A stretch of 64,000 nucleotides of DNA from Bradyrhizobium sp. CCGUVB1N3 (GTDB taxonomy: Bacteria > Pseudomonadota > Alphaproteobacteria > Rhizobiales > Xanthobacteraceae): the NCBI RefSeq assembly GCF_024199925.1, contig NZ_JANADR010000001.1, forward strand, positions 2,108,001 to 2,172,000. Direction: 5' to 3'. The stretch's first letter is position 1. Each line of letters starts with the position of its first letter. Below the pieces are notes generated by a model. That model made no database searches. It was given only the letters and a program-made list of their open reading frames with translations, and was not told the DNA's origin. This document shows positions 1-64,000 of the stretch, piece after piece. Position numbers and translations under genes: made by a program.

Positions 1-3
1 AAT

Positions 4-639
4 ATGCTGACAGCGCTGATGAACGGCCGCGCGCTCACTGCAAGCGAGCTTGCGCAGGAGGCCGGGATCACGCCGCAGACCGCGAGCTCGCATCTTTCAA
101 AGCTCGAGGCCGGCGGGCTGATCGAGCCGGAGAAGCAGGGCCGGCACCGCTACTACCGCCTCACCGACCCCGATGTCGCCGGCGTGCTTGAAGGGCTTGC
201 GGGACTTGCCGCCCGCGCCGGCCATATGCGCGTACGCACCGGGCCAAAGGATCCGGCGCTGCGGCGGGCGCGGATCTGCTACGACCATCTCGCCGGCGAT
301 CTCGGCGTGCAGATGCTCGACTCCTTACGCGAGCGGCGCCTGGTGAGGCAAAAGAAGCAGGACATCGAGCTCACGGCCGAGGGCGAACGCTTTCTCGCAA
401 GACATTTGCAGATCTCGCCAGACATGCTCGCCCATCCGCGGCGGCCGGTCTGCAAGGCGTGCCTGGACTGGAGCGAGCGGCGACATCATCTCGCCGGCAC
501 GCTGGGCGCGGCCATGATGAAGCGCTTCACCGAATTGAAATGGGCGGCGCGCGATACGACCCCCGGCAGCCGCGTGGTGAATTTCACCCGCACCGGCGAG
601 AAGCAGTTTGCCGCGCTGTTCGGCAACGGGCACGAGTAG
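4..639 (+). CDS. ArsR-family winged-helix transcriptional regulator (5' truncated by window edge)
   Basis: The visible 211 residues begin inside a winged-helix DNA-binding domain: a helix-turn-helix (ALTASELAQEAGITPQTASS, about residues 10-29) is followed by the HLSKLEAGGLIEPEKQGR recognition helix and wing typical of ArsR-type regulators. Family members normally have about 15-20 further residues before this point, so the true start probably lies upstream of the window and the ATG at 4 is internal. The C-terminal two thirds resemble the long-form ArsR proteins of rhizobia, with CKACLDWSERRHHLAG near residues 149-164. The two cysteines in CKAC could bind a metal, but that is inference. The ligand and targets are unknown. 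Confidence 0.85.
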   Translation: MLTALMNGRALTASELAQEAGITPQTASSHLSKLEAGGLIEPEKQGRHRYYRLTDPDVAGVLEGLAGLAARAGHMRVRTGPKDPALRRARICYDHLAGDLGVQMLDSLRERRLVRQKKQDIELTAEGERFLARHLQISPDMLAHPRRPVCKACLDWSERRHHLAGTLGAAMMKRFTELKWAARDTTPGSRVVNFTRTGEKQFAALFGNGHE

Positions 640-644
640 GCCAC

Positions 645-764
645 CTACTCATAGACCGTGCCGCGCACATAGGTCGCCGCCCGCTCGACGAGCTCATCGA
701 GCGAGCTACCGGCACTGTCGAGCACAACCCTCCTTGTCGCTTTAAGCAGCATGAACGGGGGCAT
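645..764 (-). CDS. possible 39-aa small protein, convergent to the ArsR gene
   Basis: A short minus-strand frame runs from ATG at 764 to TAG at 645. Its last 26 residues (LDSAGSSLDELVERAATYVR onwards) look like an amphipathic helix rather than a random shadow. An internal GTG at 725 is preceded by AAGGAGG, though the spacing of about 3 nt is short. It could be a genuine small protein or the 3' remnant of a longer decayed gene. No family is recognised. Confidence 0.3.
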   Translation of the reverse strand: MPPFMLLKATRRVVLDSAGSSLDELVERAATYVRGTVYE

Positions 765-903
765 TCATGCCGCATTCAGGTCACGATTGCCATTTTGGAT
801 CGCACCGCTTCGGCATGTCGCCAAAATTTAACATGCCGAGTCGTACCTTTTAATTCATTGTGCGCCGCAAGCGCGTGACCCAAGGACCAGAGAGGGAGCC
901 CAG

Positions 904-1146
904 ATGAAATATCTTTTTGCCGCCGTCTTGCTCGCCGGCGCCGTTGCAGGTTTCAGCGAAGCAGCCAGCGCCGCCGGCGGTTGCGGGCCCGGCTGGTATC
1001 GCGGCCCCTACGGCGGCTGCCGCCCGATGGGCGGTGCGGTTGTGGTGGCGCCGGCGCCGGTCGTGGTCGCCCCGGTCGTCGTCGCCCGCCCGCGCGTCTG
1101 TCCGTGGGGCTTCCGCTGGTGGGCCGGCCGCTGCCGCCCGGTCTGA
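904..1146 (+). CDS. GCG_CRPN-type small secreted protein
   Basis: An 80-aa precursor begins with a clear Sec signal peptide (MKYLFAAVLLAGAVAGFSEA, cleavage likely after AASA near residue 23). The mature part carries the GCGPGWYRGPYGGCRPM signature, a Val/Pro-rich linker of VVVAPAPVVVAP type and a second Cys pair in CPWGFRWWAGRCRPV. This architecture matches the GCG_CRPN family of small exported proteins common in Bradyrhizobium, whose function is not established. Four cysteines suggest disulfides in the periplasm. GAGAGGGAG lies about 5-6 nt before the ATG as ribosome binding site. A strong terminator follows at 1163-1200, so the gene appears monocistronic. Confidence 0.8.
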   Translation: MKYLFAAVLLAGAVAGFSEAASAAGGCGPGWYRGPYGGCRPMGGAVVVAPAPVVVAPVVVARPRVCPWGFRWWAGRCRPV

Positions 1147-1162
1147 TTTTATCTTGCATTGC

Positions 1163-1200
1163 AAAATGGCCGCGGCACCTGCCACGGCCATTTTCTTTTT
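1163..1200 (+). terminator. rho-independent terminator after the GCG_CRPN gene
   Basis: The arms AAAATGGCCG and CGGCCATTTT form a GC-centred stem, followed on the plus strand by a CTTTTT run. It lies 17 bp after the stop codon. Confidence 0.8.
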
Positions 1201-1228
1201 GAACGCCTGCCAATATCGCAGGCATGAA

Positions 1229-1256
1229 AAAGGGGATCGCCACCGCGATCCCCTTT
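1229..1256 (-). terminator. terminator hairpin for the Tat-signal His/Trp-rich gene
   Basis: A perfect 12-bp stem (AAAGGGGATCGC with GCGATCCCCTTT, 4-nt loop at 1241-1244) ends in a T run when read on the minus strand. It sits about 30 bp past the stop codon of the minus-strand gene that ends at 1286. Confidence 0.75.
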
Positions 1257-1285
1257 CTGATTCGACTGGCGGCTTGCTGCACGCC

Positions 1286-1618
1286 CTACCAGTGACGCCA
1301 GTGGCGGCGGTGCCAGCGATGCCGCCAGCCCCTGTGACGATGATGCCAACCCCAGTGACGGCGGCGCCAGCCCCAATGGCGGTGATGATGCCAGCCCCAG
1401 TGATGGCCGCCGCCGTGCCAACGCACCTGCTCAGGCTTGAGCTGGCCGACCTCCTCGCTGCTGGTGACTGCAGGATGGACCTCGGGATTGCCGCGCGGCA
1501 GGTTGGCCGGGCCTTCGATGGGCTGTGGTGCCAGCGGCGCGGCCTGCGCGGCCGCCGTCAATGCAGCGGCACCGGCCGCTACACCGAATGCGAGCTTCAG
1601 AAAATCCCGGCGTTCCAT
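1286..1618 (-). CDS. Tat-exported His/Trp/Arg-rich small protein
   Basis: A 110-aa protein opens with MERRDFLKLAFGVAAGAAAL, a twin-arginine signal (RRDFLK) with a short hydrophobic core, and a cleavage candidate after AQA near residue 27. The last 45 residues are almost entirely His, Trp, Arg and Gly in an irregular repeat (HHWGW, RRHWGWHH, RGWRHRW). Such a tail could bind transition metals or anionic cell-wall or nucleic-acid polymers; this is inference. Similar proteins annotated only by their Tat signal are common in Bradyrhizobium. It is followed by its own terminator. Confidence 0.75.
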   Translation of the reverse strand: MERRDFLKLAFGVAAGAAALTAAAQAAPLAPQPIEGPANLPRGNPEVHPAVTSSEEVGQLKPEQVRWHGGGHHWGWHHHRHWGWRRRHWGWHHRHRGWRHRWHRRHWRHW

Positions 1619-1856
1619 GATGTCGTCCTCTTCAATCAGCGTTGAATGATGCGGAGGAAGTTTCGCGCCGAGGAAATGAACTCAGGCTGAACCTTGCATT
1701 CAGGTAGATCGCCCGAAGCTGACACGCCCGCGCACGGCCGGGATGGCACAACGGCCGTCATACTTTCCTCAAAGAAGGGATCGAACATTCCGAACAAGAA
1801 CGGGGTGCGTGGGGCCGTCCTGCATGGATCAATCCAGCAGATCAGAGGAGACAGCC

Positions 1857-2318
1857 ATGGCAACACAGGTGAAGCCGGTTCCCGAAGGATACCACACCGT
1901 CACGCCCTATCTCGTCGTCGACGGCGCGGAGAAGATCATCCGCTTCATGAAGGACGCCTTCGGCGCCCAGCCCTTGTTCGAGCCGATGATGCGGCCCGAC
2001 GGCAAGGTCATGCATGCGGAGTTCAAAATAGGAAGTTCCATTGTGATGATTGCCGACGCCTCGGAGCAAGCACAGGCAACGTCCACGATGCTGTATCTCT
2101 ACGTGCCCAACGTCGATGCGGTCTATCAGAAGGCCATCAAGGCTGGCGGCACGTCATTGACGGAGCCAACGGACCAATTCTATGGCGACCGCAGCGGCGG
2201 CGTAAAGGATCCGGCCGGCAACCGCTGGCACATCGGCACCCACATCGAGGACGTATCGCCGGCTGAGCTGAAGAAGCGCGCGGCTGAAGTCATGAAACGG
2301 CAGAACAAGGCGGCGTAA
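1857..2318 (+). CDS. VOC-family (glyoxalase/PhnB-like) protein
   Basis: The 153-aa product starts at ATG 1857, chosen over an upstream ATG at 1743 because GAGGAG lies 7 nt ahead and the conserved fold starts here. PYLVVDGAEKIIRFMKDAFG near residues 14-33 and the GVKDPAGNRWHIGTHIEDV segment near residues 116-134 are typical of PhnB-like glyoxalase/bleomycin-resistance (VOC) proteins, which pair beta-alpha-beta-beta-beta modules around a metal site. Substrate cannot be assigned. The gene is isolated and followed by a palindromic repeat. Confidence 0.85.
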   Translation: MATQVKPVPEGYHTVTPYLVVDGAEKIIRFMKDAFGAQPLFEPMMRPDGKVMHAEFKIGSSIVMIADASEQAQATSTMLYLYVPNVDAVYQKAIKAGGTSLTEPTDQFYGDRSGGVKDPAGNRWHIGTHIEDVSPAELKKRAAEVMKRQNKAA

Positions 2319-2331
2319 GTACCGCCGGCTT

Positions 2332-2413
2332 CGTAGGGCGGATTAGCGAAGCGTAGTCCGCCAGTGTGCCTGCGATAAAAGGGGCGGGTTACGCTTCACT
2401 AACCCGCCCTATG
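2332..2413. repeat. palindromic intergenic repeat, GTAGGGCGGATTAGCG type
   Basis: GTAGGGCGGATTAGCGAAGC at the left is mirrored by GCGGGTTACGCTTCACTAAC and a CGCCCTA end on the right. It belongs to the same short-repeat family as the copies at 4681, 5142 and 21929. Confidence 0.7.
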
Positions 2414-2529
2414 CACTCCAATGGCCTTGAACAGAGTGCCGCGCAGGTGAACAGAGTGTGCCGCGCAGGTGCTTTCGTACGCGCAAGGTCTCCCTCACCC
2501 CTGTCAGGCAGGGCGAGGCTTGCTTGAGC

Positions 2530-2745
2530 TCAGCTGCCCTCGAACTTGAACGACACGTTGAGTTTGGCGCGATAGGCTTCTACTTTTCCCTTCGCGTCCA
2601 GCTGCATATCGAGTTTGACGACCTCAGCGACACGAAGCTCCCGTAGAGATTTTGCCGCTTGCTCGACCGCATTGCTGGCGGCCTTTTCCCAGGAGTCGGA
2701 GCTGGTACCGATCAGTTCTATGACCTTGTAGATGCTCTCAGGCAT
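2530..2745 (-). CDS. dodecin-family protein
   Basis: The 71-aa product (MPESIYKVIELIGTSSDSWE onward) has the dodecin fold signature: YKVIELIGTSSDSWE, an amphipathic helix ending in LRELRVAEV, and two closing strands. Dodecins assemble as hollow dodecamers that store or buffer flavins. The start at 2745 is preferred over 2808 because GGGAGA precedes it at good spacing and it aligns with family N-termini. The Trp that normally stacks on the flavin (LRxLxWxEV) is replaced by Val here (LRELRVAEV), so flavin binding may be altered or lost. Confidence 0.9.
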   Translation of the reverse strand: MPESIYKVIELIGTSSDSWEKAASNAVEQAAKSLRELRVAEVVKLDMQLDAKGKVEAYRAKLNVSFKFEGS

Positions 2746-2913
2746 GTCGTTCTCCCGTTCGGTATGAAGCAGGAAGCAGGTGCTCCCTGCCGCGTTCGAA
2801 CCTAGCACGGTATCGGCGCTCGGAGGACGCGCATGTCGCAGGGCTGACAGGCCCAGGCCGCTTGGCGGTGTTGTTGGTGTCCGCTATCGAGGTCGCGCCG
2901 CAGCGGCGGGCCG

Positions 2914-3240
2914 CTAGCCCGTATTCCTCACCGCTTCCGCCAGCATGGCGTAAAGCTGGCGCTTGCTGAATTCCTTGGGCTGCTTGTCTGTTATCTTCCG
3001 CGACACCTTCTTGGCTGCCGGCTGGACACAGGCAACCAACAACGCCGGCTCCTGCTTCCGGACCGACCTTATCTGGGGTTTTGCTGTCGGCGGCTTGTGG
3101 CCACGCTTCAGGCCCAAGCGAGTTAGCCTGCCGCAGACCGCGTTACGGCTACACCCGAGACGGCGCGCGATCTGCGCGGCACTCTGTCCTTGGACCCAGA
3201 GCTTTTTGAGCAGCGCTACGTCTTTCGCATCCCAACTCAT
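2914..3240 (-). CDS. GcrA-family cell-cycle regulator homologue
   Basis: The 108-aa protein begins MSWDAKDVALLKKLWVQGQS, then AAQIARRLGCSRNAVCGRLTRLG. This is the N-terminal DNA-binding helix-turn-helix of GcrA, the alphaproteobacterial factor that binds CcrM-methylated promoters and sigma-70. The C-terminal half is basic and divergent and is shorter than Caulobacter GcrA (about 170 aa), so this may be a GcrA-like paralogue rather than the essential orthologue. Confidence 0.8.
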   Translation of the reverse strand: MSWDAKDVALLKKLWVQGQSAAQIARRLGCSRNAVCGRLTRLGLKRGHKPPTAKPQIRSVRKQEPALLVACVQPAAKKVSRKITDKQPKEFSKRQLYAMLAEAVRNTG

Positions 3241-3273
3241 GGGAGACAGTGTACGCCACTGCCATCAACTTTT

Positions 3274-3462
3274 CTAGTCTTCGTCCGGCTCGCGTACCTC
3301 CGCCGGTTCGTCGTCGTCCTCCTCCTCTTCTCCCTCCTCGTCCTCGTCATCATCCTCTTCATCGTCATCAGGATCGCGGGGCGGCATCGTGCTGCTCGTG
3401 ATCACAACGCTATTCCAATCCATCAAGCCGGTGGAAAATTCTTCGGGGATGTCTTGCTTCAT
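3274..3462 (-). CDS. small highly acidic protein of unknown function
   Basis: A 62-aa frame with a strong ribosome binding site (GAGGAG 6-7 nt upstream). Residues 1-30 are ordinary (MKQDIPEEFSTGLMDWNSVV); the rest is almost continuous Asp/Glu, giving a very low predicted pI and intrinsic disorder. The good start signal argues against a chance frame. Function is unknown; nucleic-acid mimicry or metal binding would be speculation. Confidence 0.65.
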   Translation of the reverse strand: MKQDIPEEFSTGLMDWNSVVITSSTMPPRDPDDDEEDDDEDEEGEEEEDDDEPAEVREPDED

Positions 3463-3577
3463 GTTGTTGCTCCTCGGGTCTGGAGCTGAGAGCGCCGGTG
3501 GTTAACGTGCCGCGCCTCACGCTTGTGGGTTCGACGATATGTCGATGCAAACCCGTCATTTCGGCTGCATCCAGCCA

Positions 3578-4063
3578 CTACAGCTTGTAGCCGATCTTTC
3601 GCAGCAGGTCTTTCCGCCACGCAATGTCCGCGTCGGTTTCGACACCCAGCGGTGAGGCGCCATCCACGACGCCGAGCACGCCGCGGCCCAGCTCCGTTTG
3701 CGCAACGATCACCTCGGTCGGGTTGGCCGTTGCGCAGTAGATACGGCAGACCTCCGGCACAGCACGCACCGCAGCCAGCACGTTAACGGGAAAGAACCCG
3801 TCGCCCAGGAAGATCAGGAAAGTGTGGCCGGCGCCGATGGTCAACGCGTTGTTGCGCGCCAGGGCGAGTGAGGCTTCGTCATTACCCGACCAACGCACCA
3901 GCCGCTTGCCGGAGGCCTCGCAAAAGGCCAGCCCGAAGCGGATACCCGGGACGGCGCCCACCAGCGCTTCGTGGAGGTCTTCCACGGTCTTGATGAAATG
4001 CGACTGGCCGAAGATGAAGTTGGCGGCGTCCGGCTTGATGATGGGCACCACGGTGAGTTCCAT
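3578..4063 (-). CDS. adenosine-specific kinase family protein (DUF355)
   Basis: The 161-aa sequence matches the COG1839/DUF355 family throughout: PIIKPDAANFIFGQSHFIKT at the start, GIRFGLAFCEASGKRLVRWS in the middle, and the conserved CRIYCATANPTEVIVAQT block near residues 106-123, with GRGVLGVVDG following. Archaeal members were described as adenosine-binding or adenosine-specific kinases; the physiological role in bacteria is not settled. GAAGGAG precedes the ATG. Confidence 0.85.
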   Translation of the reverse strand: MELTVVPIIKPDAANFIFGQSHFIKTVEDLHEALVGAVPGIRFGLAFCEASGKRLVRWSGNDEASLALARNNALTIGAGHTFLIFLGDGFFPVNVLAAVRAVPEVCRIYCATANPTEVIVAQTELGRGVLGVVDGASPLGVETDADIAWRKDLLRKIGYKL

Positions 4064-4170
4064 GGCTGCGCTCCTTCAAGGTAGACACGCAAATCATGGT
4101 AGGCCAACGGAAGGCGATTGCAAGCGGCCAGAGGCGGATGGCGGGTTACGGCTCCGCCACCCCCCATGCG

Positions 4171-4617
4171 CTAGACCCACCCTCCTCGCGCCATGATGGC
4201 CGCGCAGAGCACGATGATGACGATGGCGGCAAGCTCGCCATGGATGATCGACGTCACCAGCCTCTTCCGCTTCGCATCGATCACCGGCACCTGCCCCGCC
4301 TTCAGCGCCGCATTCCACGACAGAAATTCGCGCGTCGGAATGATCGACAACAGCCCGATGATGATGAACAGCGCGAATTTGGTCAGGAAGGCATGACTGT
4401 GAAAATAGTAATCCCAGCCCTTCTCAAAGAAGAATACGCGGAGCAGTCCGACAATGAACAGCCCGCCTGCCGCAATGCCGAGCACGAGATCGGTGACCTG
4501 GAGCCGCCGCGCGATGGCAGCCGTGATCTCCTGCCGGATCAGCGTGAACTCGATCGCGACGGCCGAGACCAGCGTGAAGGCGCAGAGGTGATGGAGGAAG
4601 GCGAAAAGCGTGGACAT
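4171..4617 (-). CDS. DUF2214-family inner-membrane protein
   Basis: The 148-aa product has four hydrophobic helices (near residues 5-22, 42-60, 78-95 and 125-143) and the family pattern FAFLHHLCAFTLVSAVAIE at the N-terminus and GLLRVFFFEKGWDYYFHSHA after helix 2. The start at 4617 is preferred over 4680 because the extra residues are non-hydrophobic and GGGGA precedes 4617. Function unknown; the conserved His residues in the first and third helices could bind haem or metal, which is inference. Confidence 0.8.
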   Translation of the reverse strand: MSTLFAFLHHLCAFTLVSAVAIEFTLIRQEITAAIARRLQVTDLVLGIAAGGLFIVGLLRVFFFEKGWDYYFHSHAFLTKFALFIIIGLLSIIPTREFLSWNAALKAGQVPVIDAKRKRLVTSIIHGELAAIVIIVLCAAIMARGGWV

Positions 4618-4680
4618 GGTTGGATTTCCCCGGAGAGATGTCGACCTCGTCGACCGCAATGTTGGGCCGTGACGTACCAC

Positions 4681-4750
4681 GGGTTGGGCGCAGCCGTAAC
4701 CCGCCGCACGGAAAAGACGGCGGGTTACGCCGACGCTAACCCGCCCTACG
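4681..4750. repeat. palindromic intergenic repeat, GGGTTACGC type
   Basis: Two inverted copies of GGCGGGTTACG-like sequence end in CTAACCCGCCCTACGC. It is a member of the repeat family seen at 2332, 5142 and 21929. Confidence 0.65.
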
Positions 4751-4771
4751 CACCGTGCACGTGGCAGCGCC

Positions 4772-5116
4772 TCACATCAGCTTCATCGGCGCATCATGCA
4801 CCACATGGAGATCGATCCGGCCGATCAACTCCGCCCGTAGCGCCTCGGCGGCTCCGATGGCGTCATCTGTCTGGCGTAACGTGCTGATATTCGATCCGAG
4901 CGACACGATCCCGCCCAAGACCAAGGCGATCGATCCGAGTGCAACCTGCCCCGATCCGATCAGACCAAGGATCGTAATGAGCAACAATGCGGCGCCGCCC
5001 GCGATCGCTATCTTCGAAGCCAGAATGAATTTCCGGCATCGCTCCGCGATCTCGGCCAGCACCTCGATCCGGGCTTCGATCTGTGAAATCTCGTCGGTTG
5101 GATCGTCTTCGGTCAT
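4772..5116 (-). CDS. hypothetical protein with two membrane segments
   Basis: The 114-aa product has an N-terminal Glu-rich amphipathic helix (about residues 8-27, possible coiled coil), two hydrophobic segments at about 30-53 and 56-75 (AIAGGAALLLITILGLIGSG and VALGSIALVLGGIVSLGSNI), and a charged C-terminal helix. A membrane-anchored helical hairpin with both ends in the cytoplasm is the simplest topology. No named family is recognised. It sits between two palindromic repeats. Confidence 0.65.
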   Translation of the reverse strand: MTEDDPTDEISQIEARIEVLAEIAERCRKFILASKIAIAGGAALLLITILGLIGSGQVALGSIALVLGGIVSLGSNISTLRQTDDAIGAAEALRAELIGRIDLHVVHDAPMKLM

Positions 5117-5141
5117 TGGATTCGAGATCGCGCCCGTCGTG

Positions 5142-5234
5142 CGTAGGGTGGGTTAGCGTAGCGTAACCCACCGAAGCCTTGACGCGTTGTTGGATTGGCC
5201 GGTGGGTTACGGCTTCGCCTAACCCACCCTACGC
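5142..5234. repeat. palindromic intergenic repeat, two-hairpin copy
   Basis: GCGTAGGGTGGGTTAGCG at the left end is complementary to CGCCTAACCCACCCTACGC at the right end, with an internal pair GCGTAACCCACCG / CGGTGGGTTACGG. The whole element can fold into a large cruciform or two hairpins just past the pccB stop and may stabilise its 3' end. Confidence 0.8.
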
Positions 5235-5241
5235 ATTCCGC

Positions 5242-6774
5242 CTATAACGGCAAATTGTCGTGCTTCTTCGCCGGCATTTCGACCTTCTTGTCCCTGAGCA
5301 TCGCCAGCGCCCGCGCGATCCGCCGCCGCGTCGAGTGCGGCATGATGACATCGTCGATATAGCCGCGCTCTGCTGCAATGAAGGGCGACAGGAAGCGGTC
5401 CTCGTATTCCTTGGTGCGGGCGGCGATCTTGTCGGGGTCGCCGATGTCGCTGCGGAAGATGATCTCGACCGCGCCCTTGGCGCCCATAACGGCGATCTGG
5501 GCGGTCGGCCAGGCGTAGTTCATGTCGGCGCCGATCTCCTTGGACGCCATGACGTCGAAGGCGCCGCCATAGGCTTTGCGGGTGATGATGGTCACCAGCG
5601 GCACCGTGCACTGCGAGTAGGCGAACAGCAGTTTTGCGCCGTGCTTGATCAGGCCGCCATATTCCTGCGCGGTGCCGGGCAAAAAGCCGGGCACGTCGAC
5701 GAAGGTGACGATCGGGATGTTGAAGGCGTCGCAGAAGCGGACGAAGCGCGCCGCTTTCCGTGAGGCATCGCTGTCGAGCACACCGGCGAGCACCATCGGC
5801 TGGTTGGCGACGAAGCCGACGGTGCGGCCGGCGATGCGGCCGAAGCCGGTGATGATGTTCTTGGCAAAGGCTTCCGAGATCTCGAAGAAGTCGCCCTCGT
5901 CCACGACCTTCAGCACCAGCTCCTTCATGTCGTAGGGCTTGTTCGGATTGTCGGGGATCAGCGTGTCGAGCGACATGTCGATGCGCTCGATGGAATCGAA
6001 GCTCGGCCATTCCGGCACGCCGTCACTGTTGTTCGACGGCAGGAAGTCGATCAGGCGGCGCATCTGCAAGATCGCCTCGACGTCGTTCTCGAACGCGCCG
6101 TCGGAGATCGAGGAGCGCGTGGTGTGCACGGAGGCGCCGCCGAGCTCTTCCGCAGTGACCACCTCGTTGGTCACGGTCTTCACCACGTCTGGCCCGGTGA
6201 CGAACATGTAGCTGGTGTTCTTCACCATGAAGATGAAGTCGGTCATCGCCGGCGAATAGACGTCGCCGCCGGCGCAGGGGCCCATGATGACGGAGATCTG
6301 CGGGATCACGCCGGAGGCGATGACGTTGCGGCGGAAGACGTAGGAATAGCCCGCGAGCGCCGCGACGCCCTCCTGGATGCGCGCCCCGCCGGCGTCATAG
6401 AGGCCGATGATGGGCGCCCTCGCCTTCATCGCCATGTCCTGAAGCTTTGTGATCTTCAGCGCATGCGTCTCCGACAGCGAACCGCCGAACACGGTGAAAT
6501 CCTTGGCGAACACGAAGGTCTTGCGGCCGTTGACGGTGCCCCAACCGGTGACGACGCCATCGCCCGGCACCTTGTTCTTCTCCATGCCGAACTCGATGGA
6601 GCGGTGCTCGACGAACATGTCGAATTCCTCGAACGATCCCTTGTCGAGCAACAGCTCGATGCGCTCGCGCGCCGTCAGCTTGCCGCGGGCATGCTGCGCC
6701 TCGATGCGCTTCTCCCCGCCGCCGAGCTTGGCGCCGGCGCGACGTTCTTCAAGGGCGTCCAGGATATGTTTCAT
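5242..6774 (-). CDS. pccB: acyl-CoA (propionyl-CoA) carboxylase carboxyltransferase beta subunit
   Basis: The 510-aa product has the length and full sequence of PccB-type carboxyltransferases, which move CO2 from carboxybiotin to propionyl-CoA to give methylmalonyl-CoA. Visible landmarks are [21 protein letters not shown] near residue 20, the N-terminal crotonase-like domain with [19 protein letters not shown], the oxyanion-type [17 protein letters not shown], and the C-terminal domain with [20 protein letters not shown] and [18 protein letters not shown]. The start at 6774 has GGGAG upstream and matches family N-termini; the open frame extends to 6888 without support. The biotin-bearing alpha subunit is not in the window. 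Methylmalonyl-CoA is the expected product, but exact acyl specificity is inference. Confidence 0.93.
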
Positions 6775-6920
6775 TTGCTCCCGCCAGTTCTTAAGATGCG
6801 ATTGGCTGCGGGTTCTAACACGGCATTTTGCGGGCCGGAAAGCCGCTTTGCGCATGCCCGCCGCGCCCGGACGGGCTAAAAAGCCCAAGGAATTACAGGG
6901 GCCTGCCCCAGGAGACAGAG

Positions 6921-7325
6921 ATGGACGATGCAGTCACAGCAACCGGCGAGGTGACCGGAGGCATCAAGGTTCTGCTCCGGCTGGAGGGGCTAACGCTGTT
7001 TGCCGGCATGGTGCTGCTCTATGCGGTCTGGGGCGGGTCGTGGCTGGTCTTCGCCCTGCTCTTCCTCGCGCCCGACCTGAGCTTCCTGGCATACCTTGCC
7101 GACAGCCGGTTTGGCGCGATCGTCTACAATGCCGCGCACAGCTACATGGTCCCGGTGGCGCTGCTCACAGCGGGTTTTGCACTGGAATGGCCGCTGCTGC
7201 TCTCCATCGCCATGATCTGGCTCGCCCATATCGGCATCGACCGGGCGCTGGGTTATGGGCTGAAATATCAGGCAGGCTTCGGCTTCACCCATCTGGGGCG
7301 GATCGGACGCATGGGGAAAGCGTGA
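6921..7325 (+). CDS. DUF4260-family membrane protein
   Basis: The 134-aa product has a short polar N-terminus followed by hydrophobic helices near residues 23-35, 38-55, 70-85 and 88-105. The conserved [19 protein letters not shown] and [17 protein letters not shown] segments are typical of the DUF4260 family. AGGAGACAGAG precedes ATG 6921. It is divergent from pccB, with about 146 bp between the starts. Function unknown; the conserved Asp and His residues around the helices hint at an enzymatic or metal-binding role, which is inference. Confidence 0.8.
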
Positions 7326-7521
7326 ATGGCTGGCCCGGGCCGCGCGTTTCCGCGCGATTTGGACCTCCGGGCGGATTGACCGATTCAGCCGATTCAGGCT
7401 TGTTTCTATTCTACGATCAGCGCCGATGGGTTCGCGTGAGCTTTCAGTCGGTACGGCGGCGGTCAATTGCGCTCTGCTGTTTTCTTCGGCTGTTCTTGGC
7501 CCCCGCTCCCAGGCATCACCG

Positions 7522-8112
7522 ATGTCCGCCACGGTCGTATCCCTGCCGCCCCAAACCGGTGACGAAACGGTCGATTTCCTGCGGCGGATGGCCAGCATGG
7601 TCTCGGGCCGCAACGGCGAGATGCTGATGCGCGCCGCCGCCACGATCGAAGCGCTGTCACAGCGGGCAATGTCGGCCGAGCAGCTCTATCGCCGCCAGCT
7701 TGAAGCGAGCACGCGCAATGCCGAGCTGCGCGAGGTCGCCGAGGTCACCTCCGACGGCCTGTTGCGGGAGGTCGAGGCGCTGCGCGCGCAGCTTGCGGAG
7801 ATCACCACGACCAATGCGAGTGAGCGTGCGCAATTCGAGGCGGAGCGCGCGCGGATGATAAAGCTGATGCAGAACGCCGAAGCCCATGTCGCAGATGTAA
7901 CCGCCGAGCTCGACGCGCTCCGCAAGTCCGTCGATACCTTCAACGAGACCGCGGTCGCCGTGCCGATCGTGATGCTCCGCCTTGCCCGCTCTCAGTTCGA
8001 CATCCTGTCGGACGGCTTTGCCAAGAACGGCGACGTGATCTCACGCGCCATCAGCGAGATCGGCGGCTGCGCGATCGACCAGGCGCTGGCGGCGAAGAAG
8101 ACGGCTGAGTAG
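7522..8112 (+). CDS. hypothetical coiled-coil protein
   Basis: The frame is open from 7426, but the first 32 residues look non-native, so the ATG at 7522 (MSATVVSLPPQTGDETVDFL) is preferred, giving 196 aa; no clear Shine-Dalgarno was found for either. Residues about 45-140 are rich in Glu, Ala, Arg and Leu with heptad spacing (EVAEVTSDGLLREVEALRAQ and following), indicating a long coiled coil. No signal peptide or membrane segment is visible. No family recognised. Confidence 0.6.
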   Translation: MSATVVSLPPQTGDETVDFLRRMASMVSGRNGEMLMRAAATIEALSQRAMSAEQLYRRQLEASTRNAELREVAEVTSDGLLREVEALRAQLAEITTTNASERAQFEAERARMIKLMQNAEAHVADVTAELDALRKSVDTFNETAVAVPIVMLRLARSQFDILSDGFAKNGDVISRAISEIGGCAIDQALAAKKTAE

Positions 8113-8156
8113 CGGCCTCTTCGCCTCTCCCCGCCTGCGGCTGCGAGGAGGCTCCT

Positions 8157-8248
8157 GTAGGCTGGGCAAAGCGAAGCGTGCCCACCATTCACGCCGCGAT
8201 GACCGGATAGATGGTGGGCACGGCGCAAGAGCGCCTTTGCCCACCCTT
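8157..8248. repeat. palindromic intergenic repeat, GGGCAAAGCGAAGCGTGCCC type
   Basis: TAGGCTGGGCAAAGCGAAGC at the left is mirrored by GCGCCTTTGCCCACCCTTG on the right, with internal GTGCCCACCAT / ATGGTGGGCAC arms. The same element occurs at 22999-23092. Confidence 0.75.
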
Positions 8249-8259
8249 GTATTAGCGCG

Positions 8260-8456
8260 CCGGATTACAATGGCCTGGTTCCGTGAGGAATGGCCCAGCC
8301 CGGGCGGCCACCCGAGCTGGGCCGCCGATCGATCGGATCGATGCCCACCGAAGCCTTGAGGGCTGCGTTTCGTAGCAAGATCGCGATCGGCACTTCATCG
8401 GGACCCGCATGGTTGAACGAACTTCAGGTTCGCATCACAAGGGAGGGTCGAGGAAG
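8260..8456 (+). ncRNA. candidate IS110 bridge RNA / left-end non-coding region
   Basis: IS110-group elements encode a bridge RNA in the non-coding left end just upstream of the transposase. Here about 200 bp upstream of the transposase ATG hold no gene but are highly structured. An 8-bp stem GGCCCAGC (8292-8299) pairs with GCTGGGCC (8316-8323), extended by CGGG/CCCG around a 6-nt loop. A second hairpin CGAAC-TTCAG-GTTCG lies at 8418-8432. Exact RNA ends and target or donor loops cannot be fixed from one copy. Confidence 0.4.
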
Positions 8457-9428
8457 ATGGCCAAGCGTATCACGATCTGTGCCGGGATCGATACCGGCAA
8501 GCGCAAACTTGACGTGGCAGTCGATGGCTGTTCGGAGCCGTTGCAGGTCGAGAACACACCGGAAGGCTACAAGGTGCTGGTGGAATGGTTGCAGCGCCGG
8601 AAGGTCAAACGGGTCGGGATCGAGGCGAGCGGGGGCTATGAGCGGGCGGTCGTCGCCGAGCTGCGACGCAAACGTTTTGTCGTCGTGGTCTTTCAGCCGG
8701 TCCAGGTGCGCGCCTTTGCCATGTTCCACCTGCAGCGGGCCAAGAATGACAAGATCGATGCAGCGCTGATTGCAGCCTGCACCGCCGCGGCCAAGAAGAT
8801 CCACCCCGCTCCGGATCCTCGGCTGGGGCCCTTTGCCGAGCATCTGACAATGATCGAGCAGATCGGAGAGGATATTGCAAAGCTCAAAAACCGGTTGGAG
8901 AGCTGCCGCAACGCGCGTATCCAGAAGCTCTGGAAGGAGCAGATTGCTCTCTTGGCCAGGCACAAACGAGCCGAGTTCAAGGCTCTGGTGGCAGCGATCC
9001 GCAAGCATCGCGATCTCGCCGAACGGCTCGATCTGATCTACGGCGTCGCCGGCAGCGGCCTTCCGACTGCGGTTTCCATCCTGATCAGGATGCCCGAGAT
9101 TGGCCAGGTCACGCGCGAGCAAGCCGCAGCCCTCGTCGGGCTTGCGCCTTACGACAACGACAGCGGCGATCACGTTGGCGTCCGTCACATCGAAGGCGGG
9201 CGCGAACGCTTGCGCCGGGCGCTCTACACCGCGGCTCTACCGGCATCATTCCGCTGGAATCCGCAGCTCATGGCCCTGTACAACCGGCTGATCGCCGCCG
9301 GCAAGGGCCACAAGCGCGCGCTCATCGCCTGTGCCAGGAAGCTGCTCGTCGTCATCAACGCCGTCGTCGCACGCGGAACGCCGTGGCTCGCCGAACCGCC
9401 CAAAATCGCGAGCGTGCCCGCCACCTGA
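8457..9428 (+). mobile_element. IS110-family RNA-guided transposase (DEDD recombinase)
   Basis: The 323-aa product has both IS110 domains. The N-terminal RuvC-like DEDD domain shows D12 (GIDTGKRKLDVAV), E56 (GIEASGGYE), and D98/D101 (KNDKIDAALIA). The C-terminal Transposase_20 domain starts near residue 195 (YGVAGSGLPTAVSIL) and carries AALVGLAPYDNDSG, GVRHIEGGRERLRRALYTAA and a candidate catalytic Ser near residue 264 (ALPASFRWNP). The start at 8457 is chosen over 8409 for its purine-rich upstream region and family alignment. The frame is intact, so the element may be active. No terminal inverted repeats are expected for this family, and the ends were not located. Confidence 0.9.
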
Positions 9429-9485
9429 TCGCGTTTCTTTGTTCGGCCGAAGCACCGTTTCTTCGTCCCGACCTGCCCTCGCAAA

Positions 9486-9586
9486 TGACGCCGCGCACAG
9501 CGGCCGTCAAGGCTGGCCGTCGTGCCGGCCTCGCCTCACATCCGCCGCTGCCAGGCCACGCCTTGACGGCCACGAGCACGGCGTCA
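9486..9586. repeat. long interrupted inverted repeat downstream of the IS110 transposase
   Basis: TGACGCCG (9486-9493) pairs with CGGCGTCA (9579-9586), and inside it GGCCGTCAAGGC (9502-9513) pairs perfectly with GCCTTGACGGCC (9560-9571). It could be a genomic palindromic repeat or part of the IS right flank. Confidence 0.6.
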
Positions 9587-9650
9587 TCCTCCCGGCAATC
9601 GGACGTCGTCTTAATGGTTGCTACGGCACTACCCAACCCAGGCGCCGACG

Positions 9651-10307
9651 TTACGGCTCACCAACCTTGAACGGCTCTTCCTTGCCGGGCGGCACCGTCT
9701 CCTCCGCCATGGCAAGCAGCATCGCGACCATCACGTAGTTGCCGGCGACCGCGGTGAGATCGACGATCTGCTGATCGTTGAAGGCCTTCTTGGCCCGCGC
9801 ATAGGTCTCGTCCGAGACCTTCTTCGTCGTGGTGAGCTCGGTGACGAAGTCGTAGACCACCGCCTCCTCCTCGCTCATCGTCACCGGCCGCTTGTTGGTC
9901 TTGAGCTCGGCGATGAGCGCGGGCGAAAGCCCCGCCTTGGCCGCGATCGGCGCGTGCGCGAACCATTCCACCTGCGAACGCCACTGCCGCGCGATGACGA
10001 GGATGGCGAACTCGTTCAGCCTGGCCGGGACCGAGGTCTCCCAGCGCAAATAGTAGAACAGGTCGAACAGGCGCTGGCCAAGCACGGGACTGCGGATTAT
10101 CGGGTTGTAGGGACCGCCGATGCCCACGCTCGACACCTTCATGATCTGCTCGCCGAGCGGCCGCTGCTTCTCGTCGAGCTGATCCATGGTGAGCTGCGGG
10201 AAGCGCGGCTCCCTGCTGGTGGCGGGGGTTGCGAACATCGTAGCGGCGAACCAGCCGCCGGCTGCTGCGAGCGTCAGCGACGACAACCAGAGCGGCGTCG
10301 AATTCAT
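9651..10307 (-). CDS. carboxymuconolactone decarboxylase-family protein with N-terminal export signal
   Basis: The 218-aa product starts with a hydrophobic segment (PLWLSSLTLAAAGGWFAATM) that could be a signal peptide or anchor. The CMD/AhpD-like domain follows: NPIIRSPVLGQRLFDLFYYL, then NEFAILVIARQWRSQVEWFA, then HAPIAAKAGLS, and a C-terminal AVAGNYVMVAMLLAM helix. The redox CxxC of AhpD is absent, which places it with gamma-CMD-like proteins rather than peroxidase partners. GGGAGG precedes the ATG. Substrate unknown. Confidence 0.8.
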   Translation of the reverse strand: MNSTPLWLSSLTLAAAGGWFAATMFATPATSREPRFPQLTMDQLDEKQRPLGEQIMKVSSVGIGGPYNPIIRSPVLGQRLFDLFYYLRWETSVPARLNEFAILVIARQWRSQVEWFAHAPIAAKAGLSPALIAELKTNKRPVTMSEEEAVVYDFVTELTTTKKVSDETYARAKKAFNDQQIVDLTAVAGNYVMVAMLLAMAEETVPPGKEEPFKVGEP

Positions 10308-10386
10308 GCAGTCCTCCCGGCCGGTTTTTGTTATGTGGCCGAAAGGATGCTAGTTGAGTGACGCGACAGACACCAGAGTTGCTACG

Positions 10387-11199
10387 TCAAATTGCGCCGA
10401 TATCGGCAAGGCAGGCTTGCGTCAGCGTCATGCGGTCGGCGATGTGGCGGGGCTCGCGACAATCCATGTTGAGCGCGAACACGGTGCGCGCATCGTCCTT
10501 CTCGGCCCAGCCGACCATCCAGCCGAGCGAGCCCTGCTCCTTGCCCGTGAGGCCGGACTTGGCACGGATGATGGAGGAGCCGACTTTCGTCACCGGCAGG
10601 ATATCGCAGACGAGGTCCTGGCTGCGTTTCGAGATCGGCAGCGCGCGGCGCCGCAGCCGGTCGACGAAGTCGATCTGGTCCATGGGATCGATGCGCAAAT
10701 TGCCGGTCAGCCAGAACTGGTCGATGCCGCCACCGATGTCGCGATTGCCGTATTCGAAGAGGTCGACATAATTCTGCATCCGCTCCTGCCCGATGCGACG
10801 CGCGATCTCCTGATAGACCGGCACCGCGCTGACCGCGACGGCGCTGCGCAGCGTGTGATCCCTGTTCCAGGCCTCGATGTCGCGCTTCACGCCGTCCCAG
10901 GCGAAGACATCCTTGTCGGGGTCCTGCACCACGCCGGTTTCGAGTGCGATCAGCGAGTTCGGGATCTTGAAGGTCGAGGCCGGCAGCCGCGGCTCGGCAG
11001 AGCGTTCCTTGTCGCTCAGGATGATCATGTAGTCGTCGACCTTGTAGCCGACGAAGGTGCCGGCCGTGCCCGCATCCGCAAAGCGCCTGGCGAGGCTGTC
11101 GCGGACTTCGCTGAGCGGCGGCGCGACATTGGCGAGCGCGCGCGATGGCAGGATGGCGCTAGCTGCGAGAAGGCCGAGGGTGGAGCGACGGTTCAGCAA
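10387..11199 (-). CDS. class D (OXA-type) serine beta-lactamase
   Basis: All class D motifs are visible in this 270-aa protein: the active-site STFK at residues 75-78, S-x-V at 124-126 (SAV), YGN at 150-152, KSG at 214-216 and the GWMVGW block at 226-231. The N-terminus (MLNRRSTLGLLAASAILPSR) is a signal peptide with a paired Arg, so export may be by Tat or Sec to the periplasm. Substrate spectrum cannot be read from sequence. It is flanked by unrelated genes with no mobile element directly adjacent, so it is probably a resident chromosomal enzyme. Confidence 0.92.
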   Translation of the reverse strand: MLNRRSTLGLLAASAILPSRALANVAPPLSEVRDSLARRFADAGTAGTFVGYKVDDYMIILSDKERSAEPRLPASTFKIPNSLIALETGVVQDPDKDVFAWDGVKRDIEAWNRDHTLRSAVAVSAVPVYQEIARRIGQERMQNYVDLFEYGNRDIGGGIDQFWLTGNLRIDPMDQIDFVDRLRRRALPISKRSQDLVCDILPVTKVGSSIIRAKSGLTGKEQGSLGWMVGWAEKDDARTVFALNMDCREPRHIADRMTLTQACLADIGAI

Positions 11200-11276
11200 A
11201 GGCGATATCCGGTCAATGATCTCAGCGACAGTGCAGCCGATTTCGTGGTGAAACGATGACAGCGTTTTGGCGCGGT

Positions 11277-11540
11277 CTAACGCACCCGGCCTGACAGCCG
11301 CAGCACGAACACGAGCACCTCGGCGACGGCCTTGTAGAGGTCCGGCGGTATCTCGTCGCCGAGCTCGACCTTGGACAACGCACCGGCCAGCACCTCGTTC
11401 TCCTCGATCGGGATGTCGTGGGACTTTGCCAGTTCCACGATCTTAGCGCCGATCGTGCCCTTGCCCTTGGCGACGACCCGCGGCGCACCGCTGCCCTTCT
11501 CGTAGTGCAGGGCAATGGCGAGCTTGCTCTCCTCGCTCAT
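11277..11540 (-). CDS. stand-alone FlhB C-terminal-domain protein (EscU/YscU/HrcU family)
   Basis: The 87-aa protein matches only the cytoplasmic C-terminal domain of FlhB-type export switches: LAIALHYEKGSGAPRVVAKG, then KIVELAKSHDIPIEENEVLA, then ELGDEIPPDLYKAVAEVLVF. The membrane domain and the NPTH autocleavage site are absent; the chain begins where the post-cleavage fragment would. Its ATG overlaps the TGA of the upstream fliK-like gene (ATGA), so the two are translationally coupled. It may modulate the export specificity switch, as proposed for other FlhB-C homologues; inference. Confidence 0.85.
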   Translation of the reverse strand: MSEESKLAIALHYEKGSGAPRVVAKGKGTIGAKIVELAKSHDIPIEENEVLAGALSKVELGDEIPPDLYKAVAEVLVFVLRLSGRVR

Positions 11541-13174
11541 GTCGCGCGATCCAGAAAATGCCCGGCGCGGGCCGGTTGCGGCTGCGGCGGCGTGCCGTCG
11601 CGGATCACGATATCACCGGGCTTGAGATCGGCTTTGGCCAGCGCCTGGCTGAGCTCGCCGGCGCCGTCGCGCAATTGCTGCGCGGTGGCAGGGCGTTCCG
11701 CCCACATCCGCACAAAGGTCTTGTCGCCATTGAGCGTGATCAGCGCATGCACGGGACCGGCCGGCTCGACGTTGAGCGAGAAGCGCGCACGCCAGGCTTT
11801 TTTTGCTGGATCGTTCTCGCTGCCGCCACCGTCACGCGAGATCTCGAACTGCGCCATCGCGGTGCCTTGCGGCGTCGCGAAGGGAATTTCGAACGCCCAT
11901 TGCGGCACGGACGGATCGACGCGATGGCCGCTGGCATCGACGCGGTCCGGGAGCGAAGCGACCTGCAACAGCGTCTGCCGCGCGATCGCGGCTTCGGTGT
12001 CGTCGAGCAGCCGGTGCACAGTCTGGCTCAGCGGTGCATCCGATGCGAGCGAGGCCGTTGCGATCGTCTGCGGCGACGGCAGCGCACCGCGGAATGGCGG
12101 CGGCGCGGTGGCGGCGCGCAGCGTGACGTCGAAGCTGTGCGCGTCCTGCGCCGCCGCTTTGGGCACGGCGAAAGCGGCGCCCATCGCGTGCGGCAAGTCC
12201 TGCACGGCTTCCTGAAGCAGGCTCAGCGCGACGCCGGCGGACACGGCGCGCGGCAGCGCGCCTTCGGTCACCGCCTCGGCGAGCGCGGCGGCTGCGATGT
12301 TGGCGCCGCGCGGCGCTTGCAGCGTCTGGCCCGGGCTGGCTTCAGGTGATAGCGGCAGCGCCTGGAGCGCTTCGCCTGCGATGTGCTCGAACGATGTCAC
12401 GGCCTGCGCGACGGCTGCGGATGCGGCACGAAACGCGGTTGCCGGTGCCGCCACTTGCGGCACGGAGGTTTCAAGCGCGCCCGATGTTGCCGCCAACGTC
12501 TGGCGCAACACCAGCAGCGCCGCCTTCAGATCAGGAACGCTGCCGCTTGTAGGCATTGTGCCCGACGCCAGCGAGGCCTCGAGGAACAGCCCGGATTTCT
12601 GGAACGCGGACTCGATGTCTCCACCGTCGAGCTGCGGACTGAGCGGTGTCTGCTGCGCCAGCACGTCCAGCACGGCCTGCTTCAGCCCGGCCGGCAGATC
12701 GCTGCCGGTGACGACCGAGGCGAGATTGGCAAACAGCGGCGCCTGGCTGCCCTGCCTGGTCACGGCCTCAGTGGAGGCCACGGAGACGGCGATCTGCTCG
12801 AGCGGCGTCAGGAGATTACGCCCAGCGGTCGCGGCCGGCACAAGCGTGGGAGCGTCGGTGAGCGCGACCGCACCTGGCGTCAGCGTGACCTGATCGGTCG
12901 CCGCCCCGCCTGCCCCGTTGACGATCGCGAGCCGCACGGTGCCATCGTTCTGCGACACCGCAAGCTGGAGGTTCTGGCCCGGCGACAGCGCCACCTCCGA
13001 CATCACGTCGATCGAGAGGTTGGCGATCGCGATGCGCACGAGATTGTCGGCCGTCACGCTGACGACCTTGGCGTCGACGACGGAGCCCGCCTGGAGCACG
13101 AGCTCGGGCGTCGCCGCATCGGCCACGGAGGTGGCGGCGCTGACGGGAACGATCGAGCTTATCGGCGTCGGCAT
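11537..13174 (-). CDS. fliK: flagellar hook-length control protein FliK-like
   Basis: The 545-aa protein is rich in Ala, Val and Ser through residues 1-400, with low complexity and predicted disorder, as expected for a molecular ruler. Residues about 420-525 form the FliK C-terminal (Flg_hook) domain: WAFEIPFATPQGTAMAQFEI, then FSLNVEPAGPVHALITLNGD, then VRMWAERPATAQQLRDGAGE. FliK measures hook length and switches FlhB substrate specificity. It overlaps the FlhB-C gene by ATGA, which supports the role. No other flagellar genes are present. Confidence 0.8.
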   Translation of the reverse strand: MPTPISSIVPVSAATSVADAATPELVLQAGSVVDAKVVSVTADNLVRIAIANLSIDVMSEVALSPGQNLQLAVSQNDGTVRLAIVNGAGGAATDQVTLTPGAVALTDAPTLVPAATAGRNLLTPLEQIAVSVASTEAVTRQGSQAPLFANLASVVTGSDLPAGLKQAVLDVLAQQTPLSPQLDGGDIESAFQKSGLFLEASLASGTMPTSGSVPDLKAALLVLRQTLAATSGALETSVPQVAAPATAFRAASAAVAQAVTSFEHIAGEALQALPLSPEASPGQTLQAPRGANIAAAALAEAVTEGALPRAVSAGVALSLLQEAVQDLPHAMGAAFAVPKAAAQDAHSFDVTLRAATAPPPFRGALPSPQTIATASLASDAPLSQTVHRLLDDTEAAIARQTLLQVASLPDRVDASGHRVDPSVPQWAFEIPFATPQGTAMAQFEISRDGGGSENDPAKKAWRARFSLNVEPAGPVHALITLNGDKTFVRMWAERPATAQQLRDGAGELSQALAKADLKPGDIVIRDGTPPQPQPARAGHFLDRAT

Positions 13175-13229
13175 GTTTTCAGGGCCCGCGGAACGCGATC
13201 GACCCTAGCCGTCCGTCGTAAACCTCTCG

Positions 13230-14024
13230 TTAAGAACCTTGGGTCGGAAGCCCGTTCACGGCCTCGAGGACGGTCACCGCTGCGGCAAAATCCTTCAGCC
13301 GGGCGGCGCGGCGGCCGGCCGCCTCCTCATCCACGCCCCACTGATCGGCGTTCCAGTCCTCGTCGACATGGGCGGCGGCCCAGACCTGGTCGGCGTCGCG
13401 CGCCCGATGGGCCAGTGCGAGGGCCAGCAGCGCCGAGCCCGTCAGCGTCGTGATCACGTGCAGTGCCGCCACCGCCCAGGGATCGCTCGGCAGCGCCGCC
13501 CGCGCGACCGCGATCGCCTGCTCCGGCTGGGTGACATGCATGATGCCCTCGGACAGGATGAAATGCGCGCCAAGCGTCTCGGCCGCCCAGAACAGCACGG
13601 GGTCCCAATGCGCGGCCTCGCGCGCCACCAGGCCCTCGGGATGGCCGGCGCGGTAGAACAACAGGTCGGACTGGAAGTATTTTGCGAGGTTGTCGCGCAC
13701 GAGATCGACGCGGTCGACCACGCCCTCGACGACGCTGTTGGCGAGCCGGGTCAGCGGCATGGTCATGGGATCGATCGTCTCCGCCTGGCCGGCCCATTCC
13801 GCGGCGACCGCGTCGGCAAGCAGCTTTGCTGGGATGACGACCTGGCGGCCGGAGGGCGTCTTAATCGGCTTGCCGTCGAGCGTGATGGCAAAGCCGCCCT
13901 CGGCCTCCGCAGCGCCCGCCACCGCATAGAAGCGCTTGCGCAGGGGCGCACGGGAGGCAGCCCGCGCCGCCTCCTGTGGATCGAGCCGGGACTGGCCCGC
14001 AACCTCGTCAAACAATTCGCGCAT
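13230..14024 (-). CDS. ATP12-family F1F0-ATPase assembly chaperone
   Basis: The 264-aa product is a full-length ATP12 homologue. RKRFYAVAGAAEAEGGFAIT is followed by LDGKPIKTPSGRQVVIP, LADAVAAEWAGQAETIDPMT, MPLTRLANSVVEGV, then the conserved LLFYRAGHPEGLVAREAAHW region and the C-terminal DQVWAAAHVDEDWNADQWG. ATP12 binds the ATP synthase alpha subunit during F1 assembly in mitochondria and is retained in alphaproteobacteria. It acts in the cytoplasm. Confidence 0.92.
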   Translation of the reverse strand: MRELFDEVAGQSRLDPQEAARAASRAPLRKRFYAVAGAAEAEGGFAITLDGKPIKTPSGRQVVIPAKLLADAVAAEWAGQAETIDPMTMPLTRLANSVVEGVVDRVDLVRDNLAKYFQSDLLFYRAGHPEGLVAREAAHWDPVLFWAAETLGAHFILSEGIMHVTQPEQAIAVARAALPSDPWAVAALHVITTLTGSALLALALAHRARDADQVWAAAHVDEDWNADQWGVDEEAAGRRAARLKDFAAAVTVLEAVNGLPTQGS

Positions 14025-14098
14025 TCGGTTTTCGACCCTGATCCCTGGATGCTAGGCTTCTAAAGTAAGTCCGGCGGCCGATAAAGCGAGCGGCAGGC

Positions 14099-14545
14099 AT
14101 GAGGGAAATCGCGGGCATTTTGACCCTGTTCGCCGGGTTCTGGCCGGCCATCGCCGAGGCTGGTTTCCGCTCGCCGGAATCGCTGGTGCGCAACGTCTAT
14201 GGCTATTACGGGCGGGGTGCGCCGGAGCTCTCGAAAGGCCTGCCGCGGGATGCCGCGACCGCACGCCAGTTCTTCGATCCCAGCCTGCGCAAGGCCTGGA
14301 GCAGCCCGCGCAGCGAGCCCTACGATTTCCTGGTGCAGAGCCCGCGCTGGACGCTCGGCCCGGTGGCGATCTCGGTGCTTCGCAAGCAATATGACAAGAC
14401 CTACGTCGCGGCGCTGTTCGACAATAACGGCCGCCGGGTGACGCTGAACTTCATCCTGGTCAACGGACCGGAAGGCTGGCTGATCACCGACGTCGAGAGC
14501 CCGCATGACAGTCTGCGGATGTTTCTGGAGCAGTTTCGGAACTGA
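14099..14545 (+). CDS. secreted DUF3828-like (NTF2-like) protein
   Basis: The 148-aa product has a signal peptide (MREIAGILTLFAGFWPAIAE, cleavage likely after AEA near residue 21). The mature part, with ESLVRNVYGYYG, FFDPSLRKAW, YDKTYVAALFDNNGRRVTLN and GWLITDVESP, resembles small NTF2-like or DUF3828 domains that form a cone-shaped sheet. Purines precede the ATG (GAGCGGCAGGC). Divergent from the ATP12 gene. Function unknown. Confidence 0.7.
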   Translation: MREIAGILTLFAGFWPAIAEAGFRSPESLVRNVYGYYGRGAPELSKGLPRDAATARQFFDPSLRKAWSSPRSEPYDFLVQSPRWTLGPVAISVLRKQYDKTYVAALFDNNGRRVTLNFILVNGPEGWLITDVESPHDSLRMFLEQFRN

Positions 14546-14582
14546 TAGCATCGCGAGTGACGCGGTCTACCTCGTAGTCGGT

Positions 14583-14702
14583 GTCGTCCTGGCGAAAGCC
14601 AGGACCCATACCGCGTGATCCATCGAAAGGACATCGCGGCCAGTACCGACCACCTCATTAGATCCTGGGGCAATGGGTCCTGGCTTTCGCCAGGACGACA
14701 TT
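14583..14702. repeat. inverted repeat, GTCGTCCTGGCGAAAGCCAG type
   Basis: GTCGTCCTGGCGAAAGCCAG at the left is repeated inverted as CTGGCTTTCGCCAGGACGAC at the right, separated by about 75 bp. Each arm is itself a hairpin (CTGGC-GAAA-GCCAG). It belongs to the same class as the element at 21620-21757. Confidence 0.85.
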
Positions 14703-14717
14703 GAGGAAGCAACCAGG

Positions 14718-15029
14718 CTACCGGTTCGCGCACATGGCCGAATAGGTGCCGCGATCGGCGGGGCTCAGGCCTGCCCCGGCAGCGTCATCGAGGCATTTGC
14801 TGATGCGGTCGCTGAATGAGGGCCGTGGCGGCTGCCTGTAATCGTAGCTCGGCTTCGCATTGATCTGCGGGACTTTCGGTATCTCGATCTTCGGCGGCGG
14901 CGGCGGCGGGGGCGGCGGCGGCAACAGCGGCGAGGTGCCCGGCACCAGCGTCTGCGCGAAGCTGCCCTGCCCCGCCGCGAGCGCGGCCAGAACCACCAGG
15001 ATGGATAGCGTGGCCTTCATGGAGGACAT
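14718..15029 (-). CDS. hypothetical secreted proline-rich small protein
   Basis: The 103-aa product starts at ATG 15029, which has GGAGG about 8 nt upstream; the frame is open to 15113 without support. A signal peptide (ATLSILVVLAALAAGQGSFA) is followed by a run of about ten prolines and then the C-terminal DRISKCLDDAAGAGLSPADR segment with two cysteines. Such a Pro-run spacer plus Cys-containing tail recurs in small exported Bradyrhizobium proteins. Function unknown. Confidence 0.65.
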   Translation of the reverse strand: MSSMKATLSILVVLAALAAGQGSFAQTLVPGTSPLLPPPPPPPPPPKIEIPKVPQINAKPSYDYRQPPRPSFSDRISKCLDDAAGAGLSPADRGTYSAMCANR

Positions 15030-15060
15030 GTCGTGCGCCTCCGACAGTCTCACAACCCGA

Positions 15061-16260
15061 TTACTCTTCCGGCGCGTTCTCGATCGGATCAAATCTTGTT
15101 GCGTCGAGGCCAAGCAGGTTCCAGGACTGCTGCATGTGCTGCGGCAGTGGGGCGCTGGCGTCGATCACCCCGCCGCGCGGGTGCGGGATCACGATGCGGC
15201 GCGCGAGCAGATGCAGCCGGTTTTGCAGGCCACCCGGCAATTCCCAGTTCTCGATGTTGAAATATTTGGGATCGCCGATGATGGGATGGCCGATATGGGC
15301 CATGTGGGCGCGGAGCTGGTGCGTACGCCCGGTCACCGGCTTCAGCGACACCCAGGTCAGCTTGTTGCCGGCGGTCTCGACCACCGCGTAGTAGGTCACC
15401 GCGTGGCTCGCGCCCTCATCGCCATGTTGGGCGATGCGCATGATGGTGTCGTCCTCGCTCTCCTCCTTGGCGAGGAAGGTCGAGATGCGGCCCTGCTTCG
15501 GCTTTGGCAGCCCCGGCACCAGCGCCCAATAGATCTTGCGCGCCGAGCGCGAGCGGAAGGCGCCGGTGAGATGGGTCGCGGCAAAGCGCGTCTTCGCGAC
15601 CAACAGGCACCCCGACGTGTCCTTGTCGATGCGATGCACCAGGCGGGGCTTCTGCCCCTTGGCGTCGCGCATCACCTCCAGCATCTGGTCGATGTGCCGC
15701 GTGGTGCCGGAGCCGCCTTGAACGGCAAGCCCCGCCGGCTTGTTCAGCACGAGGACGTCGTCGTCCTCGTAGAGCGTCATCTCCTTGAGCGCCTGAAGCG
15801 TCTTTTGGGCGGCTTCGGAGAGCGCTCCGGGCAGTTTGGGCGCATCAAGCTTCAACGGCGGAATTCGGACGCTCTGCCCCTCCTCCAACCGGTCCTTGCT
15901 GTCGACGCGCTTGCCGTCGACGCGCAGCTCGCCTTTGCGCACGACGCGCTGAATGTGGGAGAACGACAGCCCCGGGAAACGCGCTTCCAGAAAGCGGTCG
16001 ACGCGCATGTTGTTCTCGTCGGCCGTCACGGTGACCGTCTGCACCTTGGTCGGCAGCAGCGCCTCGACGGGCTTTGCGGTCGTCGGCTCAGGCACACGCC
16101 GCTCGGCGCGCTCGCTAGCGAAACGCGGCGGCTTCGAACCCGGCTTGCCGCCCGGCCTCGGCCCTGCCTTCTGCGCGCTACGCGCCTTGAACGGACGCGC
16201 CTCCTTGCGCTCGTCGCGCGAGCGGGGCTTCGGATTGGTTCTCTTGATGCGGCGGCTCAT
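15061..16260 (-). CDS. RluA-family 23S rRNA pseudouridine synthase (RluC/RluD type)
   Basis: The 399-aa protein has a basic, disordered N-terminal extension (residues 1-70, rich in Lys, Arg and Pro), an S4 RNA-binding domain (about 82-140, MRVDRFLEARFPGLSFSHIQ), and the RluA catalytic domain. Its motif HRIDKDTSG (about 219-227) carries the catalytic Asp; KPVTGRTHQLRAHMAHIGHP follows near residue 310. RluC and RluD modify different uridines in 23S rRNA and cannot be separated here with certainty. The stop overlaps the start region of higA by 4 bp. Confidence 0.9.
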   Translation of the reverse strand: MSRRIKRTNPKPRSRDERKEARPFKARSAQKAGPRPGGKPGSKPPRFASERAERRVPEPTTAKPVEALLPTKVQTVTVTADENNMRVDRFLEARFPGLSFSHIQRVVRKGELRVDGKRVDSKDRLEEGQSVRIPPLKLDAPKLPGALSEAAQKTLQALKEMTLYEDDDVLVLNKPAGLAVQGGSGTTRHIDQMLEVMRDAKGQKPRLVHRIDKDTSGCLLVAKTRFAATHLTGAFRSRSARKIYWALVPGLPKPKQGRISTFLAKEESEDDTIMRIAQHGDEGASHAVTYYAVVETAGNKLTWVSLKPVTGRTHQLRAHMAHIGHPIIGDPKYFNIENWELPGGLQNRLHLLARRIVIPHPRGGVIDASAPLPQHMQQSWNLLGLDATRFDPIENAPEE

Positions 16261-16574
16261 GCGGTCTTTCCAAGCTTTCGTACCGACTGCGCTCTGGCAT
16301 GACGCGGCAATGAAGCAACCTGCGCCCCTACCTCTTTTTCCGCCAGCCGTAGCTCATATTGCTGCTGCAGGTTCATCCAGAATTGCGGGCTGGTGCCGAA
16401 CCAGTGGCCCAACCGCAGCGCGGTATCGGCGGTGATGCCGCGCTGACCATTGATGATGCTCGTCACACGGTTCACCGGCACATCGATCTGGCGCGACAGC
16501 TCCGCAGCGGTGACGCCGATCTCCCGCAATTCTTCGGCGAGATGTTCGCCGGGATGAATGGGAGTACGGGGCAT
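16257..16574 (-). CDS. higA: HigA-family antitoxin (XRE helix-turn-helix)
   Basis: The 105-aa product begins MPRTPIHPGEHLAEELREIG, the hallmark of HigA antitoxins, followed by the helix-turn-helix VTAAELSRQIDVPVNRVTSI and GITADTALRLGHWFGTSPQF. It binds and neutralises the upstream HigB toxin and autoregulates the operon. GGAGGG lies just before ATG 16574 and fixes the start. It sits 11 bp after higB and its stop overlaps the start of the pseudouridine synthase gene. Confidence 0.93.
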   Translation of the reverse strand: MPRTPIHPGEHLAEELREIGVTAAELSRQIDVPVNRVTSIINGQRGITADTALRLGHWFGTSPQFWMNLQQQYELRLAEKEVGAQVASLPRHARAQSVRKLGKTA

Positions 16575-16585
16575 AAGGCCCTCCT

Positions 16586-16870
16586 TCAATGATAGTCCAC
16601 GATCTCCACATCGACCGGACCCGGCGATCCCTCCGGCCAACTGAAGCAAATCCGCCATTGATCGTTGATCCGGATCGAAAACTGTCCGGCGCGATCGCCT
16701 TTCAGGGCTTCGAGCCGGTTGCCCGGCAATGCCGCCAAATCCGCCACGCTTGTTGCTGCGTCAAGGCGATCGAGACGTGTTTCGGCCTGCCGGGCAAATC
16801 CGGAAAATTCCCTGACGTGCTGGCCGGCGGCAAATCGCTCCGTGCGCTTGTCGCGGTAGCCGACGATCAT
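16586..16870 (-). CDS. higB: HigB-family mRNA interferase toxin (RelE fold)
   Basis: The 94-aa product begins MIVGYRDKRTERFAAGQHVR and contains LDRLDAATSVADLAALPGNR, FSIRINDQWRICFSW and VEIVDYH, the conserved core of HigB toxins that cleave mRNA on the ribosome. Arg and Tyr residues in the last two segments correspond to the usual catalytic face. Toxin first, antitoxin second is the standard higBA order. The open frame upstream of 16870 is rejected because it crosses the promoter and operator region. Confidence 0.92.
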   Translation of the reverse strand: MIVGYRDKRTERFAAGQHVREFSGFARQAETRLDRLDAATSVADLAALPGNRLEALKGDRAGQFSIRINDQWRICFSWPEGSPGPVDVEIVDYH

Positions 16871-16888
16871 GCATGAGGCGTAGCATGA

Positions 16889-16905
16889 TTTACGAGTTAC
16901 GTAAA
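16889..16905. promoter_or_regulatory. candidate HigA operator palindrome
   Basis: TTTACG-AGTTA-CGTAAA is a 6-bp inverted repeat 19 bp upstream of the higB start, in an AT-rich pocket suited to a promoter. Palindromes of this size are typical HigA binding sites; assignment is by position. Confidence 0.5.
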
Positions 16906-16941
16906 CAGTAAATATGGATACCGACGCAAGTTTTGAGAAGT

Positions 16942-18272
16942 CTATTTCCCGCCCCGCTCCTTCCGCAGCTTCGCCCAATAGTCCAGCCGCTTCCTGATCT
17001 CCCGCTCAAAGCCGCGCTCGGGCGGGTCGTAGAAGGTCTGGCGTCCCATGGCTTCCGGAAAGTAGTCCTGGCCGGAGAAGGCGTCGGGCGCGTCGTGGTC
17101 GTATTCGTAAGCTGCGCCATAGCCTTCCGACTTCATCAAACCGGTCGGGGCGTTGAGGATGTGCTTCGGCGGCAGCAGCGAGCCGGCCTGTTTTGCGGCC
17201 TGCATCGCCGCACCGAAGGCGGTGTAGACCGCGTTCGATTTCGGCGCGGTGGCGAGATAGACGACGGCCTGGGCGATCGCGAGCTCGCCCTCGGGATGGC
17301 CGAGAAAATCGAAGGCGTCCTTCGCTGCATTCGCAATGACGAGCGCCTGCGGATCGGCAAGGCCGATGTCCTCGACCGCCATCCGCACCACACGCCGCGC
17401 CAGGAACAGCGGGTCCTCGCCGGCGTCCAGCATGCGCGCCAGATAATAGAGCGCGGCATCGGGATCTGAGCCGCGCACGGATTTATGCAAGGCCGAGATC
17501 AAATTGTAGTGGCCGTCGGCGGACTTGTCGTAGATCGGCGCACGGCGCTGCAAAATGTCCTGCAATTGCGCGGCGGTGAAGATCTCGCCGGCCCGCGCCG
17601 AGCGCCAGACTTCCTCGACCAGCGTCAATGCGGCGCGACCATCGCCATCTGCCATGCGTGCGAGCGCAGAACGCGCCTCCGCATCCAGCGGCAGCTTCTT
17701 GCCCTCGACCGCCTCGGCATGCGCGAACAGTTTTTCAATCGCGGCGGCGTCGAGCGAATGGAACACCAGCACGCGTGCGCGCGAGAGCAACGCCGCGTTG
17801 AGCTCGAAGGACGGATTTTCGGTGGTGGCGCCGACCATCACCACCGTGCCGTCTTCCATCACCGGCAGGAAGGAATCCTGCTGCGCGCGGTTGAAGCGGT
17901 GCACCTCGTCGACGAACAGCAGCGTACCCTTGCCCATCTCGCGGCGGGCGCGCGCGGCATCGAAAGCCTTTTTCAGGTCGGCGACGCCGGAGAACACCGC
18001 GGAAATCTGCTCGAAATGCAGGTCGGTCGCATCCGCGAGCAGCCGCGCCACGGTGGTCTTGCCGGTGCCGGGCGGTCCCCAGAACACCAGCGAGCCGAGC
18101 GTGCGCGTCTCCAGCATACGCGTCAGCGCGCCGTCGGGGCCGAGAATGTGGTCCTGGCCGACAACCTCCGACAGCGCGCGCGGGCGCAGGCGGTCCGGCA
18201 GCGGATGCGGGGCATCGTGATCGAGCCCCGCCGCGGCAAAGAGCGTTGGCGTCTCCTGTGGTCGCTTCGCGC

Positions 18273-18276
<4 letters not shown>
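16942..18276 (-). CDS. rarA: replication-associated recombination protein A (AAA+ ATPase)
   Basis: The 444-aa product is a full-length RarA/MgsA. It shows RPRALSEVVGQDHILGPDGA, Walker A GPPGTGKTT (near 67), Walker B LLFVDEVHRFN with the RarA-typical HRFN, sensor 1 GATTENPSFELN, and the C-terminal tetramerisation region (DPDAALYYLARMLDAGEDPL, AVEDIGLADP, ILNAPTGLMKSEGYGAAYEY). RarA acts at stalled replication forks. Its ATG overlaps the TGA of the upstream protease gene (ATGA), so the two are translationally coupled. Confidence 0.95.
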
Positions 18277-19679
<1,403 letters not shown>

Positions 19680-19997
19680 TCCTACCTCTCGGAAAAGACG
19701 CCGGAATATAGGCATGTTCGATCGCCAATAGAAGGGCGGCAGCCGCCAATATTCGCCCTCTTTTCTCCCCGCCCCGGCGTGCAAGTTCTGCGCGAGGAAC
19801 AGCCATTTTGCGGCTCGCGCGGGATTGGCATGACACCCATCATCCTCCAGAGTGGACGCAGGCACGATTCGGTTGCGGCGAATTTACATCAGTGGGAACC
19901 GGCAACCGTAACGCGTTTCGTCGCGGGGCAGCCATCATGCGCTCTTACGACTCTCCGTGGTGAAGTGGGGACGTTGATCAGCAAGGGAGTGGATGAC
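19680..19997. other. divergent intergenic region between the protease and porin genes
   Basis: These 318 bp separate divergent genes and must hold both promoters. An AT-richer stretch at 19690-19735 is the likeliest promoter area for the protease. No convincing -35/-10 pair was identified on either strand. Confidence 0.4.
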
Positions 19998-21611
19998 GTG
20001 AGCAGGACAAGATTCACAAGCGTCGCGCTCGGCCTCGCCGGTGCGCTCGTGGCCTCGCAAGGCCATGCCCAATCGGCAAACAGCAGCGAACAGGAGATTG
20101 CGCTTCTGAAGCAGCAATTGAAGCTGCTCGAGCAGAAGCTCGACAAGCTGCAAAGTCAGACCGCCGCGAACACGGCGGCCACGGCGAAGGCCAAGGCCGA
20201 AGCGAAGGCCGAGGCCAAGGCAGAAGCGAGGTCGGAGGCGAAGGCCGCGGTCGCCAGCGCCAACGCCGCCATTCCGGTCAAGGGTCCGGTGGCCCCGTCC
20301 GGTGTCGTCGTGACCATGCCGAACAACCGGCCGACGATTTGCACCGCGGACGAACAGAACTGCGTCGCGATCACGAGCCGGGTGCACTGGGACGTCGGCG
20401 GGTACGACTACCGTCCCAACACCGCAGCGACGGTGCCGCAGAAGCTCGACAGCGGAGAAAATCTCCGACGCGCGCGCATCGGCGTCGTTGGCAAATTCTT
20501 CGGTGACTGGAATTATGCGCTCATCTACGACTTCGGCGGCACCTCCGACGGCTTCGGCGGCGCGGCGGCTGGATCACTTCCGGGGGGCGCCCTCTCCGGC
20601 GTCGAGAACGCCTATCTGAGCTACACGGGATTGAAGCCGTTCGGCGGCAAGATGGCGATCGAGGCCGGCATCATGGACCTGCCCTACACGCTCGATGAGG
20701 CCACCAGTTCCAATGACATCTTGTTCATGGAGCGCGCCTCGTCCGGCGTCATCGCAACCAACATCGCCGCCGGCGACTTCCGCTCCGCCGTCGGCGCGCG
20801 TTGGTGGAACGACGTGCTCTGGGCGGGAGCTTACGTCACCGGTCCGGCAACGGGCGCCATCCATTCGGCGTCCAGCGTCTCGCCGAACGGCACGACCGAA
20901 CAATATGGCGCGGTCGCGCGTGTCGCTGGTCAGGTCGTCAGCGGAAGGGATTACTCGCTGCATCTCGGTGCCGACGCCGAATGGCTGATCCAGCCGTCGC
21001 GCAATCTGGTGACGAGCGCGCAGACGCTCACGCTCAGCGATCGTCCGGAGCTGCGCATCGATCCGACGGTGCTGGCGACGACCGGCGCGATCGCCAACGC
21101 TTCCGGCGCACAGGTCTACAGCGTCGAAGCGGCGGCGACCTATGGACCACTGATCCTCCAGGGCGAGTACTTCTGGTTCAATGTCGATCGCAGCGCGAAT
21201 ACCGGCTTGCCGCCCTTCGGTGCGCCGAGCCTGAGATTCCAGGGCGGCTATGCCCAGGCCGGCTACGTGCTGACCGGCGAAACCCATCCCTACAATCCGG
21301 CGAGCGCCTCATACGGCGGCATCAAGCCGGCGCATCCGTTCTCGCTCGACGGCGGCGGCTGGGGTGCGTGGGAGATCGCCGGCCGTTACTCGACGATCGA
21401 CCTCAACAACCAGTTGGGCACGACGACCGGCATCGCCGGCGGACGGCAGAACGTCTATACGCTCGCGCTCAACTGGTACGTCAATGGCAACGTCCGCTTC
21501 ATGCTCGACTACCTGCATGGCACCGTGTCCAGGCAGGCCTCGCCTGTGTCCACGGCGGATGTCGGCTCGAAGTTCGACGCGATCGCCATGCGCACGCAGG
21601 TCGCGTTCTGA
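19998..21611 (+). CDS. OprP/OprO-like outer-membrane porin
   Basis: The 537-aa precursor starts at GTG 19998, with AAGGGAG 8 nt ahead. Signal peptide about 1-26 (RFTSVALGLAGALVASQGHA). Residues 28-75 form a Lys/Glu/Ala coiled coil (EIALLKQQLKLLEQKLDKLQ), as in other alphaproteobacterial porins of the phosphate-selective O/P family. From about residue 120 the sequence alternates aromatic and small residues (RARIGVVGKFFGDWNYALIY, GAWEIAGRYSTIDLNN, NVRFMLDYLHGTV) and ends in a C-terminal Phe, the outer-membrane barrel signature. Phosphate or other anion uptake is the family expectation. Confidence 0.88.
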   Translation: MSRTRFTSVALGLAGALVASQGHAQSANSSEQEIALLKQQLKLLEQKLDKLQSQTAANTAATAKAKAEAKAEAKAEARSEAKAAVASANAAIPVKGPVAPSGVVVTMPNNRPTICTADEQNCVAITSRVHWDVGGYDYRPNTAATVPQKLDSGENLRRARIGVVGKFFGDWNYALIYDFGGTSDGFGGAAAGSLPGGALSGVENAYLSYTGLKPFGGKMAIEAGIMDLPYTLDEATSSNDILFMERASSGVIATNIAAGDFRSAVGARWWNDVLWAGAYVTGPATGAIHSASSVSPNGTTEQYGAVARVAGQVVSGRDYSLHLGADAEWLIQPSRNLVTSAQTLTLSDRPELRIDPTVLATTGAIANASGAQVYSVEAAATYGPLILQGEYFWFNVDRSANTGLPPFGAPSLRFQGGYAQAGYVLTGETHPYNPASASYGGIKPAHPFSLDGGGWGAWEIAGRYSTIDLNNQLGTTTGIAGGRQNVYTLALNWYVNGNVRFMLDYLHGTVSRQASPVSTADVGSKFDAIAMRTQVAF

Positions 21612-21619
21612 TTCTCGCT

Positions 21620-21757
21620 CGTCGTCCCGGGGCGCGCGCAAGCGCGAGCCCGGGACCCATAGCCACAGGATTGAGTTAGGCAAAGACTCGCTAACTCAGA
21701 TCTCGCGCCTCAACTTCTCCCTGTGGTTATGGGTCCCCGCCTGCGCGGGGACGACAC
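21620..21757. repeat. inverted repeat, GTCGTCCCGG...GGGACCCAT type
   Basis: CGTCGTCCCGGGGCGCGCGC followed by GCGCGAGCCCGGGACCCATA forms one hairpin. The right half (TATGGGTCCCCGCCTGCGC, GGGGACGAC) is its inverted partner, with CCACAGG / CCTGTGG-like arms inside. Same class as 14583-14702; it may terminate porin transcription. Confidence 0.8.
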
Positions 21758-21845
21758 CGAGTTTGCGAAGCCAGCTCGCGCCCCCTCACGCCGCGCGCTT
21801 CGGCTTCCTCACCACCGCCGGCGGCGGCGCGCAGGACAACGGCTC

Positions 21846-21911
21846 CTAGTGGCTCTCGCCCCAGGCTTTCAGGATATCGATCACCGGCCGCAGGCTCTCT
21901 TGGTAGTCACG
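21846..21911 (-). pseudogene. 3' remnant of an HxlR-type regulator
   Basis: A minus-strand frame ending at TAG 21846 reads RDYQESLRPVIDILKAWGES plus His, close to the C-terminal helix of HxlR-family regulators (LRPVLDALxxWG). The reading frame runs upstream into the palindromic repeat at 21929 and no start or helix-turn-helix remains. It appears to be a gene fragment left after repeat insertion or deletion. Confidence 0.35.
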
Positions 21912-21928
21912 GACTTTGCGGCTTTGTC

Positions 21929-22013
21929 GGGTGGGTTAGCGCAGCGTAACCCACCAACTACTCTCAACGTTGACGGAAAAGAGGTGGGTTACGCTGCGCT
22001 CACCCACCCTGCG
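21929..22013. repeat. palindromic intergenic repeat, GGGTGGGTTAGCGCAGCGTA type
   Basis: GGGTGGGTTAGCGCAGCGTA with ACCCACC at the left is mirrored by GGTGGGTTACGCTGCGCTCA with CCCACC at the right. It belongs to the family at 2332, 4681 and 5142. Confidence 0.8.
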
Positions 22014-22025
22014 ATCTCTACGCCT

Positions 22026-22532
22026 CTACTTCGCCTGGGCGGCCGTCTGGAGCGCCTTCCAGTCGAATTTCTCGGCAAGCGCCAGCCCTTCCTCCTCGGT
22101 GAGGCCGTCATAGGAAAGGTTGAACAGCGCGTCCTTGCCCAGCGCCACGATGAGCGTGCCTGATTTCTGCGGGTTGTTGTAGTTCTTGAGCACCTGCATG
22201 CCATGCATGGTCGCAGACATGACGTGGCCGTCCGGAGTTTGAATGTTCATTCCGCTCTGGATCGGCGCCAAGGCTCCAGTGGCGGTCTGCCCGACCATGA
22301 CCGCGGCTTGCAGACGCGCCGAGCCGCGCGTGTATTCGCGCGTCGCCGTGGTCATGCTCGTATCGGACATCTGCATCGACATGCCGCCCGGCTTCTTGCC
22401 TTCCCATCCGGCAAGATCAACCAGGAGTGGCAGCAGCCGCTGAAATGGCTGGTCGGCGTGTGACGGCGAAAGCGGCCATAAGATCGCCAGTGCAACGAAG
22501 AAACAAAAAACCTTGAATCGCGACTGAAGCAT
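22026..22532 (-). CDS. hypothetical secreted protein
   Basis: The 168-aa precursor has a signal peptide (FKVFCFFVALAILWPLSPSH, cleavage after SHA near residue 26). The mature part has PFQRLLPLLVDLAGWEGKKP, then a Met-rich MSMQMSDTSMTTATREY segment, and a C-terminal TLIVALGKDALFNLSYDGLT. GGGAGAAGAGA precedes the ATG. No family recognised with confidence; the Met-rich stretch might bind copper, which is speculation. Confidence 0.7.
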   Translation of the reverse strand: MLQSRFKVFCFFVALAILWPLSPSHADQPFQRLLPLLVDLAGWEGKKPGGMSMQMSDTSMTTATREYTRGSARLQAAVMVGQTATGALAPIQSGMNIQTPDGHVMSATMHGMQVLKNYNNPQKSGTLIVALGKDALFNLSYDGLTEEEGLALAEKFDWKALQTAAQAK

Positions 22533-22594
22533 TCTCTTCTCCCGGTTGGGCTAACCGGACGAGCATAGCAACCCTTCGTTGCGCCAGAAAGACC

Positions 22595-22891
22595 TCACAC
22601 AGGCAGCACGCCCTCGACAAACATCAGCCGCCGCTCCAGTGCGATCCTCCGCAGCTTCAGCGCCTCGGCATATTCGGCCGAGGCGTACCATTCGCGCAGG
22701 CGCGCCATCGAGGGAAACTCGACGATGATGATCGTCTTCGGCGGAGGTCCGCCCTCCACGACCTCGGCGGCGGCGCCCCGCGCGAGGTAGCGGCCGCCAT
22801 ATTGCGCGATCGTCTTCGCGGCAAGCGTGCGATAGGCCTCCATGGCCGCCGCATCGCGGACCTCGACCTCGGAGATGACATAGGCCGGCAT
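22595..22891 (-). CDS. DUF1330-family protein (dimeric alpha/beta barrel)
   Basis: The 98-aa product begins MPAYVISEVEVRDAAAMEAY and contains YGGRYLARGAAAEVVEG, IIIVEFPSMARLREWYAS and AEYAEALKLRR, the full DUF1330 pattern of a ferredoxin-like dimeric alpha/beta barrel. GAGGG precedes ATG 22891; the longer frame to 23068 enters the neighbouring repeat. Function unknown. Confidence 0.88.
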   Translation of the reverse strand: MPAYVISEVEVRDAAAMEAYRTLAAKTIAQYGGRYLARGAAAEVVEGGPPPKTIIIVEFPSMARLREWYASAEYAEALKLRRIALERRLMFVEGVLPV

Positions 22892-22998
22892 GCGCGCACC
22901 CTCATGCGATGACGTTGACGATGGAGATATCGGCTGCGATCGATGGCACCGCAATTGGCGCTCACTCACGCGTGAGGGAGACATGCCCCACGTAGCTT

Positions 22999-23092
22999 CG
23001 TAGGGTGGGCAAAGGCGCTCTTGCGCCGTGCCCACCACTTCTCGTGCGGCGAGTAAAGTGGTGGGCACGCTTCGCTTTGCCCACCCTACGAT
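22999..23092. repeat. palindromic intergenic repeat, GTAGGGTGGGCAAAG type
   Basis: CGTAGGGTGGGCAAAGGCGC at the left is mirrored by CTTCGCTTTGCCCACCCTAC at the right, with inner GTGCCCACCACTT / AAGTGGTGGGCAC. Near-identical in design to 8157-8248. Confidence 0.85.
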
Positions 23093-23122
23093 TCAAAACA
23101 AAAACGGCGCCCGAAGGCGCCG
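23093..23122 (-). terminator. rho-independent terminator of the ribosomal protein superoperon (after rplQ)
   Basis: On the minus strand a CGGCGCC-TTCG-type hairpin (arms at 23105-23111 and 23116-23122) is followed by TTTTTGTTTTG. It lies 28 bp past the rplQ stop. Confidence 0.9.
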
Positions 23123-23149
23123 CTTTCTCAAATCTCAATGCCAGCCGGC

Positions 23150-23566
23150 TTACGCCGCTTCGGCTTCCTTCGCCTGGGACGGACCGGAGTCCTGGCCCTT
23201 GGCGTCGACGTCGCGATCGACGAACTCGATCACGGCCATCGCGGCGTTGTCGCCGTAGCGGAAGCCGGCCTTGATGATGCGGGTGTAGCCGCCCTGGCGG
23301 TCCTTGTAGCGGGTCGCCAACACGTCGAACAGCTTCTTGACCTGGTCCTTGTCGCGCATCTCGGAGATCGCCTGGCGGCGCATGGCCAGCCCGCCCTTCT
23401 TGCCGAGGGTGACGAGCTTCTCGACGATCGGGCGCAATTCCTTCGCCTTCGGCAGCGTGGTGACGATCTGCTCGTGCTTGATCAGCGCCGCACACATGTT
23501 GGCGAACATCGCGCGGCGATGCTCCGCAGTGCGGTTGAGCTTCCGATGAACCTTGCCGTGACGCAT
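23150..23566 (-). CDS. rplQ: 50S ribosomal protein L17
   Basis: The 138-aa product starts [20 protein letters not shown], the invariant L17 N-terminus, followed by LVTLGKKGG and [21 protein letters not shown]17 binds 23S rRNA near the exit tunnel. The C-terminal 20 residues are an Ala/Glu/Lys extension typical of alphaproteobacteria. It is the last gene of the superoperon, 162 bp after rpoA with a palindromic repeat in between, and is followed by a strong terminator. Confidence 0.97.
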
Positions 23567-23645
23567 GTAATTATTCCTTAGTTTGAAACTGCCGCGACGG
23601 TTCGTCGGACATGTTGCTCAGGTGGGCTGCCTGCGTTCGCCCGAT

Positions 23646-23726
23646 CGTCATTCCGGACGTCGCGAAGCGGCGATCCGGAATCTCGAGATTCCGGGTTCGG
23701 TCCTGCGGACCGCCCCGGAATGACGA
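23646..23726. repeat. palindromic repeat between rpoA and rplQ, CGTCATTCCGG type
   Basis: CGTCATTCCGGACGTCGC at the left is mirrored by CCGCCCCGGAATGACG at the right, with an inner CCGGAATCTCGAGATTCCGG perfect palindrome. Its place inside an otherwise continuous operon suggests a transcript-processing or stabilising stem. Confidence 0.8.
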
Positions 23727-23728
23727 AA

Positions 23729-24760
23729 TTAGTAGTGATCCTCGAAGCGCTTGGCGAGCTCGTCGATGTTCTCCGGCGGCCAGCCCGGCACTTCCATGCC
23801 GAGGTGCAGACCCATCTGGGCCAGCACTTCCTTGATCTCGTTCAGCGACTTGCGGCCGAAGTTCGGGGTGCGAAGCATTTCCGCTTCGCTCTTCTGCACG
23901 AGGTCGCCGATGTAGACGATGTTGTCGTTCTTCAGGCAGTTGGCCGAACGCACCGACAGCTCGAGCTCGTCCACCTTCTTGAGGAAGGCCGGGTTGAAGG
24001 CGAGGTCCGGGATGATCTCCTGGGCAACTTCCTTGCGCGGCTCTTCGAAGTTGACGAACACGTTGAGCTGATCCTGGAGGATACGCGCAGCATAGGCCAC
24101 GGAGTCATCCGGCGTGATCGCGCCATTGGTCTCGATCGTCATGGTCAGCTTGTCGTAGTCGAGGATCTGGCCCTCGCGGGTGTTCTCGACCTTGTAGGAG
24201 ACCTTGCGGACCGGCGAGTAGAGGCTGTCGACCGGGATCAGGCCGATCGGCGCGTCCTCGGGGCGGTTGCGCTCGGCGGGCACGTAACCCTTGCCGGTTG
24301 CGACCGTGAACTCCATGCGGATCTCGGCACCCTCGTCGAGCGTGCAGATCTGCAGGTCCGGATTGAGCACGACGACGTCGCCGACGGTCTGGATGTCGCC
24401 GGCGGTGACGACACCAGGGCCCTGCTTCTTCACGACCATGCGCTTGGGGCCTTCGCCCTGCATCTTGATCGAGATGTCCTTGATGTTCAGCACGATGTCG
24501 GTGACGTCCTCACGGACGCCCGCGATCGAGGAGAACTCGTGCAGCACGCCGTCGATGTGCACCGACTGCACGGCCGCGCCCTGGAGCGAGGACAGCAGGA
24601 TGCGGCGCAGGGCGTTGCCGAGCGTCTGGCCGAAACCGCGCTCGAGCGGTTCGGCAACGATGGTCGCAAAACGGGCCGGGTCGCTGCCGGGGGACACCTG
24701 GAGCTTGTTCGGCCGAATCAGTTCTTGCCAATTTTTCTGGATCGTCACTGTTTCACCCAT
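23729..24760 (-). CDS. rpoA: DNA-directed RNA polymerase subunit alpha
   Basis: The 343-aa product has the assembly domain ([40 protein letters not shown]) and the C-terminal domain ([40 protein letters not shown]) that contacts UP elements and activators. Length is normal. It dimerises to nucleate polymerase assembly. It lies 114 bp after rpsK. Confidence 0.98.
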
Positions 24761-24874
24761 ACAGGCCAGTCAGTCTGCCATTGCGGACACTGGCGTTGGA
24801 GAAAGGCCGCAAGTCGCGCTTGCGGCTTCGCAAAGCAAAGTCATCGCGGACGATGATGGCGTCCGCGACTCGTA

Positions 24875-25264
24875 TCAAACGCGCCGACGCTTGCGCGGGC
24901 GGCAACCATTGTGCGGGATCGTGGTCACGTCGCGGATCGAGGTGACGGTGAAGCCCGCAGCCTGCAACGCGCGGAGCGCCGACTCGCGGCCCGAACCGGG
25001 ACCGGCGACCTCGACTTCCAGCGTGCGCATGCCGTGCTCCTGCGCCTTCTTGGAAACGTCCTCCGCAGCGACCTGCGCTGCATACGGGGTCGACTTGCGC
25101 GATCCCTTGAAACCCATGGTGCCCGCCGACGACCAGGCGATCGTGTTGCCCTGCGCATCGGTGATGGTGATCGTCGTGTTGTTGAACGACGAGTTCACGT
25201 GCGCAACGCCGGAGGCGATGTTCTTGCGCTCACGACGGCGAACGCGGGTGGCTTCCTTGCCCAT
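24875..25264 (-). CDS. rpsK: 30S ribosomal protein S11
   Basis: The 129-aa product contains [40 protein letters not shown] and the C-terminal [17 protein letters not shown], all diagnostic of S11, which lines the mRNA exit channel on the platform of the small subunit. The C-terminal NGCRPRK motif is the conserved rRNA-binding end. It lies 123 bp after rpsM. Confidence 0.98.
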
Positions 25265-25387
25265 AGAGTACCTTTCCTGAAGATCTCAAACGCCGCCGTA
25301 ATGCCAGCGGCTACACCTGTGGAACGAAAAGCGTGTGGCGAGCGGGTTATCCCCTCTTCGCCACACGCCGCGATTGAATTCGAAAGC

Positions 25388-25756
25388 TTACTTCTTCTTG
25401 CCGGCGATCGCCTTGGCCGGCCCCTTACGCGTGCGCGCATTGGTGTGGGTGCGCTGACCGCGCACCGGCAGACCGCGACGATGACGCAGGCCGCGATAGC
25501 AGCCGAGGTCCATCAGACGCTTGATGTTGATGCCGACCTCGCGACGCAGATCGCCCTCGACGAGATAGTCGCGGTCGATCACTTCGCGGATCTGGAGCAC
25601 TTCCTGGTCGCTCAGCTGATTGACGCGACGATCCTCGGGGATCTTCACCTTCTCCATGATCTCACCGGCGACCTTCGCGCCGATGCCATGGATGTACTGC
25701 AGCGCGATCAGCACGCGCTTGTTGGTGGGAATGTTTACGCCGGCAATACGGGCCAC
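25388..25756 (-). CDS. rpsM: 30S ribosomal protein S13
   Basis: The 122-aa product begins [20 protein letters not shown] and includes [40 protein letters not shown] and a basic [18 protein letters not shown] tail that reaches the decoding region. It is a head protein contacting L5 and tRNA. The 187 bp upstream, between it and adk, is one of the larger gaps of the superoperon and could hold a promoter for rpsM-rpsK-rpoA-rplQ; none was confirmed. Confidence 0.98.
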
Positions 25757-25943
25757 GGCCTTCTCTCCTGTTGCCGATCCCTCGTCAGGAATCGGGCTTT
25801 AAGTGCTTGCTTTCTCGGGCAGGTGTTCACAAACGCGAACACGACGCCCACCCCCGGTCTTCCTGGGGCCCGGCATCGTCTGAAACTATCCGACTTGGAT
25901 GCGGGGCTTATTAAGGGATTCCAGGGGGTTTCGTCAACCGCTG

Positions 25944-26792
25944 CTAGCGCTTAGCTCGCTTTTTCGTGACCTTTTTTGAGGCCTTCTTCGGACCCTTTTT
26001 GGCGGTCTTTTTGGCCGCTTTCTTGGCAGCTTTCTTGGTAGCTTTCTTAGTAGCCTTCTTGGCTACCTTCTTTGGTGCTTTGGCGGCCTTCTTGACCGCT
26101 TTGGCGGCCTTTTTCGCGGGCTTTTTGGCCGATTTGGCCTTGTTGGCACCCGTCTTGGCGGGAGCCGGGTTGGCTGCCGTCCTGGCGTGGGTTTTGGGCT
26201 CGACCGCCCCCAGCGCCAAGAGAAGGCGGTGGATGGCGCGGGTGACCTCCTCGATGGTCATCATGCCATCGATGGTCGAGAGCTTGCGCCGCTCGGAGTA
26301 ATAGTGAATCAGCGGTTCCGTCTGGCTGCGGTAGCTGGCGAGCCGCTTGGACAGGACCTCCGGAGTGTCGTCGACCCGGACCTCCTCGCCGCGTTCCCGC
26401 ATCTGGGCGACGCGGGTCTCGACGCGATCGAGCAGCGCGCTCTCGTTGACCCTGAGCTCGATCACCCCATCGAGCTTGAGGTGCCTTTGCTTCAGCAGCT
26501 CGTCCAGCGCCTCGGCCTGCGGCACGGTGCGCGGGAAGCCATCGAGGATGAAACCCTTCTTGGCATCGGGCAGCTCGATCCGGTCGGCGATGATTCCGAC
26601 CACGACATCGTCGGGCACGAGGCCGCCGCTCGCCATGATCTCCTTCGCCTTCAGCCCGACCGGCGTTCCCGCCGCAACCGCAGCGCGAAGCATCTCACCG
26701 GTGGAAAGCTGCACGATGCCATAGCGCTCGACCAGCCGTAGCGCCTGGGTCCCCTTGCCCGACCCCGGCGGTCCCAGAAGGATAATTCTCAT
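25944..26792 (-). CDS. adk: adenylate kinase with long histone-H1-like C-terminal tail
   Basis: Residues 1-197 form a complete short-LID adenylate kinase interconverting ATP, ADP and AMP: P-loop GPPGSGKGTQ (7-16), STGEMLRA (30-37), DGFPRTVPQA (84-93), and a short LID around 127-150 without the zinc-binding insertion. Residues 200-282 are an added tail made almost only of Lys, Ala, Thr, Val and Pro in AKKAAKK-type repeats, like histone H1 or rhizobial nucleoid-associated proteins. Typical bacterial Adk ends near 190-215 residues. Its ATG overlaps the secY-paralogue TGA (ATGA), fixing the start at 26792 instead of 26861. The tail may bind nucleic acid or ribosomes; inference. Confidence 0.93.
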   Translation of the reverse strand: MRIILLGPPGSGKGTQALRLVERYGIVQLSTGEMLRAAVAAGTPVGLKAKEIMASGGLVPDDVVVGIIADRIELPDAKKGFILDGFPRTVPQAEALDELLKQRHLKLDGVIELRVNESALLDRVETRVAQMRERGEEVRVDDTPEVLSKRLASYRSQTEPLIHYYSERRKLSTIDGMMTIEEVTRAIHRLLLALGAVEPKTHARTAANPAPAKTGANKAKSAKKPAKKAAKAVKKAAKAPKKVAKKATKKATKKAAKKAAKKTAKKGPKKASKKVTKKRAKR

Positions 26793-27994
26793 TGGCGTTC
26801 GCCCCCCGGATCGGTGAGCGATAGGTCGCGCACCTGTGATTGAAGATCGAGAATAGTGCAAACCACAACCAGCGCCGCACCACCACCCATATTATACGGC
26901 AGCGCATGGCCAGAGGCCACGAAGGCCTCCGGAATCAGCTGCAGCACAGTCAGGTAGACGGCTCCGACCACCGTCGTCAACGACACCACGCGATCGAGGT
27001 AATCCGCTGTGGGCTCGCCCGGCGCAACGCCGGGAATGACGCCGCCATGCTTGGCCAACGAATCGGCGGCGTGCTCGGGATCGACGACGTAGGCTGTGTA
27101 GAAGAGCGCGAGCACGAATACGGCGATCGAGATCAGGATCATGTGGGCGGGCCGGCCCAGCTGAAGATGTACATAGGCGGCCGCGACCCAGGGCGTACTG
27201 GCGCCGAAGACGAAACTCGCAAATGCCAGCGGCAGATAGAAGATCCAGGGCGCTACAGTGACGGGTATCAGGTAGCCGGCGTTGTTGATCTTGATCGGCA
27301 GGACCGCCGCGCGCGGGGACAGCACACGCTTCCCTACGCGGCGTTCGGAAAATTCGACTCGGACATTTCGCCGCGCGCCTTCGACAAAGACAATCAAGAC
27401 AACCACCACGACCCAGAAGATCATGTGAGCCAGGACGAGATTGCCGGAGACCGCGCCACGCTGCACCAAGTCTACGATGCCGGCGACGTCGTTCGGGAGA
27501 TCGACGAGAATGCCGACGCTCAGAATCAGCGCGAGACCGTTACCGACTCCATGGCTCGTGATCTGCTCGCTGAGCCAAATCAGCAGGACCACACCACCGA
27601 CCATCGAGGCGGTAGCCGAAACCGCGAACCAGCCGTCGGCGCCGGCGGCGATTTCCGGAATCCTCTGAATCGCGGAGGCGATGCCGTAGGCCTGGAACGT
27701 GGCGAATGCCAAGGTGAGAATCAGCGTGTGGCGGGCGATTCTACGCCGGCCGTGCTCGCCCGACCGTTCGAGCGAGCTGAGACCTCGCCACACCACCGAC
27801 AACAATCGAATGACGATCGCCGCGCTCAGATAGGGAATGAGACCGAGAGCGAAGATCGACAGACGGGCCACTGCGCCCGGTGGCAGCGAACCGCTCGACG
27901 TCCACATGCCCGTGACAGGCACGCGGGTACCGAGAAGGAAAAGGAGCAGCGCGCCAATCGTGAGTGCGATCCGGCGCGCAAGCTCCTGTGTCAT
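26789..27994 (-). CDS. divergent SecY paralogue (shortened plug region, lacks the SecA-contact Arg)
   Basis: The 401-aa protein aligns with the neighbouring SecY from TM1 (RRIALTIGALLLFLLGTRVP) to TM10 (GGGAALVVVCTILDLQSQV) and keeps SHGVGNGLALIL, the ARRNVRVEF...RRVGKR cytoplasmic loop, and KHGGVIPG...PGEPTADYLDRV. Three differences stand out. The segment between TM1 and the IFALGLIPYLSA helix is 16 residues shorter and lacks the MFNMFAGG-type plug helix. The SecA-contacting Arg (SecY R357) is Ala324 (PGVAPGE). The basic C-terminal tail is replaced by DPGGERQ. It is coupled to secY upstream and adk downstream by ATGA overlaps on both sides. It could be a specialised or plugless channel, a membrane insertase, or a decaying duplicate; the intact frame and coupling argue for function. 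Confidence 0.85.
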   Translation of the reverse strand: MTQELARRIALTIGALLLFLLGTRVPVTGMWTSSGSLPPGAVARLSIFALGLIPYLSAAIVIRLLSVVWRGLSSLERSGEHGRRRIARHTLILTLAFATFQAYGIASAIQRIPEIAAGADGWFAVSATASMVGGVVLLIWLSEQITSHGVGNGLALILSVGILVDLPNDVAGIVDLVQRGAVSGNLVLAHMIFWVVVVVLIVFVEGARRNVRVEFSERRVGKRVLSPRAAVLPIKINNAGYLIPVTVAPWIFYLPLAFASFVFGASTPWVAAAYVHLQLGRPAHMILISIAVFVLALFYTAYVVDPEHAADSLAKHGGVIPGVAPGEPTADYLDRVVSLTTVVGAVYLTVLQLIPEAFVASGHALPYNMGGGAALVVVCTILDLQSQVRDLSLTDPGGERQ

Positions 27995-29322
27995 CTACGG
28001 CGGCCCCTCAGCTTCGACTTCCTGATCAGCCCTTCATACTGGTGGGCGAGCAGATAACCCTGAACCTGCGCCACCGTGTCCATGGTGACACTGACCACGA
28101 TCAACAGCGACGTGCCACCAAAGTAGAAGGGCACCGAGGCGTAGGAAATCAGGATTTCCGGGATCAAGCAGACAATCGCGAGGTAAATCGCGCCGATCAC
28201 GGTGATGCGCGACAGCACATAGTCGATGTATTCGGCGGTGCGCTCGCCGGGACGGATGCCCGGGATGAAGCCGCCGTGCTTCTTCAAATTGTCCGCGGTC
28301 TCGGTCGGGTTGAACACGATCGCGGTATAGAAGAACGCGAAGAACACGATCAGTGCCAGATACATGATCAGGAACAGCGGCCGGCCGTGGCCGAGCTGCG
28401 TCGTGAGCCACTGGAACCATTCCGGCCCCTTGCCCGCGTTGAAGTTCGCGACCGTCGTCGGCAACAGGAGCAGCGAAGATGCGAAGATCGGCGGGATGAC
28501 GCCCGAGGTGTTGAGCTTGAGCGGCAGATGCGAGGACTGTCCCTCGAACATCTTGTTGCCAACCTGGCGCTTCGGATACTGGATCAGGAGGCGGCGTTGC
28601 GCGCGCTCCATGAACACGATGAAGGCGATCACCGCGACCGCCATGATGATGACGATCAGGATCAGGCCGGTCGACATCGCGCCCTGACGGCCAAGCTCGA
28701 GCATGTTGGCGAGCGCCGAGGGCAGCTCGGCGACGATGCCGGAGAGAATGATCAGCGAGATACCGTTGCCGATGCCGCGCGAGGTCACCTGCTCGCCCAG
28801 CCACATCAGGAACATGGTGCCGCCGGTGAGCGTGATGGCGGTCGAGAGACGGAAGAACAGGCCCGGATCGCTGACGACGTTGCCGGCGCCTTCGAGGCCG
28901 ACCGCAATGCCGTAGGACTGGAAGGCGGCCAGGATGACCGTGAGGTAGCGGGTGTACTGGTTCAGCGTCTTGCGGCCCGCCTCGCCTTCCTTCTTCAGCG
29001 CCTCGAGCTGCGGCGAGACGGTGGTGAGGAGCTGGATGATGATCGAGGCCGAGATATACGGCATGATGTTCAACGCGAAGATCGCCATGCGGTGGATGCC
29101 GCCGCCGGCGAACATGTTGAACATGCCGAGGATGCCGCCCGCCTGCGAACGGAACACCTGCTCCCAGATGTTGGGATCGATGCCGGGCAGCGGAATGTAG
29201 GTGCCGAGCCGATAAACGAGCAGCGCACCCAGGGTGAACCAGATGCGCTTCTTCAGTTCGTCGGCCTTGGCAAGCGCGCCGAAATTGAGATTGGCTGCCA
29301 GTTGTTCCGCTGCTGAGACCAT
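27991..29322 (-). CDS. secY: preprotein translocase subunit SecY
   Basis: The 443-aa product is a canonical SecY with ten membrane helices. The plug GGILGMFNMFAGGG lies at about 62-75, the SecA-binding loops at ERAQRRLLIQYPKRQVG (about 239-255) and PGIRPGERTAEYIDYVLSR (354-372, Arg at 357 as in E. coli), and the basic C-terminus is HQYEGLIRKSKLRGRRR. It forms the protein-conducting channel with SecE (also in this window) and SecG. Its stop overlaps the ATG of the paralogue that follows. Confidence 0.98.
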   Translation of the reverse strand: MVSAAEQLAANLNFGALAKADELKKRIWFTLGALLVYRLGTYIPLPGIDPNIWEQVFRSQAGGILGMFNMFAGGGIHRMAIFALNIMPYISASIIIQLLTTVSPQLEALKKEGEAGRKTLNQYTRYLTVILAAFQSYGIAVGLEGAGNVVSDPGLFFRLSTAITLTGGTMFLMWLGEQVTSRGIGNGISLIILSGIVAELPSALANMLELGRQGAMSTGLILIVIIMAVAVIAFIVFMERAQRRLLIQYPKRQVGNKMFEGQSSHLPLKLNTSGVIPPIFASSLLLLPTTVANFNAGKGPEWFQWLTTQLGHGRPLFLIMYLALIVFFAFFYTAIVFNPTETADNLKKHGGFIPGIRPGERTAEYIDYVLSRITVIGAIYLAIVCLIPEILISYASVPFYFGGTSLLIVVSVTMDTVAQVQGYLLAHQYEGLIRKSKLRGRRR

Positions 29323-29436
29323 GTTGGGCTTTCTCCCGCCGCCTACTGCGCCGTCATGCCCGCGGCCGGGCTACTTGGGCGGACGCCGGACATTATCTGG
29401 TGCACGGCTTCGATAAGTCCATCGTCCCGCATGCGT

Positions 29437-29458
29437 AAAGGCCCGCGTGCCGCGGGCC
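29437..29458 (-). terminator. possible attenuator hairpin between rplO and secY
   Basis: On the minus strand GGCCCGCG-GCA-CGCGGGCC (8-bp GC stem, 3-nt loop) is followed by TTTACG. It lies 14 bp past the rplO stop in a 149-bp gap. The short T run suggests partial termination, which would lower output of secY, its paralogue and adk relative to the ribosomal genes. Confidence 0.5.
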
Positions 29459-29471
29459 AATGACGCAGATG

Positions 29472-29957
29472 TTACGCCGCCTCGCCTTCTTCGGTGGCGG
29501 GCGCGAGGATCTTCACCGAGCCGCCGGCCTTCTCGACGGCCGCGATTGCGGACTTCGTAGCGCCGTGCACTTCGATGTTGAGCTTGGCCTTGAGCTCGCC
29601 GCGGCCGAGCAGCCGGACGCCGGCCTTGGCGCGGCGCAGCACGCCGGCCTTCACGAGCGCTTCGGCGTTCACGACGCTGCCGGTATCGAGCTTCTTGGCA
29701 TCGACGGCGTCCTGGAGCCGGTCGAGATTGATCTCGGCGAACTCGACGCGGAAGATGTTGTTGAAGCCGCGCTTGGGCAGACGGCGATGCATCGGCATCT
29801 GGCCGCCTTCAAAACCCTTGATGCGCACGCCCGAACGCGCGGTCTGGCCCTTGCCGCCGCGGCCGGACTGCTTGCCCTTGCCCGAACCGATGCCGCGGCC
29901 GACGCGCATGCGCTTCTTGCGCGAGCCGGGGTTGTCGGCGATATCGCTGAGCTTCAT
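29472..29957 (-). CDS. rplO: 50S ribosomal protein L15
   Basis: The 161-aa product starts [20 protein letters not shown], continues [20 protein letters not shown] and [20 protein letters not shown], the glycine-rich L15 N-terminal extension that threads into 23S rRNA, and has a globular C-terminus. Located 75 bp after rpmD. Confidence 0.97.
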
Positions 29958-30032
29958 CGCCCTTCTCCTTGTTTCTTGCGCATGATCTTGCCCGAAGACC
30001 GGTACCGGCTTTTCGGGATCATGCGCCCTTGC

Positions 30033-30227
30033 TTACTTCCCGTCGACGATGCGGACGAGATGGTGAACCTTCTCGATCATGCCGCGAACCGCCGGGGTGT
30101 CCGGCAGTTCGGCGACGCGGCCGATCTTGTTGAGCTTGAGCCCGATCAGCGTCGAGCGCTGCGAGTGATGGCGGCGGATCGCGCTGCCGATCTGCTCGAT
30201 CTTGATCGTCTTGGCGGCCTTGGCCAT
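30033..30227 (-). CDS. rpmD: 50S ribosomal protein L30
   Basis: The 64-aa product, [20 protein letters not shown] then [20 protein letters not shown] and [13 protein letters not shown], is a complete bacterial L30. It lies 24 bp after rpsE, in the standard spc-operon position. Confidence 0.96.
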
Positions 30228-30251
30228 TTTTTGAACTCCGAAAAGCTTCCG

Positions 30252-30827
30252 TTAGTCGGCAGCCGCCTCGGCATCGCCGCCGATGCGGCGGGACTGCAGG
30301 GTGGACACCTTGATGTTGCGGCGGGCTGCGACCGAACGCGGCGAATCCTGGTGCTTAAGCGCATCGAAGGTCGCGCGCACCATGTTGTAGGGGTTCGACG
30401 AGCCGATCGACTTCGCCACCACGTCCTGGACGCCGAGCGTCTCGAACACGGCGCGCATCGGACCGCCGGCGATGATGCCGGTACCAGCCGGAGCGGCACG
30501 CAGATAGACACGGCCCGCGCCGTGACGGCCGGCGATGTCGTGGTGAAGCGTGCGGCCCTCGCGCAATGACACGCGGGTCAGGTTGCGCTTGGCGGATTCG
30601 GTTGCCTTGCGGATCGCCTCAGGCACTTCGCGCGCCTTGCCGTGGCCGAAACCGGCGCGGCCCTTCTGGTCGCCGATCACGACCAGCGCTGCGAAACCGA
30701 AGCGCTTGCCGCCCTTGACGACCTTGGCGACGCGGTTGATGTGGACGAGCTTGTCGACGAACTCGCTGTCGCGCTCCTCGCGCTCCTTGCGTTCACGTCC
30801 GCCGCGGTGTTCGCGTTCACCTGCCAT
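30252..30827 (-). CDS. rpsE: 30S ribosomal protein S5
   Basis: The 191-aa product has an Arg/Glu-rich N-terminal extension (residues 1-22), then [20 protein letters not shown] (the loop where spectinomycin-resistance changes map; wild type here), [20 protein letters not shown] and [21 protein letters not shown]5 helps unwind mRNA at the entry channel and supports decoding fidelity. Confidence 0.97.
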
Positions 30828-30874
30828 GGTTTTTCCAATCCTTCAGAGGCTTACGCCTCAATCCTCAAATTCCG

Positions 30875-31237
30875 TTAGAAGCTCAGCCCGCTCTCACGCG
30901 CCGCGTCGGCAAGAGCCTTGACGCGCCCGTGATAGAGGTAGCTGCCGCGATCGAACACGACTTCCTTGACGCCCTTCTCCGCCGCGCGCTCGGCGAGCAA
31001 CTTGCCGACCGCCTTCGCAGCATCGATGTCGGCGCCGGTCTTGCCGCCGTCGCGCATCGACTTCTCGAGCGAGGAGGCAGAGGCCAGCGTCTCGCCCTTC
31101 AGGTCGTCGATGACCTGGGCGTAGATGTGCTTGGACGAGCGGAACACCGACAGGCGCGGACGGCCGCCACCCGAGCGGCGCAGCTTCAGCCGCACACTCC
31201 GCTTGCGCCGGGCATTCGTAACCTTGGCTTTCGACAT
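30875..31237 (-). CDS. rplR: 50S ribosomal protein L18
   Basis: The 120-aa product contains [40 protein letters not shown] and [20 protein letters not shown], the 5S rRNA-binding L18 signature. It forms the central protuberance with L5 and 5S rRNA. Lies 11 bp after rplF. Confidence 0.97.
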
Positions 31238-31248
31238 GACCGGCTCCG

Positions 31249-31782
31249 TTACTTCTTCTTGCCTTCCTTGCGGAAGATGAATTCGCCAACATACTTCACG
31301 CCCTTGCCCTTGTAGGGCTCCGGCGGGCGATAGGCGCGGATTTCGGCCGCGACCTGGCCGACGCGCTGGATGTCGCTGCCCGTCACCGTGATCTCGGTCG
31401 GCTTCGGCACGGTGATCGTGATCCCTTCCGGGATCGCGTAGACCACGTCGTGGCTGTAGCCGAGCGCGAGCTGCAGGTTCTTGCCCTGCATCGCGGCGCG
31501 GTAACCGACGCCGGTGATTTCGAGCTTCTTCTCGAAGCCCTTGGTGACGCCTTCGACCAGATTCGCGACCTGGGCGCGAGCGGTGCCGTAAAGCGCCCGC
31601 GCGCGGTTGGTCTCGGCCCGCGGCTTGACCTTGACCTGGCCGTTCTCGAGCTTCACCTCGACGTCGTCATGGACGACGAACTGAAGCTGGCCCTTCGGCC
31701 CCTTCATCTTGACGGTCTGACCGTCGACGGTCGCGGTAACGCCCGACGGCACGGCCACAGGTCTTTTGCCAACACGTGACAT
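31249..31782 (-). CDS. rplF: 50S ribosomal protein L6
   Basis: The 177-aa product starts [20 protein letters not shown] and ends with [20 protein letters not shown] and a Lys tail; both halves of the duplicated L6 fold are present ([20 protein letters not shown] between them). It stabilises the GTPase-associated region. Lies 16 bp after rpsH. Confidence 0.97.
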
Positions 31783-31798
31783 GGATCAAAAATCCTTC

Positions 31799-32197
31799 TC
31801 AGAACACCGTGAAGAGGACTTCACCGCCCACATTCGCGTCGCGCGCGCTGTGGTCGGCCATGATCCCCTTCGGCGTCGACAACACCGAAATGCCGAGCCC
31901 GTTGTTGACCCGCGGCAGAGCCTTCACCGAGGCGTAGACACGACGCCCGGGCTTGGAGACCCGCTCGATCTCGCGGATGACGGGCTCGCCGTCGAAATAC
32001 TTCAGCTCGATCTCGATCTCGCTGCGGCCCGAGGAATGCTCGACCGTGGCGTAGCCGCGGATGTAGCCCTCGCTCTTCAGCACCTCGAGCACATTCTCGC
32101 GCATCTTCGAGCCAGGCGTGGAGACCTTGCTCTTGGAGCGCATCTGCGCATTGCGGATGCGGGTGATCAGATCGCTGATTGGGTCGTGCGTAGACAT
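31799..32197 (-). CDS. rpsH: 30S ribosomal protein S8
   Basis: The 132-aa product begins [20 protein letters not shown] and contains [40 protein letters not shown] and [20 protein letters not shown], the S8 C-terminal rRNA-binding motif. In E. coli S8 is the translational repressor of the spc operon through binding near rplE; the same role here is inference. Confidence 0.97.
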
Positions 32198-32211
32198 CTA
32201 AACGACCCTCC

Positions 32212-32517
32212 TTACCAGCTCGACTTCACGAGGCCCGGGACCATGCCCTTGGAGCCAAGTTCACGCAGCGCGATACGGGACAGCTTGTTCTTGCGGTAGT
32301 TCGAGCGCGGGCGGCCCGACAGTTCGCAACGCAGGCGGATGCGGGTCGCCGACGAGTTGCGCGGCATTTCCGCCAGCTTCAACGTCGCAGCGAAGCGCTC
32401 CTCCATCGGGAGCTTCTTGTCGGCGATGATCGCCTTCAACCGCTCGCGCTTGGGGGCGGCGTTCTTCACCATCCGCTTGCGCCGGTTGTTCTTCTCGATT
32501 GAACTCTTCTTTGCCAT
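32212..32517 (-). CDS. rpsN: 30S ribosomal protein S14 (zinc-free type)
   Basis: The 101-aa product ([20 protein letters not shown], then [40 protein letters not shown]) is the long S14 form without the CxxC...CxxC zinc motif. It lies 46 bp after rplE. Confidence 0.97.
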
Positions 32518-32563
32518 GCTTGGCTCCTGGGTATCCGCGTTTGAGAGGCTTTAGGTCAGCGTC

Positions 32564-33121
32564 TCACTGCCGGAACGGGAAATTGAAAGCGGTCAACAAG
32601 GCCCTCGCCTCTTCGTCGGTCTTGGCCGTGGTGCAGACGGTGATGTCCATACCGCGGGCTTCCGTGACCTTGTCGAAGTCGATCTCGGGGAAAATGATGT
32701 GCTCCTTGATGCCGAGCGAGTAGTTGCCGCGGCCATCGAAGCTCTTCGGGTTCAGGCCGCGGAAGTCGCGGACGCGCGGCAGCGCGACCGTCACCAGGCG
32801 ATCGATGAACTCGTACATGCGGGCCTTGCGCAGCGTGACCTTGCAGCCGATCGGCTGGTTCTCACGCAGCTTGAAGGTCGCGATCGCGATACGCGAATAG
32901 GTCACGATCGCCTTCTGGCCGGCGATCTGGGTCAATTCGGCGGCGGCGGTCTCGGCCTTCTTGCGGTCGTTGACGGAATCGCCAACGCCCATGTTCAGCA
33001 CGACCTTGTCCAGACGCGGAACCTGCATGACGTTCTCGTAACCGAACTTCTCGGTCATCGCCGTGCGGATCTTCGCGTCGTATTCCGCGCGCAAGCGCGG
33101 CGTGTAAGCAGTCTCAGCCAT
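32564..33121 (-). CDS. rplE: 50S ribosomal protein L5
   Basis: The 185-aa product has [60 protein letters not shown] and [20 protein letters not shown], the complete L5 pattern. It binds 5S rRNA and contacts P-site tRNA and S13. Its start overlaps the rplX stop by 8 bp, indicating translational coupling. Confidence 0.98.
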
Positions 33122-33428
33122 CGATCTCAGCTCCCGAGCTCTTGGCGATGCGAACCTTCTTGCCGTCCGCCTGAATCTTGAATCCGACGCGCGTCGGCTT
33201 TCCGTCCTTGCCGAGATACGCGATATTGGACAGTTGGATCGGCGCCTCTTTCGAAATGATGCCGCCCTCCTGGTTCTGGGTCTGCTTCTGGTGGCGCTTC
33301 ACCATGTTGATGCCACGCACCAGAGCCGTGCCGGCGTCCGGACGCACCTCGAACACCTCGCCGGTGCGGCCCTTGTCGCGGCCGGTCAGCACGACGACCT
33401 TGTCGCCCTTGCGGATCTTCGCAGCCAT
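33114..33428 (-). CDS. rplX: 50S ribosomal protein L24
   Basis: The 104-aa product begins [20 protein letters not shown], a KOW motif, and continues [20 protein letters not shown] and VKRHQKQTQ. The ATG at 33428 is preferred over a GTG one codon earlier because it shares one base with the rplN TGA (TGATG), a coupled arrangement. L24 initiates large-subunit assembly. Confidence 0.97.
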
Positions 33429-33796
33429 CACAACACCTCCGGCGCGAGCGAAATGATCTTCATGTGGTTCTTGGCGCGCAGCTCGCGCGGCACGGGCCCG
33501 AAGATACGGGTGCCGACCGGCTCGGCCTGATTGTTGATCAGGACGGCGGCGTTGCGGTCGAAGCGGATGACCGACCCGTCGGGGCGGCGGATGTCCTTGC
33601 GGACCCGCACCACGACGGCCTTCATCACGTCACCCTTCTTCACCTTGCCACGCGGAATCGCTTCCTTGATCGACACCACGATGATGTCGCCGATGGTGGC
33701 GTAGCGGCGCTTGGAGCCTCCGAGCACCTTGATACACATGACACGGCGTGCGCCAGAATTGTCGGCCACGTCGAGGTTGGTCTGCATCTGAATCAT
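33428..33796 (-). CDS. rplN: 50S ribosomal protein L14
   Basis: The 122-aa product, [20 protein letters not shown] then [40 protein letters not shown] and [20 protein letters not shown], is a standard L14, located at the subunit interface. It overlaps rplX by one base and lies 86 bp after rpsQ. Confidence 0.98.
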
Positions 33797-33882
33797 TGAT
33801 GCACCTCGTCCTCTTTCTCTTTTGCGCCAGCCTGGCCAGCGCTCAACATTTCCCTGAAGTCAGTCGGCTAAGTGCCGGCAGC

Positions 33883-34131
33883 TCAGGCGCTTTTCTTGTG
33901 TTCGCCCCGGATCACGACCCAGCGCTTCAACTTCGAAATCGGCTTCGATTCCTCGATCCACACCATATCGCCCGGCTTGAACTCGTTGCTCTCGTCGTGC
34001 GCGTGATAGTTCTTCGAACGGCGGATCGTCTTCTTGTAGATCGGGTGCGTGAAGCGGCGATCGACGCGCACAACGACCGTCTTGGCTGTCTTGTCGCTGA
34101 CGACCACGCCCTGCAAAGTACGTTTCGGCAT
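33883..34131 (-). CDS. rpsQ: 30S ribosomal protein S17
   Basis: The 82-aa product starts at ATG 34131 ([20 protein letters not shown]); the longer frame to 34248 is the antisense-like extension through rpmC and is rejected. [20 protein letters not shown] and [20 protein letters not shown] complete the S17 OB fold. It lies 13 bp after rpmC. Confidence 0.96.
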
Positions 34132-34144
34132 CTTCGTAAGCCTC

Positions 34145-34357
34145 TTACTTCTTCTTCGCGCGCTTTTGCGCGGCGACGGTCTTGATCCGGGCGATGTCAC
34201 GGCGAGCCTCGCGCAGGCGCGAGGTGTTCTCGAGCTGCCCGGTGGCACGCTGGAAGCGCAGGTTAAAGCGCTCCTTCTTCAGGTTCAGGACGGCATCATC
34301 CTGCTGGTCGGGGCTCATCGCACGGATGTCTTCGATCTTCATCTGGGCCATGGCCAT
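34145..34357 (-). CDS. rpmC: 50S ribosomal protein L29
   Basis: The 70-aa product ([20 protein letters not shown], then [40 protein letters not shown]) is the helical-hairpin L29 at the exit tunnel, a docking point for signal recognition particle. The ATG at 34357 shares one base with the rplP TAA; an ATG two codons later is an alternative start. Confidence 0.96.
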
Positions 34358-34770
34358 TACTCCGCAATTCGCTCGACGAAGCGCGTCTTGATCGGCAGCT
34401 TGGCGGCTGCCAGGGTCAGCGCTTCACGCGCAGTCTGGGTGTTGACGCCGTCGATCTCGAACAGCACCCGGCCCGGCTTGACGCGCGCCACCCACAGTTC
34501 CGGCGAACCCTTGCCGGAGCCCATGCGGACTTCGGCCGGCTTCTTCGACACCGGAACGTCGGGGAATACGCGGATCCAGACGCGGCCGGCGCGCTTCATG
34601 TGGCGGGTCAGCGCGCGGCGGGCGGCCTCGATCTGACGCGCGGTGACGCGCTCAGGCTCGGTCGCTTTCAGGCCGAACTGGCCGAACGCCAACGTCGCGC
34701 CTGAAGACGCAACGCCGTGGATGCGGCCCTTATGCGCCTTCCGGAACTTCGTTTTCTTAGGTTGCATCAT
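34357..34770 (-). CDS. rplP: 50S ribosomal protein L16
   Basis: The 137-aa product starts [20 protein letters not shown] and contains [40 protein letters not shown], and [20 protein letters not shown], the L16 core that positions A-site tRNA. The conserved Arg in the RMGSGKG loop, hydroxylated by YcfD in some bacteria, is present. Confidence 0.98.
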
Positions 34771-34800
34771 GGCTTTAAGCCCTCAAATTCCTGTGCTGGC

Positions 34801-35517
<717 letters not shown>

Positions 35518-35534
35518 CGTTTTCTCCTGCGTCC

Positions 35535-35921
35535 TTAAGCGGCCGCTTCGGCTTCGACCTGACGAACGATGATCGTCAGCTGCGAAAATGGTTTGTAGAC
35601 ACGGCCCGAGCGACCACGGCCGCGGGCAGCAAAGCGCTTCATCACGAGCCCGTTGCCGACGAAGGCCTGCGCCACGACGAGATCGTCGACGTCGAGGTCG
35701 TGATTGTTCTCGGCGTTGGCGATAGCCGATTCCAGGCACTTTTTCACGTCCACCGCGATCCGCTTGCGCGAAAACTGCAAATCGGCGAGCGCAGCAGACG
35801 CCTTGCGGCCACGAATGAGCTGGGCCACCAGGTTGAGCTTCTGCGGGCTCACCCGCAGCATCCGGGCGACCGCCTTGGCCTCGTTGTCGGCGAGGCTCCG
35901 TTCGCGCTTAGGTTTGCTCAT
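35535..35921 (-). CDS. rplV: 50S ribosomal protein L22
   Basis: The 128-aa product has [40 protein letters not shown] and the tunnel-constriction hairpin around [20 protein letters not shown], where macrolide-resistance changes occur in other species. Wild-type length in the hairpin. Lies 10 bp after rpsS. Confidence 0.98.
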
Positions 35922-35931
35922 GACTTAATCC

Positions 35932-36210
35932 TCAAGCCTTCTTGGCTTTCTTGTCGCCGGAGTGGCCATGGAAGGTCCGGGTCGGCGAGAACTCGCCGAA
36001 CTTGTGACCGACCATTTCCTCGTTGACCGCCACCGGCACGTGCTTCTGACCGTTGTAGACGCCGAAGGTCAGACCGACGAACTGCGGCAGGATGGTCGAG
36101 CGACGGCTCCAGATCTTGATGACGTCGTGACGGCCGGACGCGCGCGCGGCATCTGCCTTCTTGAGCAGAGAACCCTCGACGAACGGGCCTTTCCAGACTG
36201 AACGAACCAT
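35932..36210 (-). CDS. rpsS: 30S ribosomal protein S19
   Basis: The 92-aa product, [20 protein letters not shown] then [40 protein letters not shown] and [20 protein letters not shown], is a complete S19 of the 30S head. Confidence 0.98.
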
Positions 36211-36222
36211 GTCCGGCGTTCC

Positions 36223-37056
36223 TTACTTCTTCCGCTTGTGGCGGCTTAGGAGAATGAATTTGTTGGTCGACTTGTTGGTGCGGGTCTTCTTGCCCTTGGT
36301 CGGCTTGCCCCACGGGGTGACCGGGTGGCGACCGCCCGAGGTACGACCTTCACCACCGCCGTGCGGATGGTCGATCGGGTTCATGGCAACACCGCGGTTG
36401 TGCGGGCGACGGCCCATCCAGCGCTTGCGACCGGCCTTGCCGATCGAGGTGTTCATGTGATCCGGGTTCGACACCGCACCGATGGTGCCACGGCAACGAC
36501 CGTGCACCAGGCGCTGCTCGCCCGAGTTCAGGCGGATGATCACGTAATCCTGGTCGCGACCGACGAGCTGGGCGTAGGTGCCGGCCGAACGCGCGAGCTG
36601 GCCACCCTTGCCGATCTTGGTCTCGATGTTGTGGATGATCGTGCCGACCGGCATGTTGCCGAGCGGCATGACGTTGCCCGGCTTCACGTCGACATAGTTG
36701 CCGGCGATGATGGTGTCACCCACGGCCAGGCGCTGCGGCGCCAGGATGTAGGCCTGCTCGCCGTCCTGGTACTTGATCAGAGCGATGAAGCCGGTGCGGT
36801 TCGGATCGTATTCCAGCCGCTCAACGGTCGCGGGAACGTCGATCTTCTCGCGCTTGAAGTCGACGGTACGCAGCGTCTGCTTGTGACCGCCGCCGCGGAA
36901 GCGCACGGTGATGCGTCCGGTGTTGTTGCGGCCGCCCGAGGACTTCTTGCCTTCGGTGAGCGCCTTGACCGGCTTGCCCTTGTACAGGGCTGAACGATCG
37001 ACCATCACCAGCTGGCGCTGGCCCGGCGTCGTGGGATTGAATGTCTTCAGTGCCAT
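36223..37056 (-). CDS. rplB: 50S ribosomal protein L2
   Basis: The 277-aa product carries the conserved peptidyl-transferase-proximal loop ([20 protein letters not shown]) containing the essential His, plus [20 protein letters not shown] and the [22 protein letters not shown] basic C-terminus. One of the most conserved large-subunit proteins; length is normal. Confidence 0.99.
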
Positions 37057-37068
37057 CGTCGTAGGACC

Positions 37069-37371
37069 TTACAGACCGGTGGTCACGTCGATCCGATGGC
37101 CCTCTTCGAGGGTCACGATCGCGCGCTTGGTGTTCGACTGCGAGCCGAGATTGCCGCGGAAGGCCTTGGTCTTGCCCTTGCGGACCAGCGTGTTGACGCT
37201 CTTGACCTTGACGTCGAACAGCTTCTCGATCGCTTCCTTGATCTGCGGCTTGGTCGCCTTCGCGGCCACCTTGAACAGAACCTTGTTGTGCTCCGAAGCG
37301 ATCGTCGCCTTCTCGGTCACGACCGGCGACAGGATCACGTCGTAGTGGCGAGCCTCGATGTTCTTCGTCAT
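37069..37371 (-). CDS. rplW: 50S ribosomal protein L23
   Basis: The 100-aa product has [40 protein letters not shown] and [20 protein letters not shown], the L23 pattern. It sits at the tunnel exit where trigger factor and SRP dock. Its ATG overlaps the rplD TGA (ATGA). Confidence 0.98.
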
Positions 37372-37988
37372 TTGAAGCGCGCCTCCAGCGCATCGATGGC
37401 GGCCTTGGTCAGAACGAGCTTCTGACGGCGCAGGATGTCGTAGACGTTGATGCCCTGGATCGGCAGCACGTCCATGTTCGGGATGTTGCGGGCCGCCGCG
37501 GCGAAGCCCTGATTGAGCTCGGCGCCGTCGATGATCAGCGCGTTGGTCAGGCCCAGCCCCGAGAAGTGGCCGAGCAGCGCCTTGGTCTTGGCGGCCTCGA
37601 GCGCGGCCTTCTCGATCACGACGAGATCACCGTCCTTGGCCTTGGCCGACAGCGCATGCTTCAGCGCGAGCGCGCGGACCTTCTTCGGCAGATCGGAGGC
37701 GTGCGAGCGCACCACCGGACCGAAGGCACGGCCGCCGCCGCGGAACTGCGGCACGCGGGCCGAGCCGTGACGAGCACCGCCGGTGCCCTTCTGCTTGTAC
37801 ATCTTCTTGCCGGTGCGCCAGATCTCGGCGCGGCCCTTGGCCTTGTGGGTGCCGGCCTGACGCTTGTCGAGCTGCCACTTCACGCAGCGCGCGATGATGT
37901 CCTCGCGCGGCTCGAGGCCGAAAATGGTGTCGGAGAGCTGGACGGAGCCGGCTTCCTTGCCCTCAAGGGTCGTGACTTTCAGTTCCAT
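37368..37988 (-). CDS. rplD: 50S ribosomal protein L4
   Basis: The 206-aa product begins [20 protein letters not shown] at 37988; the frame to 38036 is rejected. The tunnel-lining extended loop ([20 protein letters not shown], then [20 protein letters not shown]) is intact. In E. coli L4 represses the S10 operon; regulation here is unknown. One base separates it from rplC. Confidence 0.98.
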
Positions 37989-37989
37989 C

Positions 37990-38706
37990 TCACGCACCCT
38001 CCTGCTGGGCCGCAGCCTCGGCCTCGCCGCCGGCAACCTTGAACTTGCCGGGCTTCGGAGCTTCCTTCGGCAGCGGCTTCTTGACGGCGTCGCGCACGCG
38101 GATCCAGCCGCCCTTGGAGCCGGGAACGGCGCCTTCGACGAGGATCAGGCCGCGCTCGACATCGGTCTGGACGACGCGAAGGTTGAGCGTGGTGATGCGG
38201 TCGACACCCATGTGGCCGGGCATCTTCTTGTTCTTCCAGGTCTTGCCGGGATCCTGACGGCCGCCGGTCGAACCGATCGAGCGGTGCGAGATCGACACAC
38301 CGTGCGTGGCGCGCAGACCGCCGAAGTTCCAGCGCTTCATACCGCCGGCAAAGCCCTTACCGACCGAGGTGCCGGTGACGTCGACGAACTGGCCGACGAC
38401 GAAGTGATCGGCCAGGATCTCGGCGCCGACCGGGATCATGGCATCCGCAGTGACGCGGAACTCCTCGACCTGCCGCTTCGGCTCGACCTTGGCGACCGCG
38501 AACTGGCCGCGCTCAGCCTTGGGCATGTACACGGTCTTGCGGCTGCCAGAACCAAGCTGGAGCGCGACATAACCGTTCTTCTCTTCGGTGCGGTGGCCTA
38601 CGACCTGGCAATTGCCGAGCTTCAGCACGGTCACGGGGATATGTTCACCGGTCTCCGTGAAGACCCGCGTCATCCCGACCTTTTGTGCGATCACTCCGGA
38701 GCGCAT
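37990..38706 (-). CDS. rplC: 50S ribosomal protein L3
   Basis: The 238-aa product begins [20 protein letters not shown] and contains [40 protein letters not shown] and [20 protein letters not shown], the loop reaching the peptidyl transferase centre with its methylatable Gln. A C-terminal Ala/Glu extension is present. It lies 52 bp after rpsJ. Confidence 0.98.
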
Positions 38707-38758
38707 CGGCTTGCTTCCTGTTCTTTCTGTCCGCTTTCGCGAACGGGATCCAAAAATC

Positions 38759-39067
38759 TTAGAGCTTGATCTCGACGTCGACACCGGCGGCCAGGTCGAG
38801 CTTCATCAAAGCATCGACGGTCTGCGGGGTCGGATCGACGATGTCGAGCAGACGCTTGTGGGTGCGCATCTCGAACTGTTCGCGGCTCTTCTTGTCGACG
38901 TGCGGCGAACGGTTGACGGTGAACTTCTCGATGCGGGTCGGCAGCGGAATGGGTCCGCGAACCTGCGCGCCGGTGCGCTTCGCCGTATTCACGATCTCAC
39001 GGGTCGACGTATCGAGGATACGATGGTCGAACGCCTTGAGACGGATGCGAATATTTTGGCCGTTCAT
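38759..39067 (-). CDS. rpsJ: 30S ribosomal protein S10 (NusE)
   Basis: The 102-aa product, [20 protein letters not shown] then [40 protein letters not shown] and [20 protein letters not shown], is a full S10. Besides its ribosomal role it pairs with NusB and with NusG (also in this window) in transcription antitermination and coupling. Confidence 0.98.
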
Positions 39068-39092
39068 TGCCGTGGTCTTTCTTCAATCAGAG

Positions 39093-39134
39093 TGGCGAAT
39101 AGCGAATAGCGAATGCTGCCATCCGCTACTCGCC
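39093..39134. repeat. small inverted repeat between tuf and rpsJ
   Basis: GTGGCGAATAGCGAATAGCG contains a tandem AGCGAAT unit and its GGCGAATAGCG arm pairs imperfectly with CGCTACTCGCC. It lies in the 84-bp gap between tuf and rpsJ. Confidence 0.6.
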
Positions 39135-39151
39135 AATCTCTAGTCTCGTAA

Positions 39152-40342
<1,191 letters not shown>

Positions 40343-40382
40343 TTGACTCTCCGTTCAATCGTCAGCTCGAGACCGACGACAA

Positions 40383-42455
<2,073 letters not shown>

Positions 42456-42489
42456 GGGTCGTTCCTTGCAAGTCCGTTAGGTGTCGCCG

Positions 42490-42975
<486 letters not shown>

Positions 42976-43347
42976 TTATTTCGGACGCTTCGCGCCGTAC
43001 TTCGAACGACGCTGCTTACGGTTCTTGACGCCCTGGGTATCCAGCACGCCGCGGAGGATGTGGTAGCGCACGCCGGGCAAGTCCTTGACGCGACCGCCGC
43101 GGATCATGACCACCGAGTGCTCCTGGAGGTTATGGCCCTCACCAGGGATGTAGCCGATCACCTCGAAGCCGTTGGTCAGACGCACCTTGGCGACCTTACG
43201 AAGCGCCGAGTTCGGCTTCTTCGGCGTCGTGGTGTAGACGCGCGTGCACACGCCGCGCTTCTGCGGCGACTGCTGCAGCGCCGGCACCTTCTTGCGCGAC
43301 TTCTGCACTTCACGCGGTTGTGCGATCAGCTGGTTGATCGTCGGCAT
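42976..43347 (-). CDS. rpsL: 30S ribosomal protein S12
   Basis: The 123-aa product starts [20 protein letters not shown] at 43347, four codons inside the longer frame. [20 protein letters not shown] (with Lys43) and [20 protein letters not shown] (with Lys88) are wild type at the two streptomycin-resistance positions. It is the first gene of the str operon; 642 bp upstream contain no gene on this strand. Confidence 0.98.
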
Positions 43348-43989
43348 CCTGGCCTTCACCCTTTTTCTGCCGCGGTCCCTTTCGGGCCCGCAAATTCTTC
43401 TTCCGGACTACCCGCCCGATGGGGCCGCCTGGCGCGGAACGATCCGCGCAAAGCGAAATTGCGCCAACCGCTCCATCAACGAGCGGAAAGCGCTTCGACG
43501 CCACAGAGGACCGCAGTCTTGGAGCCAATCGGCGTAGAGCCGACGGCCGCGTACCGAGGTCATGCATCCGAGTTTGATCTCAAGAGAACGAGCTCTAGAG
43601 AACTAAAATCGCACTGGCATTGCCTAGCTATGATCGACAGCGTTTGAGCGGCATTCGTCGAGGTTGGTGCCCGCCTTACGACCCCAAAAGGATCAGGCGG
43701 GTGGCCCGTTCCGACGTTGGCGATGCTCACCGCCTGTCGTTAAGTGACGCGCTTTCTATAAGTGGGAATCACCTGAGTCAAGGCGAAACCACAGCAAGCG
43801 AAGGGCTTCTCGCGCTTAAAGAATTAGCTTGTTCGGCGCCCTCGCCGCCTCCCTGATCTAGGTTCCCACATTCCGTTCCGCCAGCCCCAAGACCTATTTA
43901 CATCCGGGTAAAATATACTTTTATGGCGTCCGCTAAGGTTTTCTTTCCTGTTCGTGCGGCAGGGTGCCGCGCCGGGCGGAGAAATACCC
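43348..43989. other. 642-bp intergenic region upstream of rpsL and the FAD oxidoreductase gene
   Basis: This divergent region must contain the str-operon promoter (minus strand) and the promoter of the oxidoreductase (plus strand). No open frame with a ribosome site was found. An AT-rich stretch lies at 43890-43925. The str promoter could not be assigned to a -35/-10 pair with confidence. The rest shows no recognised element. Confidence 0.4.
43897..43912. promoter_or_regulatory. candidate operator palindrome upstream of the FAD oxidoreductase
   Basis: TTTAC-ATCCGG-GTAAA is a 5-bp-arm inverted repeat followed at once by AAATATACT, which could serve as a -10 region. Position about 77 bp before ATG 43990 suits a repressor operator; the regulator is unknown. 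Confidence 0.4.
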
Positions 43990-45234
43990 ATGCGGTATAC
44001 TGACATTGCGATCATCGGCGGGGGTATGGCCGGCTCCGCCGCCGCCGCGATGCTGGGTCGAGCCGGTATCCAGGCCCTCCTCATCGACCCCCATACCGAC
44101 TATCCGCCGGACTTCCGGGTCGAAAAAATCAGCGGTGATGCCCAGCTCGAGCGCTTCTGGCGGACCGGAATCGCAGAATCAGTGCTGCGCCGCACGACGT
44201 TTTGCGGTGAGAACTGGATCGCGCGATTCGGCCACCTGCTCGACAAGGCGCCAAGCCGGCAGTTCGGCTTCCGCTACGAGGCCTTCGTCAACGCGATCCG
44301 CGCTGAAATCCCCGACGCGGTCGGGCGGGTCTGCGCCAAGGCCTTGTCGATCGCGACGAGCCCCGACCGGCAGAAGATCACGCTCTCCAATGACGAGGTC
44401 GTCTCCGCCCGCCTCGTCGTGCTCGCCAATGGATTGAACGTCGGACTGCGCCACCAGCTCGGTATCGAACGCGAGATCGTCAGCGCCTGTCATTCGATCT
44501 CGGTCGGATTCGACGTCGTGCCGGTCGGGCGCGCCGCGTTCGATTTTCCGGCGATGACGTATTTCTCGGAGCGGCCGAGCGACCGCATCCCCTACATCAC
44601 GCTGTTTCCGATCGGCACGCGGATGCGGGCAAACCTGTTCGTCTACCGCGCCTTCGACGATCCCTGGCTGCGCAACTTGCGGCAGGCGCCGGTCGCGACC
44701 CTGAACGCCGCCCTGCCGCGTCTGTCCTGCATCACCGGGGCCCTCGACGTCGCGAGCGAGATCAAGATCCGCCCCGTCGATCTCTATGTGCACCGGGCCT
44801 GCCGCCAGGCGGGCATCGTGCTGGTCGGCGATGCCTTCGCGACCTCATGCCCTGTCGCCGGCACCGGCACCGACAAGGTGTTCACCGACGTCGAACGGCT
44901 CTGCGGGGTGCACATCCCGGCCTGGCTTGCGACCGAGGGTATGGACGAGGACAAGATCGCCGCCTTCTACGATGACCCGGTCAAGCGGGCCTGCGATGCC
45001 TGGTCGGCGGCCAAGGCATTCGACTTCCGTGAAGTGTCGCTGGCAACGAGCCCCTACTGGACGGCGCAGCGCTGGGCGCGCTTCGTGGCCTGGTTTGCCC
45101 AAGGTGCGGTCCGGCGGGTGGCGCGACGGGTTCGCCTCGAGCCGAACTTCCTCGGTCACTCCTCGTCGCCATCCTCCTCGTCGTCCTCCTCCTCATCATC
45201 ATCACCGTCGTCGCTGTCGTCGTCATCGACCTGA
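43990..45234 (+). CDS. FAD-dependent oxidoreductase/monooxygenase-like protein with poly-Ser tail
   Basis: The 414-aa product starts at ATG 43990 (GGAG about 8 nt upstream). The N-terminal dinucleotide fold has GGGMAGSAAAAMLGRAG at 10-26. The second FAD motif VLVGDAFATSCPVAGTGTDK (277-296) and FTDV match the flavin monooxygenase / tryptophan-halogenase-like superfamily. The halogenase Lys/WxWxIP motifs were not seen. Residues 391-414 are almost pure Ser and are encoded antisense to the acidic C-terminus of the convergent ABC exporter (79-bp overlap). It lies beside a second flavoenzyme fused to a methyltransferase, suggesting a shared pathway; substrate unknown. Confidence 0.82.
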   Translation: MRYTDIAIIGGGMAGSAAAAMLGRAGIQALLIDPHTDYPPDFRVEKISGDAQLERFWRTGIAESVLRRTTFCGENWIARFGHLLDKAPSRQFGFRYEAFVNAIRAEIPDAVGRVCAKALSIATSPDRQKITLSNDEVVSARLVVLANGLNVGLRHQLGIEREIVSACHSISVGFDVVPVGRAAFDFPAMTYFSERPSDRIPYITLFPIGTRMRANLFVYRAFDDPWLRNLRQAPVATLNAALPRLSCITGALDVASEIKIRPVDLYVHRACRQAGIVLVGDAFATSCPVAGTGTDKVFTDVERLCGVHIPAWLATEGMDEDKIAAFYDDPVKRACDAWSAAKAFDFREVSLATSPYWTAQRWARFVAWFAQGAVRRVARRVRLEPNFLGHSSSPSSSSSSSSSSSPSSLSSSST

Positions 45235-47174
45235 GCCGCGCTGCGATGCGGCTGGTGGATCTGGTCGTCCCACAGCTTGCGATAGGTGCCGTTCTTGGCG
45301 AGCAGCTCGGCATGCGAGCCGCGCTCGATGGCGCGGCCGCCTGAAATCACGATGATCTCGTCCATCTCGACGACAGAGGTCAGACGGTGGGTCGACCAGA
45401 TCATGGTGCGGCCCTTGGCGACCTTGAGCAGCGTGCGGTTGATCGCCGCTTCCGTGGTCTGGTCGAGCGCCGAGGTCGCTTCATCCAGGAGCAGCACGGA
45501 GGGGTTACGAATGATCGCGCGCGCGATCGCGAGGCGCTGGCGCTGGCCGCCCGACAGCGTATCGCCGCGCTCGCCGACCGGAGTGTCGTATTTCTGCGGC
45601 AGGCTCATGATGTAGCGGTGGATTTCGGCCTTCTTCGCCGCCTCGGCCACCTCCTCGTCGGTGGCGCCCTCCTTGCCGAGCCGGATGTTGTCGCGGATCG
45701 ACATATTGAACAGCATGTTCTCCTGGAACACCACGGCCATGCTCTGGCGCAGCGAATCCAGCGTCACTTTCCGCACATCAACGCCGTCGATGGTGACGCG
45801 ACCTTCGTCGGGGACGTAGAGGCGCAGGATCAAATTGAGCAGTGTGCTCTTGCCCGAGCCGCTGGGGCCGACGATCGCGATGCTCTTGCCAACGTTGAGC
45901 TTGAGGCTGAGGTTGTCCAGCACCGGCGTCTCGCTGCCTTCGTACTGGAAGGTGACATGGTCGAAAGTGATGTCGTTGGTGATGCGCGGCAGATCCGGCG
46001 CGCCGGGGCGATCGGCGCCCCGCGTCGGCTCGTCCAGCAGCTCCTGGATATGGCGCACGGCCGCAGCCGAGGAGATCGACACCGGGATGAAGTGCATCAC
46101 ATGGGCGATGTTGTAGGAGACCTCCCAGAACGCGCTCTCGAAGGTGACGAAGGTGCCGATGGTGATCTGCCCCTTGGTCGCAAGATACGCGCCGATTGCG
46201 AGCACCACGAGATGCAGGAGCAGGACCGAGATCGTGACCGTCCGCTCCACCATGGTCGACAGGAACGCGGCTGACGCGATCCGGCTGCGGGTCTCGTCGT
46301 TGCGGAAGGCGAAGAAGCCGAACATCTTGCGCTGCAGGCTGAACGCCTTGATCACGGCCTGTGCCGCCACGTTCTCCTGCACCATGCCGAGCAGCGCGCT
46401 CTCGTTGAGCTTCTGCTCGTAATTCGCCTGCACCGCCTTCGGGGTGAGGATGCGCGGTCCGATCAGCGTGATCGGAAACACCAGCAGCGCGACCACCGCG
46501 AGCTGCCAGTTCAAGAACAGCATCAGGATGATGCCGGCGATCAGCTCAAAGAACGGAAGCGCCGCGCTGTTGGCGAAGGTCTTGACCGATCCTTCGAAGG
46601 CCGAAAGATCGACGGAGAAGCGCGACAGGATCTCGCCCCGCTTGGTGCGGCCGAAATAGGCCGCCGGCAGATCCTGCACGTGATCGAACAGCCGCTTGCG
46701 CACGTCGGAGATGATGCAGGCCGCGAGCCGCGCGTCCCAGCGCTCGTACCAGACCGCGACGATCGAGGTGAAGATGCCGGCGACCGCGAGCACGCCGAGA
46801 ATCTTGTAGAGCGCCTGGAAATCTTCTTCGCCGAGCGCGTCGTCGATCAGGAACTTCAGGCTGAGCGGCATGATGACGTTGAACAGCGTCTCGATCAGGA
46901 CGCCGAACGAGACGAAGGCCATGATCCGCTTGTAGTTGGCGAGGTAGGGCTTGACGAAGCCCCAGATGGTTGCGAGCGCGCCGGCGGCTTCGCGCGCGGT
47001 GAAGACGACGAGATCCTCGTCCTCATCGTCATCATCGAGCTCCAGCTCGTCGTCCTCGTCCTCGTCGTCCTCTTCCAGGTCCGCCTTGGTGCCGGATGCG
47101 AGCTTGTCCTCGAGCTCGGTCGCTTCTTCCGCGGCGAGCTTCTGTTTGTCGGGCGAGAGGGGCCTGGATGCCAT
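45156..47174 (-). CDS. ABC exporter (MsbA-like half transporter) with acidic N- and C-terminal tails
   Basis: The 672-aa protein fuses a six-helix transmembrane domain (about 75-365) to a nucleotide-binding domain: Walker A GPSGSGKST (436-444), Q-loop VFQEN, signature LSGGQ (540-544), Walker B VLLLDE (560-565), H-loop His596. Residues 33-54 and 650-672 are near-continuous Asp/Glu, unusual for this family. It should work as a homodimeric exporter in the inner membrane; lipid or small-molecule cargo is inference. Its 3' end overlaps the FAD oxidoreductase gene in antisense. The downstream-facing neighbour upstream is the oxidase/methyltransferase fusion, 124 bp away on the same strand. Confidence 0.9.
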   Translation of the reverse strand: MASRPLSPDKQKLAAEEATELEDKLASGTKADLEEDDEDEDDELELDDDDEDEDLVVFTAREAAGALATIWGFVKPYLANYKRIMAFVSFGVLIETLFNVIMPLSLKFLIDDALGEEDFQALYKILGVLAVAGIFTSIVAVWYERWDARLAACIISDVRKRLFDHVQDLPAAYFGRTKRGEILSRFSVDLSAFEGSVKTFANSAALPFFELIAGIILMLFLNWQLAVVALLVFPITLIGPRILTPKAVQANYEQKLNESALLGMVQENVAAQAVIKAFSLQRKMFGFFAFRNDETRSRIASAAFLSTMVERTVTISVLLLHLVVLAIGAYLATKGQITIGTFVTFESAFWEVSYNIAHVMHFIPVSISSAAAVRHIQELLDEPTRGADRPGAPDLPRITNDITFDHVTFQYEGSETPVLDNLSLKLNVGKSIAIVGPSGSGKSTLLNLILRLYVPDEGRVTIDGVDVRKVTLDSLRQSMAVVFQENMLFNMSIRDNIRLGKEGATDEEVAEAAKKAEIHRYIMSLPQKYDTPVGERGDTLSGGQRQRLAIARAIIRNPSVLLLDEATSALDQTTEAAINRTLLKVAKGRTMIWSTHRLTSVVEMDEIIVISGGRAIERGSHAELLAKNGTYRKLWDDQIHQPHRSAAQVDDDDSDDGDDDEEEDDEEDGDEE

Positions 47175-47298
47175 GAAACCAACCGATGCTGACGGCCGGC
47201 ATGACCGCAGAAAATCAGGAAAACAGCGGAGAACCGCTATTGCACCGATTCTATGCGATCAGGATCAATTCGGCAAAGCAATTGGCGAATTCGCGAGG

Positions 47299-49359
47299 CT
47301 ATTCGTCGTCCTCGTCCTCGATCTTGTCGAAGAAGGAATAGCGCAAGCTGTCGGCGTCGGCGTACCACTGCCCCGGCCCCTTGTTGGCGGCGAGCGTCGC
47401 CGCCCACAGCGCATCGGTGCAGTCGTTGCGGTGCATCGACAGGTCGAACCCGTTGCCGAAGAACAATTCCGACCATTCCCACCAGGTGCCGAGCTTCTTG
47501 ACCCCGCGCAGGAGATCGTAGCGATCGATCAGGCCAGGCGCCATGTCGGAGGTGATCGAGCCGAACACCAGGCCCGTCTTGACCACGCGGTTCAATTCCC
47601 TGATGGCGCGGACGACCTGCTTCTCGGAGACGTGGCAGAGGCTGGTCTCGAACACGAAATCGAACGCGCCGTCCTTGAACGGCATGTCCGCGATCGATCC
47701 GAGCTTGTTGTACTTCCTCAGCGCCTTCGGCGTCCTGGCGTGGATGGTGCGGTTGTTCTCGATGCCGAAGGCGTCGATCCCACGCTCGCGCAGCGCGCCG
47801 ACGAGCTCGCCGCTGGCAGAGCCCGCCACCAGCAGCTTGGCGCTCTTCACCTTGCCCCAGACGATGCCGATGAGCTTCATCAGATAGTCTGGGTCGGTGA
47901 ACTGGCGCCACGCTTCGCCATAGGGACCCTGGCCACGGTAATTGTCGAAATAATCGCGGTCGATCTTGTCGGACAGCGGCGTCTCGCTCTGGCTGCGCGC
48001 GCGGCGCAGGCGCATCATCTCGGTCAGGATGATGTCGGTCGCGGCGTCCGAGGAGTCGAGCAGACCGTTCAGCGTCGAATCGAACAGATAGTCGCCGACC
48101 ACAACGATGCCGGGATGCTCCTTCGGCTCCGGCCGGTGATTGGTCATGACGTCGCGCACGGGCAAGCCGCCCGGCAACGCGTTCACCGAAGACAGCCAGC
48201 GGTGAATCTTGCCTTCCATGAAATGTGCACGCGCGTCACCGAGCGCGGCCGGCAGCGATTTCAGCGCGGCGTCGATCAGCTCCTGGTCGGAGAGATTGGC
48301 AAAGGCCAGCGCATCCGAGCCCGGAATGAGCCAGTTCAACACGCCGTGCTTGCCAACGTCGTGGCGGGCGCCCTCGTTGTAGACGCAGCAGCCGCCGAAG
48401 GCTTCCGACATGAACCAGGCGCCGGGGATCTTGTCGCCCCAGAACGGTGTGTCGAACAGGATCGAGACGCGCAGGTAATGCGCGGGACGGTCGAAATACG
48501 AGACGTGCTTGACCATCGACTTGCGGAGCTGCTCGCCTTCCCAGCCGAGCGTGGCGAGCCAGGAATGCGGCAGGCAGACCAGCACGAGGTCGAAGTCGCG
48601 CGTCTCCGGTCCCTTGCCGTTCATCATCTTGAGCTGGTAGCGCCCGGTCGGCGCCTTGCCGACGGCAAGCACGCGATGATTGAGCTGGATGTCGGCGTTG
48701 ACCTCCGACTGGATGCACTCGACGAGCTGCTCGTTGCCGTTCTGGATGGAATAGAGGCCGATATAGCCGTCGACATCCATCAGATAGTTCTTGAGCGCGT
48801 TGAGCCCATTGGTGTTGTGGCTCTCGGTCGCGATGTCGGAGCGCGCCATCACCTTGAAGAATCGCCTGGCGGTCGCATCATCGACCTCCTCGTCAAGCAC
48901 CTGCTCGGCGGTCTTGAAGGCCCAGGGATGTTCGTTGTCGTGCGCGCCGACGCCCTCGTAGTATTCGATCGGCGACATCAGGTCGGAGCAGCGCTTGCGG
49001 AAAGCTTCGATGGCGGCCGCAGTCTTGGCGCCGTATCTGCGGCGCATGCCGGGCACGTCGTTCAGGAGCTCGCCGCCGAACTGGACCTGCTCGGCATCCA
49101 TCGGAATGGTCTGAAGCCCGAAATGCTGGATCAGTTCCCGCAATGGATCGGGACCAGTCATCGAGTAATCGTAGATCTCGGCAACGCCCGCCTCGTACAT
49201 CGCCGGCGCAGAATCGAATTTCCGCGTGACGATCTTGCCGCCGAGCCGATCGGAGGCCTCATAGATGGTGATGCGGCAGAGATCACCGAGTTTGCGCTTC
49301 AGATACCAGGCGCTCATCAGCCCGCCGGGGCCGCCGCCTACGATTGCGAGGTCAAGCAT
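47299..49359 (-). CDS. flavin amine-oxidase / SAM-methyltransferase fusion protein
   Basis: The 686-aa protein starts at ATG 49359 (MLDLAIVGGGPGGLMSAWYL). Residues 1-455 form a protoporphyrinogen-oxidase-like amine oxidase: GGGPGG (8-13), EASDRLGGKIVTR (34-46) and a C-terminal FAD motif VVVGDYLFDSTLNGLLDSSD (419-438). Residues about 465-640 form a class I methyltransferase: motif I AKLLVAGSASGELVGAL (507-523), acidic Glu534, and ADMPFKDGAFDFVFE (557-571). It ends in acidic EDEDDE. Fusing a flavin oxidase to a methyltransferase suggests sequential modification of one substrate, possibly then exported by the adjacent ABC protein; inference. Confidence 0.85.
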   Translation of the reverse strand: MLDLAIVGGGPGGLMSAWYLKRKLGDLCRITIYEASDRLGGKIVTRKFDSAPAMYEAGVAEIYDYSMTGPDPLRELIQHFGLQTIPMDAEQVQFGGELLNDVPGMRRRYGAKTAAAIEAFRKRCSDLMSPIEYYEGVGAHDNEHPWAFKTAEQVLDEEVDDATARRFFKVMARSDIATESHNTNGLNALKNYLMDVDGYIGLYSIQNGNEQLVECIQSEVNADIQLNHRVLAVGKAPTGRYQLKMMNGKGPETRDFDLVLVCLPHSWLATLGWEGEQLRKSMVKHVSYFDRPAHYLRVSILFDTPFWGDKIPGAWFMSEAFGGCCVYNEGARHDVGKHGVLNWLIPGSDALAFANLSDQELIDAALKSLPAALGDARAHFMEGKIHRWLSSVNALPGGLPVRDVMTNHRPEPKEHPGIVVVGDYLFDSTLNGLLDSSDAATDIILTEMMRLRRARSQSETPLSDKIDRDYFDNYRGQGPYGEAWRQFTDPDYLMKLIGIVWGKVKSAKLLVAGSASGELVGALRERGIDAFGIENNRTIHARTPKALRKYNKLGSIADMPFKDGAFDFVFETSLCHVSEKQVVRAIRELNRVVKTGLVFGSITSDMAPGLIDRYDLLRGVKKLGTWWEWSELFFGNGFDLSMHRNDCTDALWAATLAANKGPGQWYADADSLRYSFFDKIEDEDDE

Positions 49360-49492
49360 GTCAGTTCCGTGGTCTCCGGCCGCCCCCCGCGTCGGGACCA
49401 CCGGTCTAAGCTCTCCTAACAGAAGCGCTTTTCAGGCTGAAGGAAAGATGAACAAACGACGTCCCTGCACCGCAGCAAGGGAACAAAGCAGC

Positions 49493-49519
49493 AAAAAGGC
49501 CGGCAAAAGCCGGCCCTTT
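49493..49519 (-). terminator. rho-independent terminator after rpoC
   Basis: On the minus strand GGCCGGC-TTTT-GCCGGCC (7-bp stem; arms 49498-49504 and 49509-49515) is followed by TTTTTGC. It lies 35 bp past the rpoC stop, so the accessory genes after rpoC need their own promoter. Confidence 0.88.
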
Positions 49520-49550
49520 CATTGTCATCAGTATTCGTACGGATGAACCA

Positions 49551-53747
<4,197 letters not shown>

Positions 53748-53876
53748 CGTCTTCTCCTCGCGTGCCGGTCGAGGCCGGCAGCAAATTCGAAAATCTTAAC
53801 TCGCGGAGCGCCTGCCCTCACCGCGCGGGACGAGGCGCCGATGCCCGGCCTTTTCGGCCGGGCATGAAGAGTCGCG

Positions 53877-57995
<4,119 letters not shown>

Positions 57996-58499
57996 CGTGG
58001 CCTCTCATTTCGGCGCCCGCTCTGGGCGCGCCTTCCGGGACACGGCTGCCACCGTTCCCCGGGTTGAATTTTTCGAACCCGTTTTGAGGGGCGGAAACCC
58101 AGTCATCGGACCCGTCAAAGTCCTGAACTGTTCTTCAGACCTTCAAAACGCAAAACGACGCGCGGGGCGCAAAGGCGCGCCCGCCCGTCACAACGATTGT
58201 CTTCACGGACTGCAAAAGCCCGAAATAGCCTGCTCTCCCAACGGCTTGCGGGAAACTCCGCCTTCCACGCCTACCGTGCTTTCGTGCTGCCGCTCCGATA
58301 TGGGGCGACAATAGTCGAGATTCGAGGGGTAAGCCCTCAAATCCCCACACTTTTTCGTGTTCGGCCTGCGTCGGAATGTCCCGTCGCACGCCTTTTGCAT
58401 TCGACCCGCCCGCTCAAGGCCGGAACCCGGCCATCGACCTTGCGGACCAAGATCCCGGGTCTCAGCTCACGCTCGCCCGGGATCTCGCTCCAGTAACGC
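57996..58499 (-). other. 504-bp rplL-rpoB intergenic region with attenuator-like hairpin
   Basis: No gene is visible. Immediately past rplL a strong hairpin, GATCCCGGG (58451-58459) pairing with CCCGGGATC (58476-58484), lacks a T run. A partial terminator or RNase-processing stem here fits the known need to make more L7/L12 than beta subunit; assignment is by position. The remaining sequence toward rpoB shows no recognised element. Confidence 0.5.
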
Positions 58500-58877
58500 T
58501 TACTTGAGCTCGACCTTCGCGCCAGCCTTCTCGAGCTGGGCCTTGATCTTGTCGGCTTCGTCCTTGTTCACGCCTTCCTTCACCGGCTTCGGCGCGCCCT
58601 CGACGAGGTCCTTCGCTTCCTTCAGGCCCAGGCCGGTGATGGCGCGGACTTCCTTGATGACCTCGATCTTCTTGTCGCCGGCAGAGGCGAGAACGACCGT
58701 GAACTCGGTCTTCTCTTCCGCCGGAGCGGCGGCAGCGCCACCGGCAGCCGGGCCGGCCACTGCGACGGCGGCAGCGGCGGACACGCCCCACTTCTCTTCG
58801 AGGAGCTTGGCGAGTTCAGCGGCTTCGAGCACGGTGAGGCTCGAGAGGTCGTCAACGATCTTCTGCAAGTCAGCCAT
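58500..58877 (-). CDS. rplL: 50S ribosomal protein L7/L12
   Basis: The 125-aa product has the N-terminal dimerisation helix ([20 protein letters not shown]), an Ala/Pro/Gly hinge, and the C-terminal factor-binding domain ([20 protein letters not shown], then [22 protein letters not shown] residues). It forms the stalk that recruits EF-Tu and EF-G. Lies 54 bp after rplJ. Confidence 0.98.
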
Positions 58878-58931
58878 TGTTCTGTTTCCTTAAGTGTAAG
58901 TCTGGTTCGGGTTTGAGTTTTGCGAAGGGCG

Positions 58932-59450
58932 TCAGGCCGCTTCGCCCTTTGAGGCATGAGCCTGAATGACGCGTGCGAGCTTGCCCGCCGGCGCGTTCGC
59001 GAGCTGGGCGAGCTTGGTCGCCGGAGCCACGATGAGGCCGACGATCTTGCCGCGCAGTTCGTCAAGCGACGGCAGCGAGGCAAGAGCCTTCACGCCGTCG
59101 ACATTCAGGACGGTCTTGCCCATCGAGCCGCCGATGATGACGAACTTCTCGTTCGCCTTGGCGAAATCGATGGCGACCTTCGGCGCCGCTACCGGATCGT
59201 TAGAAGTCGCGATCACGGTCGGCCCCTTCAGCATGGGGCCGATGGCAACGACGTCAGTGCCTTCAAGAGCAATTTTGGCGAGACGGTTCTTCGAGACCTT
59301 CACCGAGGCGCCAGCCTGCTTCATCTGCATGCGCAGCTTCTGCATCTGGGCGACAGTGAGGCCGGAATATTGAGCAACGACCGCGACGCCCGTGGTCTTG
59401 AAGACCTCATTGAGCTGTTCGACCGCTTCCTTTTTTGCCGCTCGTTCCAC
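58932..59450 (-). CDS. rplJ: 50S ribosomal protein L10
   Basis: The 172-aa product most likely starts at GTG 59450 ([20 protein letters not shown]), with GGAGAGAG upstream and the usual family length; the longer frame to 59612 is leader sequence. [12 protein letters not shown] and [20 protein letters not shown] are conserved. L10 anchors the L7/L12 dimers and in many bacteria represses its own mRNA by binding the leader. Confidence 0.95.
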
Positions 59451-60031
59451 AGCAAGCTCTCTCCGGTTGGCGGTCGTCGCGCGAAAGGCGGGACCGCCGG
59501 GTTGCACCCATCGTCCCACCCAAACCTGAACCTCTGGGCCAAAACCCTTCGGACACGCCGGGCAAGACGACAATTCAAAGCCTGCCCTCCCGGAACCCTT
59601 GCGGGGGCCCACGGGGTGTCGAGGTCCGAACCAAACCCATTCCGAGCCGCCCGAGGGGTGGCTGCGAAGTGAAATCCGGTCTTCACCCGTCTATGCAGGC
59701 CATGCGATTAAGCCGTTGGGAAATCGAAACTTCCCGCGAGCGCCTGCAGTCTTGGACAGGACGAGGCCAGCCGGCACGCCGGTTGACCCCCGCCCACATT
59801 CCACCAACTTGATGAGGTCTCTCCTTTTCGGGCAAATCCTTGCGGACGTCCTAAGAAGGAATGATCTCCTATCGTGTCGGGTTTTCGGAATGCGTGCACG
59901 GACGCGCCAGCTACGGCCAGCACGTCCGGAGGCGGTTCTTTAACCGCTCTTGACGGCCTTGCCAAGAGCAAAATTCACACCAGTTCCAATCGATTGCCCG
60001 GGAACCTTGACGCGGCGGCGAAAGGGCCGAT
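59451..60031 (-). promoter_or_regulatory. long rplJ leader region
   Basis: These 581 bp between the hydroxyacid dehydrogenase and rplJ hold no gene. The region is rich in potential stems, including CGGACG/CGTCCG around 59890-59925, and should contain the rplJL promoter and an L10-binding leader. No promoter hexamers could be fixed. Presence of an autoregulatory leader is inferred from other bacteria. Confidence 0.4.
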
Positions 60032-60985
60032 TCAAGCCGTTTTGACCGCGTAAGGCAGCGGCCGCCCCTCGAAGAACGCGGTCAGGTTCGCCAGCACGCA
60101 GTCCTGCATCGCGACGTGCGATTCCAGGGTATGTCCACCGATATGCGGTGCGAGCACCACGTTGGGCAGCGCCGTCAGCGCATCCGGCGCGTGCGGCTCC
60201 TTCGCATAGACGTCGAGGCCGGCGCCGGCGATCGTCTTGTCGGAGAGCGCCGAGACCAGGGCCTTCTCGTCGATCACCGAGCCGCGGGAGATGTTGACGA
60301 TATAGCCATCCTCGCCCAGCCGCCTGAGGATGTCGGCGTTGACGGCGTGATGCGTCTCCGCGCCGGCGCGGACCGCGATCATGAGCACGCTGCACCAGTC
60401 GGCGAGCGCATCGAGCGACGGGAAATATTGATAGGGTACGTCGTGGCGGGTGCGGCTGAAATAGCCGACCTCGCTCTCGAACGCCGCGCAGCGCGCGGCG
60501 ATCTTGCGGCCGATCTCGCCCATGCCGTAGACGCCGATGCGGCGGCCAGGCATGCCGGCCTGCGGCCGCATCATCGGCGAAGGTTTTGACGCGGCCCAAT
60601 CGCCACTGCGGACGTATTGATCCGCAACCAGGATCCGGCGGGTGGCGGCGAGCATCAAGGTCACTGCGATATCGGCAACCGAAGCCGCATTGGCGCCGGG
60701 GCTGTGGCCGACCGCGACGTTGCGTGCAGCGGCAGTCTTCAGGTCGACGCCGTCATAGCCGGTGCCGTAGCAGACGATCGCACCCAGCTTCGGAAAGAGA
60801 TCCATCGCGCCTGCGCCGAGCGGCGTGCCGCCGGCCGTGAGCAGCGCGCGGATGCCACCTAATGCGTCGCTTGAAAACACCTCCTGCGCCGGCTTGCCGG
60901 CGGTGTCGAGCAATTCAAACCGCTCGGCGAAGCGCGCCATCATCGTCTTCGGGAAGCGCGAGTAGATCAGGACCTTGTCAGCCAT
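60032..60985 (-). CDS. D-isomer-specific 2-hydroxyacid dehydrogenase
   Basis: The 317-aa product has the NAD-binding motif GVYGMGEIGRKIAARCAAFE (near 152-171) and the catalytic triad context: Arg in NISRGSVIDEKALVSALSD, Glu in DVYAKEPHAPDAL, His in VVLAPHIGGHT. This family reduces 2-oxoacids such as glyoxylate or hydroxypyruvate with NAD(P)H. The substrate is not readable. It interrupts the usual rplA-rplJ adjacency: a terminator precedes it and a long leader follows, so it is likely transcribed separately. Confidence 0.9.
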   Translation of the reverse strand: MADKVLIYSRFPKTMMARFAERFELLDTAGKPAQEVFSSDALGGIRALLTAGGTPLGAGAMDLFPKLGAIVCYGTGYDGVDLKTAAARNVAVGHSPGANAASVADIAVTLMLAATRRILVADQYVRSGDWAASKPSPMMRPQAGMPGRRIGVYGMGEIGRKIAARCAAFESEVGYFSRTRHDVPYQYFPSLDALADWCSVLMIAVRAGAETHHAVNADILRRLGEDGYIVNISRGSVIDEKALVSALSDKTIAGAGLDVYAKEPHAPDALTALPNVVLAPHIGGHTLESHVAMQDCVLANLTAFFEGRPLPYAVKTA

Positions 60986-61012
60986 TGTTATTGTTTCCCG
61001 TGAACGACGCCT

Positions 61013-61054
61013 CAAAAATGGAAGGGGCGGAATCGGTTGCCCAATTCCGCCCCT
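61013..61054 (-). terminator. terminator after rplA
   Basis: On the minus strand AGGGGCGGAAT pairs with ATTCCGCCCCT (11-bp stem, 10-nt loop), followed after a few bases by ATTTTTG. It lies 25 bp past rplA and separates it from the dehydrogenase. Confidence 0.75.
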
Positions 61055-61078
61055 GTCCGCATCTCTTGATCTATGGCC

Positions 61079-61771
<693 letters not shown>

Positions 61772-61777
61772 GGCCCG

Positions 61778-62206
61778 TTACCCCGCAACTTCCAGACCCA
61801 TCGAACGGGCAGAGCCCTCGACCATCTTCATGGCCGATTCAATGGTGTCGCAATTCAGGTCCTTCATCTTCTTCTCGGCGATCTCGCGCACCTGCGCCTT
61901 GGTCACCTTGCCGGCCTTGTCACGGCCCGGCGCCTTCGAGCCGGACTGGATTTTTGCAGCCTGTTTGAGGAAGTAGGACATCGGCGGCGTCTTCATCTCG
62001 AAGGTGAAGGAACGGTCCGCATAGATGGTGATGATCACCGGGATCGGGGTGTTCTTCTCTTCCTTCTGGGTCTGGGCGTTGAACGCCTTGCAGAACTCCA
62101 TGATGTTGAGACCGCGCTGACCAAGCGCGGGACCGATCGGGGGCGAAGGATTCGCCGCACCGGCCGGGACCTGAAGCTTCAGGTATCCGGTCACTTTCTT
62201 TGCCAT
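61778..62206 (-). CDS. rplK: 50S ribosomal protein L11
   Basis: The 142-aa product includes [40 protein letters not shown] and the C-terminal rRNA-binding [20 protein letters not shown]. The Pro-rich N-terminal loop involved in thiopeptide binding and stringent-response activation is intact. Confidence 0.98.
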
Positions 62207-62339
62207 GTATCACTCCTGTTGTGCCGGCCCGAAGGCTGGCGGTTTCAGGTTCGTGGTCGGGATCAGATGCGGCTGGCAACCGCCCCTCTCCTCCCACGGC
62301 CTCTCAAATGCGCAAGGCCCAAGCCTCACGCGTACCCGG

Positions 62340-62897
62340 TCAGACCTTCTCGACCTGACCGAATTCCAGTTCCACGGGCGTTGCGCGGCCGAAGATCGAC
62401 ACCGCGACCTTCAGGCGCGAACGCGCCTCGTCGATTTCCTCGACCACACCGGAGAACGAGGCGAACGGGCCATCGGCCACGCGCACGTTCTCGCCGATCT
62501 CGAACGACACCGACGCCTTCGGCCGCTCCACGCCCTCCTGCACCTGGTGCAGGATGCGCATCGCCTCGGCTTCCGAGATCGGCATCGGCTTGTTTTCCGC
62601 GCCAAGGAAGCCCGTAACCTTCGGGGTGTTCTTGATCAGATGGAACGCCTCGTCGGTCAGCTTCATCTTCACCAGCACGTAGCCCGGGAAGAACTTGCGC
62701 TCGGCGTCGATCTTGCGGCCGCGGCGCACCTCCGTGACCTTCTCGGTCGGCACCAGCACCTGCTCGAAGAGTTCCTCGAGATTGCGCTGCTTGGCCTGCT
62801 CGCGGATCGATTCGGCGACCTTCTTCTCGAAGTTCGAGTACGCGTGGACGATGTACCAGCGCTTGTCGGACGATTGAGTTGCTGCGGCTGTTGCCAT
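62340..62897 (-). CDS. nusG: transcription termination/antitermination protein NusG
   Basis: The 185-aa product starts at ATG 62897, which shares one base with the secE TGA. The NGN domain (KRWYIVHAYSNFEKKVAESI, RKFFPGYVLVKMKLTDEAFH) and C-terminal KOW domain (GENVRVADGPFASFSGVVEE) are complete. It binds RNA polymerase and couples it to Rho or to S10 on the ribosome. Confidence 0.98.
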   Translation of the reverse strand: MATAAATQSSDKRWYIVHAYSNFEKKVAESIREQAKQRNLEELFEQVLVPTEKVTEVRRGRKIDAERKFFPGYVLVKMKLTDEAFHLIKNTPKVTGFLGAENKPMPISEAEAMRILHQVQEGVERPKASVSFEIGENVRVADGPFASFSGVVEEIDEARSRLKVAVSIFGRATPVELEFGQVEKV

Positions 62898-63088
62898 CAG
62901 TGAATGCCCAAAAGAAGGGTGACGAGATAACGGATGATCTGGTCGGCGGCGAAGAAGAAGATCGACGCCAAGGCAACCATGACGAACACCATGATCGTGG
63001 TGATCGTCGTCTCGCGACGGGTCGGCCAGGTGACCTTCGCGGTCTCCGAGCGCACTTCCTGCAAGAACTTGAACGGGCTGACTGCCAT
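62897..63088 (-). CDS. secE: preprotein translocase subunit SecE
   Basis: The 63-aa product has the amphipathic FKFLQEVRSETAKVTWPTRR segment and one membrane helix (TTIMVFVMVALASIFFFAAD), the minimal SecE that clamps SecY. It overlaps nusG by one base. With secY and its paralogue in the same window, it is the likely partner of both. Confidence 0.97.
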   Translation of the reverse strand: MAVSPFKFLQEVRSETAKVTWPTRRETTITTIMVFVMVALASIFFFAADQIIRYLVTLLLGIH

Positions 63089-63434
63089 CGTTGATGTCCA
63101 ACGTCCGTCGTGAGACGAGAAAAGATTTAAAGGGATCCGAACAGCCGCCGTCTGCCCAACCCTCTTCGCTTGAAGGATGAGCCGGAAACCGGGCTCGATT
63201 GTTCGGGGATTTCAAGGCCGCGCCGGAGATCCGCGTCTAACGGGCCGGCTGCAGGTGGCCGGTATCTACTGCGGATGGGGGCAAAGGTCAAGGTATTGGC
63301 GCGCCGCACCTGACGGGATCGGCGTCTGACTCCCGTCCGCAGACCTGATCCGGATCAAGGGCTTATCGGACCGGCATGAAGCGCGATCCGAGCTTCGCCC
63401 TGCCTGTGGTCCTGTCCTGATTGTCGGGACTACC
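63089..63434. other. 346-bp gap between tRNA-Trp and secE
   Basis: Apart from the promoter at 63263-63291 that drives secE-nusG, nothing else is recognised. The secE transcript would have a leader of about 165 nt. Confidence 0.5.
63263..63291 (-). promoter_or_regulatory. sigma-70-type promoter of the secE-nusG-rplKA operon
   Basis: On the minus strand TTGACC (63286-63291) and TAGATA (63263-63268) are separated by exactly 17 bp. This is the best promoter match seen in the window, placed about 175 bp upstream of secE. Confidence 0.7.
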
Positions 63435-63510
63435 TGGCAGGAGTGGCAGGGCTCGAACCTGCGACCCCCGGTTTTGGAGACCGGTGCTCTACCAATTGAG
63501 CTACACTCCT
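63435..63510 (-). tRNA. tRNA-Trp (anticodon CCA)
   Basis: A 76-nt cloverleaf is complete: acceptor AGGAGTG/CACTCCT, D arm GCTC-AATTGGTA-GAGC, anticodon arm CCGGT-CTCCAAA-ACCGG with CCA anticodon, T arm GCAGG-TTCGAGC-CCTGC, discriminator G and encoded CCA. tRNA-Trp just upstream of secE is a common proteobacterial order. Confidence 0.97.
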
Positions 63511-63658
63511 ACGAACCCGCGTCGCCGCGGGTCAGGGGCGCTTTCAAGCACAGGGGGCGGCCGGTTTGCAAGGGAGAAGCGCAAGCGAGGCGCTTGTTCA
63601 CACCGCGACTTCCGGGCCACAGTTCATCCTGAACCAGAACAACAACCCGGGAGTGACA

Positions 63659-64000
63659 ATGAGCGCTCAAACCGCCTCGAAGCCGAAAATCGCGACACCG
63701 ACCCCGCCTTTGCCCGAGGCCAGGCCCGAAACGCTGGGTCTGTCGCGCCCCCGCCTCCAGGCGATGTCGGATGCCTTCAAGCGCGAGATCGACAAGGGAA
63801 CCGTTCCCGGCGTGAGCGTGCTGGTGGCGCGCCGCGGCCAGATCGGCTGGTTCGAGGCACTGGGCCGGCAGAGTCCTGCGGCCTCAGTTCCGATGGCGCA
63901 TGATTCGATCTTCCGCATCTTCTCGATGACCAAGCCGATCGTCTCGGTCGGCATCATGACGCTGGTCGAGGACGGCCATGTCCTGCTCAGCGATCCTCTC
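63659..64000 (+). CDS. serine beta-lactamase-family hydrolase (3' truncated by window edge)
   Basis: From ATG 63659 (GGGAG upstream) 114 codons remain open to the window end. The sequence reads MSAQTASKPKIATPTPPLPE, then LSRPRLQAMSDAFKREIDKG, VPGVSVLVARRGQIGWFEAL, and IFRIFSMTKPIVSVGIMTLV with the S-x-x-K motif SMTK near residues 90-93. This is the class C/esterase-type (COG1680) fold. It lacks a signal peptide, so a cytoplasmic esterase or peptidase role is likelier than resistance; inference. Confidence 0.85.
   Translation, partial: MSAQTASKPKIATPTPPLPEARPETLGLSRPRLQAMSDAFKREIDKGTVPGVSVLVARRGQIGWFEALGRQSPAASVPMAHDSIFRIFSMTKPIVSVGIMTLVEDGHVLLSDPL

Follow-up and report, generated by a model that had tools for sequence, protein, structure and literature searches.

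We have found that a second, divergent SecY is encoded between secY and adk in Bradyrhizobium sp. CCGUVB1N3, within the stretch of 64,000 nucleotides analysed here (the window, from whose first letter positions are counted). The evidence supports a real, conserved and translationally coupled SecY paralogue, SecY2, that is without the normal plug. The role that we tentatively favour, at a little under even chances, would be that of an alternative channel subunit, a tandem duplicate sharing SecE with canonical SecY and forming an unlocked translocon without SecA-driven plug opening for minor or conditional substrates.

The secY2 gene (26789..27994, minus strand) is an open reading frame of 401 amino acids with no internal stop. 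The ATGA at 27991–27994 holds both the stop of canonical secY (27991..29322, minus strand, 443 amino acids) and the start of secY2, and the ATGA at 26789–26792 both the stop of secY2 and the start of adk (25944..26792, minus strand). Ribosomal-protein operon genes flank secY2 on either side in the ORF listing from 22000 to 32000. An intact SecY paralogue between secY and adk, coupled to both neighbours by ATGA overlaps, was what the sequence-only reading had proposed, and this is borne out. SecY2 matches the Pfam SecY family (PF00344) with 235.2 bits over profile positions 1–305 of 306, compared with 390.8 bits for the adjoining SecY and a curated cut-off of 32.2, and the two proteins are 37.7% identical (tblastn). 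On the NCBIfam SecY equivalog model TIGR00967, SecY2 scores 227.1 bits, under the curated cut-off of 253.6, and the adjoining SecY 433.4. Among the protein-search matches listed, the closest named SecY2 comes from B. iriomotense, at 84% identity. The 10.4-Mb host genome gave a single SecE match, with its core at 62909..63073 on the minus strand (contig C1:2170909-2171073), which the two SecY proteins would therefore presumably share as their partner. Downstream, the adk product has a long Lys/Ala-rich C-terminal extension with repeated AKKA-like units (25944–26300, minus strand), and a segment between adk and rpsM (25724–25799, minus strand) scores 34.1 bits on the model of the alpha-operon ribosome binding site (RF00140), slightly below its gathering score of 38.

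The distribution of the gene was surveyed by searching 291 genomes of the family with SecY2 as query and a match threshold of E 1e-100. Matches below this threshold, all of them stop-free, were present in 16 of the 76 Bradyrhizobium genomes (the host included), and a further 40 Bradyrhizobium genomes, fetched regardless of carriage, yielded 10 with an intact secY2, giving 26 of 116 overall. The survey draws evenly from the larger groups, so that these frequencies are those of a species sample. Copies between secY and adk were also found in one genome each of three other genera, namely G119 (49% identical to the query), G009 (a frame of 428 amino acids) and G025 (433 amino acids). Many species thus carry secY2, rather than this one strain, and within the genus the reading frames are intact at amino-acid identities down to about 60%. 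Among the best 120 of 855 protein-search matches, many are named Bradyrhizobium ‘preprotein translocase subunit SecY’, a group in which the paralogues are not all separable from canonical SecY. An exact scan of genome contigs with 8-residue words of SecY2 gave no match, such words being too strict for this family, and a search of plasmid records (E 1e-60) returned 18 records, all below 60% identity and nothing SecY2-like. One genome of the same family (G144, locus L061) has a second, nearly canonical SecY away from adk (382.1 Pfam bits, 90.7% identical to SecY).

We aligned 29 distinct SecY2 proteins with 63 SecY rows, of which 56 are distinct and several share a genome, and numbered the positions on E. 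coli SecY. From the Gly ending the TM1 loop motif to IFAL, SecY2 has 17 residues (MWTSSGSLPPGAVARLS; residues 30–46, codons 27857..27907, minus strand) where the plug region of the adjoining SecY has 33, a length found in all 63 canonical rows. The stretch has 17 residues in 21 of the 26 Bradyrhizobium SecY2 proteins, 20 in three and 21 in two, and beyond the genus it has 33 (G009), 32 (G025) and 23 (G119). Arg357 of loop C5, present in 63/63 SecY rows, corresponds to Ala324 of SecY2 (27023..27025, minus strand) and is Arg in none of the 29 paralogues (Ala in 25, Glu in two, Met and Pro in one each); Gly359 and Glu360 beside it are retained in 29/29. The basic tail of SecY (HQYEGLIRKSKLRGRRR) and approximately its first 17 residues are absent from SecY2, and both termini are missing in 29/29. 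The plug counts of 17 and 33, the replacement of Arg357 by Ala324 and the loss of the basic tail, all noted earlier from the sequence, hold, whilst the absent N-terminus had been overlooked. That 29 distinct proteins are without the Arg and the tail excludes chance. Since G009 and G025 have 33 and 32 residues without Arg357, the arginine is lost even where plug length is kept; G025 is nested within the tree and its branch is very long, and we therefore claim no strict order of the steps of loss.

Known gate positions have acquired new residues. Trp250 of SecY2 (27245..27247, minus strand), equivalent to Ser282 in the lateral-gate helix TM7 of SecY, is Trp in 29/29, and Thr246 (27257..27259, minus strand), equivalent to the pore-ring Ile278, is Thr in 26/29, with Phe, Leu and Ile once each. 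At the other pore-ring positions Ile191 becomes Leu (29/29), Ile86 Leu (26/29) and Ile408 Val (17/29). The pore, gate and lateral-gate prolines P84, P276 and P287 are kept in 29/29 or nearly so. In loop C4, Arg242 and Glu238 are present in 29/29 and Lys250 is lost; several further invariant C4 and C5 residues have gone, and the PGE of loop C5 is found in 29/29. Altogether, 93 alignment columns are occupied by a single residue in 28 or more of the 29 SecY2 proteins, 78 of them matching SecY, and in 11 columns SecY2 is fixed (at least 28/29) to a residue other than the fixed one of SecY, including S282W, Q241R and I191L in 29/29. This pattern is that of a protein under its own constraint and not in free decay. 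The Prl-like W282 and T278 had been missed by the sequence-only reading, together with the graded plug length and, as described below, how often the gene has been lost and that a hairpin lies at its 3′ end.

In a maximum-likelihood tree of 45 proteins, the 19 SecY2 rows all group in a single clade (support 100/99) among the canonical SecY proteins of the family. Long branches meet at this clade, the end branch of G025 measuring 2.3, and its inner order and sister group are therefore unsure. The common genomic place, the lost N-terminus, tail and Arg357, and the presence of W282, R241 and L191 in 29/29 point to a single tandem duplication of secY, which would have occurred in an ancestor of part of the family.

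The AlphaFold2 model of SecY2 has the ten-helix SecY/Sec61 fold along its whole length. At the plug site it contains a lone 6-residue helix (residues 39–44), and so the prediction does not restore a plug, but this region is of low confidence both here (mean pLDDT of 54 for residues 31–40) and in the model of canonical SecY used as control. The eight best PDB matches of the SecY2 model are SecA-engaged SecY. An open-state reading of the model was rejected, because the control yields the identical top eight entries and the structural match consequently says nothing about an open state.

Selection on the gene was estimated from Nei–Gojobori dN/dS values for the 26 Bradyrhizobium SecY2 sequences (325 pairs, of which one with a dS of 0.031 was left out). 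The median over 324 pairs is 0.35 (range 0.16–0.51), and the 22 closest pairs give 0.16–0.41. For the same 22 pairs the 190-codon core of adk gives 0.00–0.22, and secY gives 0.00–0.10 in the 12 of them with full secY; adk is about as loose as secY2 in two of the 22 (L017/L093 and L018/L093). SecY2 is thus under purifying selection, mostly looser than that on secY or adk, and the values for the closest pairs, though relaxed, are not those of a pseudogene.

The gene is nevertheless dispensable. We compared 93 Bradyrhizobium secY–adk junctions, a non-random set in which 20 loci had been picked as without a second match and 17 as with a weak one, and found 26 intact genes, 26 remnants (mostly 255–295 bases) and 41 spacers (68–128 bases); G252, picked as without a second match, in fact holds a remnant. 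On a tree of the secY 3′ end and adk, the intact state takes 12 changes, 10 of them forced by well-supported branches. Many independent losses were rejected as the main story, as 22 of 24 remnants fall together in a single clade (100/100), the tree leaving out two of the 26 (L102, with no secY2 match, and L052, of 379 bases). The remaining two, G142 and G293, cluster with intact genes and represent decays separate from that of the common remnant; the spacer class contributes further ones. That in G142 is recent, secY2 being partly deleted and frameshifted between secY and adk (L040, 2618–3281). One old deletion allele interleaved with intact alleles across species is most simply explained by recombination, and the mismatch with the secY-3′/adk tree suggests that secY2 has been exchanged between species in this way. 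A core secretion gene within a ribosomal-protein operon would also be polymorphic in its presence or absence. With regard to symbiosis, nodC was found over its cut-off in 11/26 intact, 11/26 remnant and 14/28 spacer genomes (80 of the 93 typed), and a link was rejected (Fisher odds ratio 0.85, p 0.81, intact versus rest); nodC carriage therefore suggests no ecological role.

The 67 junctions reduced to a remnant or a short spacer, the frameshifted copy in G142 and dN/dS values mostly several times those of secY and adk are what would be expected if secY2 were a decaying duplicate, once functional and now under weak selection, that most lineages have lost with the rest slowly following. We regard this as unlikely, although it deserves serious consideration: dN/dS stays within 0.16–0.51 across all 324 pairs, 11 paralogue-specific columns are fixed, frames remain intact despite divergence to about 60% identity, and 22 of the 24 tested remnants come from one deletion, not from many. 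Even a dying duplicate would still reveal which constraints SecY sheds first.

The 3′ end of secY2 appears to carry a second layer of conservation. A hairpin-like element, GGTGCGCGA-CCTA-TCGCTCACC (26813–26834), and a G run (26802–26807) lie in the last secY2 codons before adk (26802..26834 in all, minus strand). The arrangement GGTG-N-GCG...CGC-N-CACC with a G run stands directly before adk in 93/93 Bradyrhizobium junctions; in carriers it forms the last codons of secY2 (Q-V-R...S-L-T...G-G), and it is retained in the 67 junctions without an intact secY2, where the sequence upstream is highly variable. It is also present in G119 and G074, and is absent in G009, G025 and the genera in which adk and secY overlap directly. 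The finder anchors on GGTG and CACC, so pairs 1–4 hold by construction; pairs 6–9 form in 91, 92, 92 and 85 of the 93 junctions and pair 5 in four, and an independent pattern matched 88/93. Covariation is too scarce to establish an RNA fold, and between 25600 and 28100 no Rfam family scored above its cut-off. The conservation of the SecY2 C-terminus is, in part, conservation of the adk leader.

Published work on SecY gives meaning to the positions that have changed. R357 is described as fully invariant in all three domains, SecYEG is inactivated when the RPG motif is substituted, and the TM7/TM10 allele prlA4 acts as a dominant that overrides such inactivating substitutions (PMC4826270). In R357E the plug stays closed, SecA binding is undisturbed and the SecA ATPase is uncoupled from plug opening (PMC6021171); ribosome-induced channel opening is left intact, and plug-deletion mutants are viable (PMC3689939). 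The prlA suppressor S282R moves the lateral gate toward the open position (PMC8256087) and the channel becomes leaky when hydrophilic residues are introduced into the pore ring (PMC7023257). The earlier description of the missing residue as the SecA-contact Arg is therefore right as to its absence and needs qualifying as to its role: published work treats R357 mainly as a coupling switch (PMC6021171, PMC3689939), yet a multi-residue RPG substitution weakens SecA affinity more than 10-fold (PMC4826270).

The lost switch, the mostly lost plug and the new residues at 282 and 278 together lead us to infer an unlocked channel subunit. SecY2 probably assembles with the shared SecE. The RPG-arginine switch, by which a bound motor brings about opening, is missing, as is most of the plug that it opens, and in exchange W282 and T278 sit at sites where mutations are known to bias the lateral gate toward opening or to render the pore leakier. 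The putative clients would be a minor or conditional set, most likely handled by co-translational or YidC-assisted insertion. As residue 282 is Trp and not Arg, the analogy with prlA is by position alone, and compensation would not be complete everywhere, G009 having a stretch of plug length and G119 having Ile278. Most other pore-ring changes are conservative (Ile to Leu or Val), selection is clearly relaxed compared with SecY and the gene is lost in many lineages, all of which count against an unlocked channel.

A regulatory role, in which SecY2 would be taken up into SecYEG complexes or draw SecE away and thereby modulate or block canonical SecY, seems to us doubtful. One SecE was found for two SecY proteins, ATGA coupling would link their synthesis, and the lost basic tail and C4/C5 residues could yield an inactive competitor; the conserved P84, P276 and P287, however, exceed the needs of a dummy. 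E. coli degrades SecY that is in excess of SecE, and given this, competition for SecE would be costly. It is distinctly improbable that SecY2 is a dedicated ribosome- or SRP-fed insertase or translocon, working without SecA or the C5 switch for a few membrane proteins. The ribosome-induced opening that persists in R357E (PMC3689939) and the raised SecY–YidC contact of the TM7/TM10 allele prlA4 (PMC5427846) would fit such a protein, as would E238, R242 and the C5 PGE in 29/29, but the loss of K250, of other invariant C4/C5 residues and of the tail could weaken ribosome docking too, and no linked substrate gene was seen in the operon. Least credible is a plugless pore for leakage of small anions or solutes and not of proteins, although it would fit Thr278 and the repeated secY plug and pore mutations of Methylobacterium grown on dichloromethane, which are predicted to turn the channel into a chloride leak and go with increased sensitivity to chloride (PMC4271186); a permanently leaking pore would drain proton-motive force and the conserved lateral-gate and C4 positions (R242 in 29/29, for example) would be pointless in it.

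The SecY fold and the place in the operon are known, and SecY2 shares both with canonical SecY (TIGR00967, PF00344), along with ~38% identity; it differs in lacking Arg357 and the basic tail, in the shortened plug stretch and in Trp282. Its combination of traits is absent from the literature that we found, a search of open-access full text returning nothing on a SecY paralogue between secY and adk, although a subscription paper may exist. The accessory SecY2 of Gram-positive bacteria, reported to form a complex with Asp4/Asp5 and to activate SecA2 (PMC5076819), resembles it in being a second divergent SecY within one genome. That system is of a different type, as the sequence-only reading had judged from context. 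Our SecY2 scores 118.2 and 131.7 bits on the two NCBIfam models of that family (TIGR02920 and NF009082), the cut-offs being 249.6 and 353, and canonical SecY scores higher than it on both models (175.7 and 185). The operon is also different; neither a serine-rich repeat substrate nor glycosyltransferases were found beside secY2 among the ORFs from 22000 to 32000, and the genome yielded one full-length SecA, one SecE and no SecA2. A weak, partial SecA_DEAD match in a 705-amino-acid frame (L153, C1:1077896-1078198; 27.6 bits, cut-off 24.6) is probably another helicase-like protein.

A second line of divergent SecY-like ORFs was seen in 13 of 281 genomes of the order outside the family. These 13 ORFs (L139–L151; ORFs around 1501), from which the split canonical secY gene of G441 was left out, lie elsewhere in the genome and include Hyphomicrobium GIW81_02955, annotated as ‘hypothetical protein’. 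Their alignment with SecY shows that the plug region is shortened and that little of loops C4 and C5 remains. They share with SecY2 the shortened plug stretch and the lack of Arg357, but are far more divergent (29–101 Pfam bits), are without most of C4/C5 and are not beside secY, and any kinship with SecY2 is putative. It is conceivable, if rather unlikely, that SecY2 is constitutively unlocked, working without either the Arg357 switch or SecA-driven opening of the plug, and is one of at least two Hyphomicrobiales lines shedding plug and docking loops. Both lines would then define SecY channels independent of the known cytosolic motors.

The closest functional parallels to the favoured reading of SecY2 as an unlocked channel subunit are the E. 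coli prlA (S282R), pore-ring and plug-deletion mutants, which are changed at the same positions or have lost the same plug. Those are laboratory alleles of a sole secY, whereas SecY2 is a natural paralogue combining several such changes with the loss of Arg357. As it has lost plug and arginine and is yet under selection, nature may have built an unlocked export channel hitherto known from laboratory mutants. SecY2 is thereby a ready-made natural experiment in which the arginine and the plug are lost together and known gate positions are fixed, with the near-full-length plugs of G009 and G025 to serve as intermediates and hundreds of public sequences to draw upon.
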